Positions 1 through 48,866 of a DNA stretch of 48,866 bases are shown piece after piece (position 1 is the first letter of the stretch; each line of letters starts with the position of its first letter). The notes below the pieces were generated by a model that was not told the DNA's origin, searched no databases, and worked only from the letters and a program-made list of their open reading frames with translations. The stretch lies in NCBI GenBank assembly GCA_025454925.1, contig JALONM010000023.1:1-48866 (forward strand), in the 5' to 3' direction. The translations under genes and the position numbers were made by a program. Source of the stretch: Cytophagaceae bacterium (lineage in GTDB: Bacteria > Bacteroidota > Bacteroidia > Cytophagales > Cytophagaceae).

Positions 1-130
1 GGTTGCTCTCCAGCAGAGCCTGCTTCCACTTAAATGAACTGCGAATTATATAAATTATCTCAGTAAATGTCACCAACTATTTTTGGCCTCATTACCTAAA
101 TGAGCAAGTTATCTGGAATACGGAATTGCC

Positions 131-2053
131 TTATAAAATAATTTCTTCCCAGGTTTCCAGTCTGCCGTCCTTACTTTTCTTTTTAAAGGTATCAATGTGT
201 TCCAATACTTTTTTCTTAAAGCTCCAGCACGTGTTCCTTCTCAATTGAAGCAATTCAGATAATTCATCGAGGGTAATTTTATTTCCCCGGCGGTGTACAA
301 TATAGGTCATGTAGAATGCTTTGTTGATGGGGAAACGTACGCCATGAAAAAGTGTATAGGCCGTGACCGATTCTACATTGCCGCATTTGGTGCATTTGCG
401 GGTAAAAGGTTTGGAGGTTTTGGTATATTTTTGATTGTTACATTTGCGGCAGTGGTAGCCATTGCCCCATTTCAAATCTTCCATATAGCGAAAGCAGGTT
501 GCCTCATCGGGAAATACATTGTTAAATTGATCATAAGAGACCTCCGCATCCACAATGCGGGCCTTCAGATCTTCTTTCAGATCTTTTTTCAAATGCCAGT
601 TATCGTAATCCAGTTTGGCATTCATTTCATTTACTTTTTCATTCAGGGATTTGAGTTGAAGATTGGCATCCTCAAGTTCCGAATTTTTAGAAATAAGTTC
701 TCTTGTACGTTCGGCTACCTTTTGTTCCAGTTCTCTGTTCACCTTTTCCTGCAAGGCTTTATTTTCCTCGAGGCGTTCAATGATTTCTTTCTGAGCATCT
801 TCTTTTTCCTTTTTAATAATGCGTATTCGGTCGGCAAGTGCAAACGACAAAATAACTACCTCCAGCACCAAGCCATAATTAAGCGCATAAACGGTGAAAA
901 TATTTCCGGGTACCAATTGTATGTCGAGCAATTGCACATGCATGGCCCGCAGTTGAATGATAATGATGCTGATAAAGATGAAGGTATAACCAATAATAAA
1001 AAAGCGTGCAGGTTTATATCCTTTCCAGAAACAACGAATGGATACTACGTAGGTAATGATGAACGGAATTATGTAAATCCCTTTAAAATGAACCAGGGAG
1101 GGCATAAATAAATTGATGAGCAGATAGTAAGCACCATATCCGCCAAGCGTATACCAAACCAGTTTATATTCCTTGGGGAAGTTTCTTTTTAGCTCCAGGA
1201 AACTGCTGGCATACAGTGCAAAAGCCAGCATCAGCAGATTGGGAGCCAGGTGCAAACCTATAAATGGAATGAGTTGGGGAAATGCAGACCATACGTATTG
1301 AAATCCTAAACCATCGTCGGTGAGGGTGCTGAGGATTCCGCTGAATACATAAAACACATAAAATAAATATACTTTTTCTCGCACCGAAATATAGATGAGC
1401 AAATTGTATAAGGCCATAATGATCAGTATGCCATAATAAATGCCCAGAAAGTAGTATTCGTTGGTGGAGTAATACATAAAGTAATTGACAGACTTTATGC
1501 GGAAATCAAATCCGGAATAGTTTTTCGAAATGACATGCGCATACACCAGCATACTGTTTGAACTGGAAAGCCGGGGGAGATCGAAAATGATATTTTTATT
1601 GATATGTTCCCGTTGTTCAAAATTGAAATTTTCACCGGCGTTTTTCATCCGGTAATTTCCATTTTCATCCGGTACATAGAGCTCCAACAGATTGGTATGC
1701 GGTGAAAATGTTTCGAGAATAAAATTTTTATCGAATCGTGATTTGTTTTGGATTCTGAACCGAACCCAATAGGAGTAATTGGGATTGCGGTTGAATGGAA
1801 ATTCTTCCTTATTCAAAATCCAGTTTTTGTTGTTGGCTTGGGCTGTTTTAAAGGTGAGTGTAAGGCTGGAATCTTCCAGTATTTCGAGATAATCATAGCC
1901 CAGAATATATTCCTCTTTGCTGTCGTCAATAAGCAAGGTGCGTTGAGCGTGAAGGGGAATTGTCATGACGACCATCCATATACCTATACACCATACCCGC
2001 AACCAATCGTGATTCAGAATCATGCCTAACCCAGTATTTTGCATTTTTCCCAT
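131..2053 (-). CDS. 7TM-DISM sensor protein with C-terminal IS1595-type zinc-ribbon domain
   Basis: Probable membrane receptor. After a signal peptide ending near LHAQ comes an extracytoplasmic beta-rich domain of the 7TMR-DISMED2 kind (about 150 residues), then a block of seven hydrophobic helices (7TMR-DISM_7TM), then a charged coiled coil. The last ~130 residues look like the zinc ribbon of IS1595-family transposases: an FPDEATCFRYMEDLKWG-like start, two CxxC pairs (CRKC and CTKC) and a following helical stretch with FHGVRFP. No transposase catalytic domain follows, and no kinase or HTH output is visible. An in-frame ATG at 2098 would extend the protein by 15 residues; ATG 2023 would give the most compact signal peptide. 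I chose 2053 because of a nearby purine-rich upstream stretch. It is divergent from the gene at 2185. The ligand and output are unknown. Confidence 0.85.
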   Translation of the reverse strand: MGKMQNTGLGMILNHDWLRVWCIGIWMVVMTIPLHAQRTLLIDDSKEEYILGYDYLEILEDSSLTLTFKTAQANNKNWILNKEEFPFNRNPNYSYWVRFRIQNKSRFDKNFILETFSPHTNLLELYVPDENGNYRMKNAGENFNFEQREHINKNIIFDLPRLSSSNSMLVYAHVISKNYSGFDFRIKSVNYFMYYSTNEYYFLGIYYGILIIMALYNLLIYISVREKVYLFYVFYVFSGILSTLTDDGLGFQYVWSAFPQLIPFIGLHLAPNLLMLAFALYASSFLELKRNFPKEYKLVWYTLGGYGAYYLLINLFMPSLVHFKGIYIIPFIITYVVSIRCFWKGYKPARFFIIGYTFIFISIIIIQLRAMHVQLLDIQLVPGNIFTVYALNYGLVLEVVILSFALADRIRIIKKEKEDAQKEIIERLEENKALQEKVNRELEQKVAERTRELISKNSELEDANLQLKSLNEKVNEMNAKLDYDNWHLKKDLKEDLKARIVDAEVSYDQFNNVFPDEATCFRYMEDLKWGNGYHCRKCNNQKYTKTSKPFTRKCTKCGNVESVTAYTLFHGVRFPINKAFYMTYIVHRRGNKITLDELSELLQLRRNTCWSFKKKVLEHIDTFKKKSKDGRLETWEEIIL

Positions 2054-2184
2054 GATGTTCTTACTAAAAGTAAGGTTTTTAATCACAAAAGTCGCCATGA
2101 AACGTACTTTTTGTTAAATTAAATCGTTGATTTGCAAATAGTTTTAACTTTAAACCATCGGAGTTTGTGCCTGTTTTGATACGA

Positions 2185-2997
2185 ATGCTACGCTTTCTAA
2201 TCAAAGTACTACCCAGTGTATTGGTAATCGTACAGGCTCCTGCTATGCGCTCCGAAGATCCCAGGTGGACGTTGTCGTTTAAAAATCCCATTGTAAAAGC
2301 AACCGTAGATCGGTATGACTTTTTATACGTAGCAGAATCAAATGGGGATATACATAAGCTGGATTCCCTGGGTTCGAAATTGTTTACCTGGTCTCCTCAG
2401 AAACGTGCTGAGCTTACGAGCATTGATGCCTGGCGCAATGTAAACGTATTACTCTTCTATCGTAACTTTCAGGAAATTTTACTTCTGGATCGGTTTCTTG
2501 CCAACCATTCTACGTTTCGGTTAAGTCAGTTTCCCGAAATCGGATTTGCACGATTAGTGGCTTTAAGTTCCGATAATAATCTTTGGCTGATCGATGAACA
2601 GGATTTTAGTTTAAAAAAATTCAACCTTACCTACCATCAGGTCACACAAAATACCTCTCTGGATCTGCTGTTGGATCCAGATCAATACGAACTCTCTGAC
2701 TTGCGTGAATATCAAAATCAAGTATACTTGCTGGATAAGAGAAATAATCTCCTGGTTTTCGATATCATGGGCAATTATAAAAATAAAATTCCTGTAAGAG
2801 GAATGCAGCAACTTCAGTTCAGAAACGATGAGCTGTATTACACGGATGGCGACTCGCTGCGATTTATTCATTTGTATCAATACAAAACCCGCAGTCTTCC
2901 GCTGCCGGGCCCAACGCAAGAACAGTGGTATTTGGGCGCCAAGTGGAAGTATGCCCTAACCGATCGGTCGGTAACCATTTCAAAAAATACCTGGTAA
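2185..2997 (+). CDS. Exported beta-propeller-like protein of unknown function
   Basis: Hypothetical protein of 270 residues with an N-terminal hydrophobic signal (MLRFLIKVLPSVLVIVQAPA). The body has repeating short beta-strand segments ending in hydrophobic-plus-aspartate patterns (DFLYVAESNGDIHKLD, NNLWLIDEQDFSLKKF, QVYLLDKRNNLLVFD), as in NHL/six-bladed propellers. The ATG at 2185 is preferred over the upstream GTG at 2167 because it gives a clean signal peptide. Divergent from the 7TM-DISM gene, so the two may share a control region at about 2054-2184. I do not recognise a named family; a structural or sensing role is only a guess. Confidence 0.8.
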   Translation: MLRFLIKVLPSVLVIVQAPAMRSEDPRWTLSFKNPIVKATVDRYDFLYVAESNGDIHKLDSLGSKLFTWSPQKRAELTSIDAWRNVNVLLFYRNFQEILLLDRFLANHSTFRLSQFPEIGFARLVALSSDNNLWLIDEQDFSLKKFNLTYHQVTQNTSLDLLLDPDQYELSDLREYQNQVYLLDKRNNLLVFDIMGNYKNKIPVRGMQQLQFRNDELYYTDGDSLRFIHLYQYKTRSLPLPGPTQEQWYLGAKWKYALTDRSVTISKNTW

Positions 2998-3235
2998 GAC
3001 ATAGGGGTATTACATTTTTTGTTTGTCTTACCTCAAATGGTATTGAATAACTGGGAAAAGCTGCAAAAATTTCAAGAGTTTCATAGGAAAAGAACTCTTT
3101 GTCGTGATTTTGCACCTGTTCATCCTGTTTCTATCATCGAAAATGATTGCTTTTGCCTATTTTTATCCGCATGTATAATGCAGCTTGATGTAGGCATATA
3201 ATCTTGAATTAAAAATAAATAACCTAAAAAATCGG

Positions 3236-5623
3236 ATGAGAAAGTTTTTGTTTGGAATCGTCTTGAGTCTGCTGGCATTGCCGGCAATGGCACAGGAAAA
3301 ATTTACGATTTCGGGGGTAGTTAAAGACTCCGCTAATGGTGAGGTAATGCTGGGGGCTATTGTTAAAATTGAAGAATTGACCATTGGTGCTACCACCAAC
3401 GAATATGGCTTTTTCTCAATTCAGGTTCCCAAAGGTACCTATACCATACTCGTGTATGGAATGGGATACAAAAAAATTCGCCAGACCATTACAGTAGAGC
3501 AAAGTATGACGCTCAATTTTGAAATTGCAGAATCTGCCATCACGACCAAAGAGGTGGTAGTAAAAGGTAAAAAAGAAAAGGAAGACGCCAACGTGCAAGA
3601 TACTAAGATGAGTACCATACAAATTGATGTCAAGCAAATGAAAAAATTGCCTGCGCTGTTTGGTGAGGTAGACATCATTAAGAACTTACAGATGATGCCT
3701 GGTGTTCAAGTAGCGGGTGAAGGAAATACCGGTTTGTATGTGCGCGGAGGAGGTGCCGATCAGAACTTGATTTTACTGGATGAAGCTCCGGTATACAATG
3801 CGTCCCATGTGTTCGGAATATTTTCGGTGTTTAACTCCGATGCTATGAAAACTGCCGAACTATACAAGGGAGGGATTCCTGCCCAGCATGGTGGTCGTCT
3901 GTCCTCCTTATTAGACATACGCTCCAAGGACGGGAACAGTAAGAAATTCAAGGCAACCGGTGGGCTGGGTTTAATCAGTAGCCGCCTTACCCTCGAAGGA
4001 CCAATCGTTAAAGATAAAGCTTCTTATATTGTTTCGGCTCGACGCACCTATGCGGATATGTTTTTAAAACTTTCTAGCAACCCACAGTTCGATGGAGCTA
4101 AATTATATTTCTATGATCTGAATGCAAAAATCAATTACAACATCAACGAAAAGAATAAAGTATATCTTGCCGGATATTTTGGAAAAGACGTATTGCAGGC
4201 GGCTGGCTTTGGAATCGATTGGAGCAACGCCACAGGCACAGCACGCTGGAATCACATCTACGGAAAGAAATTGTTTTCCAATACCACCCTCGTGTATTCT
4301 AATTTCAATTACGGCTTAGGGGTTATCGAAAATGAAAATGATAATTCTGCTGAAGCGAACAGCACAGCTTTCCGTTGGGTTTCAAATTTAAAAGAGATCA
4401 CCTTAAAACAAGATTATACCTGGTTTTTAAATAACAACAATGAAATTGCTTTCGGTGTATTGGGTTCCTACAAAATTTATAATCCGGGAGAATTAAAGCC
4501 TCAGGGCGATAATTCCATTTTTAGACCTTTTAAAATGCAAAGTTATTATTCCACCGATCAGGCTTTATACCTCAGCAACAAACAAAAGCTCAGTCCTCGT
4601 TGGATGTTTGAATATGGAGTGCGATACAGCTTCTTCCAGAACCTGGGCCGCGATACGGTATTTACTTATAATGGAACTCCTGATAGATCCAACATTACTG
4701 ACACCATGGTTTATGGAAGAGGAGAGTTAATTAAAGCCTATAATGGATTTGAGCCTAGAGTATCCGGTCGATTCCTGATCAATGATGCGAGCTCTATCAA
4801 ATTTTCCTACAACCGTATGTTTCAGTATCAGCATTTACTTTCTAACTCAGCATCCCCACTGCCTACCAGCCAATGGATACCCAGCACCAATGTGCTCTCC
4901 CCTCAAAAAGCCGACCAGGTGGCAGGTGGATATTTCCGCAATTTCAAAGAGAATACCTTTGAAGCATCGGCGGAAGTATACTATAAGTGGATGCACAACG
5001 TCGTAGATTTCAAAGACAATGCCGACCTTATAGGGAACAATGAGGTAGAAACTGAAGTTCGCCGTGGCAAAGGATGGTCCTATGGTCTGGAATTATTTGT
5101 CCGCAAGAATAAAGGAAAACTTACCGGCTGGACAAGTTATACCTGGTCAAAAACTCAATTTGATGTGCCTGATGTAAACGAGGGAAGAGCGTACTACGCC
5201 AGTTACGATCGTCGTCACAATGTGAGTGTGGTACTTGCTTATGACATTTCTAAAAAATGGAACATTGCTGGTAACTGGGTAATGGGAACCGGTCGTCCGA
5301 TTACCATGCCTACTCAAAAGTATGTGTTTGGCAATAGTTTTCCTACCTTCATTCCTGAACGGAACAACTATCGTATACAAGCCTATCATCGTATGGACCT
5401 TTCCGCTACCTGGCATCCCATGCGGAAACCCGAGCGCCGCTTCCAGTCTTATTGGAACTTTTCTCTCTACAATGTTTACATGAGAAGAAATCCTTTTACC
5501 GTTTTTGTTCGTGATAAAAACGAAGGAACATTGGATGAACCAATTAATACAGGGAAAAAGGAAGTTGCAAAACTTTGGCTATTCTCCATCATCCCAAGCA
5601 TCACATACAATTTTACATTCTAA
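3236..5623 (+). CDS. TonB-dependent receptor with CarboxypepD-regulatory-like domain
   Basis: Outer-membrane active transporter of 795 residues. A signal peptide (ending LPAMAQ) is followed by a carboxypeptidase-regulatory-like beta-sandwich (about residues 24-108, typical GxVxD...L.GA...TNEYGFF), a plug domain (about 130-230, with the LYVRGGGADQNLILLDEAP segment) and a long beta-barrel ending in an aromatic residue (final NFTF), the usual C-terminal Phe of outer-membrane proteins. The next gene, 30 bp downstream, is a DUF4249 lipoprotein; this pairing is common in Bacteroidota and suggests a receptor/accessory-lipoprotein unit. The substrate cannot be read from the sequence; I see no SusD homologue, so a classical polysaccharide utilisation locus is not supported. 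Confidence 0.95.
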   Translation: MRKFLFGIVLSLLALPAMAQEKFTISGVVKDSANGEVMLGAIVKIEELTIGATTNEYGFFSIQVPKGTYTILVYGMGYKKIRQTITVEQSMTLNFEIAESAITTKEVVVKGKKEKEDANVQDTKMSTIQIDVKQMKKLPALFGEVDIIKNLQMMPGVQVAGEGNTGLYVRGGGADQNLILLDEAPVYNASHVFGIFSVFNSDAMKTAELYKGGIPAQHGGRLSSLLDIRSKDGNSKKFKATGGLGLISSRLTLEGPIVKDKASYIVSARRTYADMFLKLSSNPQFDGAKLYFYDLNAKINYNINEKNKVYLAGYFGKDVLQAAGFGIDWSNATGTARWNHIYGKKLFSNTTLVYSNFNYGLGVIENENDNSAEANSTAFRWVSNLKEITLKQDYTWFLNNNNEIAFGVLGSYKIYNPGELKPQGDNSIFRPFKMQSYYSTDQALYLSNKQKLSPRWMFEYGVRYSFFQNLGRDTVFTYNGTPDRSNITDTMVYGRGELIKAYNGFEPRVSGRFLINDASSIKFSYNRMFQYQHLLSNSASPLPTSQWIPSTNVLSPQKADQVAGGYFRNFKENTFEASAEVYYKWMHNVVDFKDNADLIGNNEVETEVRRGKGWSYGLELFVRKNKGKLTGWTSYTWSKTQFDVPDVNEGRAYYASYDRRHNVSVVLAYDISKKWNIAGNWVMGTGRPITMPTQKYVFGNSFPTFIPERNNYRIQAYHRMDLSATWHPMRKPERRFQSYWNFSLYNVYMRRNPFTVFVRDKNEGTLDEPINTGKKEVAKLWLFSIIPSITYNFTF

Positions 5624-5653
5624 GCACCTAACCGAATTTTAAAAATATACTCT

Positions 5654-6466
5654 ATGAAAACGTTGCGAAATTTTTTAATGGCTATATTGTTCATCGGTGG
5701 CCTGGGTTCTTGCACCGAGGTAATACAGGTAGATTTGGACGAAGATGCAAGTCGGGTAGTGGTAGAGGGCCTGGTGACCGACCGTTTGCATCCCTTTGAA
5801 GTGAAAGTGTCCAGGACAATTTCATTTAGCAATGAGTCCTTGCCTCCCACAGTGGACAATGCTACGGTAAGTATCTCAGATAATGCGGGAAATACATTTC
5901 CATTGACTTTCGTAAGCAAAGGGCTGTACACCACTTCTGGTCCTGTGCAGGGTGTTGTAGGAAGAATATATACGTTATCGGTTACTGTAGACGGGGTTAC
6001 CTATACCGCTTCCGATCAGTTGAATGCTATTCCTCCCATTGATTCAATGTATACTAAATTCCAGGAAGTAAGCGCCGTTATACCCACGGAAGGATATTAT
6101 GCTTACGCATCTTCAACAGATCCTCCCAATGAGCAAAATTATTATCAGTATAAATTCTATAAAAATGGCGAGCCAGTAGGAGGTACTAGTGGGATTTTTG
6201 TAAACGACGATCGGTTTTTGAGCAGTAGCATTTCAAATGTTCAATTGCCAGATATCTATGAAGTCGGGGATACCGTAAAAATGGAACAATTGGCATTAAG
6301 CCGCACCGCATACCTGTTCTACAGCGGACTGTTTTCGCAGCTCAACAACGATGGCGGATTTTTTAGTACTCCTCCGGCCAATGCGCCTACTAACCTGAGT
6401 GGTGGCGCTCTTGGTTTTTTCCAGGCTTCAGGTATAGCGTCAGATTCTGTGGTGGTAAAACCCTAA
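5654..6466 (+). CDS. DUF4249 family lipoprotein
   Basis: Protein of 270 residues with a lipoprotein signal (GGLGSC, lipid-anchored Cys near residue 20) and the DUF4249 pattern: an N-terminal beta domain beginning VIQVDLDEDASRVVVEGLVTD, then DNATVSISDNAGN and a Y-rich central part. Family function is unknown, but members are usually encoded directly after a TonB-dependent receptor, as here, so a surface or periplasmic partner of the receptor at 3236 is the best inference. Likely co-transcribed with it, with transcription ending at the strong hairpin at 6489-6536. Confidence 0.9.
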   Translation: MKTLRNFLMAILFIGGLGSCTEVIQVDLDEDASRVVVEGLVTDRLHPFEVKVSRTISFSNESLPPTVDNATVSISDNAGNTFPLTFVSKGLYTTSGPVQGVVGRIYTLSVTVDGVTYTASDQLNAIPPIDSMYTKFQEVSAVIPTEGYYAYASSTDPPNEQNYYQYKFYKNGEPVGGTSGIFVNDDRFLSSSISNVQLPDIYEVGDTVKMEQLALSRTAYLFYSGLFSQLNNDGGFFSTPPANAPTNLSGGALGFFQASGIASDSVVVKP

Positions 6467-6488
6467 TCGAAAATATCATTAATTAAGA

Positions 6489-6536
6489 AAATAGAAGAGC
6501 GACTGGAAAAATCTTTTCCCAGTCGCTCTTCTATTT
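6489..6536 (+). terminator. Intrinsic terminator after the TonB/DUF4249 operon
   Basis: An 18-bp perfect stem (arms 6489-6506 and 6519-6536) built around AGAAGAGCGACTGG and its complement, with an A/T-rich loop. The arms begin with A-rich and end with T-rich sequence, so it could work in both directions; the next gene on the minus strand ends 53 bp further on. Confidence 0.8.
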
Positions 6537-6588
6537 CATGCTTGAGCTAAATCAAACTCAATACTCAACCTCCAAGCTTGATACCGAA

Positions 6589-7335
6589 TTAGGTAAACAA
6601 GAGTTTGTATATCGCCACGGTTAACACGGTAGCTAATATCCATCGGAAGGCTTGGGTATTGTAACGACGACTTCCTGCATACGCACCCACGATAGCAGCA
6701 ATCCCAACCACTGCAAGAATGCTGAAAAGCTGTCCGCTCAATGGGGGCAAGGGATATCTTAAGCCTGCAAGTGCAGAACAAGAATTGAGAAGAATAAACG
6801 CCGCTGAGATGGATGCCGATTCTTTGGTATGACACCAACGAAAAAGCAGCAGTATCGGACTCAGTAGAATTCCACCTCCAATTCCTAATATGCCAGAAAT
6901 AAATCCTATGACAATGCCGGTGCCTATAAGCATCCATCCCTGGGGATTGTTCAGTGGTTTTTCCGCTTGATGGTAATTTCCTACTAAGAGCCAAAGCATG
7001 GAGAAAGCAAGAAAGGTCGCAAGTAAAATTTTATAGAAATGGTCCTGTACAGGCATGCCGCTTCCTGCATAAGCCGACGGTACTGAGCCGGCCAGCAGCC
7101 ACAGAAGCAATCGTGTCGATCCTCTTGCGTATCGAATAAAAAAATAAAATGCGATACTTGATGCCAGTATGTTTAGCAGCAGGGAATGTGGCTTGATAAA
7201 AGCTGCGTTCAAGCCTGCAATGGAAAATACCGCTACATAACCGGAGGCTCCTCCATGACCTACACTGGCGTATAGATAAGCCACGGCAAACAAGGCCAGC
7301 AACAAATAGAGATAAGCTTCTGAAGTAATCACCAT
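6589..7335 (-). CDS. TauE/SafE-family sulfite exporter/permease
   Basis: Inner-membrane protein of 248 residues with about seven to eight hydrophobic helices, matching the TauE/SafE (DUF81) family in length and in its two half-repeats: the N-terminal YASVGHGGASGYVAV motif and the central GFISGILGIGGGILLSPILL motif. Family members are thought to move sulfite, sulfoacetate or other organosulfur anions; the substrate here is unknown and no sulfur-metabolism gene is adjacent. The ATG at 7335 directly precedes the first membrane helix. Confidence 0.92.
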   Translation of the reverse strand: MVITSEAYLYLLLALFAVAYLYASVGHGGASGYVAVFSIAGLNAAFIKPHSLLLNILASSIAFYFFIRYARGSTRLLLWLLAGSVPSAYAGSGMPVQDHFYKILLATFLAFSMLWLLVGNYHQAEKPLNNPQGWMLIGTGIVIGFISGILGIGGGILLSPILLLFRWCHTKESASISAAFILLNSCSALAGLRYPLPPLSGQLFSILAVVGIAAIVGAYAGSRRYNTQAFRWILATVLTVAIYKLLFT

Positions 7336-7454
7336 AGTTCTCCTACCATTCCGTAAGGAAATTCAGGAATGCAATATACAGTGTTTAAAATATAATAGAG
7401 AGAAGATGGCTTGAGAATAGGGCACGTAATGATTGTGGGGAAGGATTTTTTCTG

Positions 7455-7706
7455 CTAGAGGTAATGGTCAATGTCGTCATCACCGAAGTAAAAAATTTTT
7501 TTTCGGTTTTTCAGTACTGAAAACGTGAGCAAACTATACAACAACAAGGAAATGATAAATACAAAAATGGCAAATACATTGCCCGGATGATCCTCTACAA
7601 AGTAGATATACTCCACAATGAGTACTCCAATTCCTAATAACAAAAAGATCAATGCGGAGATGCCAATGATCATTCTGTTTATTTTGGCTTCTTTTTGAGG
7701 TTCCAT
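7455..7706 (-). CDS. Small two-helix membrane protein
   Basis: Hypothetical protein of 83 residues: a charged N-terminus (MEPQKEAKINR), two hydrophobic helices (about 12-33 and 45-65) and a charged tail rich in Lys then Asp/His. ATG 7706 is chosen over a TTG at 7760 because the extra N-terminal residues look non-coding. It lies upstream of, and on the same strand as, the TauE/SafE gene, with a gap of about 120 bp. Function unknown. Confidence 0.65.
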   Translation of the reverse strand: MEPQKEAKINRMIIGISALIFLLLGIGVLIVEYIYFVEDHPGNVFAIFVFIISLLLYSLLTFSVLKNRKKIFYFGDDDIDHYL

Positions 7707-8187
7707 GAATCGTGATGCAGAATTGCCCTGTTTCAGTAAGGTAAGGCTGTGAAGGTACAAAGTTTCTATATGTTCTTGAAACGAAATAGGGGTTAATTTG
7801 TTACGAAATCGACAATTGGTAGGTTCTTGATCTAATTCAAAGCATAGATTTTATAACTATTCATCTTTTTTAATTTGCGAGATGCAATCCTTGATCAAAT
7901 TCAATGGTGTTTTGCCCTACGCAAGTTGGCAAGGTAATTACGTTCCACGCATAGATGCTATAAATCATAGCAAGACCATGTTCATTTTTTTACGAAATTT
8001 AAAGAAGTATTTTATTAGGAATCAGTAAATTAAAAATTTGTCCACATAGTTATTCCATAACTTGTTGAGAGAATGGGCATAGCTTATTTCAGGTGTTCCA
8101 CACAGAAACCGTAATTTAGTGCTCGATTCGGAAGGGATTTCAGGGTCGATTGGATACAAAGCATACTTATAACCACATATAAATAGG
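7707..8187. other. Long AT-rich intergenic region upstream of parA
   Basis: No supported ORF in about 480 bp. The part at 7981-8040 is very A/T-rich. A DnaA-box-like TTGTCCACA (one mismatch to TTATCCACA) lies at 8038-8046, and TGTTCCACA at 8094-8102 is a weaker match. This may simply be the promoter region of parA. Its position next to parAB makes a replication-origin role conceivable but unproven. Confidence 0.4.
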
Positions 8188-8967
8188 ATGGGAAAAATAA
8201 TTTCGATAGCAAATCAAAAGGGAGGGGTTGGCAAAACTACCACGGCTATTAACCTGGCAGCAAGTCTGGCAGCCCTGGAATTTAAAACCTTGTTGGTAGA
8301 TGGTGACCCACAGGCCAATTCTACTTCCGGTTTGGGACATAATCCTAAGGAAGTTACCAAAAGCATTTATGAATGTATGGTAGATGGATTAATGGCTTCG
8401 GAATGCGTGGTGCCCACCAACATCAACTACCTGGATTTGTTGCCAGCCCACATAGATCTGGTAGGTGCTGAAATCGAATTGATCCACCTGGAGGAGCGCG
8501 AATACCGAATGAAAAAATCGCTGGCTTCGGTAAAAGACCAGTATGATTTTATTCTGATCGATTGCAACCCCTCTCTGGGTTTAATTACTGTCAATGCACT
8601 TACGGCCTCCGATTCGGTGCTGGTTCCGGTGCAATGCGAATACTTTGCGTTGGAAGGGATTGCCCAACTGATGAATACCATAAAGATCGTTAAAGAAAAC
8701 ATCAATACAGCCCTGGAGATTGAAGGGGTATTGCTTACTATGTACGATCAGCGTGTGCGCTTGTGCAACATGGTAGTAGAAGAAGTGCGTAACCACTTCC
8801 AGGATCTGACCTTCGAGACCATTATTCCTAGAAATATCAAATTGAGTGAATCTCCGAGCTTTGGTTTACCGGTTATTGCGCACGATGCAGAAAGTAAAGG
8901 TGCCATTAGTTATCTGAACCTGGCCAACGAAATTCTAGAGCGCAACAAAATCAGCGTTCCGGCCTGA
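8188..8967 (+). CDS. parA: Chromosome-partitioning ATPase ParA/Soj
   Basis: ParA-type ATPase of 259 residues, the usual size of chromosomal Soj. It shows the deviant Walker A (KGGVGKTT, residues 11-18), the A' segment (LLVDGDPQANST) and Walker B (FILIDCNPSLG). It drives ParB-parS segregation by ATP-dependent DNA binding. There is no N-terminal HTH, which favours a chromosomal over a plasmid P1-type ParA. parB follows on the same strand with a gap of about 138 bp that holds a parS-like site. Confidence 0.97.
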   Translation: MGKIISIANQKGGVGKTTTAINLAASLAALEFKTLLVDGDPQANSTSGLGHNPKEVTKSIYECMVDGLMASECVVPTNINYLDLLPAHIDLVGAEIELIHLEEREYRMKKSLASVKDQYDFILIDCNPSLGLITVNALTASDSVLVPVQCEYFALEGIAQLMNTIKIVKENINTALEIEGVLLTMYDQRVRLCNMVVEEVRNHFQDLTFETIIPRNIKLSESPSFGLPVIAHDAESKGAISYLNLANEILERNKISVPA

Positions 8968-9038
8968 AAGGCTGCCGGTAAGGCCGGCAACGAATAAGAA
9001 CGAATTTATCAAACAAAACTTTACCATATTCGCTTGAT

Positions 9039-9054
9039 CGTTTCAGGTGGAACA
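9039..9054 (+). promoter_or_regulatory. parS: Candidate parS site between parA and parB
   Basis: The 16-mer CGTTTCAGGTGGAACA matches the widely conserved parS consensus TGTTNCACGTGAAACA at 13 of 16 positions (counting N) and keeps the imperfect dyad. Its place between parA and parB is where such sites often occur. One site only was seen; the match is imperfect, so treat as a candidate. Confidence 0.5.
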
Positions 9055-9105
9055 GAATGTTTTTCTCTATACGAATCGATCAAGCGGCCAAAATATAACC
9101 CTACT

Positions 9106-10011
9106 ATGATGTCTACAAAAAAACCTGCGCTCGGAAGAGGACTAGGAGCCTTGCTGAAGGATAGTGATAAAATGAAAACGGGCACCGACGTGAAAAGCGT
9201 AGTGGTAAATAACCTAAATGAAATACCCGTGGCCGATGTAGAAACCAATCCATTTCAGCCACGAACTCATTTTGATCAGGAAGCACTAAAAGAATTAGCA
9301 GAATCTATTCGTCTGCACGGCATAATTCAGCCCATTACCGTTCGTAAACTAAACGATACCCAGTATCAGCTAATTTCAGGGGAACGTCGTTTGCAAGCCT
9401 CTAAAATTGCCGGTCTGGAATTTATTCCCGCGTATGTGCGCACCGCCAACGACGAGCAAATGCTGGAAATGGGACTCATCGAAAACATTCAGCGTGAAGA
9501 CCTGAATGCCATGGAAATTGCCTTGAGTTACCAACGTTTGATCAGCGAATTTTCGTTGAAGCAGGAAGAGCTGGGAGATAAAGTCGGTAAAAATAGAACC
9601 ACTGTAAACAACTATTTACGTTTGCTTAAATTGCCGCCAGATATCCAGGCGGCATTGCGTGACGATGAAATTTCTATGGGTCATGCACGCGCCATTGTTA
9701 ATGTAGAGAACGCAGAAGACCAATTGGCCATTTTTAAACGCATTGTGAAAGAAGATCTCTCTGTGCGCAAAGTAGAAGAGTTGGTGCGTGAACTATCTCC
9801 TAACAAGGATAAAGTAAAAGCCAATCCGGTGAAAGAAAAAAAGTCACCTAGTAACGAAATTGTATTGCTTCAAGGTAAACTTTCTTCTCATTTTGGTACC
9901 AAAGTAAATCTTTCCCACGACAGTGCCTCCAGCAAAGGAGAAATCAAAATACCCTACGTTTCCACAGAGGACTTAAACCGTATTCTGGAAATTTTGAACA
10001 TCGGTTTGTAA
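9106..10011 (+). CDS. parB: Chromosome-partitioning protein ParB/Spo0J
   Basis: ParB CTPase/DNA-binding protein of 301 residues. It starts with the typical KPALGRGLGALL segment, then the ParB/Srx domain with the CTP-binding signatures (NPFQPR and GERRLQASKIAG), a central HTH (LGDKVGKNRTTVNNYLRLLKLP) and a C-terminal dimerisation region. ATG 9106 is chosen because the family start MSTKKPALGRGLGALL fits; a TTG at 9034 would overlap the parS-like site and add unrelated residues. It loads onto parS and spreads as a clamp, with ParA as partner. Confidence 0.97.
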   Translation: MMSTKKPALGRGLGALLKDSDKMKTGTDVKSVVVNNLNEIPVADVETNPFQPRTHFDQEALKELAESIRLHGIIQPITVRKLNDTQYQLISGERRLQASKIAGLEFIPAYVRTANDEQMLEMGLIENIQREDLNAMEIALSYQRLISEFSLKQEELGDKVGKNRTTVNNYLRLLKLPPDIQAALRDDEISMGHARAIVNVENAEDQLAIFKRIVKEDLSVRKVEELVRELSPNKDKVKANPVKEKKSPSNEIVLLQGKLSSHFGTKVNLSHDSASSKGEIKIPYVSTEDLNRILEILNIGL

Positions 10012-10029
10012 TCTCTTTTTAATGTTCAT

Positions 10030-10067
10030 TGCAAAGGCCACCAGAAGCAGTTCTGGTGGCCTTTGCA
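10030..10067 (+). terminator. Hairpin terminator after parB
   Basis: A 17-bp perfect stem (10030-10046 with 10051-10067) containing GGCCACCAGAA and a 4-base loop. There is no strong T-run after it. It sits between convergent parB and the minus-strand repeat-protein gene and may serve both. Confidence 0.7.
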
Positions 10068-10170
10068 TTGAACGGTACTGTATTTAATTTAATGACGTTT
10101 TACTTTAGCACATCTTTTGAAATAAAACGCACCGTGTGAATGGATAAAATGAATTAAGAAGTAGTTTTGA

Positions 10171-11379
10171 TTATTTTTCAATTACCATTTTGATAACTTC
10201 TTGATGATTTACCTGTTGACTCACCACGTAATACACTCCAGCCGCCCATGATGAAGCGTTTACTTCCAGGGTAGAAACATCCTGCTTGGAACATTGAAAG
10301 ACCAAATTCCCGATAGCATTATAAATCCAGACGTGCATGCCTTCTTCGGCTAACTGCATGGTAAAAACTCCAGCATTAGGGTTCGGCGAAAGCATAAAAA
10401 ATGTTTCCTGTCCACAATGACTTGAAATAGTTTGAAGATAATTTTGATTTTTATTCTTATCCACTTGTGAGAGGCGGTAAAATACTTCACCTTTTGAAGG
10501 ATTAATATCTGCAAAGCTGTAAGGTATAAATGAGTTACTGGCATGTTTTCCTTTTCGGGTGCCTATTTCGTGAAAGATTCCTGTGGGATCCGCTTTTTCA
10601 ATGATAAAAAAATTATTTTCCTGTTCAGAGGCTGTAGCCCATTGCAGATCAACTCTACCTTGTATGCATTGAGAGCTAAAGTACATCAATTGCACAGGCA
10701 ATGCGATGTTGCAGGATGTTACCGAAATTTCAAAATCGGCATGACCATCTTCCGATCCTCCATAAAAAGGATTGGCGCCTGTTGAAGAACAAAGAGAGGA
10801 AAGAATTTCATTGTCCGAGTGACCATCTTGCTCACCGCCAGCATAAGGATTAAAACCTTGAGGGGCACACAGCGTTTGAAGAATCGATAAATCGGCATGT
10901 CCATCGTGCTCGCCACCTGTATAAGGATTTACACCAGCGGGAATGCAAGAAGTTTGCAAGATTACCATGTCAGCATGACCATCCTCTTGTCCCCCATAAT
11001 ACGGATTCAATCCAAGGGGAGGGCACACAGACTGAATCACAGAGCCATCCGAAGAGCCATCCTCAATTCCTCCATAAAATGGATTTACTCCCAACGGAGA
11101 GCAAACACTATTCAGAATGGCGAGGTCTGATTGCCCATCCTCATGTCCACCCGAACATGGGTTCAGTCCGAGAGGAGCGCAAGTTAACTGAATGATGGAA
11201 CGTTCTGAGTGTCCTCCATGATTTCCACCAGAAAATGGATTGAGTCCCAGGGATGCACAAACCCCGTTAGAGATGAGTTGGTCAGCATTTCCTCCTTGCT
11301 CCCCACCAACAAATTGAGCAGGCATGTGTAAGCAGGCAAGCAGGAATGATCCAACGAATATAATTAGTTGAGTATTCAT
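10171..11379 (-). CDS. Secreted T9SS-type protein with eight 26-residue Cys/GG-DGH repeats
   Basis: Secreted protein of 402 residues. A signal peptide (residues 1-22, ending MPAQ) is followed by eight tandem repeats of 24-26 residues (about 23-228) of the form NP(Y/F)xGGxxDGHxDxxILxxxCxPxG, each with a single Cys. Next is an Ig/FN3-like domain beginning LPVQLMYFSSQ with DLQWATASEQENNFF, usual in T9SS cargo, and finally a type-A sorting domain (LSPNPNAGVFTMQL ... AAGVYYV ... IKMVIEK). The protein should cross the outer membrane via T9SS. Its ATG overlaps the stop codon of the upstream SUMF1-like gene by one base (TAATG), indicating translational coupling. The repeat function is unknown; the acidic GG-DGH core could bind metal, which is inference. 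Confidence 0.88.
   Translation of the reverse strand: MNTQLIIFVGSFLLACLHMPAQFVGGEQGGNADQLISNGVCASLGLNPFSGGNHGGHSERSIIQLTCAPLGLNPCSGGHEDGQSDLAILNSVCSPLGVNPFYGGIEDGSSDGSVIQSVCPPLGLNPYYGGQEDGHADMVILQTSCIPAGVNPYTGGEHDGHADLSILQTLCAPQGFNPYAGGEQDGHSDNEILSSLCSSTGANPFYGGSEDGHADFEISVTSCNIALPVQLMYFSSQCIQGRVDLQWATASEQENNFFIIEKADPTGIFHEIGTRKGKHASNSFIPYSFADINPSKGEVFYRLSQVDKNKNQNYLQTISSHCGQETFFMLSPNPNAGVFTMQLAEEGMHVWIYNAIGNLVFQCSKQDVSTLEVNASSWAAGVYYVVSQQVNHQEVIKMVIEK
10696..11313 (-). repeat. 78-bp coding tandem repeat (8 units)
   Basis: Within the gene above, eight in-frame units of about 78 bp encode 26-residue repeats. They have diverged at DNA level but conserve NP, GG, DGH/DGS, IL and C positions. The first unit is 24 residues and the last is degenerate at its end. 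Confidence 0.9.
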
Positions 11380-12908
11380 TATGGAATTCGTACGCCTCTT
11401 CCCCCGGTTCTGCGCACCCTATTCGAGTGTTCTGTAATATTGTTCACGTAAAAGCGATCGGAGAGTTGTGCGCGAGTGGCGCCATATTCCCAATTTCCGC
11501 CTCGTACGATGGTGGAACCTGAGGTAAGGGGGCTTGGCCAGGTGGCAACGTTGGAATTCCCCATAAAATCCAGGTTCCCATCACCGTTGGCCCCATTAAA
11601 TATATAGGTGGCAGGTAAACGTGCCGAACCATTCCAATATCCGCACGAAACGGTTTGCTCCCATACATTGCCTCCAAGATCTACAATACCCCAATAGGAA
11701 GCCCCGGCAGTAACACGAATAGTAGAAGAGGTAGCAGCAAAGCCGGTTCGCAAGGGTCCTAAAACCGCACTGGTGCCACCATTGAATGCGCACAGTCCAT
11801 TGCCGCTAAGCGTGGACACTTCTGAGGAGGTCCCTCCATTGTTGAGTGAACTGGATACGGCTTGCAAGATGCTTGTATTTCCCCAAGGATATTCATTAAG
11901 TAGGCTTGTCATTGGTCCCCGGCAAGCTTTTTCAAATTCCAATTCCGACATCGGGCGCAAGGCAGCCCAATCCAGATACGCCACCAAATCATTCCAGGAA
12001 AGAAAATTGCAGGCAATATTATCTCCATCTCCAAAAGTGCCATCCCCATTTAAGTCAGTTCCAAATACAGCAGGACTGGTTCCGGCAGCGGATGTTTGAA
12101 TGCGTATTGCATTGCGGTTTTGGTTGGCGGCAGTGGTTAGAGCAAGCGTTCCTACCGGATCCGTTGGTATTGCAGCAATTCGATTCGATTGCTGAATTAA
12201 GTTTAATCGGTTTAAAAATGCTACATACTGTTGCTGAGAGATTTCATACTTCATGCAATAAAATCCATTAAACCCTTTGGGAAAAGCTCCAGGCAATCCA
12301 TTATGAGCTGTTATGGCTCCATCCCCGGCTTTATCGTTCCGGAAAAAATCTTGCACTGTAGCTGCTTCACTTGTGATGCTTCTGGGAGTAGAACTGCTGC
12401 TCCCAAATGAGGCCGCAGAATGCGTGGTATTGTTTGTAGAACCATCTCCAACCGTGAAGGTTCCTTGTGCTACCCAAACCATTTCTATTCCAAATACATG
12501 AAAGTTTACAGTCGCAAATGCCGGCTGCGATGCGGCGAACCTTAACGTTATTGTTCCCGTCTGTGTACCAAAACCCGGTGTATTCCTTCGAATGAAAACG
12601 CCTTTGCCATCCGTGGATGCCTCTACTGTTAAGCCGGTACCGCCGCTTACCGTATGGTCTGTCGCAACAGTACTTACATCCAAGTGATCCCAGGTTGTAG
12701 AGCCAGCGCAGTTTTGCGTCTTTAGAAATATCCAGACAGCATCATAATTATAACCTGTAATAAACCAACTGTTATCCCAAGAAATGTCAAATTGAATATG
12801 ATCCGCACCGGTAACCGTTGAGTTTGTTATGGAAACATTATTGGATAAAAGTGTAATCTTGGAAAACCCTATAAGCAGAAATGCTGCCAGCAATCGTATT
12901 ATTTTCAT
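11379..12908 (-). CDS. SUMF1/formylglycine-generating-enzyme-like secreted protein
   Basis: Protein of 509 residues with an N-terminal signal, a beta-sandwich region (about 25-140) and an FGE-sulfatase (SUMF1-like) domain from about residue 145 (VWVAQGTFTVGDGS, FYCMKYEISQQQYVAFLN, RPMSELEFEKACRGP, GGNVWEQ, VRGGNW, final GGRGVR). The C-terminal Cys pair of true formylglycine-generating enzymes is absent (the protein ends RRTGGRGVRIP), so sulfatase activation is unlikely. Such domains in Bacteroidota often act as non-catalytic lectin-like or gliding/T9SS components (compare GldJ/GldK). It is translationally coupled to the repeat protein downstream, suggesting that the two work together at the cell surface. 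Confidence 0.88.
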   Translation of the reverse strand: MKIIRLLAAFLLIGFSKITLLSNNVSITNSTVTGADHIQFDISWDNSWFITGYNYDAVWIFLKTQNCAGSTTWDHLDVSTVATDHTVSGGTGLTVEASTDGKGVFIRRNTPGFGTQTGTITLRFAASQPAFATVNFHVFGIEMVWVAQGTFTVGDGSTNNTTHSAASFGSSSSTPRSITSEAATVQDFFRNDKAGDGAITAHNGLPGAFPKGFNGFYCMKYEISQQQYVAFLNRLNLIQQSNRIAAIPTDPVGTLALTTAANQNRNAIRIQTSAAGTSPAVFGTDLNGDGTFGDGDNIACNFLSWNDLVAYLDWAALRPMSELEFEKACRGPMTSLLNEYPWGNTSILQAVSSSLNNGGTSSEVSTLSGNGLCAFNGGTSAVLGPLRTGFAATSSTIRVTAGASYWGIVDLGGNVWEQTVSCGYWNGSARLPATYIFNGANGDGNLDFMGNSNVATWPSPLTSGSTIVRGGNWEYGATRAQLSDRFYVNNITEHSNRVRRTGGRGVRIP

Positions 12909-13082
12909 GTTGAAATACTGTAAAACCTATTACAAGCATACGATAAAAGGCTGATAGGGTTATGCTGCTCATTTTCAATACTTGCAGATGTAAAGCTTCG
13001 TGTAAGTTGGGATAAATAAAACACGTAAAGGAGATCGTATTGCCACGTTCAGAAAAATGGGTCTTTTAGCACTTGGCATTGT

Positions 13083-13120
13083 AAAAAGGCAGCCGGATTT
13101 CCAAGTAGGAAACCCGGCTG
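13083..13120 (-). terminator. Intrinsic terminator of the triple-lipoprotein operon
   Basis: Read on the minus strand: a stem of CAGCCGGGTTTCC with its complement (arms 13108-13120 and 13090-13102, one mismatch), a 5-base loop, then CCTTTTTAC. It lies about 75 bp past the stop of the last lipoprotein gene. Confidence 0.75.
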
Positions 13121-13193
13121 TAGAAAGAAACCTGAATTTAATATTTGTAGCAGGAATAAAGTTGCCCGACTTTTTAAATAGGAAGATTTAGAG

Positions 13194-13853
13194 TTATAAT
13201 GGAGAAACTACCGCATTATCATTGCTTTTTCGTTTAGCGATTCCTCCTGTATAACCAGCAGAAAAGCTCATGCTTTGCCCTCCGAAAATATTGTCGGCAT
13301 AAGCATTGGTGGTATTGGCCGCATACGTAAATGATATCGTTCCTCCTTCATAACTAAATGAATTGACCGTGATGGTTTGATTGATATCGGTGGAACCCTC
13401 AAAAGAAAGATCGTATGCGTTCCCATTGCTCAAGTAGCCTTCTAAGCGAGCGGTTGCATTGCTTACCTGATTGGTGCTTGGGTTATACGTAAATTCAGTT
13501 TCTACGTAGTAATCGGTACCCAGGTCGTTGCCTCTCCACACATAAATTTTGTATGTGCCATCGTTATTATCTGTAACAGAGGAATAAGAATTTACGGCAC
13601 CATACACAAACGAATAAGACCCGGATAATGCCAGTGTAGAACCTCTATCGTTGGTAGTTAAAGTAAACGACATGGGTGCATTAAGTAACAAGGAGTTTAG
13701 CTCACCCAGTGTGTTTTCCAATGCCTGGTTTTTTGACTTTTGTTCTTCAATGGATTTCTCTAATTCATCCAGGTCTTCTTTTGCTTTTTTATTACAAGAA
13801 GATAGTCCAGCGGCAAAAAACAAAATGGTAATAAAATAAAATATCTTTTTCAT
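13194..13853 (-). CDS. Coiled-coil lipoprotein, paralogue 1 of 3
   Basis: Lipoprotein of 219 residues: signal with lipobox (GLSSC, Cys near 20), a charged coiled coil (NKKAKEDLDELEKSIEEQK, about 21-55), then an all-beta domain carrying the signature WRGNDLGTDY and a Gly/Ser/Thr-rich end. It shares lipobox context, coiled coil and WRGNDLGT with the two genes upstream, so all three are tandem duplicates. No known family is recognised. It is the last gene of a minus-strand operon, 10 bp after the previous stop. Confidence 0.8.
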   Translation of the reverse strand: MKKIFYFITILFFAAGLSSCNKKAKEDLDELEKSIEEQKSKNQALENTLGELNSLLLNAPMSFTLTTNDRGSTLALSGSYSFVYGAVNSYSSVTDNNDGTYKIYVWRGNDLGTDYYVETEFTYNPSTNQVSNATARLEGYLSNGNAYDLSFEGSTDINQTITVNSFSYEGGTISFTYAANTTNAYADNIFGGQSMSFSAGYTGGIAKRKSNDNAVVSPL

Positions 13854-13863
13854 ATCAGTATGA

Positions 13864-14526
13864 TTAATTCGTTCCTCTTAATTTTTTTCCTCCAAGTCTT
13901 TTCGAAAGATTCCCGGTATAGCTTGAGCTGAAACTCATTCCTTGCCCTGAGAAATGATTGTCAACATAATTGGCGTTAGAGCTCATGGAGAACGTATAGG
14001 CTATCGTTCCTGCATCGAAATTGAAAGCGGTTACCTGAATGTTGGTGGTAACGTCACCGTTATTTCCATCAAAATAACCTTTGAACAATTCACCATCCGA
14101 TAAATATCGATTGACTCTGGCGATCACATTGGTTTTTACTCCGGTGCTGGGATTGTAATCAAACAGCATACTGAGGTAATTTTCTGTGCCCAAGTCATTT
14201 CCTCTCCATATATAGATTGTATACGTTCCATCCTCATTGTTTTTTGCATAGCTGCAACTGTGAGCAGATCCATAGCAGAAAGAGTAGGTGTCAGAAACAG
14301 AAACAGCAGCACTGCCAGTATTGGAAGAAAGGGAAAAAGATACCGGAGTACTCAACATTAAATTGCTCAATGAATTTACATCGCCTTCCAGATTCTCATT
14401 CTGTGCTTTTTGTTCATTCACAGTTTTTTCCAGGTCTTCCAAGTCTTCTTTAAATTTTTTATTACAGGATGTCATGAGCATCCAGGCACTCATGCCTAGT
14501 ATCGCAAGTGTTAAATGTTTTATCAT
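13864..14526 (-). CDS. Coiled-coil lipoprotein, paralogue 2 of 3
   Basis: 220 residues; lipobox LMTSC, coiled coil NKKFKEDLEDLEKTVNEQK, and a beta domain with IYIWRGNDLGTENYL. ATG 14526 is chosen over a TTG at 14538. It is the middle copy of the tandem set and has diverged more in the beta domain (extra Cys in FCYGSAHSCSY). Function unknown. Confidence 0.78.
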   Translation of the reverse strand: MIKHLTLAILGMSAWMLMTSCNKKFKEDLEDLEKTVNEQKAQNENLEGDVNSLSNLMLSTPVSFSLSSNTGSAAVSVSDTYSFCYGSAHSCSYAKNNEDGTYTIYIWRGNDLGTENYLSMLFDYNPSTGVKTNVIARVNRYLSDGELFKGYFDGNNGDVTTNIQVTAFNFDAGTIAYTFSMSSNANYVDNHFSGQGMSFSSSYTGNLSKRLGGKKLRGTN

Positions 14527-14574
14527 ATGATTTATCAATTGAGTTAATGAAATAAGTTTCGTGACTAGTATTGG

Positions 14575-15216
14575 TTATTCGTTGCCTTGGTTTTTGGCAA
14601 GTTTACCCTTGTAACTGGCGGAGAAGTTCATGGCCTGGTTGAGGTATAGGTTGTCAGAATAATTGGTGTTGGTAGTTTCTGAATATGTGAATTCGATGGT
14701 ACCATTGTTAAAATCAAATGCGTTTACGGATATATTTTGTGTAACATCCCCGTTTAAACCAAAGCGAACCCTATACACTGTTCCGTCCGATAGGTAGCCT
14801 CTCAGGTTTGCGGAAGCACTTGATATGTTTCCTGTGCTGGGCTGATAGGTAAAGGAAATACTGACAGAATAATCCGTACCCAAATCATTTCCTCTCCAAA
14901 TATTTACATAGTAATTGCCATTCCCGTTGTCGGTGGCATAGGTGTGCGTATTGGCTGAACCATATGCAAAAGAATAATTTCCGGATATAGTAACCGGAGC
15001 GCTTCCGTTGTTCGTTGAAAAGTTGAAAGAAATGGGATCTGCTTGTAATAGGTTGTTTAATACATTGGCTTGTCCTTGCAGACTTTGAGTTTTAGATTTT
15101 TGTTCTTCCACAGAAGTTTCCAGATCTTTTAAATCATCTTTTAATTTTTTATTACACGAAGTTGTAATAGTGGCTAGGACCACCGGAATTAAATAAATGG
15201 TAAATAGTTTTTTCAT
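14575..15216 (-). CDS. Coiled-coil lipoprotein, paralogue 3 of 3
   Basis: 213 residues; lipobox TITTSC, coiled coil NKKLKDDLKDLETSVEEQK, and a beta domain with NIWRGNDLGTDYSV. ATG 15216 is preferred to a TTG at 15246 because it gives a normal signal peptide (MKKLFTIYLIPVVLA). First gene of the operon; the region upstream (15217-15609) should hold its promoter. Function unknown. Confidence 0.8.
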   Translation of the reverse strand: MKKLFTIYLIPVVLATITTSCNKKLKDDLKDLETSVEEQKSKTQSLQGQANVLNNLLQADPISFNFSTNNGSAPVTISGNYSFAYGSANTHTYATDNGNGNYYVNIWRGNDLGTDYSVSISFTYQPSTGNISSASANLRGYLSDGTVYRVRFGLNGDVTQNISVNAFDFNNGTIEFTYSETTNTNYSDNLYLNQAMNFSASYKGKLAKNQGNE

Positions 15217-15575
15217 GAAATTTTTTTTTGGTTTAATAATTTGCAAATCGATTTTTTTTAGAAGTCGATTTACATTTCTCTACCACAAACAAAACAAAAT
15301 CTAATCAGGCTTGTACCACCCATAATGGGTAGTAAAAAAGAGAGGGAAAAAGCAAACATAGCAGCCCTATTTTTCGTAGGGAAATTTCTTTCGCACATGA
15401 TGAAGTAGATTATTGGTACTCAGTGAAAATGTTTTTTTCTCCCATGCGGAAGAAAGAAAGAGTAAATAATGGGGTAAAACAGACTAATTGGCTTCTTATT
15501 ACTAGGATTTCAGTGGTATTGGCCAAATTCGCAAAAAAACAATCCTGTATTTGAATTAAAAATAGGACTACTTTT
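15217..15575. other. Intergenic region between lipoprotein operon and SRP RNA
   Basis: AT-rich, no supported ORF. It holds a small dyad AAATCGA/TCGATTT near 15245-15270. On the minus strand there is a TATGTTTG (-7-like) at 15353-15360 without a clear -33 partner, a weak candidate promoter for the lipoprotein operon. Confidence 0.4.
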
Positions 15576-15576
15576 T

Positions 15577-15604
15577 TTGCTTTACACTTATATTTCTATA
15601 TTTG
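15577..15604 (+). promoter_or_regulatory. Bacteroidota-type promoter of the SRP RNA
   Basis: TTG at 15577-15579, then an exact TAnnTTTG (TATATTTG) at 15597-15604 with 17 bases between them. The predicted start falls 5-6 bases downstream, at the 5' end of the SRP RNA hairpin. Confidence 0.8.
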
Positions 15605-15609
15605 CACCC

Positions 15610-15700
15610 GGCAAGCCGGTACGACCAGCTCCTGTGAACCCCCCCAGGTTCGGAAGAAAGCAAGGGTAAATGGTTGTAGCGGTGCGATACTCGGTTTGCC
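15610..15700 (+). ncRNA. ffs: Signal recognition particle RNA (4.5S-like)
   Basis: Contains the conserved SRP domain IV loop: CAGGTTCGGAAGAAAGCAAG at about 15646-15665, matching the bacterial CAGGUCCGGAAGGAAGCAG motif. The ends pair (GGCAAGCCG at 15610-15618 with CGGTTTGCC at 15692-15700, one G-U), giving the single long hairpin of small bacterial SRP RNA. A T-run follows directly (TTTTTT), acting as terminator. It binds Ffh for co-translational targeting. Boundaries are accurate to a few bases. Confidence 0.92.
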
Positions 15701-15761
15701 TTTTTTCTCCTACTTCACGTCATCGTGAGCATTTCAAACAATTACCTAACAACATATTCTC

Positions 15762-16418
15762 ATGAAGTTTTTTATTGACACCGCGAATCTTAAAGAAATT
15801 AAGGAAGCGCAGGATTTAGGCGTGCTTGATGGAGTTACTACCAATCCATCTCTGATGGCCAAAGAAGGCATTAGTGGTAAAGATGCTGTATTCAAGCATT
15901 ACAAAGCCATCTGTGATATTGTAGAAGGTGACGTTAGTGCCGAAGTTATCGCTACCGATTTTGAAGGGATGGTCCGTGAAGGAGAAGAGTTGGTAACCAT
16001 CGATCCTAAAATCGTTGTGAAAGTTCCCATGATTAAAGATGGCGTAAAGGCAATCCGTTATTTCACAGAAAAAGGAATCCGTACCAACTGTACCCTCGTA
16101 TTTACTGCCGGACAAGCTTTGTTGGCTGCTAAAGCGGGTGCCACTTACGTTTCTCCTTTCGTAGGACGTTTGGATGATATTGCAACCGACGGATTGGAAT
16201 TGATTGCTCAAATCCGTTCTATCTACGACAACTACGGTTACGAAACAGAAATTTTAGCTGCTTCCGTGCGTCATACCATGCACCTTATTAAGTGTGCCGA
16301 AATTGGTGCGGATGTAGTAACCTGCCCGCTAAACGTGATCACTTCTTTGTTGAACCATCCTCTTACCGATAGTGGATTGGCAAAATTCCTTGCTGACCAC
16401 AAAAAAGTAAACGGATAA
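15762..16418 (+). CDS. fsa: Fructose-6-phosphate aldolase / transaldolase (TalC-Fsa family)
   Basis: Protein of 218 residues, the usual length of the short transaldolase subfamily. Motifs: [20 protein letters not shown] at the start, [10 protein letters not shown]-type strand ([14 protein letters not shown]), the Schiff-base lysine region (KIVVKVPM), [19 protein letters not shown] and SPFVGRLDD. It interconverts C3 and C6/C7 sugar phosphates in the pentose phosphate pathway. In Bacteroidota such proteins commonly act as the transaldolase, so the aldolase label is less certain than the family. It lies just after the SRP RNA. Confidence 0.95.
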
Positions 16419-16442
16419 GCGTTTTTCAAATTCTATTTTTAT

Positions 16443-16477
16443 AAAAAGCTGAAGTATTTACACTTCAGCTTTTTTTG
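16443..16477 (+). terminator. Intrinsic terminator after fsa
   Basis: A 13-bp stem AAAAAGCTGAAGT (16443-16455) with its complement at 16462-16474, a 6-base loop and a T-run to 16477. Confidence 0.9.
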
Positions 16478-16488
16478 TATTTTACAGT

Positions 16489-16689
16489 ATGCTCACCTTG
16501 CTTGGAATCTGCTTAAAACTGTTGTTTTTGTATTTCGGCTACAAAGACGATTATAAGCGTAACCCTGAGAAATTTCTAAAAACCCTATTCGTTACCCCTT
16601 TCCTTTTATTTTGCTTGGTCCTTTTAATCCTTGCCGTAGCTGCATTTGTATACTTGCTATTCCAAGGGTTTCGATGTATTCAAGGATGA
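16489..16689 (+). CDS. Small hydrophobic membrane protein
   Basis: 66 residues with an N-terminal hydrophobic helix, a short polar part (KDDYKRNPEKF) and a long second hydrophobic helix (about 35-60). It starts with ATG immediately after the fsa terminator. Function unknown; its small size makes it less certain than its neighbours. Confidence 0.5.
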   Translation: MLTLLGICLKLLFLYFGYKDDYKRNPEKFLKTLFVTPFLLFCLVLLILAVAAFVYLLFQGFRCIQG

Positions 16690-16709
16690 AGTTTTTCTAT
16701 TTCACTTTT

Positions 16710-16818
16710 GCGTGAGGGATAGAGTGTAAAGCCATGGCGCCGTAGGCGCCATGGCTTGCAGCGATAGCCCGGCCCGAGTGGCGTGGCGCCTCTGGCGCCA
16801 CCACGACGGGACACGCCC
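16710..16818 (+). repeat. 109-bp structured repeat, copy 1 (possible Flavo-1-type RNA element)
   Basis: GC-rich island in AT-rich DNA. Closing pair GCGTG...CACGC; hairpin GCCATGGCGCC-gta-GGCGCCATGGC; then GCAGCGATAGCCCGGCCC; a second hairpin TGGCGCC-tct-GGCGCCA inside GTGG/CCAC; end GGGACACGCCC. Copy 2 at 22113-22221 differs only in the loops and one other position. From memory it resembles a conserved Bacteroidota RNA or repeat (Rfam Flavo-1 comes to mind), but I could not verify the match. Confidence 0.7.
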
Positions 16819-16974
16819 AACATTCAATCTTGAGATAGAGTGTGGGTTTGAACACTACTTTTCCATAGAAATTCTTCTGTTGGGAAATGACTAGTAAAAT
16901 CAAGAGCTGAGGAAACCATTGGCTACACATTAATGTATTCGGGACCTTGGTTTTCTTGATCAGGGTTTGCGGGC

Positions 16975-17036
16975 ATGGATCAACGATCCATGAGTTTTAT
17001 CCATTGTGCCGCCGTTTCTATTGAGAAAAGGCGGAT
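16975..17036 (+). repeat. Palindrome-led intergenic element, copy A
   Basis: Begins with ATGGATC-aac-GATCCAT (16975-16991), followed by a second hairpin CCGCC...GGCGG around TTTCTATTGAGAAAA. The same layout recurs in copy B. Confidence 0.6.
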
Positions 17037-17071
17037 AAAAGAGTTTCGTCAACTAAAATCAAGAGCTTCAG

Positions 17072-17106
17072 TAGGCATCGAAATAAAAAAAATTTTTCGA
17101 TGCCTA
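17072..17106 (+). terminator. Hairpin TAGGCATCGAAA, terminator-like
   Basis: 12-bp stem (17072-17083 with 17095-17106), A/T-only loop, then GATTTTTTAAG. A similar hairpin occurs after the G8 gene (22001-22050), so it may be part of a repeat rather than a terminator of a real transcript. Confidence 0.5.
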
Positions 17107-17132
17107 TGATTTTTTAAGTTGTGATTACCGGC

Positions 17133-17197
17133 CACGGATAAGCGATCCAGGGACTTTCACCATGGTGTGCTTCTATTGTGAAAAGCCGGTTTACTAT
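17133..17197 (+). repeat. Palindrome-led intergenic element, copy B
   Basis: Diverged copy of the element at 16975: GGATAAGCGATCC, then CATGGTGTGC, then TTCTATTGTGAAAAGCCGG. It is enclosed by a CCGGC/GCCGG pair. Confidence 0.55.
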
Positions 17198-17277
17198 TCT
17201 TTTTTTTACTTTTTTGTTTACCCAATAGGAGGGACCGGTGTTAGGGAAGAGATTCTTAAACGCTTGCTTATCTTCTG

Positions 17278-20200
17278 ATGAAAAATCCAACACAAGAATT
17301 TATCAGCATTAGCCTGTTATCGAACTGGAAGTCGCATTACCTGGCACTGGCAACTGTACTGTATGTATGCGCTGCATTTTTTGCCTGGCAACAACTTTCT
17401 TTATTGCCGGTACCTCAGCCTTCTCCACCTCCATCCACTTCCGAACTTTGCATGGTACCCATTCAAACCAACGCTACCGTTCAATCGGTGGCTCACATAG
17501 GTGCTGTGACTACTCCGGTAGGCACTTCTATAGCTGGATTAAAACGTTGGTCAGCGGCCTCCAGTTGGGTAGGAGGGATCAAGCCCAACCTCTCCGACGA
17601 TGTGTTGATTCCAGCCAACTCGGTTATTGTATTGGATGAGAATATTTCTGCCAAGTCCATCACTGTGCAAGGGAAACTCATTGTAGACATTACGAAGAAT
17701 ATCTCTATTGCCACAGATTACATCATGATAAAAGGAGCTTCTGCGTACCTCGAATGGGGAACCCGCACCCAGCCCTACCAAAATAAAGGAGTCATTACAT
17801 TAACGGGAAACAGCCGACTGGCCAAAATTCCGGGATCTACCATTGAGTCTAAAGCTATTGTAGTAGCTGAAGGAGGGATCCTCGAATTGAATGGAGCACG
17901 CAAGGCTTCCTGGTCGAACCTATCGACGAATGCAGCTGCCGGGGCTACCAAAATTAGAATTGCCAATACAAATTTACAATGGAAAATAGGTGATGAAATT
18001 TTGATCACCTCTTCCCGCAGAGATTATAATGAAGCTGAAAAAAGACGAATCATTTCCGCGGCAGTTATTGGCAATGAAGTAGAATTTGGAATCGATTTGG
18101 GATTAGCGTTTCCGCATATTGGGAAAATAAAAACCTATACCAGGCCCAGCGATGGTAAGACCTGGACCGCCGATATGCGCGCAGAGGTGGGCATGTTAAC
18201 CAAATCCATCCGGATTGAAGGGGATGAAAACTCTGAAGCCTTGCAACACGGTGGCCATGTAATGGTGCATATGAATGGAAAAGCGTTTATCGATGGGGTT
18301 GAATTTTTTCGCATGGGTCAAAAAAGTATTTTGGGCCGATATCCTTTCCATTGGCATATGCTGATGGATAAAGGTGCCGGCCAATACTTTAAGAACAACA
18401 GTGTGCATCGTTCGTATAACCGTGCTATAACTATTCATGGTACCGAATCAACGCTGGTAGAAAATAATTTTTGCTACGACCATATTGGCCATGGAATTTT
18501 TTTGGAAGATGGAAGTGAACGATTCAACGTCATTCGGGGTAATGTGGTGTTGCTGACCAAGCGACCGTTGGAAGGAGAAGAAGTAACTCCATCGGACAAC
18601 CAACTCAATGAACCTCAAAATCGAACTCCGGGTAGTTTCTGGATCACCAATCCCAACAATACCTTTGAAAACAACATTGCGGCTGGTACACAGGGGACCG
18701 GGTATTGGTTTATCATGCCGAGAAAACCAATGGGGCTTTCTGCTTCCACTAACGAATATAAAAATATGGAGCCTTTCAAGGAGGCTATGATAAAATTCAG
18801 CGGAAACAAGGCGCACAGTTGTGTAAGTGGATTCGATATTTTTGACCAACTTAATTCGGATCATTCCATTGATAAAAATCAGGCATGGTTGCGTACTGAT
18901 CTTCGAGTAATGGAAAATTGCACTTGGTATGCCTGCGACCTTGCCGTTTATGGAGGTATTGGTGGCGGTCGACCGTATACCAATTCGGTAGTTTTTAGAA
19001 ATAATATTTTTCTGGATAACGAAACCGCACTGATGCATGCGAATTATTCAGTGATTGAACAATCTTTATTTGTATCCAATTCGGGGGAAGATGTTTTTGT
19101 AGGTCTTCGTCAATTGAACCGTGGTTACGATGGTGCGTGCACGATCCGGAATTGCCATTTGGTAGGCTGGCAGGCGTCCAATGCTAATTTTTTGCAAAAT
19201 ACAGGAGGAGGTTTGAAACATGTGAATTACCGCTTGTCTGGTATTACCACCGACCACCAGGGGCCTCCACGCATGGAACTTTCTAATTTTAATTTTATTC
19301 CTAAAGGTGAAGTAACCACCACTAAAAATGCCGGTGCACATCCGCGCAATTGGAGTTATGTAACATGGGACATCGATGGTTCCCTGGGTGGAAAACCGAA
19401 TACATCTATTATTACCAACCATCCGCTTTGCAGAGATGGCAATGAAGTGCGTTATTCTAACTGGACAAATATTTATCGCACGGATAATCGATTTGCCATG
19501 CTGGTAATCAACGATCCCAGAGATGAAGATCCCAGGGCTACCTTGGTGCGCACCAAACCGGGCACTCCTAAAGCCGGACAATATTTTATTTATGGTTTTT
19601 ATGCAGGTAGTATTCAATTTCCGCTTATTGTGAATAATGGTTTTTTGTATAGCATGCAATTTGAATCATTGCCTCAATCGAAAACTTTATCGTTCAGGAT
19701 GTTGGATAGCTATGTGCCTGGCGATAAAATTTTAATGGCCATCAGAGATTTCGGAAGAATTCCAGGCATTACTGTTTCGGGAAGAACTCGATATGCTTCT
19801 CGTGCTGCGCTGGAGGCCGCTGCGGGTGCTGGATTTGCTATTCAAAACGACACCCTGTTTTTGAAGATGGTTTCTGTCGCTTCCTCTCCGGATCAGACCT
19901 ACCAGATTACGTGGACTGGCTCTATTACTATGCCTGTCATAGACACCGATGGGGATGGCATTTCTGACAAGCAAGAATCCATTGATGGAACGGATCCTAT
20001 TCCGAATGGTCCAATTCCTGCGGCACAGGTGATACCAATAAATCCATCCTGCACGGCGGCACTGAGTGGAGCCAACAGCTTTTGTGCAGGAAGCTCTACC
20101 ACGCTGACCGCCTCTGCTGGGGCTTCGTACCGCTGGATGAAAGATGGTGTTACCATCACAGGTCAAGTTGCACCAACCTTGAGTGTGAATGCCGCTGGTT

Positions 20201-21912
20201 CGTATACGGTAGAAGTGACGAACGCCGCGGGTTGCAAAGCCCTATCGGCAGCCAAGGTAATTTCGATAAACGCGCTGCCGAGCGCTGCGATAAGTTCTCC
20301 TGTGAATGCTATTTGTGCAGGAAGCTCTACCACGCTGACAGCCTCTGCTGGGGCCTCGTACCGCTGGATGAAAGATGGTGTTACCATCACAGGTCAAGCT
20401 GCACCAACCTTGAGTGTGAATGCCGCTGGTTCGTATACGGTAGAAGTGACGAACGCTGCGGGTTGCAAAGCCGTATCGGCAGCCAAGGTAATTACGATAG
20501 AAGCGCTGCCAAGCGCTACGATAAGTTCTCCTGTGAATGCTATTTGTGCAGGAGGCTCTACCACGCTGACCGCCTCGGCTGGGGCCTCGTACCGCTGGAT
20601 GAAAGATGGTGTTACCATCACTGGTCAAGTTGCACCAACCTTGAGTGTGAATGCCGCTGGTTCGTATATGGTAGAAGTGACGAACGCTGCGGGTTGCAAA
20701 GCCGTATCGGCAGCCAAGGTAATTTCAGTGCAGACTCCGGTAGCATCTATTACAGTGCCGTCCAATACTATTTGTGCGGGCTCTTCGATATTGCTAACGG
20801 CAACTTCCGGAACGGCCTACGTGTGGAGAAAAGATGGAGTGCTAATTTCGGGGGCCAATGCTGCAACCTTATCTGTTGCCACGGCTGGTTCGTATTCCGT
20901 TACAGTAACATTCCCTGGCTCCTGCAGTGCCACCTCTGCACCTGTTGCTATGCAAGTTAGCCCTCTACCACTCGCCACCATCAGCAGCACTTCTACCTCG
21001 TTTTGCGAAGGAAGTGCATTGGTGTTGAGTGCCAGTGCGGGCAATGCCTATGCATGGCGGAATAACGGCGTCGCTATCAATGGAGCGGTTGGAGCCAACT
21101 ACAGCGCAAGCACTTCCGGTTCTTATTCCGTGGAAGTAACCAATGTGGCTGGATGCAAAGCAATTTCTGCACCATTGCTCATCACCATGCAAGCTTCCAC
21201 TACCTGGTATGCCGATGCTGACAATGATGGCAAAGGAGATGCCGCCAGTACGATCAGGGCTTGCACGCAACCCCAAGGATATGTGGCAACGGCCGGAGAT
21301 GCATGTCCCACGGATCCATTGAAGTTGGCTCCTGGCACTTGCGGTTGCAATGTGGTCGAATCGAGTTGCGCAGTAGCCGACATACAAGGACCATCTTGTG
21401 GCTTGCCTTTACAAACCTTGAATTTTATGATCGATCCTTCTAGGCGTGTTGGCGCAACGAATTATAATTGGTGGTTTGGCGGTTCAATGGCACAAATAAC
21501 ACCGTCTGCCGACAAAACATCGGTCGCTATAAAACTTTCGCAATACTTTACTACCGGAACTATTTGTGTAGGGGTAAGTTTAAACTCGGCACCTTATTAC
21601 AAGCAGTATTGTAAAGCGGTGAATACATGCGTACAGCCAGCACCTGCTGCAGATCCGCTTCGATCGGCAAGTAAGGTGCAGGTGTTTCCCAACCCTTCCG
21701 GCGAAGCAGAGGTGCTAGTAGATGCCACAGAGCGGGAAGAGGTGCCGACAAAAATTCAGATTTTAAACACTGTGGGTGAGGTAATTTTCGAGACGAATCA
21801 AACCCATGTGCAAACCACTCTTGCTACCTCCCACCTTGCCAACGGAACGTATACCTTGAAAGTATTTTTTGGAGTTGAAATTATGTTGCAACGCCTAGTT
21901 ATTTTGAAATAA
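17278..21912 (+). CDS. Giant secreted G8-domain / beta-helix / Ig-repeat protein with T9SS sorting domain
   Basis: 1544 residues. An N-terminal hydrophobic anchor/signal (about 20-40) precedes a G8 domain (about 85-180: AASSWVGGIKPNLSDDVLIP ... LEWGTRTQPY). A right-handed parallel beta-helix follows, with a CEMIP/TMEM2/PKHD1-like arrangement (GDEILITSS, RIEGDENSE, PFHWHMLMDKG, NRAITIHGTESTLVENN). Then come a TSP3-like calcium motif (DTDGDGISDKQES), five Ig-like repeats (about 920-1305), a second Ca-type motif (YADADNDGKGDAAS) and a C-terminal T9SS sorting domain (VFPNPSGEAEVLVDA ... NGTYTLKVFFG). G8/beta-helix proteins in animals act on or bind hyaluronan; a polysaccharide-binding or -degrading role here is inference. 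Bracketed by structured repeats on both sides. Confidence 0.9.
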   Translation: MKNPTQEFISISLLSNWKSHYLALATVLYVCAAFFAWQQLSLLPVPQPSPPPSTSELCMVPIQTNATVQSVAHIGAVTTPVGTSIAGLKRWSAASSWVGGIKPNLSDDVLIPANSVIVLDENISAKSITVQGKLIVDITKNISIATDYIMIKGASAYLEWGTRTQPYQNKGVITLTGNSRLAKIPGSTIESKAIVVAEGGILELNGARKASWSNLSTNAAAGATKIRIANTNLQWKIGDEILITSSRRDYNEAEKRRIISAAVIGNEVEFGIDLGLAFPHIGKIKTYTRPSDGKTWTADMRAEVGMLTKSIRIEGDENSEALQHGGHVMVHMNGKAFIDGVEFFRMGQKSILGRYPFHWHMLMDKGAGQYFKNNSVHRSYNRAITIHGTESTLVENNFCYDHIGHGIFLEDGSERFNVIRGNVVLLTKRPLEGEEVTPSDNQLNEPQNRTPGSFWITNPNNTFENNIAAGTQGTGYWFIMPRKPMGLSASTNEYKNMEPFKEAMIKFSGNKAHSCVSGFDIFDQLNSDHSIDKNQAWLRTDLRVMENCTWYACDLAVYGGIGGGRPYTNSVVFRNNIFLDNETALMHANYSVIEQSLFVSNSGEDVFVGLRQLNRGYDGACTIRNCHLVGWQASNANFLQNTGGGLKHVNYRLSGITTDHQGPPRMELSNFNFIPKGEVTTTKNAGAHPRNWSYVTWDIDGSLGGKPNTSIITNHPLCRDGNEVRYSNWTNIYRTDNRFAMLVINDPRDEDPRATLVRTKPGTPKAGQYFIYGFYAGSIQFPLIVNNGFLYSMQFESLPQSKTLSFRMLDSYVPGDKILMAIRDFGRIPGITVSGRTRYASRAALEAAAGAGFAIQNDTLFLKMVSVASSPDQTYQITWTGSITMPVIDTDGDGISDKQESIDGTDPIPNGPIPAAQVIPINPSCTAALSGANSFCAGSSTTLTASAGASYRWMKDGVTITGQVAPTLSVNAAGSYTVEVTNAAGCKALSAAKVISINALPSAAISSPVNAICAGSSTTLTASAGASYRWMKDGVTITGQAAPTLSVNAAGSYTVEVTNAAGCKAVSAAKVITIEALPSATISSPVNAICAGGSTTLTASAGASYRWMKDGVTITGQVAPTLSVNAAGSYMVEVTNAAGCKAVSAAKVISVQTPVASITVPSNTICAGSSILLTATSGTAYVWRKDGVLISGANAATLSVATAGSYSVTVTFPGSCSATSAPVAMQVSPLPLATISSTSTSFCEGSALVLSASAGNAYAWRNNGVAINGAVGANYSASTSGSYSVEVTNVAGCKAISAPLLITMQASTTWYADADNDGKGDAASTIRACTQPQGYVATAGDACPTDPLKLAPGTCGCNVVESSCAVADIQGPSCGLPLQTLNFMIDPSRRVGATNYNWWFGGSMAQITPSADKTSVAIKLSQYFTTGTICVGVSLNSAPYYKQYCKAVNTCVQPAPAADPLRSASKVQVFPNPSGEAEVLVDATEREEVPTKIQILNTVGEVIFETNQTHVQTTLATSHLANGTYTLKVFFGVEIMLQRLVILK
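20081..20773 (+). repeat. 231-bp near-identical tandem repeats (3 units) encoding Ig-like domains
   Basis: Units start at 20081, 20312 and 20543 (each 231 bp, 77 codons) and are almost identical at DNA level, including synonymous positions. Two further Ig-like units (to about 21190) have the same protein pattern but diverged DNA. This indicates recent duplication or gene conversion of the first three. Confidence 0.92.
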
Positions 21913-21962
21913 TGGTTAACAAGCTTTTCACCCTAGCGTTGAAGCGGACGATGAAGGAAGCG

Positions 21963-21981
21963 CATGGATCGTGGATCCATG
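21963..21981 (+). repeat. GATC palindrome, copy C
   Basis: CATGGATC-gtg-GATCCATG, an 8-bp perfect palindromic arm pair with a 3-base centre, 50 bp after the G8 gene. Same core as copies at 16975 and 38026. Confidence 0.6.
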
Positions 21982-22000
21982 GGTAGTAATCCAGATAAAT

Positions 22001-22050
22001 AAAATCATGGGCTTCGAAAAAAAAATCTTGTTTTCGAGGCCTTTGATTTT
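22001..22050 (+). terminator. Terminator-like hairpin after the G8 gene
   Basis: 20-base arms (22001-22020 and 22031-22050) pair at 17 positions, with one more as a G-U pair, around GGCTTCGAAAA/TTTTCGAGGCC. The right arm ends TTTGATTTT. It resembles the hairpin at 17072 in core sequence (CATCGAAA/TTTCGATG). Confidence 0.65.
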
Positions 22051-22112
22051 ATAGGTCGTTTTGAAAGGAAAGATTTCTATGGAGTACTTCCATTTAAAAG
22101 ATAGCTGGTTTT

Positions 22113-22221
22113 GCGTGAGGGATAGAGTGTAAAGCCATGGCGCCGCAGGCGCCATGGCTTGCAGCGATAGCCCGGCCCGAGTGGCGTGGCGCCTGAGGCG
22201 CCACCACGAAGGGACACGCCC
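22113..22221 (+). repeat. 109-bp structured repeat, copy 2 (possible Flavo-1-type RNA element)
   Basis: Same length and orientation as the element at 16710-16818; both long hairpins keep every base of their stems while the loops differ (gca against gta; tga against tct). Flanking bases outside the element are not shared, so this is a dispersed element and not the end of a larger duplication. Confidence 0.7.
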
Positions 22222-22487
22222 AACAAAAAATATTGATTTTTAACCAACTTTTTTTCCTAAAAGCATACGATAGAGAAATGCCGGTTCAACCGCCATTAGA
22301 CCGTAGTACCTTTACTACGAGTCGAAATCTTTTTATCAGAGTGTGTTTTATCGAATATCCTCGTCGAAATACTCGTTCGTATTCCTTCCTCGAAAAATCT
22401 TGCGGGAACTCGCTCTGCTTGTGAACTTTCAGCTCTCGTTACAATCTCTACTGTCTGAGGAGGATTTCTAAGCCGTAGAAAGAAATT
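22222..22487. other. Intergenic region with no recognised feature
   Basis: AT-rich DNA between the second structured repeat and a terminator hairpin. A possible 63-codon frame from a TTG start at 22233 has no recognisable composition or motif and is not called. Confidence 0.4.
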
Positions 22488-22489
22488 AA

Positions 22490-22517
22490 AAAAGCTGAAG
22501 TATGTACTTCAGCTTTT
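22490..22517. terminator. Hairpin terminator before the convergent lipoprotein gene
   Basis: AAAAGCTGAAGTA-tg-TACTTCAGCTTTT, a 13-bp perfect stem with A-run and T-run sides, so bidirectional. It lies 37 bp from the stop of the minus-strand lipoprotein. Its core is the same as the fsa terminator (AAGCTGAAGT). Confidence 0.8.
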
Positions 22518-22553
22518 AAAATGGTGCAAGGTACTGGAACTGCTATTGGTCAA

Positions 22554-23486
22554 TTAATATGGTAACACCAATGATTTGGCTTGCCCTCTATTATTGGTCC
22601 AGTTGAGTTTATAGCCATAAGCACTGCAAGCATTTGCAGCCGATCCATCTGAGTTTACACCGTAAGTAATAGTAATGTCAACAAGCGCATTGTGGTGAAT
22701 GGCGGTCCCCGAGGTAACTACGGCCTTTCCTTGTGAAGAGCAAGTATTTACTACTAACTGGCTTGAGATTTCCGAATAGAAGGCTCCACCATATCGATTG
22801 GTTCCCCAAAAGGCAAGGTTGTTATAATTCCCAGCGCTTCCGTTTCCTTGGATGTTTATCAGGTAATCACTTCCCGATTTGCTGATGACTCTGGTACGAT
22901 TGGTAGACCAGGAGCGAACTGTTCCGTCATCAAAGGTCATGGATAAAGTAGAAGATTGAATTCGGTGAGTAACCGTTCCGGTAGTAATTTGAGCAACCAG
23001 ACCGCCATTTACATTGGTGATGGTTTTACTGCCATTAAACGTTACGTATTTACCGTCGGATATTCTTGTTACTTTATAATTATTGAAGGTGATGGAAATA
23101 ACAGCGCCGGCATCTTTCCATTTGCTACCTGTGGTAAGCTGAGCCGTGATGGAGCCGCTGCGCGTGCGAGATCCATTTACACAAGGAGTAGTTCCATCAA
23201 ATGTTAAGGTAATAGTTTTATTGCTGCTCAAGTTAGTGGAGTCTATCGTAGCGCCGCAAACATTGTTGAGTCCGATTCTCGCACCACTGATGCTGGATCC
23301 GGAGAACATATTGATGACATCGTCGGCAGCCTCATCACTGTTTTCTGAAATTCTGGTAAGATCAGCACTGTTGGTAGATTCCTGTGTGTTGTCTACCTCT
23401 TCCTCTTCTTTCTCTTTTTTCTTACAGGAACTTAAAAGTGCTATTGACAAGCAAAGGACGGATACATTAAATAAGATCGATTTCAT
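22554..23486 (-). CDS. Lipoprotein of unknown function
   Basis: 310 residues with a lipoprotein signal (ALLSSC, Cys near 21), a highly charged stretch (KKKEKEEEEVDNTQE), a short polar segment, then an all-beta domain with many Thr/Ser/Gly (ITLTFDGTTPCVNGSRTRSG, KYVTFNGSKTITNVNGG, SMTFDDGTVRSWSTNRTR). The pattern suggests a cell-surface beta domain. It is monocistronic and convergent with the G8 gene region. It is not clearly related to the three coiled-coil lipoproteins at 13194-15216. Confidence 0.82.
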   Translation of the reverse strand: MKSILFNVSVLCLSIALLSSCKKKEKEEEEVDNTQESTNSADLTRISENSDEAADDVINMFSGSSISGARIGLNNVCGATIDSTNLSSNKTITLTFDGTTPCVNGSRTRSGSITAQLTTGSKWKDAGAVISITFNNYKVTRISDGKYVTFNGSKTITNVNGGLVAQITTGTVTHRIQSSTLSMTFDDGTVRSWSTNRTRVISKSGSDYLINIQGNGSAGNYNNLAFWGTNRYGGAFYSEISSQLVVNTCSSQGKAVVTSGTAIHHNALVDITITYGVNSDGSAANACSAYGYKLNWTNNRGQAKSLVLPY

Positions 23487-23654
23487 GACTGTTTTTGTTG
23501 TTTCTATGGCTTTGACGAAAGGAAAAGTACATTGGTTTAATCTGCCTGGTAAAAAAGTTTTTTTATTTTTATAAATGACTGTTTTCCAGAATACTTTTGA
23601 GGCAAAAGAAAGCTACCTTTCGGACGGTAATGAGCATTTTTGTAGTTTTCCTGT

Positions 23655-24599
23655 ATGATAAAACCTCGCTTAACAGTTCGTGAATACGTGGAAGGTATAT
23701 CTGCCGGGGACACTGCTATGGTGTCAAAAGTACTTACGTTGCTCGAAAGCAAACTGGAATCGGACCGCCACATAGTCAGGGAGCTTTTTGAAAATCTTCC
23801 ATCTTCTTCAGCTTCCAGCATCCGAATAGGGATTACCGGAATTCCGGGTGCCGGAAAGAGTTCGTTGGTCAATGCGTGGATTCCTTTGTTGGCTGCGGAG
23901 TCTGGAAAGACGGCTATATTGACGATTGACCCAAGCAGTCCGGTGGGAGGGGGGAGTATAATGGGCGATAAAACACGTATGCATTTTTTGCATCAGTATC
24001 CTGGGGTATTTGTTCGCCCTTCTTCCAATATGGGTTATGGAGGGGGTACCCACCAGGCCACATTGGATGCCTTACGAGTGCTCGAGGCCGCGGGTTTTGA
24101 GCATTTGCTGGTTGAAACGGTAGGGGTAGGGCAGACCGAAGTGGAAGTAAGTGCATTGTGCGACGCGGTGGTGTTGGTGTGGGTGGGTGGAACAGGGGAT
24201 GAATTGCAATGGATAAAGCGAGGCATCACCGAAGTAATCGATGTTGTGCTACTGCACAAAGCCGAACGAATCAACGAAGAAGAACGCACAACATTGTGCC
24301 GGCAAATGGCCCTGGTATTGGAAAGGCCTTGTTGGCCTTCCAGCGCCATGGATGCTGAGCTGGCCGAAAGTTCCTGGGGCCAGCTGCGCCAGCACCTCTT
24401 GCAATTATCGTTATCTGACCGACTGGCAAGAAGACAGGCCCGTGAGTTCGATTTTTTCAAATCCATTTTAATCAAAGAGTTTGCCTGGAAGCTGGATCAC
24501 GATTCTCACTGGCAGCAGCGCATGCTGGATGCATACAAACAATTGCCGCAGGCTTCCGCCTTAAACCTGGCCTCCGATTTTTGGAATAAAAAAAACTAA
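23655..24599 (+). CDS. meaB: MeaB/ArgK-type G-protein chaperone
   Basis: P-loop GTPase of 314 residues, the usual length of MeaB, the chaperone that guards and reloads B12-dependent methylmalonyl-CoA mutase. Motifs: Walker A GIPGAGKSS (about 61-69), DPSSPVGGGSIMGDKTRM, AGFEHLLVETVGVGQTEVEVS. The guanine-specificity motif is HKAE (residues 201-204) where the family has NKxD, and the segment normally reading like GxLGG is SNMGYGGGTHQ; both are unusual. No mutase gene is in the window. Confidence 0.9.
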   Translation: MIKPRLTVREYVEGISAGDTAMVSKVLTLLESKLESDRHIVRELFENLPSSSASSIRIGITGIPGAGKSSLVNAWIPLLAAESGKTAILTIDPSSPVGGGSIMGDKTRMHFLHQYPGVFVRPSSNMGYGGGTHQATLDALRVLEAAGFEHLLVETVGVGQTEVEVSALCDAVVLVWVGGTGDELQWIKRGITEVIDVVLLHKAERINEEERTTLCRQMALVLERPCWPSSAMDAELAESSWGQLRQHLLQLSLSDRLARRQAREFDFFKSILIKEFAWKLDHDSHWQQRMLDAYKQLPQASALNLASDFWNKKN

Positions 24600-24750
24600 T
24601 CTAAATTTAAGCTTTAGCGTTTTGCTACTTATACAATTTTAATATTTTTGAGGCAATGCGATCAGCCTTTCAGATTTTTTCAGAAATGTCAAACTTCTGT
24701 GCTGAAAATCATGTTTAAGTAAGAGAAAGAAGTACAAATTTCAATAGGAT

Positions 24751-25458
24751 ATGACAACAGAATATACCGCTCAGGATCACGCCACCTGGACCAAACTTTA
24801 CGCCAGAGTCATGCAATTCCTTCCCGAAACATCGGATAAAGCGGTAATGGAAGGCATCCGAAAATTAGGATATCCCCCCGATAGACTTCCGGATTTCGAA
24901 GAAATTAATCGTATTCTGGATCAATATACTGATTGGAAGCTGGTTCCTATGCACGATATGGTAGAAGATAACGCCTTCATATCTATGTTGGCAGAAAAGA
25001 AATATCCGTGTCGTGATTGGTTAAGATCTCCGGCTCAGTTTGATGCTGACCTCGATGAATACGATATGTTTCATGATGTAATTGGTCATACGCCCTTGTT
25101 GATTCAGGAAGCCTATTCCGATTACCTTACCGGATTGGGGAAAATGGCACTCGAGAATCTCAGTAATCCTATTGTGATTAGTTACTTGAAAAAAGTGTAT
25201 TGGCATACCATACAATTCGGATTAATTGCCTCCGGAAATACATTAAAAATATATGGTGCCCACATGTTATCCTCTCCGGGAGAAACTATTTATGCGCTGA
25301 GCGCCGGAGTGCCTAAGTACGATTTTCATATTCCTTATATTCTCGATACCCCTTATACCAAGGGCAAATACCAGGAACGGTATTTCGTGATTAATAGCTA
25401 TCAGCAGCTAAAAGACAATCTGGTGGAAATAAAAAAGGTAATCGATAAAAAATTGTAA
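24751..25458 (+). CDS. phhA: Aromatic amino acid hydroxylase homologue (phenylalanine 4-monooxygenase type), altered iron ligand
   Basis: 235 residues, shorter than typical bacterial PheH (nearly 300), matching the tetrahydrobiopterin-dependent catalytic domain: YPCRDWLRSPAQFD, DEYDMFHDVIGHTPLL (iron ligands H108 and H113), VYWHTIQFGLI and KIYGAHMLSSPGET. In known enzymes the third iron ligand is the Glu of (T/V)VEFGL; here the aligned residue is Gln155 (CAA at 25213-25215). The fold is clear, but normal Phe hydroxylation is uncertain. Preceded by meaB on the same strand (gap 151 bp); transcription probably ends at 25478-25510. Confidence 0.88.
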   Translation: MTTEYTAQDHATWTKLYARVMQFLPETSDKAVMEGIRKLGYPPDRLPDFEEINRILDQYTDWKLVPMHDMVEDNAFISMLAEKKYPCRDWLRSPAQFDADLDEYDMFHDVIGHTPLLIQEAYSDYLTGLGKMALENLSNPIVISYLKKVYWHTIQFGLIASGNTLKIYGAHMLSSPGETIYALSAGVPKYDFHIPYILDTPYTKGKYQERYFVINSYQQLKDNLVEIKKVIDKKL

Positions 25459-25477
25459 GTATTTACATTGTCAGTAG

Positions 25478-25510
25478 AAAGCGCAACAGTTTTATTGACT
25501 TTTGCGCTTT
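25478..25510 (+). terminator. Terminator after the hydroxylase gene
   Basis: AAAGCGCAA (25478-25486) pairs with TTGCGCTTT (25502-25510), followed by TTTGTTTGG. The right arm overlaps the 3' end of the convergent glycosyltransferase gene. Confidence 0.7.
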
Positions 25511-26625
25511 TTTGTTTGGTAGCTCAATAATTGATCTATCGCATTTTCATAAGCTTTAATGACCAGTTTTTCGTCGAAGTTTTTTTCTGCGAGTTTTCTA
25601 CTTTCCATGCCCATATTGATTTTTTCTTCAGCAGAAAGTAAAATAAATTTTTCCATACTGGCTGCCAGGGAGGTAGCATTGCGCACTTCACACAAAAAGC
25701 CATTTAAACCTTCGCGCACCACATCTTTGCATCCGGGCGCTAAGGTGCTGATGAGGGGCTTGGCCATGGCTGCCGCTTCCAGCAAGGTTTTGGGAGTTCC
25801 TTCGCGATAGCTGGGTAACACGACGGCATCCGCACAGGCATAGGCTTCTGAGATTTGATCGGTAAAGGGTTGGTATTCCAAATATCCTAGATCTACCGCT
25901 TTCATTACTTCTTCTTTTTTCACACCAAATCCGGAAGCTTCATCAAACGCACCTATCAATAGGAACCGGATTGAGGTATATTTTTTCGATAGTTGATTTG
26001 CAGCTTCTAAATATTCTCGCACTCCTTTGTCTACTAAAATACGAGCCACCATTAAAAAAACCAGGGGCTCCTGTGGGCGTTTGGGGGAGGGTTTGAATTT
26101 TTCAAGATTAACCCCAGAGCCTGGCAAGAGTTCACATTGTTCAGCATGAACTAATTGATAGGTAAGAAACAACTGAAGGTCGTCTTGATTCTGAAAGAAT
26201 ATTTTATCGGCTTTTGGAAATGCGATTTTATATAGGATTCTAACGATCCGGTTAATCAGTCCTGGGCGAATAAAGGCGGTGCCTAATCCGGTAACATTAT
26301 TAATAACAGGGATTCCCAGCCAGGAGGCGGCCAAGGTGCCATATAAATTGGGTTTGATGGTATAATGCAGGCAAACAGAAGGCCGAATGCGGGAATACAA
26401 CATTCTCAATTGCCATAGCAGGCGCAGGTCAGAAAGTGGATTGGTACCTTTGCTTGGCATTTCTAAGGAATGAAAATAAAAGCCCAATGCTTTCAGGCCA
26501 GGCACATATTCATCCGCAGGTGCAACGATGTGTATCTCGTAGCCCTTTCGTTGAAACTCGGTTAGCAATCCGAGCCGGAAGTTGTAAACGTTCCAGGCGG
26601 TATTAACGACTACTGCAATTCTCAT
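25492..26625 (-). CDS. Glycosyltransferase family 4
   Basis: 377-residue GT-B enzyme. N-terminal Rossmann half with MRIAVVVNTAWNVYNFRLGL and an acceptor-side HYTIKPNLYGTLAA segment; C-terminal donor half with LVFLMVARILVDKGVREYLEAA, then AYACADAVVLPSYREGTPKTLLEAAAMAKPLI, the EX7E-type nucleotide-sugar site. It resembles PglA/WcaI-like transferases that extend lipid-linked oligosaccharides. Divergent from the EPS operon starting at 26876, so it probably belongs to the same pathway; donor and acceptor are unknown. Confidence 0.92.
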   Translation of the reverse strand: MRIAVVVNTAWNVYNFRLGLLTEFQRKGYEIHIVAPADEYVPGLKALGFYFHSLEMPSKGTNPLSDLRLLWQLRMLYSRIRPSVCLHYTIKPNLYGTLAASWLGIPVINNVTGLGTAFIRPGLINRIVRILYKIAFPKADKIFFQNQDDLQLFLTYQLVHAEQCELLPGSGVNLEKFKPSPKRPQEPLVFLMVARILVDKGVREYLEAANQLSKKYTSIRFLLIGAFDEASGFGVKKEEVMKAVDLGYLEYQPFTDQISEAYACADAVVLPSYREGTPKTLLEAAAMAKPLISTLAPGCKDVVREGLNGFLCEVRNATSLAASMEKFILLSAEEKINMGMESRKLAEKNFDEKLVIKAYENAIDQLLSYQTKKRKSQ

Positions 26626-26780
26626 TGGATTGGTGTATCAACGTATTTCAATTTACACAGGTTATCCTTGTTTTTAAGCCAATGGGCGATAGGTGCCGCC
26701 ATCCTGGTATGCAGAAAAGATATTTTATATTCAGAAATCAAGATACCCTTCATAAACTTGAATCAGCTTTTTCCCGTAAA

Positions 26781-26863
26781 GACCTAACAATGCAGGAATT
26801 AAGTTTGATAATTAGGTCATTATTTCTTTAAAAATAAGGCCAATTATCTTATTTTTAGGCCAA
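26781..26863 (+). promoter_or_regulatory. Upstream region of the EPS operon with -7 box and repeated AGGYCAW motifs
   Basis: An exact TAnnTTTG (TAAGTTTG) at 26800-26807, lacking a clear -33 TTG. A dyad GACCTAA (26781-26787)/TTAGGTC (26812-26818) spans it. Just downstream come AGGTCAT at 26814-26820 and AGGCCAA at 26837-26843 and 26857-26863, the last two 20 bp apart, plus a hairpin AAAATAAG/CTTATTTT (26831-26838 with 26848-26855). Confidence 0.4.
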
Positions 26864-26875
26864 ATATAATTAAGC

Positions 26876-27436
26876 GTGGGAAATTTAGATGTAAAACTAT
26901 TCCCCATTCAAGGGCTTATAGAAGTTATACCAAAAGCATTTTTTGATTCCAGAGGGCACTTTTTTGAATCATACAATGCCAATTCTTTTCAGGAAATAGG
27001 GATTGATTGCACCTTTGTGCAAGACAATCAATCGCACTCTATGCCAGGCGTGGTGCGAGGGCTACATTTCCAACGGGCACCATTTGCGCAAGCTAAATTG
27101 GTACGCGTGCTGCATGGGCGCATTTTGGATGTAGCGGTAGATTTGAGAAAATCTTCCCCTACCTTTGGACAACATATTTTAGTGGAATTGAGCGCTGAGA
27201 AGCGTAATATGCTGTATATTCCCGAAGGGTTTGCGCATGGCTTTCAAGCCATAGAAGAGAGTGTTGTGATGTATAAGTGTAACAATTTTTACAATAAAGC
27301 TTCGGAATCGGGATTAAAATGGGATGATACCGAGTTGGGTATAAAGTGGCAAGCGCTGTCTGCAGTGGTTTCGGAAAAGGATGTTATACTCCCGGCCTTG
27401 GGCCAATTGATTGAAGAAGGAGATTTATTTGAATGA
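26876..27436 (+). CDS. rfbC: dTDP-4-dehydrorhamnose 3,5-epimerase
   Basis: 186-residue cupin enzyme of dTDP-L-rhamnose synthesis. Motifs: DSRGHFFESYNANSF, FVQDNQSHSMPGVVRGLHFQ (catalytic His region), VRVLHGRILDVAVDLRKSSP and MLYIPEGFAHGFQ. The start is GTG at 26876; no suitable ATG is in frame, and the N-terminus MGNLDVKLFPIQGLIEV fits the family. The last bases overlap the next gene (ATGA). RfbA, B and D are not in the window. Confidence 0.95.
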   Translation: MGNLDVKLFPIQGLIEVIPKAFFDSRGHFFESYNANSFQEIGIDCTFVQDNQSHSMPGVVRGLHFQRAPFAQAKLVRVLHGRILDVAVDLRKSSPTFGQHILVELSAEKRNMLYIPEGFAHGFQAIEESVVMYKCNNFYNKASESGLKWDDTELGIKWQALSAVVSEKDVILPALGQLIEEGDLFE

Positions 27437-28197
27437 GAAACCTACTGATTTTTGGAGTTCTACTCTGGGGCCTTTCTGCATGCAAAGTGTATAAGGCCAA
27501 CGTAATGTTTAAAACAGAGCAGGAATATGTGGTAGACTCCATAAGGAAATTAAGTACTCAAACAGATCAGAACTATCTGGTTCAATGCAACGATTATATA
27601 AGTTACAAAGTTTACACCAATAACGGCGAGCGCATCATCGACCCTGATTTTGAGTTAATAAAATCAACTCCAACAACACTCATAAAAGAAGAAAAAAGGT
27701 ATCTGGTGCGTAGCGATGGGTATGCTGAGTTGCCAATGGTAGGGTCGGTTAAGCTGGCTGGGTATACGCTTCGCCAATGTGATAGTTTACTTACCAAAGC
27801 CTACACAAAGTATTATTTTGGTGCCTATGTAACTACTTACCTGCTAAATAAGCGAGCTATAGTGCTAGGGCCGAAACAAGCGAAAGTAATTCCATTGGAA
27901 AATGACAATATTTCAGTTATTGAATTACTCGCTTTGTATGGTGGGATGCCGGAAGATGGAAGAGCTTCTAATATTAAATTGATTCGTGGGGACCTGAAAA
28001 ATCCGGATGTTCAGATCATCGATTTATCTTCCATTGAAGGACTTCGCAAAGCGAATCTTTCCGTGGAGCCCAACGATATCGTTTATATCGAACCGGTAAA
28101 GCGGATATTTAGCCTCACGTTACAGGATATTTATCCATTATTATCCCTGTTTCTGGCGGTACTTTCCATTGTCATATTGTTACAAGCCAACAGATAG
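27433..28197 (+). CDS. Polysaccharide export protein (Wza-like), inner-membrane-anchored variant
   Basis: 254 residues: lipoprotein-type signal (LSACK), then a polysaccharide-export domain (DYISYKVYTNNG ... YLVRSDGYAELPMVGSVKLAGYTLRQCDSLL) and a SLBB-like segment with a long final hydrophobic helix (about 232-252), as in the BexD/Wza family of Bacteroidota. It forms or assists the export channel for EPS across the periplasm and outer membrane. Starts 4 bp inside rfbC, so translationally coupled, and is followed by the Wzc-like kinase. Confidence 0.92.
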   Translation: MRNLLIFGVLLWGLSACKVYKANVMFKTEQEYVVDSIRKLSTQTDQNYLVQCNDYISYKVYTNNGERIIDPDFELIKSTPTTLIKEEKRYLVRSDGYAELPMVGSVKLAGYTLRQCDSLLTKAYTKYYFGAYVTTYLLNKRAIVLGPKQAKVIPLENDNISVIELLALYGGMPEDGRASNIKLIRGDLKNPDVQIIDLSSIEGLRKANLSVEPNDIVYIEPVKRIFSLTLQDIYPLLSLFLAVLSIVILLQANR

Positions 28198-28210
28198 CGT
28201 TTACACCGTA

Positions 28211-30646
28211 ATGAGCAACGAGAAGGCTGAAGAGAAAAGTTTAGTAGAACGATTCAATGAATCGGAAGATAACTATGGAGATTTTCTTAGTGATTTTGAC
28301 ATTGCCACTCTGCTTGTCGTTACTCGGAAAAGCATTCCTTGGCTAATTATTTTATTTTCCAGCTGTGTAATGGCAGCCTATTTGTTTATTCGTTATACAA
28401 AGCCGATTTACGAATCATCAAGTATCCTCAAATTAGATCCGAAAAGTAATGCGGGTGTACTCGGATTTAGGAACTTTAAAGATGAAACGGTACAAGAAGC
28501 TACCAAATTTACTACCATTTCAGGTGAAATTGAGTTTCTGAAATCGCGGTTGGTGGCCGAGCGCCTGATGGAACGGGTAAAGCTCGACGTTGTATATCTT
28601 TCCAAAGGTAATGTCATAGACAAAGAGTTGTATAAAAATTCACCCATTAAGGTGGAGTATGAAATACTAAATCCCATAGCGTATAACCGGGAATATTCGA
28701 TTGTAGTCAACTCATTTAATGATTTTACCTTAAGCTATTTCATCGGCGAAACAGAAATTTCAAAAAATTATCGGTTCAATGAACCAATTGAAGAATCTGA
28801 TTTTAAGTTTAGAATTTCCCGAACATCATTTTTTAAAAATTATCAGCTAGGCCTTCCAATGGCCTTTGTTATCAATAGCCGGGAGGCCATCATTAATTAC
28901 ATCCTTTCGAATATCAATTGTATTTTACTTAACCTCGATGCCAGCACAATTAAAGTAACTTTTAAAGATTTTACATCCGAAAAGGCCGCAGATTTAATCA
29001 ATTCCATCGATAGTGTTTATCTAGAGGCAACCATCGAAAAAAGATCTAAATCCCATGAAAAAACAATTGAGTTTTTAAAAGCTTCCTTGCAACAAACTGA
29101 AATTGATTTGGAAGATGCTGAAAAGAAACTTCAGTCTTTCGTGGAAAAGAATAAAACGGTGGATGTGAAAAGTGACTTCGGGCGGAATGTTTTGAAAATA
29201 GAAAGTCTGGAAGCTGAGAAATTGAACATCAAATTAAAGCTTTCTTTATTGGAAGAATTGCAGGAGCTTGTGGTCAATGATAAAAATTTAAAATCATTTA
29301 TTCCATCAGCAGCCCAACTTCCTGATCCGCAGTTACTGGAAGCCATCAAAAATTTAAATTTAATTTATCAGGAAAAAGACAGAATTGCTGAATCACAAAC
29401 AGAGAATACACTAGTTTCAAGATTAAAAGAAAAGAATGCTACTAATTTAAAAACCAGCATTCTCGATCTTATCACACACAATAAGAAGTTGCTGTTTGAG
29501 CAAATTGTTCAACTCAATAACAAAACCATTGAATTTGAGACAGGTCTTCTTTCCTTACCTCAGAAAGAAACAGAATTAAACAGATTGAAAAGGTTTTACA
29601 ACTTATATGAAAAGTTTTACATTCTTTTAATTGAAAAAGAAGCCGAGTTCGCCATAGCAAAGGCAGGTACCATTCCCAGCTTCGATATTTTATCTCCAGG
29701 ATTGCCAACCAGTGTGCCATTATACCCCAACAAGCGAGTTTTATATTTGGGAGCTATTGCATCGGGGATATTTTTATGTTTGCTTTTTGTTTTTGTCAGA
29801 TACTATTTACACGATACCATTTCCACTCAGAAAGAATTAGAAAAGTCAATCAACTCTACGGTGTTGGGTGGAATTCCGGAATATCAAAAAGAAAAAATGG
29901 AGGTATCCAAATTGGTGGTAGATAAAAATCCTAAATCTGCCATCAGTGAGGCGATGCGCTCCTTACGTACCAATTTGGAATTTGTCTGTCCGAAGAAAGA
30001 TAAACGGTTGTTTACTGTAACTTCAACCGTGGGGGGAGAGGGTAAGACCTTTGTTTCTACCAATCTCGCTGGAATTATTGCATTATCCAATCAGCGTGTC
30101 ATTGTGCTCGACCTCGACATGCGAAAGCCTAAAGTGCACCTTGCTTTTGATAAAGAAAACGTCAAAGGAATGAGTACTATTTTAATTAATAAACATTCGT
30201 TCGAGGAATGTATTCATAAAACGAGTATCGATAACCTTGATTTTATTTCGGCAGGCCCGATTCCTCCCAATCCATCGGAACTGATATTACGTCCTGAATT
30301 TGATAAGTTGCTAGAGAATTTATTCAAAGTATACGATGTGGTGATGATTGATACACCGCCAGTAGGACTAGTTACTGATGGTATATTACTTATGCAAAAG
30401 GCTGATGTGCAGTTGTATGTAGTACGTGCCAATTATTCCAAAAAGGGTGTTAAGCGAAATATCAATAAAGTAGCAAGGAGTGGGAATTTCACTCGCTTGT
30501 CGGTGATTATAAATGCCATGAAGGCGGTTAATACCTATGGATACGGGGGCTATGGCTATGGCTATGGCTACGGATATGGGTATTACGAAGGCGATACTAA
30601 AAAGTCATTTGGTTGGTTCCGGAAATTACTAGGTAAATCAGTATAA
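28211..30646 (+). CDS. Wzc-type EPS chain-length tyrosine kinase
   Basis: 811 residues. N-terminal Wzz-like region with a first helix (about 35-60), a long periplasmic coiled coil and a second helix (about 515-535), then a cytoplasmic BY-kinase: Walker A GGEGKTF, A' VIVLDLDMRKPKVH and Walker B VVMIDTPP. The C-terminus is a run of Gly-Tyr dipeptides (YGYGGYGYGYGYGYGYY), the autophosphorylated tyrosine cluster. Phosphorylation cycling with the CpsB-type phosphatase downstream governs polymer length and export. ATG 28211 is preferred to a TTG at 28169 that overlaps the previous gene. Confidence 0.95.
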   Translation: MSNEKAEEKSLVERFNESEDNYGDFLSDFDIATLLVVTRKSIPWLIILFSSCVMAAYLFIRYTKPIYESSSILKLDPKSNAGVLGFRNFKDETVQEATKFTTISGEIEFLKSRLVAERLMERVKLDVVYLSKGNVIDKELYKNSPIKVEYEILNPIAYNREYSIVVNSFNDFTLSYFIGETEISKNYRFNEPIEESDFKFRISRTSFFKNYQLGLPMAFVINSREAIINYILSNINCILLNLDASTIKVTFKDFTSEKAADLINSIDSVYLEATIEKRSKSHEKTIEFLKASLQQTEIDLEDAEKKLQSFVEKNKTVDVKSDFGRNVLKIESLEAEKLNIKLKLSLLEELQELVVNDKNLKSFIPSAAQLPDPQLLEAIKNLNLIYQEKDRIAESQTENTLVSRLKEKNATNLKTSILDLITHNKKLLFEQIVQLNNKTIEFETGLLSLPQKETELNRLKRFYNLYEKFYILLIEKEAEFAIAKAGTIPSFDILSPGLPTSVPLYPNKRVLYLGAIASGIFLCLLFVFVRYYLHDTISTQKELEKSINSTVLGGIPEYQKEKMEVSKLVVDKNPKSAISEAMRSLRTNLEFVCPKKDKRLFTVTSTVGGEGKTFVSTNLAGIIALSNQRVIVLDLDMRKPKVHLAFDKENVKGMSTILINKHSFEECIHKTSIDNLDFISAGPIPPNPSELILRPEFDKLLENLFKVYDVVMIDTPPVGLVTDGILLMQKADVQLYVVRANYSKKGVKRNINKVARSGNFTRLSVIINAMKAVNTYGYGGYGYGYGYGYGYYEGDTKKSFGWFRKLLGKSV

Positions 30647-30649
30647 GTA

Positions 30650-31372
30650 ATGTTTTTTTCGTTTAGGAAAAAGTCATCAGAAACACCTTTGCAACAGGAT
30701 ATGCATTCGCATGTATTGCCTGGGTTGGATGATGGTGCCGCTACCCTGGATGATAGCATACGTCTTATTGAAAAGTTGGCCTCCCTGGGGTTTAAAAAGC
30801 TCATTGCCACGCCTCATATTATGGGAGATTTTTTTAAAAACGGTCCTGAAAATATTATCCCAAAACTCGAAGAAGTGCGTCTAGCGATGCAAGCAAAGCA
30901 AATTCCTGTTCAACTTGAGGCGGCAGCTGAATATTATCTTGATGAGTGGTTTATGCAACGCTTGCATAAAAATGAAAAGTTGATGTCTTTCGGGAATAAC
31001 TATGTGCTGTTCGAAACTTCCTACATTAATCCATCGGTGTATTTGAGTGAAGCAATTTTTCAACTCCGCTCGATGGGGTACATACCAGTATTGGCCCACC
31101 CGGAGCGGTATTTATATCTGCATCATTCGTTTTCAGAATATCAGAAAATTAAAGAACAAGGGGTGTTGTTTCAACTCAATACCAATTCCCTTTCCGGGTA
31201 TTATAATGAAGGATCAAAAAAAATTGCAGAGAAATTAATTCAGTCTAAAATGATTGAGTTTGCTGGTACCGATTGCCATGCAGACAAACATACCCATGCA
31301 TTAAAAAAATCCATCGATACATCGTATTATCATAAATTATTGGATTTACCTTTACTCAATCATCAACTCTAA
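30650..31372 (+). CDS. CpsB/YwqE-type PHP-domain tyrosine phosphatase
   Basis: 240 residues. Metal-binding PHP motifs: DMHSHVLPGLDDGA (residues about 17-30), TPHIMG, LEAAAEYYLDEWF, LAHPERY and GTDCHADKH. It is the Mn-dependent phosphatase that removes phosphate from the Tyr tail of the Wzc-type kinase. The ATG at 30650 is only 3 bases after the kinase stop codon, consistent with an operon. Confidence 0.95.
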   Translation: MFFSFRKKSSETPLQQDMHSHVLPGLDDGAATLDDSIRLIEKLASLGFKKLIATPHIMGDFFKNGPENIIPKLEEVRLAMQAKQIPVQLEAAAEYYLDEWFMQRLHKNEKLMSFGNNYVLFETSYINPSVYLSEAIFQLRSMGYIPVLAHPERYLYLHHSFSEYQKIKEQGVLFQLNTNSLSGYYNEGSKKIAEKLIQSKMIEFAGTDCHADKHTHALKKSIDTSYYHKLLDLPLLNHQL

Positions 31373-31376
31373 TAGT

Positions 31377-32369
31377 ATGTTGTTTTTTGTTACCGGAGCA
31401 AACGGTTTTGTAGGTAGTTTTTTTTGCAAAGAATTACTGAAGCACGGCCATACAATCCGCGCTCTGGTGCGTCCTGGCAGCAATCGCCGATTGTTAAAAG
31501 AGGTGGAAAATGCCATTGAGTGGGTGGAAGGAGATATCATGCAAGTGCCGCTGCTCGAATCCAGTTTAATAGGTGTAGATGTGGTGGTGCATGCCGCAGC
31601 AGTAGTTTCCTTTCATCCGTCCCGCCAAAAGGAAATGTATGCCACCAATGTGCAGGGTACTGCCAACGTGGTAAATGCAGCGTTGCAGGCAAACATATCA
31701 AAGTTTTGTTATGTATCTTCGGTGGCCGCTGTGGGTGCTGAAAAAGACGGATCAGAATCTACGGAGAAAACACAATGGGAAGATTCAGAGTTTGCCACAC
31801 ACTATGCCCGCAGTAAATACCTTGCCGAATTAGAAGTTTGGCGTGGCATCGAAGAAGGCTTGCCGGCTTATATGGTGAACCCTTCAGTCATTCTGGGTCC
31901 AGGCAGTTGGGAGGATGGAAGCACACGTTTGTTTCATTATGTGTTCAATGAAAATACCTTTTATCCCAAAGGCCAATTAAATTATGTCGACATCCGCGAT
32001 GTGGTTCAAATAATGTATCAGTTGCTGCATACAGAAAGTGTAGGCCAGCGATACATAGTATCCGCGGGTGCAATCAGCTTTCGCGATTTTTTTGCCGAAG
32101 TGGGGGCCTCATTTGGAAAGCGCGCTCCACACAAGCCCTTGGCCGACTGGATGGGTGAAATAGGATGGAGATTAGCCGCGATTATGTCTTGGTTTACCAA
32201 ACGTGAACCGATGATTACCAAAGAGTCGGTTCGATTAGGAAGGAGACCGTATTTTTATTCCAGTGAAAAAATTAAAAAAACGCTACAGTATACATTTTTT
32301 GATCGCAAGGCGACCATAGAATGGTCTTGCCAGGAGCTTTTGAGTAAGTATTCATCTAAAAAGAAATAA
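31377..32369 (+). CDS. NAD-dependent epimerase/dehydratase (extended SDR)
   Basis: 330 residues. Rossmann GxxGxxG (TGANGFVG, about 6-13), VVHAAAVVSFHP, active-site YARSK (Tyr-x-x-x-Lys) and PSVILGPGSW. It resembles dihydroflavonol-reductase/sterol-dehydrogenase-like members, and the substrate is unclear. Four bases after the phosphatase gene, so in the EPS operon, which suggests a nucleotide-sugar or lipid substrate; that is inference. Confidence 0.92.
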   Translation: MLFFVTGANGFVGSFFCKELLKHGHTIRALVRPGSNRRLLKEVENAIEWVEGDIMQVPLLESSLIGVDVVVHAAAVVSFHPSRQKEMYATNVQGTANVVNAALQANISKFCYVSSVAAVGAEKDGSESTEKTQWEDSEFATHYARSKYLAELEVWRGIEEGLPAYMVNPSVILGPGSWEDGSTRLFHYVFNENTFYPKGQLNYVDIRDVVQIMYQLLHTESVGQRYIVSAGAISFRDFFAEVGASFGKRAPHKPLADWMGEIGWRLAAIMSWFTKREPMITKESVRLGRRPYFYSSEKIKKTLQYTFFDRKATIEWSCQELLSKYSSKKK

Positions 32370-32468
32370 TAATCATACTTCAATTTAATACCGCAGGATA
32401 CTTAATTTGTAGATTTGCTGTTATTTTGTTGTATATTAGTTAAACTTTTAGGTAAGTACATTGTTGAA

Positions 32469-32705
32469 ATGAGTGGTTCAGAATCAATTTTTGCAGGTGA
32501 TATGTACATCATCAAAGTAAAAGGTAAAGCAAAGATTCCCGATTATATCCAGATACGAGATGAAAATTTCGTGTTGGTTGCCTATTTCCGTGCAGACAGA
32601 CCATTCAAGCTCCTAAAGAAATATGGATTAGAGGGTAAAGAAGTTCAGTTGAATCAACTTATCCACTCTCTTGATTTTGGTAAACTGCAAAAGCTGGAAA
32701 TTTAA
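32469..32705 (+). CDS. Small conserved-looking protein upstream of ftsE
   Basis: 78 residues, soluble, beta-rich then helical (MYIIKVKGKAKIPDYIQIRD, FRADRPFKLLKKYGLEGKEV). ATG 32469 is chosen over a TTG at 32415. The stop is directly adjacent to the ftsE start, so the two are co-transcribed. A TAGATTTG -7-like box is at 32410-32417. No known family is recognised. Confidence 0.75.
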   Translation: MSGSESIFAGDMYIIKVKGKAKIPDYIQIRDENFVLVAYFRADRPFKLLKKYGLEGKEVQLNQLIHSLDFGKLQKLEI

Positions 32706-33404
32706 ATGCCTTCATTCTCCAACGACCCTATTGTTTCCCTTTTAAATACGAGTATATACCAAGACGGAGTGTTGGTGCTCCATGGCTTAAACTTTGAAAT
32801 CAGCAAAGGGGAATTTGTATACTTAATAGGTAAAACGGGGAGTGGTAAAACTTCCCTACTTAAAACCCTATATGCCGATTTAGAAAATCCCAAAGGCAAG
32901 ATTAGTGTTGCTGGTTACCAGGTCGATAAAATCAAGCGAGAAAAAGTCCCTTTTCTAAGAAGGAAAATAGGAATCATTTTTCAAGATTTCCAATTACTCA
33001 ACGATCGAACCGTTCATGATAACCTGCTGTTCGTGCTTAAAGCCACAGGTTGGAAAGAAATTACGAAGATGAAAGCACGAGTTTCCGAAATTCTAATGCG
33101 GGTTGGTCTTGATGCCGTTGCCTCCAAGTTTCCGCATCAATTATCGGGAGGCGAACAGCAACGCACGGTGATTGCGAGAGCCCTCTTGAACGAACCTGAA
33201 ATATTGATTGCCGACGAACCAACCGGAAATCTGGATCCTGAAGTAGCGGATGAAATCATGAAGTTGTTTCTGGAAATTAACAAAAGCGGAACGGCCATCT
33301 TCATGGCAACACATAATTTACACTTTCTTGAAAAATATCCTGCCCGCACCTTAAAGATTCAGCATGGAACCTTGCAGGAAATGCCTTCTGCGGCAGTTTT
33401 GTAA
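32706..33404 (+). CDS. ftsE: FtsE-like ABC transporter ATPase
   Basis: 232 residues: Walker A GKTGSGKTS (about 42-50), signature LSGGEQQR, Walker B ILIADEPTGNLD and H-loop ATHN, as in FtsE of the FtsEX complex. FtsEX couples ATP hydrolysis to cell-wall hydrolase activation at division. No ftsX is adjacent, so the LolD/MacB-type alternatives are not excluded, although the size and the IGIIFQDFQLLNDRTVHDN segment fit FtsE best. Confidence 0.9.
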   Translation: MPSFSNDPIVSLLNTSIYQDGVLVLHGLNFEISKGEFVYLIGKTGSGKTSLLKTLYADLENPKGKISVAGYQVDKIKREKVPFLRRKIGIIFQDFQLLNDRTVHDNLLFVLKATGWKEITKMKARVSEILMRVGLDAVASKFPHQLSGGEQQRTVIARALLNEPEILIADEPTGNLDPEVADEIMKLFLEINKSGTAIFMATHNLHFLEKYPARTLKIQHGTLQEMPSAAVL

Positions 33405-33465
33405 GTTCATTTGAATTCGTGTGCACGAAGCAAGTTCTCATTACTCGATTCACTGTTATATTCAA

Positions 33466-33495
33466 TTGCCAATTGAGAAAATTGGGTTAAATTTG
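33466..33495 (+). promoter_or_regulatory. Bacteroidota-type promoter of ftsK
   Basis: TTG at 33466-33468 and an exact TAnnTTTG (TAAATTTG) at 33488-33495, 19 bases apart, 14 bp before the ftsK ATG. A very short leader would result. Confidence 0.65.
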
Positions 33496-33509
33496 CCTGA
33501 TTAACTCGT

Positions 33510-36110
33510 ATGGCCGAAAATACCTACAAAAAGACAAACGTCCCCAAGGAGAAAAAAAATAAACCTAAAGGAAAGAAAGAAGCCAAAGCTGAAATCGAAG
33601 AACCTTCGCGGCCTTCCTTCGAATGGAAGTTTGCGTCTGATAAAAGGTTTATATTGGTAGCCGGCATTTCTCTGATTGTTGTTTCCCTATATCTCTTTCT
33701 GGCCTTCTTCTCGTATTTCTTTTCAGGTGCAGAAGATCAAAGTGTGGTGGAAGCATTTTTCGATTCCACTTTACGTGAGGCAGGGAAGGAAGCTCAAAAT
33801 TGGATGGGTCTGTCCGGAGCGGTATTGGCGCACTTTTTTGTTTTTCGCTGGTTTGGTATGGCAGCCTTGCTTTTTGCTCCACCCATTTTCGTGTACGGAG
33901 TTCGTCTGGCCTTCGGCGCGTATCTCACCGACTTAAAATCGCTTATAAAAGTCAATTTCTTCTTCCTCTTATGGATTTCGTTCACTCTTGGATACTTTGT
34001 ATATCTGCTCGATTCTCAATCCGGTGCGACTTTTCTTTGCGGTGGAATAGGCTTTGAACTTGCGGCACTTTCCGATGAACTAATTGGTATTGCCACTCCT
34101 TTGCTGATTTTACTATCCGGCTTAATTTTCGGCGTTTATTATTTCAACATCACTACATTCCTTAATCCCGCCGATGAAATAAAGGAAATGAATTATTCCC
34201 ACGAAGTGGAAGAAGAAAATGTTGAGATTTCGGAAGAAGAAGAACTTATACAAGTCAAGGATGCGGAAGACTCCGAACAGGAACCAAACCAACTGGAAGA
34301 AGTGTCCGATGTTCAGGAAGATGATGAAGACGATCCTACGCGTCAGTGGGAAGTAAAATTACTCGATGAGAATAAAAAAGCTAAGGATAAACAGAAAGTA
34401 ACGCCGGATCTGGAGCTGACCATCGAAAATCAGGAAGATATACCTCCTTTCGATACCACGGTGCATCAAACTCCTTTGGTTACTCCCGATATTACTGCCG
34501 ACAGCGCAGATCCGCTGGTAGTTGTAGACGATCAGTTTGTGGCCATTAAAGAAGAGGACAAAACCAAAGACCTGGATCAGGCAGTATTGGAAAATTATGA
34601 TCCTACCCTCGACTTGCCTAGCTATCAATACCCAACCCTCGATTTACTGAAAGAGTACGATGGAGCCAGAGCACAAGTAACCAAGGAGGAATTAGAGGCC
34701 AATAAAGATAGAATTGTCGATACGCTGAAAAACTATAGCATTGGTATTGCCAGCATCAAAGCTACCATTGGTCCTACGGTTACTTTATATGAAATAGTGC
34801 CGGAGGCGGGCGTTCGTATTTCTAAAATCAAATCCCTGGAAGATGATATTGCACTTAGCTTGTCGGCCCTGGGCATACGTATCATAGCCCCTATGCCAGG
34901 GAAGGGAACCATTGGTATTGAAGTTCCGAATAAAAATAAAGAGATGGTTTCCATCCGTTCCGTTTTATCAACTGAAAAATTTCAACTTTCGGATCGTGAA
35001 CTTCCGGTGGCTTTTGGTAAAACAATTTCCAACGAGATATTTATCATTGACCTGGCAAAAATGCCACACTTACTGATGGCTGGTGCTACAGGTCAGGGTA
35101 AGTCAGTAGGCTTGAATATTTTGCTTACCTCTTTGCTCTATAAAAAACATCCGTCGCAATTGAAGTTTGTTTTGGTAGACCCCAAAAAGGTGGAGCTTTC
35201 AGTATACAATACCATTGAACGACATTTTCTTGCAAAACTTCCCAACAGCGAAGAAGCTATTATCACCGATACCAAAAAGGTAATTCATACGCTGAACTCC
35301 CTGTGTATTGAAATGGATAATCGCTATGATTTGTTAAAAGAAGCAGGTTGCCGGAATTTAAAGGAATACAATACCAAGTTTGTTGAGCGCAGGCTTAATC
35401 CTACCATGGGCCATCGCTTTTTACCATACATCGTGCTGGTAATCGACGAGTTGGCAGATCTAATGATGACGGCAGGAAAAGAAGTAGAGACTCCCATCGC
35501 ACGTCTGGCTCAATTGGCAAGAGCCATCGGAATACATTTGGTGGTGGCCACACAGCGTCCCTCGGTAAATGTGATCACAGGTATCATTAAAGCCAATTTC
35601 CCTGCTCGGTTGTCGTTTAAAGTAACCTCCAAGGTCGATTCACGCACCATTCTGGATGCCAGTGGAGCCGAGCAACTCATCGGTCAGGGAGATATGTTGT
35701 TTTCTCAGGGATCGGATGTAATTCGCTTGCAGTGTGCATTCGTGGACACCCCTGAAGTAGAGCGGGTTGCCGAATTTATTGGTGCCCAACGAGCTTACCC
35801 CACAGCGTACCAATTGCCAGAATTCTCCGAAGAGGACATGGAAGAGGGAAAAAATGAAGATTTCGATTTTGCAGATAGAGATAAACTTTTCGATGAGGCG
35901 GCCCGTTTAATCGTGAGCACTCAGCAAGGAAGTACTTCGCTTATTCAGCGCAGAATGAAATTGGGCTACAACCGCGCCGGAAGGTTGATTGATCAACTGG
36001 AGTCCGCTGGCATTGTGGGGCCATTCGAAGGCAGTAAAGCCAGGGAGGTTTTGATCAAAGACCTCGCAAGTTTGGAAATGTTGCTCAATGAGCTGAACAC
36101 AAGAGGTTAA
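33510..36110 (+). CDS. ftsK: DNA translocase FtsK/SpoIIIE
   Basis: 866 residues. Lys-rich start, four membrane helices (about 45-215), a long acidic linker (about 230-370), the translocase alpha/beta motor (Walker A GATGQGKS near 527; Walker B IVLVIDELADLMM; VVATQRPSVNVITG) and a C-terminal gamma winged helix (QRRMKLGYNRAGRLIDQLE) that reads KOPS-like sites. It pumps DNA at the septum to complete chromosome segregation, which fits with ParAB in the same window. Followed by lolA, a conserved Bacteroidota gene order. Confidence 0.97.
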   Translation: MAENTYKKTNVPKEKKNKPKGKKEAKAEIEEPSRPSFEWKFASDKRFILVAGISLIVVSLYLFLAFFSYFFSGAEDQSVVEAFFDSTLREAGKEAQNWMGLSGAVLAHFFVFRWFGMAALLFAPPIFVYGVRLAFGAYLTDLKSLIKVNFFFLLWISFTLGYFVYLLDSQSGATFLCGGIGFELAALSDELIGIATPLLILLSGLIFGVYYFNITTFLNPADEIKEMNYSHEVEEENVEISEEEELIQVKDAEDSEQEPNQLEEVSDVQEDDEDDPTRQWEVKLLDENKKAKDKQKVTPDLELTIENQEDIPPFDTTVHQTPLVTPDITADSADPLVVVDDQFVAIKEEDKTKDLDQAVLENYDPTLDLPSYQYPTLDLLKEYDGARAQVTKEELEANKDRIVDTLKNYSIGIASIKATIGPTVTLYEIVPEAGVRISKIKSLEDDIALSLSALGIRIIAPMPGKGTIGIEVPNKNKEMVSIRSVLSTEKFQLSDRELPVAFGKTISNEIFIIDLAKMPHLLMAGATGQGKSVGLNILLTSLLYKKHPSQLKFVLVDPKKVELSVYNTIERHFLAKLPNSEEAIITDTKKVIHTLNSLCIEMDNRYDLLKEAGCRNLKEYNTKFVERRLNPTMGHRFLPYIVLVIDELADLMMTAGKEVETPIARLAQLARAIGIHLVVATQRPSVNVITGIIKANFPARLSFKVTSKVDSRTILDASGAEQLIGQGDMLFSQGSDVIRLQCAFVDTPEVERVAEFIGAQRAYPTAYQLPEFSEEDMEEGKNEDFDFADRDKLFDEAARLIVSTQQGSTSLIQRRMKLGYNRAGRLIDQLESAGIVGPFEGSKAREVLIKDLASLEMLLNELNTRG

Positions 36111-36236
36111 TGTAGGTTTGATGTAAGACTCCAAAGACCTACTACAAATTCTGGCCCCACAATTGTATAATAGGGACTAACTGTAGGGAAATAAAACAGG
36201 AACACAATTAATACACAATACTTGAAATAATATCGT

Positions 36237-36878
36237 ATGAATAAGTTGGCATTCGTGATGGCGATCGTTTTCGCATCTTTTTCAGCATTAGCACAGAATG
36301 ATCCCAAGGCGCTCGGAATACTTGACGCCATGAGTAAAAAATACAAAGAAATGGCTTCCTTTAAGGCTAGATTTTCTTACACACTTGAAAATACAGCCGC
36401 TAAAACCAAGGAATCTTCAGGTGGGGACATCATAGTAAAAGGTCCTAAGTTCCATTTAAAAATGGCCAATCAGGAAATTTATAACAATGGCACTACTGTC
36501 TGGACCTACATCAAAGAAAGTAACGATGTAAATATTACCAACAACGATCCGGAGGAAGATGAATTGAATCCAAGTAAAATTTATAACCTGTACAAGCAAG
36601 GCTATAAGTATCGCTACCTCGAGGACAAAATTATCAATGGCGTTACCTATGAAGTAGTGGAATTAAATCCCGAAGACACTCGTAAGAAATTTTTTAAAAT
36701 TAAAATTGAAATCAAAAAGACAGACCATTCTCTTCATAGCTGGCAGATTTTTGAAAAGAACGGAAACCGTTACAGTTGGTCAGTTACAGAATTTACTCCC
36801 AACTTTAAAGTAGAAGATACCTATTTTAATTTCGATAAAAATAAATACCCGGGTGTAAATGTCGAGGACTTACGCTAA
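36237..36878 (+). CDS. lolA: LolA-like outer-membrane lipoprotein carrier
   Basis: 213 residues with a signal peptide (ending SALAQ) and the LolA/LolB fold pattern (ASFKARFSYTLENTAAKTKESSGGDIIVKGPKFHLKM, then a hydrophobic beta-barrel half). Periplasmic carrier that moves lipoproteins from inner to outer membrane, relevant to the many lipoproteins in this window. It follows ftsK with a 126-bp gap and ends at an intrinsic terminator. Confidence 0.92.
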   Translation: MNKLAFVMAIVFASFSALAQNDPKALGILDAMSKKYKEMASFKARFSYTLENTAAKTKESSGGDIIVKGPKFHLKMANQEIYNNGTTVWTYIKESNDVNITNNDPEEDELNPSKIYNLYKQGYKYRYLEDKIINGVTYEVVELNPEDTRKKFFKIKIEIKKTDHSLHSWQIFEKNGNRYSWSVTEFTPNFKVEDTYFNFDKNKYPGVNVEDLR

Positions 36879-36897
36879 AAAAAAGATTGAAGAATAA

Positions 36898-36930
36898 GAG
36901 CCTGATATTTCTATCAGGTTCTTTTTTTTT
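36898..36930 (+). terminator. Intrinsic terminator after lolA
   Basis: GAGCCTGATA (36898-36907) pairs with TATCAGGTTC (36912-36921, one G-U), a 4-base loop, then a run of nine T. It lies only 6 bp before the start of the next gene. Confidence 0.9.
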
Positions 36931-36935
36931 GGGCT

Positions 36936-37934
36936 ATGAGAGTTGAAAGTAGTTTTTGGTCTGGAGTAATAGTTGGTTTTTTTTGCGTTCTAATCGGATG
37001 CACAATTGGTTATTTCTTCTATCAAAATTATTTAGATGAATCCGTCATTAAATTAAAGCCCGAATCCGGTGCCTTGTATCAATGGGCAAGTTCTAATGGA
37101 GATCTTACCTTGCAATTTTCGGAAGACACTACCAAACACTACTATGCTCCCAGCATGGTTTGTGCAGAATTGAACTGGGAGGTTTTCGAAAAATTTGATT
37201 TTAAAAAAGATAGCATTCAGCTTTTAATTTCAGACGACGATGAAATTTACCAGCTAAAGATCAACCACATCATTTGCCTTTCAGAAGCAGATGGTAGAAG
37301 CCTCCGATTGGACAATCAGTTAGCAGGTTTAGCTGCTGGGGGATTTTTTTCTTTTTTGGGAATTATTATAATAGGTTATCAGTTTTGGAATGAAAAAAGC
37401 AGGATACCCCGCATAAATGCTTATACAGAAGAACAGTACAAAGAGTGGCGAATCAGAAATTTGATTCTGAAGATGCATGCGCAAACTGCTCTCGCATTTG
37501 TTGTACCTTACGTTTTTATGGGCCTTAAAATAATTGAAAAATTTAGTGAATATAATTTTGGGAGCAATGACAAGGCTGTTTTCTGGAATAATTATTTCTA
37601 TTCTCAGGAAGTTTTGTATCATCATTTTCTGATAATTTTAGTTTTGGTTCTAGTTGAAATTTGGAGCTACTTTTTCTTTAAGAAAAACCTTGCCTTGGCC
37701 TATAGCAGCCAAAGTGCACTTAAGAGCTTAAAATTACTCTCTGATAAGATTGAAAATGGGTATACAGCGCGGTATTTCCTCGTAATTACGATTGCTTTGA
37801 TTTTCTTACAGTTTCAGAGTAATGGCTATTTGTTGTTGGTTTTAATAATTTTTAGCCTTTATAAATTTTTTTCAATCAACTACCTTCTAGGAGTTCATTT
37901 TAAAATACTTCGCAAAGATAGATTTATAGAATAG
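36936..37934 (+). CDS. Membrane protein of unknown family, paralogue 1
   Basis: 332 residues: N-terminal helix (about 9-30), an extracytoplasmic domain with GALYQWASSNGDLTL, SEDTTKHYY and KFDFKKDSIQL, a second helix (about 127-150), a polar loop with RIPRINAYTEEQYKEW, then several helices to the C-terminus (about 175-320). It shares these motifs with the protein at 38200, so the two are duplicates. No known domain is recognised. The ATG directly follows the lolA terminator, implying its own promoter or read-through. Confidence 0.85.
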   Translation: MRVESSFWSGVIVGFFCVLIGCTIGYFFYQNYLDESVIKLKPESGALYQWASSNGDLTLQFSEDTTKHYYAPSMVCAELNWEVFEKFDFKKDSIQLLISDDDEIYQLKINHIICLSEADGRSLRLDNQLAGLAAGGFFSFLGIIIIGYQFWNEKSRIPRINAYTEEQYKEWRIRNLILKMHAQTALAFVVPYVFMGLKIIEKFSEYNFGSNDKAVFWNNYFYSQEVLYHHFLIILVLVLVEIWSYFFFKKNLALAYSSQSALKSLKLLSDKIENGYTARYFLVITIALIFLQFQSNGYLLLVLIIFSLYKFFSINYLLGVHFKILRKDRFIE

Positions 37935-38025
37935 ATGGTCTGTTTTCCTCAATTTAGATCATTAACGGATAGTTTTTGTTATCGATTTTTTTCCCAAAAA
38001 GGAGCGCGAACATGGGTGAATGAAC

Positions 38026-38042
38026 ATAGATCGCTGATCCAT
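38026..38042 (+). repeat. GATC palindrome, copy D
   Basis: ATAGATC-gct-GATCCAT (one mismatch in the arms), in the 265-bp gap between the two paralogous membrane protein genes. Same core as the palindromes at 16975 and 21963. Confidence 0.5.
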
Positions 38043-38199
38043 GGCTGGTAAATCCGAAAAGGAAACCTTGACTTTATAAAAAATGAACTTCCGGACAGAT
38101 AATGTCATTGTATGGCATTAGTTAAGGTATTAATTAATTTTACATGAAGCAGTTGTTACTTAACGGAATATATTCACAAGAAAAAATTTTGGTTTGTGT

Positions 38200-39198
38200 A
38201 TGAGAGAGAAAAGTCAAAGTTTTGGATTCAACGTTATTTTCGTTTTAGCAACGTTTTTACTCGGAACTCCCATTGTCTATTACAGTTATATTGAATATCA
38301 AAACGAGTTTCAAGTTCAATTAGAAACTAAACAAGGTCGTTTGTATCAATGGTATAGGGATAAAGGTGATTTAACCTTGATACTGGAAGAGGATACGAAC
38401 ATACACTATCGCGCCTATAGTCATGAATTAGTTGAATTTAATTGGGATCCAATTGAGCATTTCGATTTTAATAAGGATACCATACAACTGAAGGTGCATA
38501 ATACCTCTATCTACCGGGTGCAAGTAAATCATATCGTATGTATATCGGAAAAAAATGTTCAAGACGCTAAACTAAGCAATCTAGCTTTAGGCTTAGGTTT
38601 GGGAATATTTCTGTTGCTGGTTGGGTTGGGAATTTTTATAAACCATATATGGAGTGTAAAAGTCAATTTACCAAGGATTAATGCAATGTCAGACGAAGAT
38701 TATAAACAAGTACTAATAAGAAGAGAAGTTATTTATATTAAATTTATCTTGGTGCTGTTCTTTTTATTACCCTATTTGCTGGGTGTATTAATGTTGTATA
38801 TTGCGTTTTTGGAACAAGGTTTAGTAATTACAGTTAGAGAACAAATCATAAAACATACTTTATTTAACGAGGAAGTAACCATTTATCACTTTTTGGTGGT
38901 AGGGCTACTCATGGTTCTTGAAATAGTAGGTTATTTTTTATTTAATAGAGTTGTAAATCAAGCCTATGGTTTTGATGATGAATTAAAAAGCCTAACATTT
39001 TTATCAAGAAATTTTTTCTGGCCCTATCTTTACTTGTACTTCAAGGTAGTTTTCGTCATCCTGATTATATTGTTATTTCAAAGCAACGGATTTGTGTTTG
39101 GGTTTCTTATGTTTTTTTCTCTGTATAAACTTTTAACGGTCTGGTATCAGTTGATGCTTCATATTGCCCGGCTTCGTTTACCGGGTCCTCAAAGGTAG
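38200..39198 (+). CDS. Membrane protein of unknown family, paralogue 2
   Basis: 332 residues, same layout as the protein at 36936: N-terminal helix, extracytoplasmic part with GRLYQWYRDKGDLTL, EEDTNIHYR and HFDFNKDTIQL, then a helix, LPRINAMSDEDYKQ and four C-terminal helices. ATG 38200 replaces a TTG at 38194. Lower GC than nearby housekeeping genes by eye. Function unknown; duplication with divergence is clear. Confidence 0.85.
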   Translation: MREKSQSFGFNVIFVLATFLLGTPIVYYSYIEYQNEFQVQLETKQGRLYQWYRDKGDLTLILEEDTNIHYRAYSHELVEFNWDPIEHFDFNKDTIQLKVHNTSIYRVQVNHIVCISEKNVQDAKLSNLALGLGLGIFLLLVGLGIFINHIWSVKVNLPRINAMSDEDYKQVLIRREVIYIKFILVLFFLLPYLLGVLMLYIAFLEQGLVITVREQIIKHTLFNEEVTIYHFLVVGLLMVLEIVGYFLFNRVVNQAYGFDDELKSLTFLSRNFFWPYLYLYFKVVFVILIILLFQSNGFVFGFLMFFSLYKLLTVWYQLMLHIARLRLPGPQR

Positions 39199-39283
39199 AA
39201 GATGTTCTTGTGATTGGAAAATGGTGAAGAGGGAAAAAATAAAAAGGAAATTATCCGATTAGCATCAAACACGTTCCTTTTTG

Positions 39284-39291
39284 TACTTTTG
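39284..39291 (+). promoter_or_regulatory. -7 box of a Bacteroidota-type promoter before pyrF
   Basis: Exact TAnnTTTG (TACTTTTG) ending 5 bp before the pyrF ATG. No clear -33 TTG at the usual distance, so either weak or used with a very short leader. Confidence 0.4.
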
Positions 39292-39296
39292 TTTTT

Positions 39297-40115
39297 ATGA
39301 CACGACAAGAATTAGCTGAACAAATATTTAAAAAGGGATCTTTTCTATGCGTTGGATTGGATACCGATATCGAAAAATTACCTGCTTGCGTAAAAAGCGA
39401 AAAGGACCCCGTTTTCGAATTCAACAAACGTATTATCGATGCAACATTACCTTATGCGGTAGCATATAAGCCCAACCTGGCGTTTTATGAAGCCATGGGC
39501 CCTGCAGGATGGGAAAGTTTACAGAAAACAATGGAATACCTGCCCAAAGATGTATTTACCATTGCGGATGCCAAAAGGGGCGATATTGGCAATACCTCCG
39601 GGTTATATGCTCGCGCTTTCTTTCGTTATTTTAACTTTGACTCGGTAACAGTAGCCCCTTACATGGGAAGCGATTCGGTTAAGCCATTCCTGGCTTTTGA
39701 AAATAAATGGGTCATTTTATTAGCCCTTACCTCGAATGCAGGAGCTTTTGATTTTCAAACTCAGGAGTTGCACAACGGCAAAACCTTATACCAACAGGTG
39801 ATGGAAACATCGACCCAATGGGGTACTGCCGAAAATCTGATGTTTGTGTTGGGAGCTACGAAGACCGAGTACCTGGCAGCTATTCGCAAGGAATATCCCG
39901 ATTATTTCTTCCTGGTTCCAGGAGTAGGAGCGCAAGGGGGAGATTTGGCTGCCGTGGCCCAAGCCGCGTTGAACAAGCAAGGCGGTTTATTGGTAAATTC
40001 CTCTAGAAATATTTTGTATGCCGGTAATGGCGATGATTTTGACCAGAAAGCAGCCAAGGAGGCGGCCAAATTGGCGCTTGAAATGAAAGAACTATTGACC
40101 CTTTACAGTGCATAG
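39297..40115 (+). CDS. pyrF: Orotidine 5'-phosphate decarboxylase
   Basis: 272 residues, the longer (type 2) OMP decarboxylase. Motifs: FLCVGLDTDIEKLP, YKPNLAFYEA, catalytic DAKRGDIGNTS (Asp-x-Lys), VAPYMGSDSVKPF and FLVPGVGAQGGD. Last step of de novo UMP synthesis in the cytosol. Encoded alone on the plus strand; other pyr genes are absent from the window. Confidence 0.97.
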   Translation: MTRQELAEQIFKKGSFLCVGLDTDIEKLPACVKSEKDPVFEFNKRIIDATLPYAVAYKPNLAFYEAMGPAGWESLQKTMEYLPKDVFTIADAKRGDIGNTSGLYARAFFRYFNFDSVTVAPYMGSDSVKPFLAFENKWVILLALTSNAGAFDFQTQELHNGKTLYQQVMETSTQWGTAENLMFVLGATKTEYLAAIRKEYPDYFFLVPGVGAQGGDLAAVAQAALNKQGGLLVNSSRNILYAGNGDDFDQKAAKEAAKLALEMKELLTLYSA

Positions 40116-40130
40116 TCGCCACGGTAGGAT

Positions 40131-40163
40131 TTGTTAGGTTCTCGATATAATTTAGTACATTTG
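40131..40163 (+). promoter_or_regulatory. Bacteroidota-type promoter of the ricT-gldH operon
   Basis: TTG at 40131-40133 and an exact TAnnTTTG (TACATTTG) at 40156-40163, 22 bases apart. The ATG follows 48 bp downstream, leaving an A/T-rich leader. Confidence 0.65.
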
Positions 40164-40211
40164 CTTAAGAGCCTTTAAAAGGCATTTTTATATACATAAA
40201 TAAGAAATCGA

Positions 40212-41684
40212 ATGGCTTGTTCATCATGCGGAACCGGTGGATGTGGTTCCAAAACAGGCGGTTGCGGTTCAAAAGGTGGTTGTTCTACCGGAGGTTGCGG
40301 AAAACTAAACTCCTACGATTGGTTGGGAGTGATGGAAATGGATGCTCCTTCGGCTTTCGATATAGTAGAGGTTAAATTTAAAGGCGGCAGAAAAGAGTTT
40401 TTTCGTAATGCAGATGCCCTTGCACTCTACACCGGCGATCCCGTAATCGTGGAAATGCCTACAGGGTATCACCTGGGCTATGTTTCCCTTCAAGGCGATA
40501 TTGTTCGACTTCAAATGAAGAAGAAAAATGTAGCCAATGACGAATCTATAAAAAAGATCCTTAGAGTCGCCAATCAGCGCGACATGGATAAGAATGTGCA
40601 ATCAATCAATCGGGAAAATCCTACGTTGTATCGCACCCGCGAAATGATCCGAGGATTAAAGCTAGAAATGAAGCTTACCGATATTGAATTCCAGGCGGAC
40701 AATACGAAAGCTACTTTTTACTATTCTGCCGACGAGCGCGTCGATTTCAGGGAGCTTATCAAAATGCTGGCCTCTGAGTTTAAAATCAGAGTGGAAATGA
40801 AGCAAATCAGTTTGCGGCAGGAAGCCAGCAGGTTAGGAGGGATTGGCTCTTGTGGAAGAGAGTTATGCTGTTCTACCTGGCTCACCGATTTTAAAAATGT
40901 AAATACTTCTGCAGCTCGCTATCAAAACCTGGCTCTAAATCCTTCTAAATTATCAGGACAATGCGGCAGGCTTAAATGTTGCCTCAATTACGAGTTGGAT
41001 ACGTATATGGAATCCCTGAAGGGAATTCCTGAGGTGGAAGGCCCCTTGCATACCGGGAGAGGAGAGGCCTTGCTTCAAAAAACGGACATCTTTAAACGGG
41101 TAATGTGGTTTTCCTATAGAGAAAGCGCAGACAGCAATTGGGTGCAGGTTTCTGTGGAAAGAGTCATGGAAATTCAACAGCAAAATAAAGAAGGTCGCAA
41201 GCCTGCTAATTTGCTGGAAGATGTAGAAGATCTTACCGAATCCAATCTTGAAATCAAACGTGAACGGGAAGAACTTTCTCGTTTCGACGACAAATTTTCA
41301 AGAAAAAAGAAGAAACGAAAAAAGCGTCCAAACAGCGGAACTACTGGGACCCAATTGCCTCAAGATGGTCCAAGGCCTCAGCGCAATTTGAATCAGCCTC
41401 CTAAAAATCAGGAAAAGTCATCGCAAGGTAACCAACAACCAAAGCCAAACCACCCCCCTAAAGGCCAACAAGGCAATAAGCCAGCCAAGCAACAAGGGGG
41501 TGAAAAGCAACATCAGAAAAATAACCAGGGGCCAAAACAACATCAGCACCCAAGACAGCAGTCTAACCAAAACCAAAAGCAGAATCCGAATCAAAAGCAG
41601 AATAACAAGCAAAACTCACAAAACGGACAAAATAATAACCAACCACGTAAACCTGAAAAGCAAGGTGGAGATACGAAAGAGTAA
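40212..41684 (+). CDS. ricT: PSP1/RicT-like protein with Cys-rich head and Q/N/K/P-rich tail
   Basis: 490 residues. Cys/Gly-rich start (CSSCGTGGCGSKTGGCGSKG ...), then KLNSYDWL, a PSP1 C-terminal domain (VEVKFKGGRKEFFRN; EMIRGLKLEMKLTDIEFQADNTKATFYYSADERVDFRELIKML) and a Cys cluster (GSCGRELCCSTWLTDF, GQCGRLKCCLNYE) typical of RicT/YaaT. In Bacillus the homologue belongs to an Fe-S complex influencing RNA processing; the role in Bacteroidota is less clear. About 110 C-terminal residues are a low-complexity Gln/Asn/Lys/Pro tail. The last 20 bp overlap gldH. Confidence 0.93.
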   Translation: MACSSCGTGGCGSKTGGCGSKGGCSTGGCGKLNSYDWLGVMEMDAPSAFDIVEVKFKGGRKEFFRNADALALYTGDPVIVEMPTGYHLGYVSLQGDIVRLQMKKKNVANDESIKKILRVANQRDMDKNVQSINRENPTLYRTREMIRGLKLEMKLTDIEFQADNTKATFYYSADERVDFRELIKMLASEFKIRVEMKQISLRQEASRLGGIGSCGRELCCSTWLTDFKNVNTSAARYQNLALNPSKLSGQCGRLKCCLNYELDTYMESLKGIPEVEGPLHTGRGEALLQKTDIFKRVMWFSYRESADSNWVQVSVERVMEIQQQNKEGRKPANLLEDVEDLTESNLEIKREREELSRFDDKFSRKKKKRKKRPNSGTTGTQLPQDGPRPQRNLNQPPKNQEKSSQGNQQPKPNHPPKGQQGNKPAKQQGGEKQHQKNNQGPKQHQHPRQQSNQNQKQNPNQKQNNKQNSQNGQNNNQPRKPEKQGGDTKE

Positions 41685-42165
41685 GTATTGGCTTCTGCTG
41701 CTGACCTTATTAATGGCCGCATGCAGTTCGGATGCCGTCGTAGATAAAATGGTTGACCTCCCTGAACATGGCTGGGAAGCAGTTCAACCTGTTAGCATTC
41801 CATTTGAAATTATGGATAAGAACAATGCGTTCAGAGTCTATTATTCCGGTCGCTACGATAATTCATATCCGTATTATAATTTGTATTTGTCGTGGCAATT
41901 CAAAGATTCTTCCGGAAAGGTGATCGCTTCTAGTAAGCAAGACAAGCCTTCCGGTATGAATTTGTTTGATCCGCAAAGTGGTATTCCAACAGGTAGAGGA
42001 ATGGCTGGTAAAAAAGATTTTCTGATTCTCGATACCAGCGTGGTCCCCGTTTTCCCTTACAATGGACCCTATACCATGGAGTTGAAGCAATACATGCGTG
42101 CAGATACTTTGGTGGGCATTTCTTCCGTAGGTATACGAATTGAAGCGATAAGCAAAGCTCCCTAA
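41665..42165 (+). CDS. gldH: Gliding motility lipoprotein GldH
   Basis: 167 residues: lipoprotein signal (SKYWLLLLTLLMAAC), then the GldH pattern: NNAFRVYYSGRYDNSYPYYNLYLSW, NLFDPQSGIPTGRG and YTMELKQYMRADTLVGISSVGIRIEAI. A lipoprotein required for gliding in Flavobacterium-type bacteria. No ATG suits; GTG at 41665 gives an ideal lipoprotein signal and overlaps ricT by 20 bp, while the longer reading frame upstream only shadows the ricT tail. It is coupled to the next gene by TAATG. Confidence 0.9.
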   Translation: MEIRKSKYWLLLLTLLMAACSSDAVVDKMVDLPEHGWEAVQPVSIPFEIMDKNNAFRVYYSGRYDNSYPYYNLYLSWQFKDSSGKVIASSKQDKPSGMNLFDPQSGIPTGRGMAGKKDFLILDTSVVPVFPYNGPYTMELKQYMRADTLVGISSVGIRIEAISKAP

Positions 42166-43514
42166 TGAACAACCTAAAGCCTTCTGCCAGTCCTCGCATT
42201 GATAGTTTGGATCTCGTAAGAGGTATTGTGATGGTTTTGATGCTGTTGGATCATGCGCGTGATTTTTTTCATCAGTACGCCATGGTCTATCAGCCCGAAG
42301 ATCTGACGCAAACAACGCCCATCATTTTTTTCTCACGCTGGGTCACTAATTTCTGTGCACCGGCTTTTGTGTTTCTGGCAGGAATTTCAGCATACTTATA
42401 TCAGCAAAAAGGCCGGAGTAGAAAAGACGTACAGCGATTTTTAATAAGTCGGGGATTATTTTTAATTCTTTTGGAAGAAACACTAATAAGCCTTGCCTGG
42501 CGCATGTCCATTGACCTTACCATCATTCGTGGACTTGTTATCTGGGCGCTTGGTTGGTCTATGTTGGCGCTAGCAGGTTTATTATTCCTTTCCCCCAAAG
42601 CCATATTAATTTCCTGCCTTTCGGTTTTATTATTTCATAATTTGCTGGACCCTGTACATTTTGACCATTCCATTCTTCAAGCTCTTTGGACTTTTTTACA
42701 CCAGGAAGGGAAAGTTGTTTTTCTTTCCGATCCCGAAAATCCGGCCTCTGTAGTATTTACTTGGCGTATGCTTTATCCGGTCTTACCAATGATAGCATTA
42801 ATGGGATTGGGGTACTGGATGGGAAAATGGTATCACAAAGATTTTAAAGCAGACATTCGTCAGGGAATGTTATTGAACACCGGACTTATTCTCATCTCTG
42901 CATTTATCTGCCTTCGCTTCATTCAATTCGTCATGCACCAGTACGATTACCATTTCCTGCTTTCTATGGAAGACGTAGTGAATGCCGGAGATTCAAATAA
43001 CGTGTGGTTGGTTAAAAAGGTAAAATGGTTTTGTAAGCAAAGCATGCATTACTTTTTTATGAATTTCGGAGATCCTGCTCCCATGGTCCCGCAGAATCAG
43101 GTGATGTATACATTTATGAGCTTTTTAACCGTTCACAAATATCCCTTTTCCTTGTTTTTTGTTTTGGTAACCATGGGGCCATTGTTGATTGTTTTATCCA
43201 TCCTTGAGAAACATAAATTGCCGGAGCGGCTACGTTCTGTAGTTAAAACGATAGGCTCGGTACCCTTGTTTTACTACATCGCCCACCTGTTCCTGTTGCG
43301 CCTTCTGGCAAGCTTGTATATACTAATTTTTCATACTGAAAAATTCTCTGAAATTATTAGGGCTCCCATTTCCGCCTTTTCTCCTATTATTTCTTTTAAT
43401 ATATTCATGGTATACGGTGTTACCTTATTGGGAGTAGCCTTGCTTTTCCCCTTGTGCCGTTGGTATGCCAACGCTAAAAAGAAGGGCAACCTCTGGATAT
43501 ATTCCTATATTTAG
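42165..43514 (+). CDS. HGSNAT/DUF1624-like multi-pass membrane protein
   Basis: 449 residues, around ten to eleven hydrophobic helices. The start PRIDSLDLVRGIVMVLMLLDHARDFF with a conserved Asp-His pair is typical of the heparan-alpha-glucosaminide N-acetyltransferase/DUF1624 family, which transfers acyl groups across membranes. No specific substrate can be assigned. The ATG overlaps the gldH stop by one base, so it is in the ricT-gldH operon. Confidence 0.9.
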   Translation: MNNLKPSASPRIDSLDLVRGIVMVLMLLDHARDFFHQYAMVYQPEDLTQTTPIIFFSRWVTNFCAPAFVFLAGISAYLYQQKGRSRKDVQRFLISRGLFLILLEETLISLAWRMSIDLTIIRGLVIWALGWSMLALAGLLFLSPKAILISCLSVLLFHNLLDPVHFDHSILQALWTFLHQEGKVVFLSDPENPASVVFTWRMLYPVLPMIALMGLGYWMGKWYHKDFKADIRQGMLLNTGLILISAFICLRFIQFVMHQYDYHFLLSMEDVVNAGDSNNVWLVKKVKWFCKQSMHYFFMNFGDPAPMVPQNQVMYTFMSFLTVHKYPFSLFFVLVTMGPLLIVLSILEKHKLPERLRSVVKTIGSVPLFYYIAHLFLLRLLASLYILIFHTEKFSEIIRAPISAFSPIISFNIFMVYGVTLLGVALLFPLCRWYANAKKKGNLWIYSYI

Positions 43515-43544
43515 TTTGTTCCATTAACGAACCTTATTTTATTC

Positions 43545-45641
43545 ATGCTAACCTGTAGATCCTTTCGTCTTATTTTTATTGTAATGTCGGTAGTGTTAGG
43601 CTTGCTAAGTGCATGCAACAACAAACTGCAATCGGATAAAAAAGTAAAGTACATTGCCTATATCGGTCGATATACGGATCCTAAAGGAAACAAGCCACCC
43701 GAGCAGGTAAAGAAGTTCGACATGATGCATGAACTTACCCTGCGCAAATACCTTAGTGAAACAGAACTTCCCTATACGAAGTTAGAATTAAAGACCTTTG
43801 ATTGCCGAAGAGATCCAGCCGTCAGCGATTCAATTTATAAGGCCATTGCGGGTGACAGTTCTATTGTAGCTATCATCGACAATACCTGGGGAGAACACCT
43901 GAAAGGAGCTTCTGAAACTATTCGCAAAAATCAGTTGCCGGTAATTGCAATAAACGCAGACAGGAATTTACTGGATTTTGGAAATACGATTTTTACCGGC
44001 AATAACGATCATTTACCGCATGATTTGTTGTCGTTTGTTAGTAAGGTTAAAAAAACAAAAGAAATAAATTTTATCACCGAGAAAGATTATCCTGTACACG
44101 AGTTGTTTGTGAAATCATTTAGCGAGTATGGAATCAATGTAAGGAATACCATTGAGGTAGAAGGCAAAGGATTTGATGCAAAGGATTCCGTCGTTTTGTA
44201 TGACCAGTTGAATAAGGTTTTCTCAGATGTATCCAACCAGCGTCGCCTTACCATCATCAATGTGCATAGCTCAATAGGCAATCATCTTATCGATTACCTG
44301 GATACTAAGTTCTCAGAATTGCAGCTCTTGGGACATTCGTATATTGTAAATGCAGAACATATAAAACATTTTGGCGCGAAGAACAACAACAACCTGATCA
44401 TAGTGAGCACTCCTACAGACGCTATTTCCAAGCGCATGACACTTGATATTGAAAAGTTGAAAGCAAATTCACCGGAATATTTCCAGAACCCCAACCACCC
44501 CATGTTTGTAAAACGCTGTCTGGATGCAGTAGAATTAATTAAAAACAAATTTGAATACCAACCGGATACCACTACGCTTTCAAAAAGGGATTTTTCCACC
44601 TTTTTCAATTCTTTACGCAACCAGGTAATTTCAGAGGAAGATGAAATTTATGAATTCGATAGTCTACTAACCGTTTTGCCTGAGTTATACTTTGTGGAAT
44701 ACAGTGCTGGTAAATTACATTCTTATCCACTTCAGTTGAATCTGGATCGCGAAGTTATTCCGAATTTGTTTTTTGGAATGGAGATCGTAGATATCTATAA
44801 TATAGATGTGAACTCCAATTCCTTTACATCTGATTTTTATTATTGGGTGAAATTAGATTCTGCCAATAAGGATGCCGAAAAGTTTATCATATTTCAAAAC
44901 ATGAAACAGAACGAAAGTTCCCGTGAATTGATTTTTGAAAAGTTGGATGGACGCACCATCTACAAATTGTATAAAGTATCAGGGGTGTTTTATGTTAATT
45001 ACCAATTAGGCGAATACCCATTCGATCAACAGGAAATTTTTATTCGAGCTGAAATTTTAAATCCGGCTTCCAAACTAAAAGTTTCATTTGATCAAAAAAG
45101 TTTTCAGCTGGATGCCAAAGCCATCGAAAAATTTAAAATCAACGAATGGGATAAATTAAAATACTACGTTACCGTAGAGAATGAAGTAGCACGCGGTATG
45201 CACGGTGACCCCGATATCGATGAAGAAAAATTAAGTGAATTTAAGAATATTAATTTCAGACTGGTCGTAAAGCGTAAAGTGGTATCCCCACTGCTCGAAA
45301 TCGTTTTGCCACTAATGTTGATTGGTTTAGTATCCATTGCTTTATTCCTGGTACACGACGTTTCGTTCGAAAATCTAGGGGAAGTTTCTATTGGTGTTTT
45401 CATCACCATAGTAGCGTTTTCAATTTCGTATTCAAGTTCTACCCCTACCACCGACCATTTAACACGAGCCGATATCTTATTCTGGCTCACGTTCTCCGTC
45501 GTCTTGTTAAACTTCTTGATTGTAATTATCGTTAACTCCATTTACCCTCCGGAAGAGGCTAAAAAAATCGATCTGAGACGCGTCGGTATTTTTATGGTGA
45601 TTGCGTATATTGCCATGGTTTGTTGGGCTCTATTGGCATAA
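43545..45641 (+). CDS. Type-1 periplasmic-binding-protein / pentameric ligand-gated ion channel fusion
   Basis: 698 residues. A lipoprotein-like signal (GLLSAC) precedes a type-1 periplasmic binding domain (about 30-370: SIVAIIDNTWGEHLKGASET; INFITEKDYPVHELFVKSF). Next is a Cys-loop-type extracellular beta-sandwich (about 385-550, with VDIYNIDVNSNSFTSDFYYW and the loop YPFDQQ at 491-496, lacking the Cys pair as in bacterial channels), then four helices: M1 (VVSPLLEIVLPLMLIGLVSI), M2 (ENLGEVSIGVFITIVAFSIS), M3 and a final M4. M2 aligns without gaps to GLIC as I recall it, with Glu609 at the -2' position, suggesting cation selectivity. A ligand caught by the binding domain may gate the channel; this is inference. 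Confidence 0.92.
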   Translation: MLTCRSFRLIFIVMSVVLGLLSACNNKLQSDKKVKYIAYIGRYTDPKGNKPPEQVKKFDMMHELTLRKYLSETELPYTKLELKTFDCRRDPAVSDSIYKAIAGDSSIVAIIDNTWGEHLKGASETIRKNQLPVIAINADRNLLDFGNTIFTGNNDHLPHDLLSFVSKVKKTKEINFITEKDYPVHELFVKSFSEYGINVRNTIEVEGKGFDAKDSVVLYDQLNKVFSDVSNQRRLTIINVHSSIGNHLIDYLDTKFSELQLLGHSYIVNAEHIKHFGAKNNNNLIIVSTPTDAISKRMTLDIEKLKANSPEYFQNPNHPMFVKRCLDAVELIKNKFEYQPDTTTLSKRDFSTFFNSLRNQVISEEDEIYEFDSLLTVLPELYFVEYSAGKLHSYPLQLNLDREVIPNLFFGMEIVDIYNIDVNSNSFTSDFYYWVKLDSANKDAEKFIIFQNMKQNESSRELIFEKLDGRTIYKLYKVSGVFYVNYQLGEYPFDQQEIFIRAEILNPASKLKVSFDQKSFQLDAKAIEKFKINEWDKLKYYVTVENEVARGMHGDPDIDEEKLSEFKNINFRLVVKRKVVSPLLEIVLPLMLIGLVSIALFLVHDVSFENLGEVSIGVFITIVAFSISYSSSTPTTDHLTRADILFWLTFSVVLLNFLIVIIVNSIYPPEEAKKIDLRRVGIFMVIAYIAMVCWALLA

Positions 45642-45647
45642 AAATAA

Positions 45648-46742
45648 ATGGAACACCTCGTTAGATATAAAGAATTAGTAACATTTACCCATCGTGTATT
45701 TTTAGGCATGGGTTGCTCTGAACAAGATGCCGCGCTTGCTTCGGAAGTATTAATTTCAGCTGACCTCAGGGGCATAGACTCTCATGGTGTCGCCAGATTG
45801 TCGGGATATCTGAGATTATGGGAAGCAGGACGAATAAATCCTACACCTCAAGTTAAAATAGTACATGAGTCCCCTTCTACCGCCGTAGTCGATGGCGACA
45901 GCGGATTGGGTTTGGTGGTAGCGCCTAAGGCAATGCAAATAGCTATTGAAAAAGCCAGACAGGCTGGAACTGGTTGGGTTTCTGTTAAAAATTCCAACCA
46001 CTTCGGGATTGCTGGCTACCACGCCATGATGGCACTCGCGCACGATATGATCGGCATGTCCATGACTAACGCAAGTCCTTTGGTAGCGCCTACCTTTGCT
46101 ACCGAAAGAATGTTGGGTACTAATCCTATTGCTGTAGCCATACCCGCAGGTCAGCAACCCCCATACGTTGCAGACTTTGCTACCACCACAGCTGCGAATG
46201 GCAAGCTCGAGATTTTGCAACGCAAAGGCACCGATGCTCCAATTGGCTGGATTCAGGACAAAACAGGAAACGATACCGTAAATCCCCACGAATTAAAAAA
46301 TGGTGGAGCCTTACTTCCATTGGGAAGTGATCGTGAACATGGCAGTCATAAAGGATATTGCCTTGGCTCAGTAGTAGATATTTTTTCGGCCGTGCTCTCC
46401 GGGGCAAATTATGGACCTTGGGTTCCGCCTTTTGTTAGCTTTCTTCCGCTTCCTGCTGATCCGGTAGGACAAGGTATTGGTCATTTCTTCGGAGCCATGC
46501 GCATCGACGCATTTCGCAGCGCCGAAGAATTTAAACAACACATGGACAATTGGATTGGGCGTTTTAGAAGCGCCAAGGCCGTGGAAGGGAAATCTGTACT
46601 TATTCCAGGGGATCCTGAGCGCGAAATGCAAGCCGGGCGCATTCATAATGGAATACCTTTGCTCACACCTGTCCTCGAGGATTTAAAAGCTGTGGGCGCA
46701 AAATTAAACGTTCAGTTCCCAGAACATGTAGAAATATCCTAA
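45648..46742 (+). CDS. Malate/L-lactate/ureidoglycolate dehydrogenase (Ldh_2 family)
   Basis: 364 residues with the Ldh_2 fold motifs: SADLRGIDSHGVARLSGYL, VDGDSGLGLVVAPKAM, VKNSNHFGIAGYHAMMAL, GTNPIAVAIPA and HKGYCLGSVVDIFSAVLSGA. NAD(P)-dependent oxidation of 2-hydroxy acids; the exact substrate cannot be read. Starts 6 bp after the channel gene stop, so probably co-transcribed, but no functional link is evident. Confidence 0.95.
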   Translation: MEHLVRYKELVTFTHRVFLGMGCSEQDAALASEVLISADLRGIDSHGVARLSGYLRLWEAGRINPTPQVKIVHESPSTAVVDGDSGLGLVVAPKAMQIAIEKARQAGTGWVSVKNSNHFGIAGYHAMMALAHDMIGMSMTNASPLVAPTFATERMLGTNPIAVAIPAGQQPPYVADFATTTAANGKLEILQRKGTDAPIGWIQDKTGNDTVNPHELKNGGALLPLGSDREHGSHKGYCLGSVVDIFSAVLSGANYGPWVPPFVSFLPLPADPVGQGIGHFFGAMRIDAFRSAEEFKQHMDNWIGRFRSAKAVEGKSVLIPGDPEREMQAGRIHNGIPLLTPVLEDLKAVGAKLNVQFPEHVEIS

Positions 46743-46761
46743 TCTATTTCCTGGACCCAAT

Positions 46762-47565
46762 ATGAAAAAGATTGCCTTAATTTTATTCTCCTCCTTGCTG
46801 GTTTTAAATCCGTCTTGCAAAAAGAAGAATGGAGATGGAGGAATTAATTTATTCTCCTTGGAAGACGATAAAAAATTGGGTGCTCAGGTAGCGGCTGAAA
46901 TAGCGGCCAATCCCGCAGAATATCCTATCTTAAGCGAAACGTCTTACCCAACGGCCTATTCTCACCTTCGTAGAATTACTAATAGCATACTTAATTCCGG
47001 CCGGGTGAACCATAAAGATGATTTCGATTGGACGGTAAAAATTATTAGAAACGATACCATACTCAATGCCTTTTGTACTCCTGGAGGGTACATATATGTA
47101 TATACTGGTATCATTAAGTACCTTGATACGGAAGATCAACTGGCCGGTGTAATGGGCCATGAAATCGCTCATGCCGATCGTCGCCATAGCACCGATGCTA
47201 TGACCCGGGAATATGGGCTCTCCATCTTATTCGATATCGTCCTTGGTAAAAATCAGGGCAAACTAACGGAAATAGCCAAAGGTCTTTCTTCTTTAAAATA
47301 CAGTAGAGGAAACGAAAGCGAAGCCGACGAGTATTCCGTTATTTATTTGTCGGGTACTGGTTATCAGTGCAATGGAGCAGGAGGCTTCTTTCAAAAATTA
47401 CTTGATGCCAATTCCGGTAATTGCGAAGCAGGAGGGTTTTTAAGTACCCATCCGTGCCCAGACAACAGAGTGCAGGCCATTAATGAAAAGGCCACATTGC
47501 TCGGTTGTACCACCACACCCTATACTGGTACTACCTACCAGGATTTCAAAAACAGTCTTCCTTAA
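46762..47565 (+). CDS. M48 family metallopeptidase lipoprotein
   Basis: 267 residues: lipoprotein signal (VLNPSC, Cys near 19), zinc protease motif GHEIAHADRRHS (HExxH) and downstream Glu in NESEADEYSV, as in BepA/LoiP-like M48 proteases. Likely periplasmic or outer-membrane protein quality control. It sits 19 bp after the dehydrogenase gene. Confidence 0.95.
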   Translation: MKKIALILFSSLLVLNPSCKKKNGDGGINLFSLEDDKKLGAQVAAEIAANPAEYPILSETSYPTAYSHLRRITNSILNSGRVNHKDDFDWTVKIIRNDTILNAFCTPGGYIYVYTGIIKYLDTEDQLAGVMGHEIAHADRRHSTDAMTREYGLSILFDIVLGKNQGKLTEIAKGLSSLKYSRGNESEADEYSVIYLSGTGYQCNGAGGFFQKLLDANSGNCEAGGFLSTHPCPDNRVQAINEKATLLGCTTTPYTGTTYQDFKNSLP

Positions 47566-47924
47566 TTTCAATGCGTAGGAATTGATTGCCTCTTATTAAC
47601 GCTTTGATTGGGACGCTTAGCCCCAACCTTTTAAGGCTAGTAAGGTGGATATGCTCGCTTGTAAGAAACGCTTTCATTCCTCATTTGATTGAACTTGATA
47701 TAGCTTTTAAGCGTTAGGAACTTGCCAGTCCTTTGACATGTTCTATCGTTCCGGGCACATTGGAAAGCTGGTCGAGAAAAAAGCTTTTTATGAATTGTTC
47801 TAAGAATCTACCGACTGATCGCATAGAAAGACGTAATGCCCGGGTAACTAGAACAACCATCGGATAAGCGTAAAAGGTAAGTAATCACGTTGTGCCGGAG
47901 CGGAACCGATTGATTGGTAGTAAT
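47566..47924. other. Intergenic region with no recognised gene
   Basis: About 360 bp without supported ORF, tRNA-like cloverleaf or strong terminator that I can see. It should carry the end of the M48 transcript and the promoter of the DUF2480 gene. Confidence 0.4.
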
Positions 47925-48446
47925 ATGAGTGATATGGAAAATGAAATCATAAACAAAGTAGCCAATAGTGGACTTGTAACCATCGATTTGGAAGAGTATT
48001 ATCCCGAAGGTGACCGTATCGCCTTTGATATTGCACCATTGTTATGGCAAGGCTTGGTGCTAAAAGAAAAAGATTTTAGAGAGTTTATTGCGACTCATGA
48101 CTGGCAGTACTACCAAGGGGCTTGGGTTACTCTTTATTGTTCCGCTGATGCTTTAGTTCCAACCTGGGCCTACATGCTGTTGGTTACTCGACTTCAACCC
48201 TTTGCTAAGGGCGTTTACATGGGAACCTTGGAGCAATTGGAAGTTCACTTATATAATAAGATGCTGGAACGACTTCCATTAGATCAATTTATCGGGGCGA
48301 AGGTGGTAGTTAAAGGCTGTAGTAAAAAGCAGGTTCCGATATCTGCATATGTAGAGTTGACGCGGCTTCTAATGCCTTTGGTATCGAGTTTAATGTACGG
48401 TGAGCCATGTAGTACAGTCCCACTATTTAAAAAAAAGGGAAAATAA
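47925..48446 (+). CDS. DUF2480 family protein
   Basis: 173 residues, matching the Bacteroidota family DUF2480: EIINKVANSGLVTIDLEEYY, LLWQGLVLKEKDFREFI, SADALVPTWAYMLL and, near the end, VVVKGCSKKQVPISAYVEL and YGEPCSTVPL. Two conserved Cys occur near the C-terminus. Function unknown. ATG 47925 (or 47934) is preferred to the upstream GTG at 47892. Confidence 0.93.
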   Translation: MSDMENEIINKVANSGLVTIDLEEYYPEGDRIAFDIAPLLWQGLVLKEKDFREFIATHDWQYYQGAWVTLYCSADALVPTWAYMLLVTRLQPFAKGVYMGTLEQLEVHLYNKMLERLPLDQFIGAKVVVKGCSKKQVPISAYVELTRLLMPLVSSLMYGEPCSTVPLFKKKGK

Positions 48447-48458
48447 TCGCATAAATAT

Positions 48459-48489
48459 TTGGAGTGAATACTCTATACGCATACATTTG
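48459..48489 (+). promoter_or_regulatory. rRNA-operon promoter P1
   Basis: TTG at 48459-48461, N20, TACATTTG at 48482-48489, followed by CACTCCCAATT. Confidence 0.75.
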
Positions 48490-48583
48490 CACTCCCAATT
48501 ACACAAAACGGGAATCGTTCTTTAAAGTAGTGTTGTTCAGATCAGGAGAAGCCAAGAATTTTTAAAAATTTCCTTAAAAAAAC

Positions 48584-48614
48584 TTGACTTGAATTGCAAA
48601 AACAAATACCTTTG
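48584..48614 (+). promoter_or_regulatory. rRNA-operon promoter P2
   Basis: TTGAC at 48584-48588, then TACCTTTG at 48607-48614 (20 bases after TTG), followed by CACTCCCAATT as in P1. Confidence 0.85.
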
Positions 48615-48685
48615 CACTCCCAATTTGAAGAAAGCTTCAATGAAAGGTTTTCAGAAAAGTCTGAAAAAAAACTTTAAAAAAAAGC

Positions 48686-48716
48686 TTGACACGAATAAGA
48701 AAGATTACTACCTTTG
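48686..48716 (+). promoter_or_regulatory. rRNA-operon promoter P3
   Basis: TTGAC at 48686-48690, then TACCTTTG at 48709-48716 (20 bases after TTG), followed by CGCTCCCTAA. Third of three promoters with the same spacing. Confidence 0.85.
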
Positions 48717-48719
48717 CGC

Positions 48720-48866
48720 TCCCTAAATGAGAGAAAGAAAAAAGGGGGGTAAAAAAGAGAAGACGAAAGGTTTTCTAACGAAGTAACCGAACGAGGTTAC
48801 AGAAGTTCTTTGAGATATTTTACTAATAGGAAAGACAAGCACAGCCAAACTATTTAGAGTACTGAA
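48720..48866 (+). other. rRNA operon leader (start of pre-rRNA)
   Basis: Purine-rich leader with GAAGTTCTTTGAGATATTTT at about 48803-48822, close to the GTTCTTTGAxATATT segment found before 16S rRNA in many Bacteroidota. The mature 16S start is not reached, so an rRNA gene is inferred to begin just outside the window. Confidence 0.7.

Follow-up and report, generated by a model that had tools for sequence, protein, structure and literature searches.

A predicted Venus flytrap domain fused to a predicted pentameric ligand-gated ion channel subunit, conserved within the Bacteroidota

What the bacterial homologues of neurotransmitter receptors contribute to the cell has long been asked, and according to a 2016 paper not a single pentameric ligand-gated ion channel (pLGIC) of a unicellular organism has a known biological role (PMC4795631). 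One gene in a 48,866-nucleotide stretch of DNA from a Cytophagaceae bacterium (contig JALONM010000023.1, assembly GCA_025454925.1; hereafter the window) encodes a product that appears to carry a periplasmic solute-binding domain of the Venus flytrap type on a pLGIC subunit. Such a fusion offers a natural experiment on the way in which an additional flytrap can drive a channel of the Cys-loop type, and it makes the role of a bacterial pLGIC directly testable, because the soluble flytrap can be expressed and screened for ligands alone. The features of the locus are collected in Table 1.

Table 1. Features of the fusion gene and its neighbours, in window coordinates
Feature	Position	Strand	Basis or remark
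PSP1-domain gene, head of shared neighbourhood	40212..41684	+	Pfam, neighbourhood comparison
gldH (GldH_lipo, E 2.3e-22)	41500..42165	+	Pfam
Membrane acyltransferase-like gene (HGSNAT_cat, Pfam E 1.7e-10)	42165..43514	+	Ends 30 bp before fusion gene
PBP-I/pLGIC fusion CDS (P0001)	43545..45641	+	Intact ORF, 698 aa
N-terminal hydrophobic segment, residues 1-27	43545..43625	+	Sequence, hydropathy
Predicted type-I periplasmic-binding (Venus flytrap) domain, residues 32-394	43638..44726	+	Pfam, AlphaFold2, Foldseek, VIA-align
Flytrap/beta-sandwich junction, residues 395-420	44727..44804	+	16-row orthologue alignment
Predicted pLGIC extracellular (periplasmic) beta-sandwich, residues 404-577, start overlapping junction	44754..45275	+	phmmer, AlphaFold2, Foldseek
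Pro-loop YPFD, residues 491-494, at Cys-loop position without cysteines	45015..45026	+	Alignment
Predicted four-helix transmembrane domain, residues 578-698	45276..45638	+	AlphaFold2 model
M2 acidic residues Glu609 (-2') and Glu613 (2')	45369..45383	+	M2 alignments
Malate/lactate dehydrogenase family gene (Ldh_2)	45648..46742	+	6 bp downstream of fusion gene

The fusion gene begins with ATG and has no internal stop. An earlier note on this DNA had read its product as a type-I periplasmic-binding (PBP-I) fold joined to a complete pLGIC subunit in one protein, and on this the reading frame, AlphaFold2, Foldseek and phmmer agree. The AlphaFold2 model of the full protein (20 aligned sequences) has a mean pLDDT of 82.0 and a pTM of 0.72. 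When AlphaFold2 models were searched with Foldseek, the N-terminal half matched the PBP-I fold and the channel half matched pLGICs, as the note expected. Its two domains also stand; its limits for them, 30-370 and 385-698, give way to the slightly wider ones of the model, 32-394 and 404-698. For this protein both folds are predictions, shown by computation.

The best phmmer match of the channel part was DeCLIC (E 7.4e-6), with GLIC-type and ELIC chains near 1e-5; Foldseek returned ELIC and GLIC chains at E values of about 1e-14 (TM by target 0.57-0.63) and matched DeCLIC as well. AlphaFold2, Foldseek and phmmer together point to a beta-sandwich followed by four transmembrane helices, which the model places at 582-602 (M1), 608-632 (M2), 641-666 (M3) and 678-697 (M4). 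An absolutely conserved Pro-loop proline and an Asp that pairs with a pre-M1 Arg mark pLGICs (PMC4795631). The corresponding residues P492, D494 and R577 are each present in all 44 rows of a channel alignment made up of 16 orthologues of the fusion protein, six proteins of a second fusion group (see below) and 22 simple pLGICs of the order. The M1 kink proline, P589, is found in 16/16 orthologues and 6/6 second-group proteins, and is Gly in all 22 simple pLGICs.

The results with Pfam and NCBIfam indicate that the fusion proteins are poorly visible to standard annotation. The Pfam Neur_chan models (PF02931, PF02932) did not match the window's protein at E <=1, and none of 20 fusion proteins was matched by Pfam channel models at E <=0.1. 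The NCBIfam model LGIC_1 reached E 9.1e-8 on the window's protein, with 31.8 bits against a cut-off of 500. Accepted prokaryotic members often go unmatched as well, and PF02931 left the simple pLGIC of the window's own genome (G000) unmatched. Used to survey five genomes, PF02931 picked up simple pLGICs in G002 and G003 and none of the fusions; it had no matches in 14 control genomes.

For the flytrap part, Pfam Peripla_BP_6 matched residues 79-192 at E 5.8e-4 (20.1 bits against a curated cut-off of 31.7) and matched 19 of the 20 fusion proteins at E <=0.1. Modelled alone (16 sequences), the domain reached a mean pLDDT of 86.8 and a pTM of 0.83. Foldseek matched the flytrap part to LivJ/LivK-type binding proteins at E values of about 1e-15 to 1e-16, and the domain alone matched 3td9 at E 1.8e-16. 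VIA-align gave Z 27.5, rmsd 3.4 and 331 aligned for the domain alone against 3hut, and aligned residues 32-409 with the N-terminal flytraps of mGluR, taste receptors and AMPA/kainate receptors (Z 25.6-27.9). The mGluR and taste-receptor matches that fill the VIA-align list are taken as fold likeness only, and the list for the whole protein barely tests the channel half, for which Foldseek and phmmer are the evidence. Foldseek and VIA-align of the predicted model thus both find a two-lobed type-I flytrap fold in residues 32-394. A likeness of residues 131-160 (43935-44024; INADxN...FTGxxD) to the N-terminus of LptD was set aside, as it is weak (E 0.07 and weaker), involves another fold and is probably due to chance.

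Some hints about the ligand come from comparison with LivJ/LivK (1z15, 3td9, 4gnr), which share the fold of residues 32-394 at only about 12-16% identity in structural alignments. Gly116 and Asp139, both invariant in 16/16 orthologues, align with Ser79 and Thr102 of LivJ in a weak HMM alignment to 4gnr (i-E-value 0.039 for the stretch), in which we assume that the residues of E. coli LivJ carry over to 4gnr, the streptococcal LivJ. In LivJ these two residues contact the amino acid, according to docking (PMC6983066), and their apparent replacement by Gly and Asp would weakly disfavour a LivJ-type alpha-amino acid as ligand. The further polar residues of the flytrap that are invariant among the 16 orthologues are rich in acids (D112, N113, W115, N137, N141, D155, E179, D181, Y182, H241, H264, Y266 and D292). 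Our guess, made with low confidence, is that the ligand may not be a LivJ-type alpha-amino acid and that an amine, another cation or a polyol is likelier.

That fusions of this kind had been mentioned for some bacteria is correct: in 2004 Tasneem et al. described pLGICs of Magnetospirillum and Bradyrhizobium that carry a fused PBP-I domain (PMC549065). The PBP-I/pLGIC kind has been known since then, and the Cytophaga-group protein is a variant of it. The earlier proteins, as described there, also have an N-terminal PBP-I domain and a complete pLGIC core; they differ in belonging to Alphaproteobacteria, and are likened here by description, not by sequence. The same paper gives Cytophaga hutchinsonii three pLGICs, one of them simple, and names MCP-N/Cache fusions for Cytophaga (PMC549065). 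A search of the titles and abstract starts of open-licence papers found no study of a PBP-type pLGIC, a flytrap-gated one included, which agrees with the earlier statement that ligand and physiology of such fusions are unreported, as far as the open-licence papers searched are concerned.

Among characterized channels, DeCLIC (6v4a, 7q3g, 9eva) resembles the fusion protein in having a large N-terminal domain on a pLGIC core, and in a Glu that the phmmer alignment places opposite E613, directly after a two-residue gap. Its pore is described with two acidic rings (PMC9897478), and the channel is activated by calcium depletion (PMC9897478, PMC12664993). The N-terminal domain of DeCLIC, however, consists of two jelly-roll lobes and contains no flytrap (PMC9897478, PMC12664993); this different domain also lies beside the beta-sandwich (PMC9897478), as we propose below for the flytrap. 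A 2025 paper calls DeCLIC the only pLGIC with a partially characterised N-terminal domain (PMC12664993). ELIC and GLIC share with the fusion protein the fold, the Pro-loop, the pre-M1 Arg and an acidic residue near the inner mouth, whereas in place of E613 ELIC has Gln and the GLIC-type 4yeu has Thr; to our knowledge neither ELIC nor GLIC carries an extra domain. The flytraps of iGluR and mGluR have the same fold and likewise form the N-terminal part of a channel or receptor, but that channel or receptor is of a different class from pLGICs and the resemblance is one of working only.

A scan of genome_contigs (84,980 species by description) with six short peptide patterns identified nine orthologues, all titled Bacteroidota, with best segments 58-68% identical to the window's protein; Cytophaga aurantiaca DSM 3654 was among them. 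In searches that each counted the window's own genome, full-length matches were found in 10 of 19 genomes of the family (any match in 14 of 19), 12 of 390 in the order sample (any match in 55 of 390), 5 of 395 in the class sample (any match in 8) and 1 of 395 in the phylum sample, namely the window's own (any match in 10). After exclusion of second copies with identical translations (L001, L012, L014-L019, L048-L050), and leaving out a further long-frame match, G370, we obtained 16 distinct full-length orthologues including the window, all from the window's phylum, the other 15 being 43-68% identical to it. Both domains are kept in 16/16, so the fusion that the note had proposed to survey in homologues is indeed conserved. 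For the whole protein, pS ranged from 0.63 to 0.88 and pN from 0.04 to 0.21 in six pairs (raw proportions are quoted because most dS values were saturated), and pN was lower in the channel part than in the PBP part in 6/6 pairs. Purifying selection is strong on both domains. With both domains kept in 16 orthologues and pN far below pS in every pair, the fusion is not a chance product; it is real and conserved within the phylum.

The order sample also contained a second fusion group, seven frames of 705-739 residues in six genomes of one other family, which match the window's protein in the channel part only. We read six of these proteins, from five genomes, and four were among the 20 scanned with Pfam. 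One of them, L033, passes the Peripla_BP_6 cut-off with 56.8 bits, and the domain layout of the group resembles that of the window's fusion. In a tree of the channel part the 16 orthologues lie on one side of a branch with support 99/98, the six second-group proteins are grouped with support 100/99, and both fusion groups together (16 + 6) are split from the 22 simple pLGICs of the order with support 100/99. The tree has no root and long main inner branches, and the tree program flagged long branches in the rows of simple pLGICs. These groupings fit a single fusion lineage in the sampled genomes. A profile comparison of the two PBP parts gave no convincing match between them (E 0.023, probability 2%), so that a shared origin of the fusion groups would rest on the channel part.

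The pore helix has several features that set the orthologues apart. Against the GLIC-type M2 of chimera 4yeu, which we take to be that of GLIC, the window's M2 aligns gaplessly, after a two-residue gap that precedes M2; the gapless register claimed earlier therefore holds and places E609 at -2', E613 at 2' and I620 at 9'. As M2 is helical from residue 608 in the AlphaFold2 model, the two acids would lie about one turn apart. At 2', Glu is present in 16/16 orthologues, Ala in 6/6 second-group proteins, and Gly or Ala in 22/22 simple pLGICs. At -2', Glu or Asp is present in 14/16 orthologues (Gly in the other two), 6/6 second-group proteins and 21/22 simple pLGICs. On these alignments the 2' acid appears to be the invariant family feature and the -2' acid the dispensable one. 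The extra acidic ring at 2', called unusual in the earlier note, is uncommon but not unique, since DeCLIC has Glu at the aligned position. The basic residue at 0' is found in 20/22 simple pLGICs and in none of the 16 orthologues or six second-group proteins, four of which have Glu at 1'. A basic 0' residue occurs in 79% of the pLGIC superfamily (PMC4795631) and hence is common, not defining. At 9' the orthologues have Met (9), Ile (3), Leu (3) or Phe (1). The invariant 2' Glu and the lack of a basic 0' residue support, from sequence only, the earlier prediction of a cation channel, and a cation-selective pore is likely.

The residues of the ordinary agonist site, between subunits of the beta-sandwich, present a mixed picture. 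Column 553 in the loop C region is Phe or Tyr in 22/22 simple pLGICs; among the 16 orthologues it is Tyr in three and His, Arg or Lys in the rest, and it is aromatic in none of the six second-group proteins. Column 566, which from our reading of the alignment we take to be Phe188 of ELIC, is Phe or Tyr in 16/16 orthologues, 4/6 second-group proteins and 22/22 simple pLGICs. Trp434 is present in 16/16 orthologues and 22/22 simple pLGICs and falls in a gap in 6/6 second-group proteins; Glu503 and Trp535 are invariant in the 16 orthologues. Judged by these residues the fusions seem to have lost the ordinary agonist site in part and not altogether, and the aromatic residue at 566 in every orthologue means that it is not clearly dead.

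The junction between the two domains aligns without a gap in the 16 orthologues, and 11 of its 26 positions are invariant. The corresponding counts are 63 of 363 for the flytrap, 47 of 157 for the remaining beta-sandwich and 11 of 27 for M2. Its conservation is about that of M2, and 58 of 673 windows of the same length, overlapping ones included, score as high or higher. The absence of gaps and the high invariance favour a rigid link over a floppy tether. At the other end of the flytrap, the N-terminal segment of the window's protein reads as a lipoprotein signal, with a lipobox-like LLSAC at residues 20-24 (Cys24 codon 43614-43616, read by eye). The anchor region has 0/31 invariant letters across the 16 orthologues, yet its anchor nature is kept. 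A spacer of about 8-16 residues leads from the anchor to the first strand. The pLGIC beta-sandwich is about 60 angstrom high, and if the anchor lies in the inner membrane this spacer is too short to pass it; the flytrap would then probably sit beside the channel beta-sandwich, not stacked on top.

From these observations we lean towards a reading in which the gene supplies the subunit of an inner-membrane cation channel built from five identical copies, each with a periplasmic Venus flytrap solute sensor. The N-terminus would be held in the inner membrane, by lipid in the window's protein and by a helix in some orthologues. A small solute would bind between the flytrap lobes, and lobe closure would be passed through the short, conserved junction of fixed length to the first beta-sandwich strand, whose movement would open the pore; cations would then flow in and change the membrane potential or ion gradients. 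A more detailed version, which we put forward only tentatively and consider less likely than not, describes a lineage of flytrap-gated pentameric channels with both ends anchored in the inner membrane, in which the flytrap lies beside the channel and pulls through a rigid junction, the agonist site is partly given up and the charge filter is centred on 2'. If this were true, the sensing logic of iGluRs would have been built on a Cys-loop-type channel.

The flytrap might merely concentrate the solute or modulate kinetics, while the trigger would bind, as in ELIC, at the ordinary beta-sandwich site between subunits and the pore would open without flytrap closure. We regard this as rather unlikely, although some observations speak for it. 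Tasneem et al. suggested that domains of this kind have a preliminary role in concentrating or sensing (PMC549065), and in DeCLIC the N-terminal domain seems to accelerate gating, with no clear role beyond that (PMC12664993). Conservation is higher in the channel part than in the PBP part, with mean column identities of 74% and 60%, and in the orthologues the residues at 434, 503 and 535 are invariant and 566 stays Phe or Tyr. The loss of the loop C aromatic at 553 from most orthologues and from the whole second group argues against a trigger at that site, and a junction as conserved as the pore helix fits mechanical coupling. A different arrangement, in which the lipid anchor lies in the outer membrane and the channel in the inner membrane, so that the protein bridges the envelope and senses its state, would accord with the lipobox-like Cys that ends the N-terminal segment in 9/16 orthologues, the window's included. 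It is nevertheless very improbable, because an anchor-like segment takes its place in 7/16 orthologues and in 6/6 second-group proteins read. Hydrophobic helices are not expected in the outer membrane. These anchor counts come from reading the termini by eye, the lipobox pattern having missed L003 and L011 and been misplaced in L020; exchange between the two anchors need not be frequent, as the seven anchor-segment forms and two lipobox forms share one part of the tree.

The gene neighbourhood bears on a conceivable link of the protein, through gldH and the adjacent acyltransferase gene, to gliding or surface functions. The order PSP1, gldH, (DUF4919 in seven), acyltransferase, fusion is found at 9/16 loci including the window, and the spacing between the acyltransferase and fusion genes at these nine is 1 to 54 bases. 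In the window the gldH reading frame begins inside the PSP1 gene, so its true start is probably further in. No such block surrounds the fusion gene at the other seven loci, among them that of the closest relative, L003 (68% identical), and the fusion protein is thus kept without it; L069 has a weak gldH-like match (26-28% identity) more than 3 kb from the fusion gene and none of the other block genes. Genes for GldH and PSP1 are common across the phylum, and their order may simply be inherited. The adjacency to gldH and the acyltransferase, taken earlier as a clue to a surface-linked sensory role, therefore does not serve as one: it is weak evidence of function, a feature of the lineage and not functional proof, and a gliding or surface role seems to us very improbable. 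No conserved operon hints at the ligand either: the downstream genes Ldh_2, M48 and DUF2480 were unmatched in the 15 other loci (tblastn E <=1e-3).

Several of the genomes carry more than one pLGIC gene. The window's genome has a second, simple pLGIC of 373 aa on contig C79 (L002, 1369-2487, minus strand), next to a gene whose sequence, judged by eye, resembles a bifunctional hisB. Simple and fusion genes co-occur in G000, G002, G003, G004, G010 and G066; the matches in G003 are one PBP fusion and one simple pLGIC gene. At L073 two second-group fusion genes stand in tandem (6014-8152 and 8217-10352, 64 bp between), and a hetero-pentamer of their products is possible. A survey of plasmids contained no fusion; P0001 had two partial matches in Streptomyces, and L033 had two matches confined to the PBP part. 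On the Streptomyces plasmid NZ_CP106796.1 (L077, 2243-3379), a 378-aa protein annotated as hypothetical has 27% identity to fusion residues 411-619, and is likely to be a simple pLGIC on a Gram-positive plasmid.
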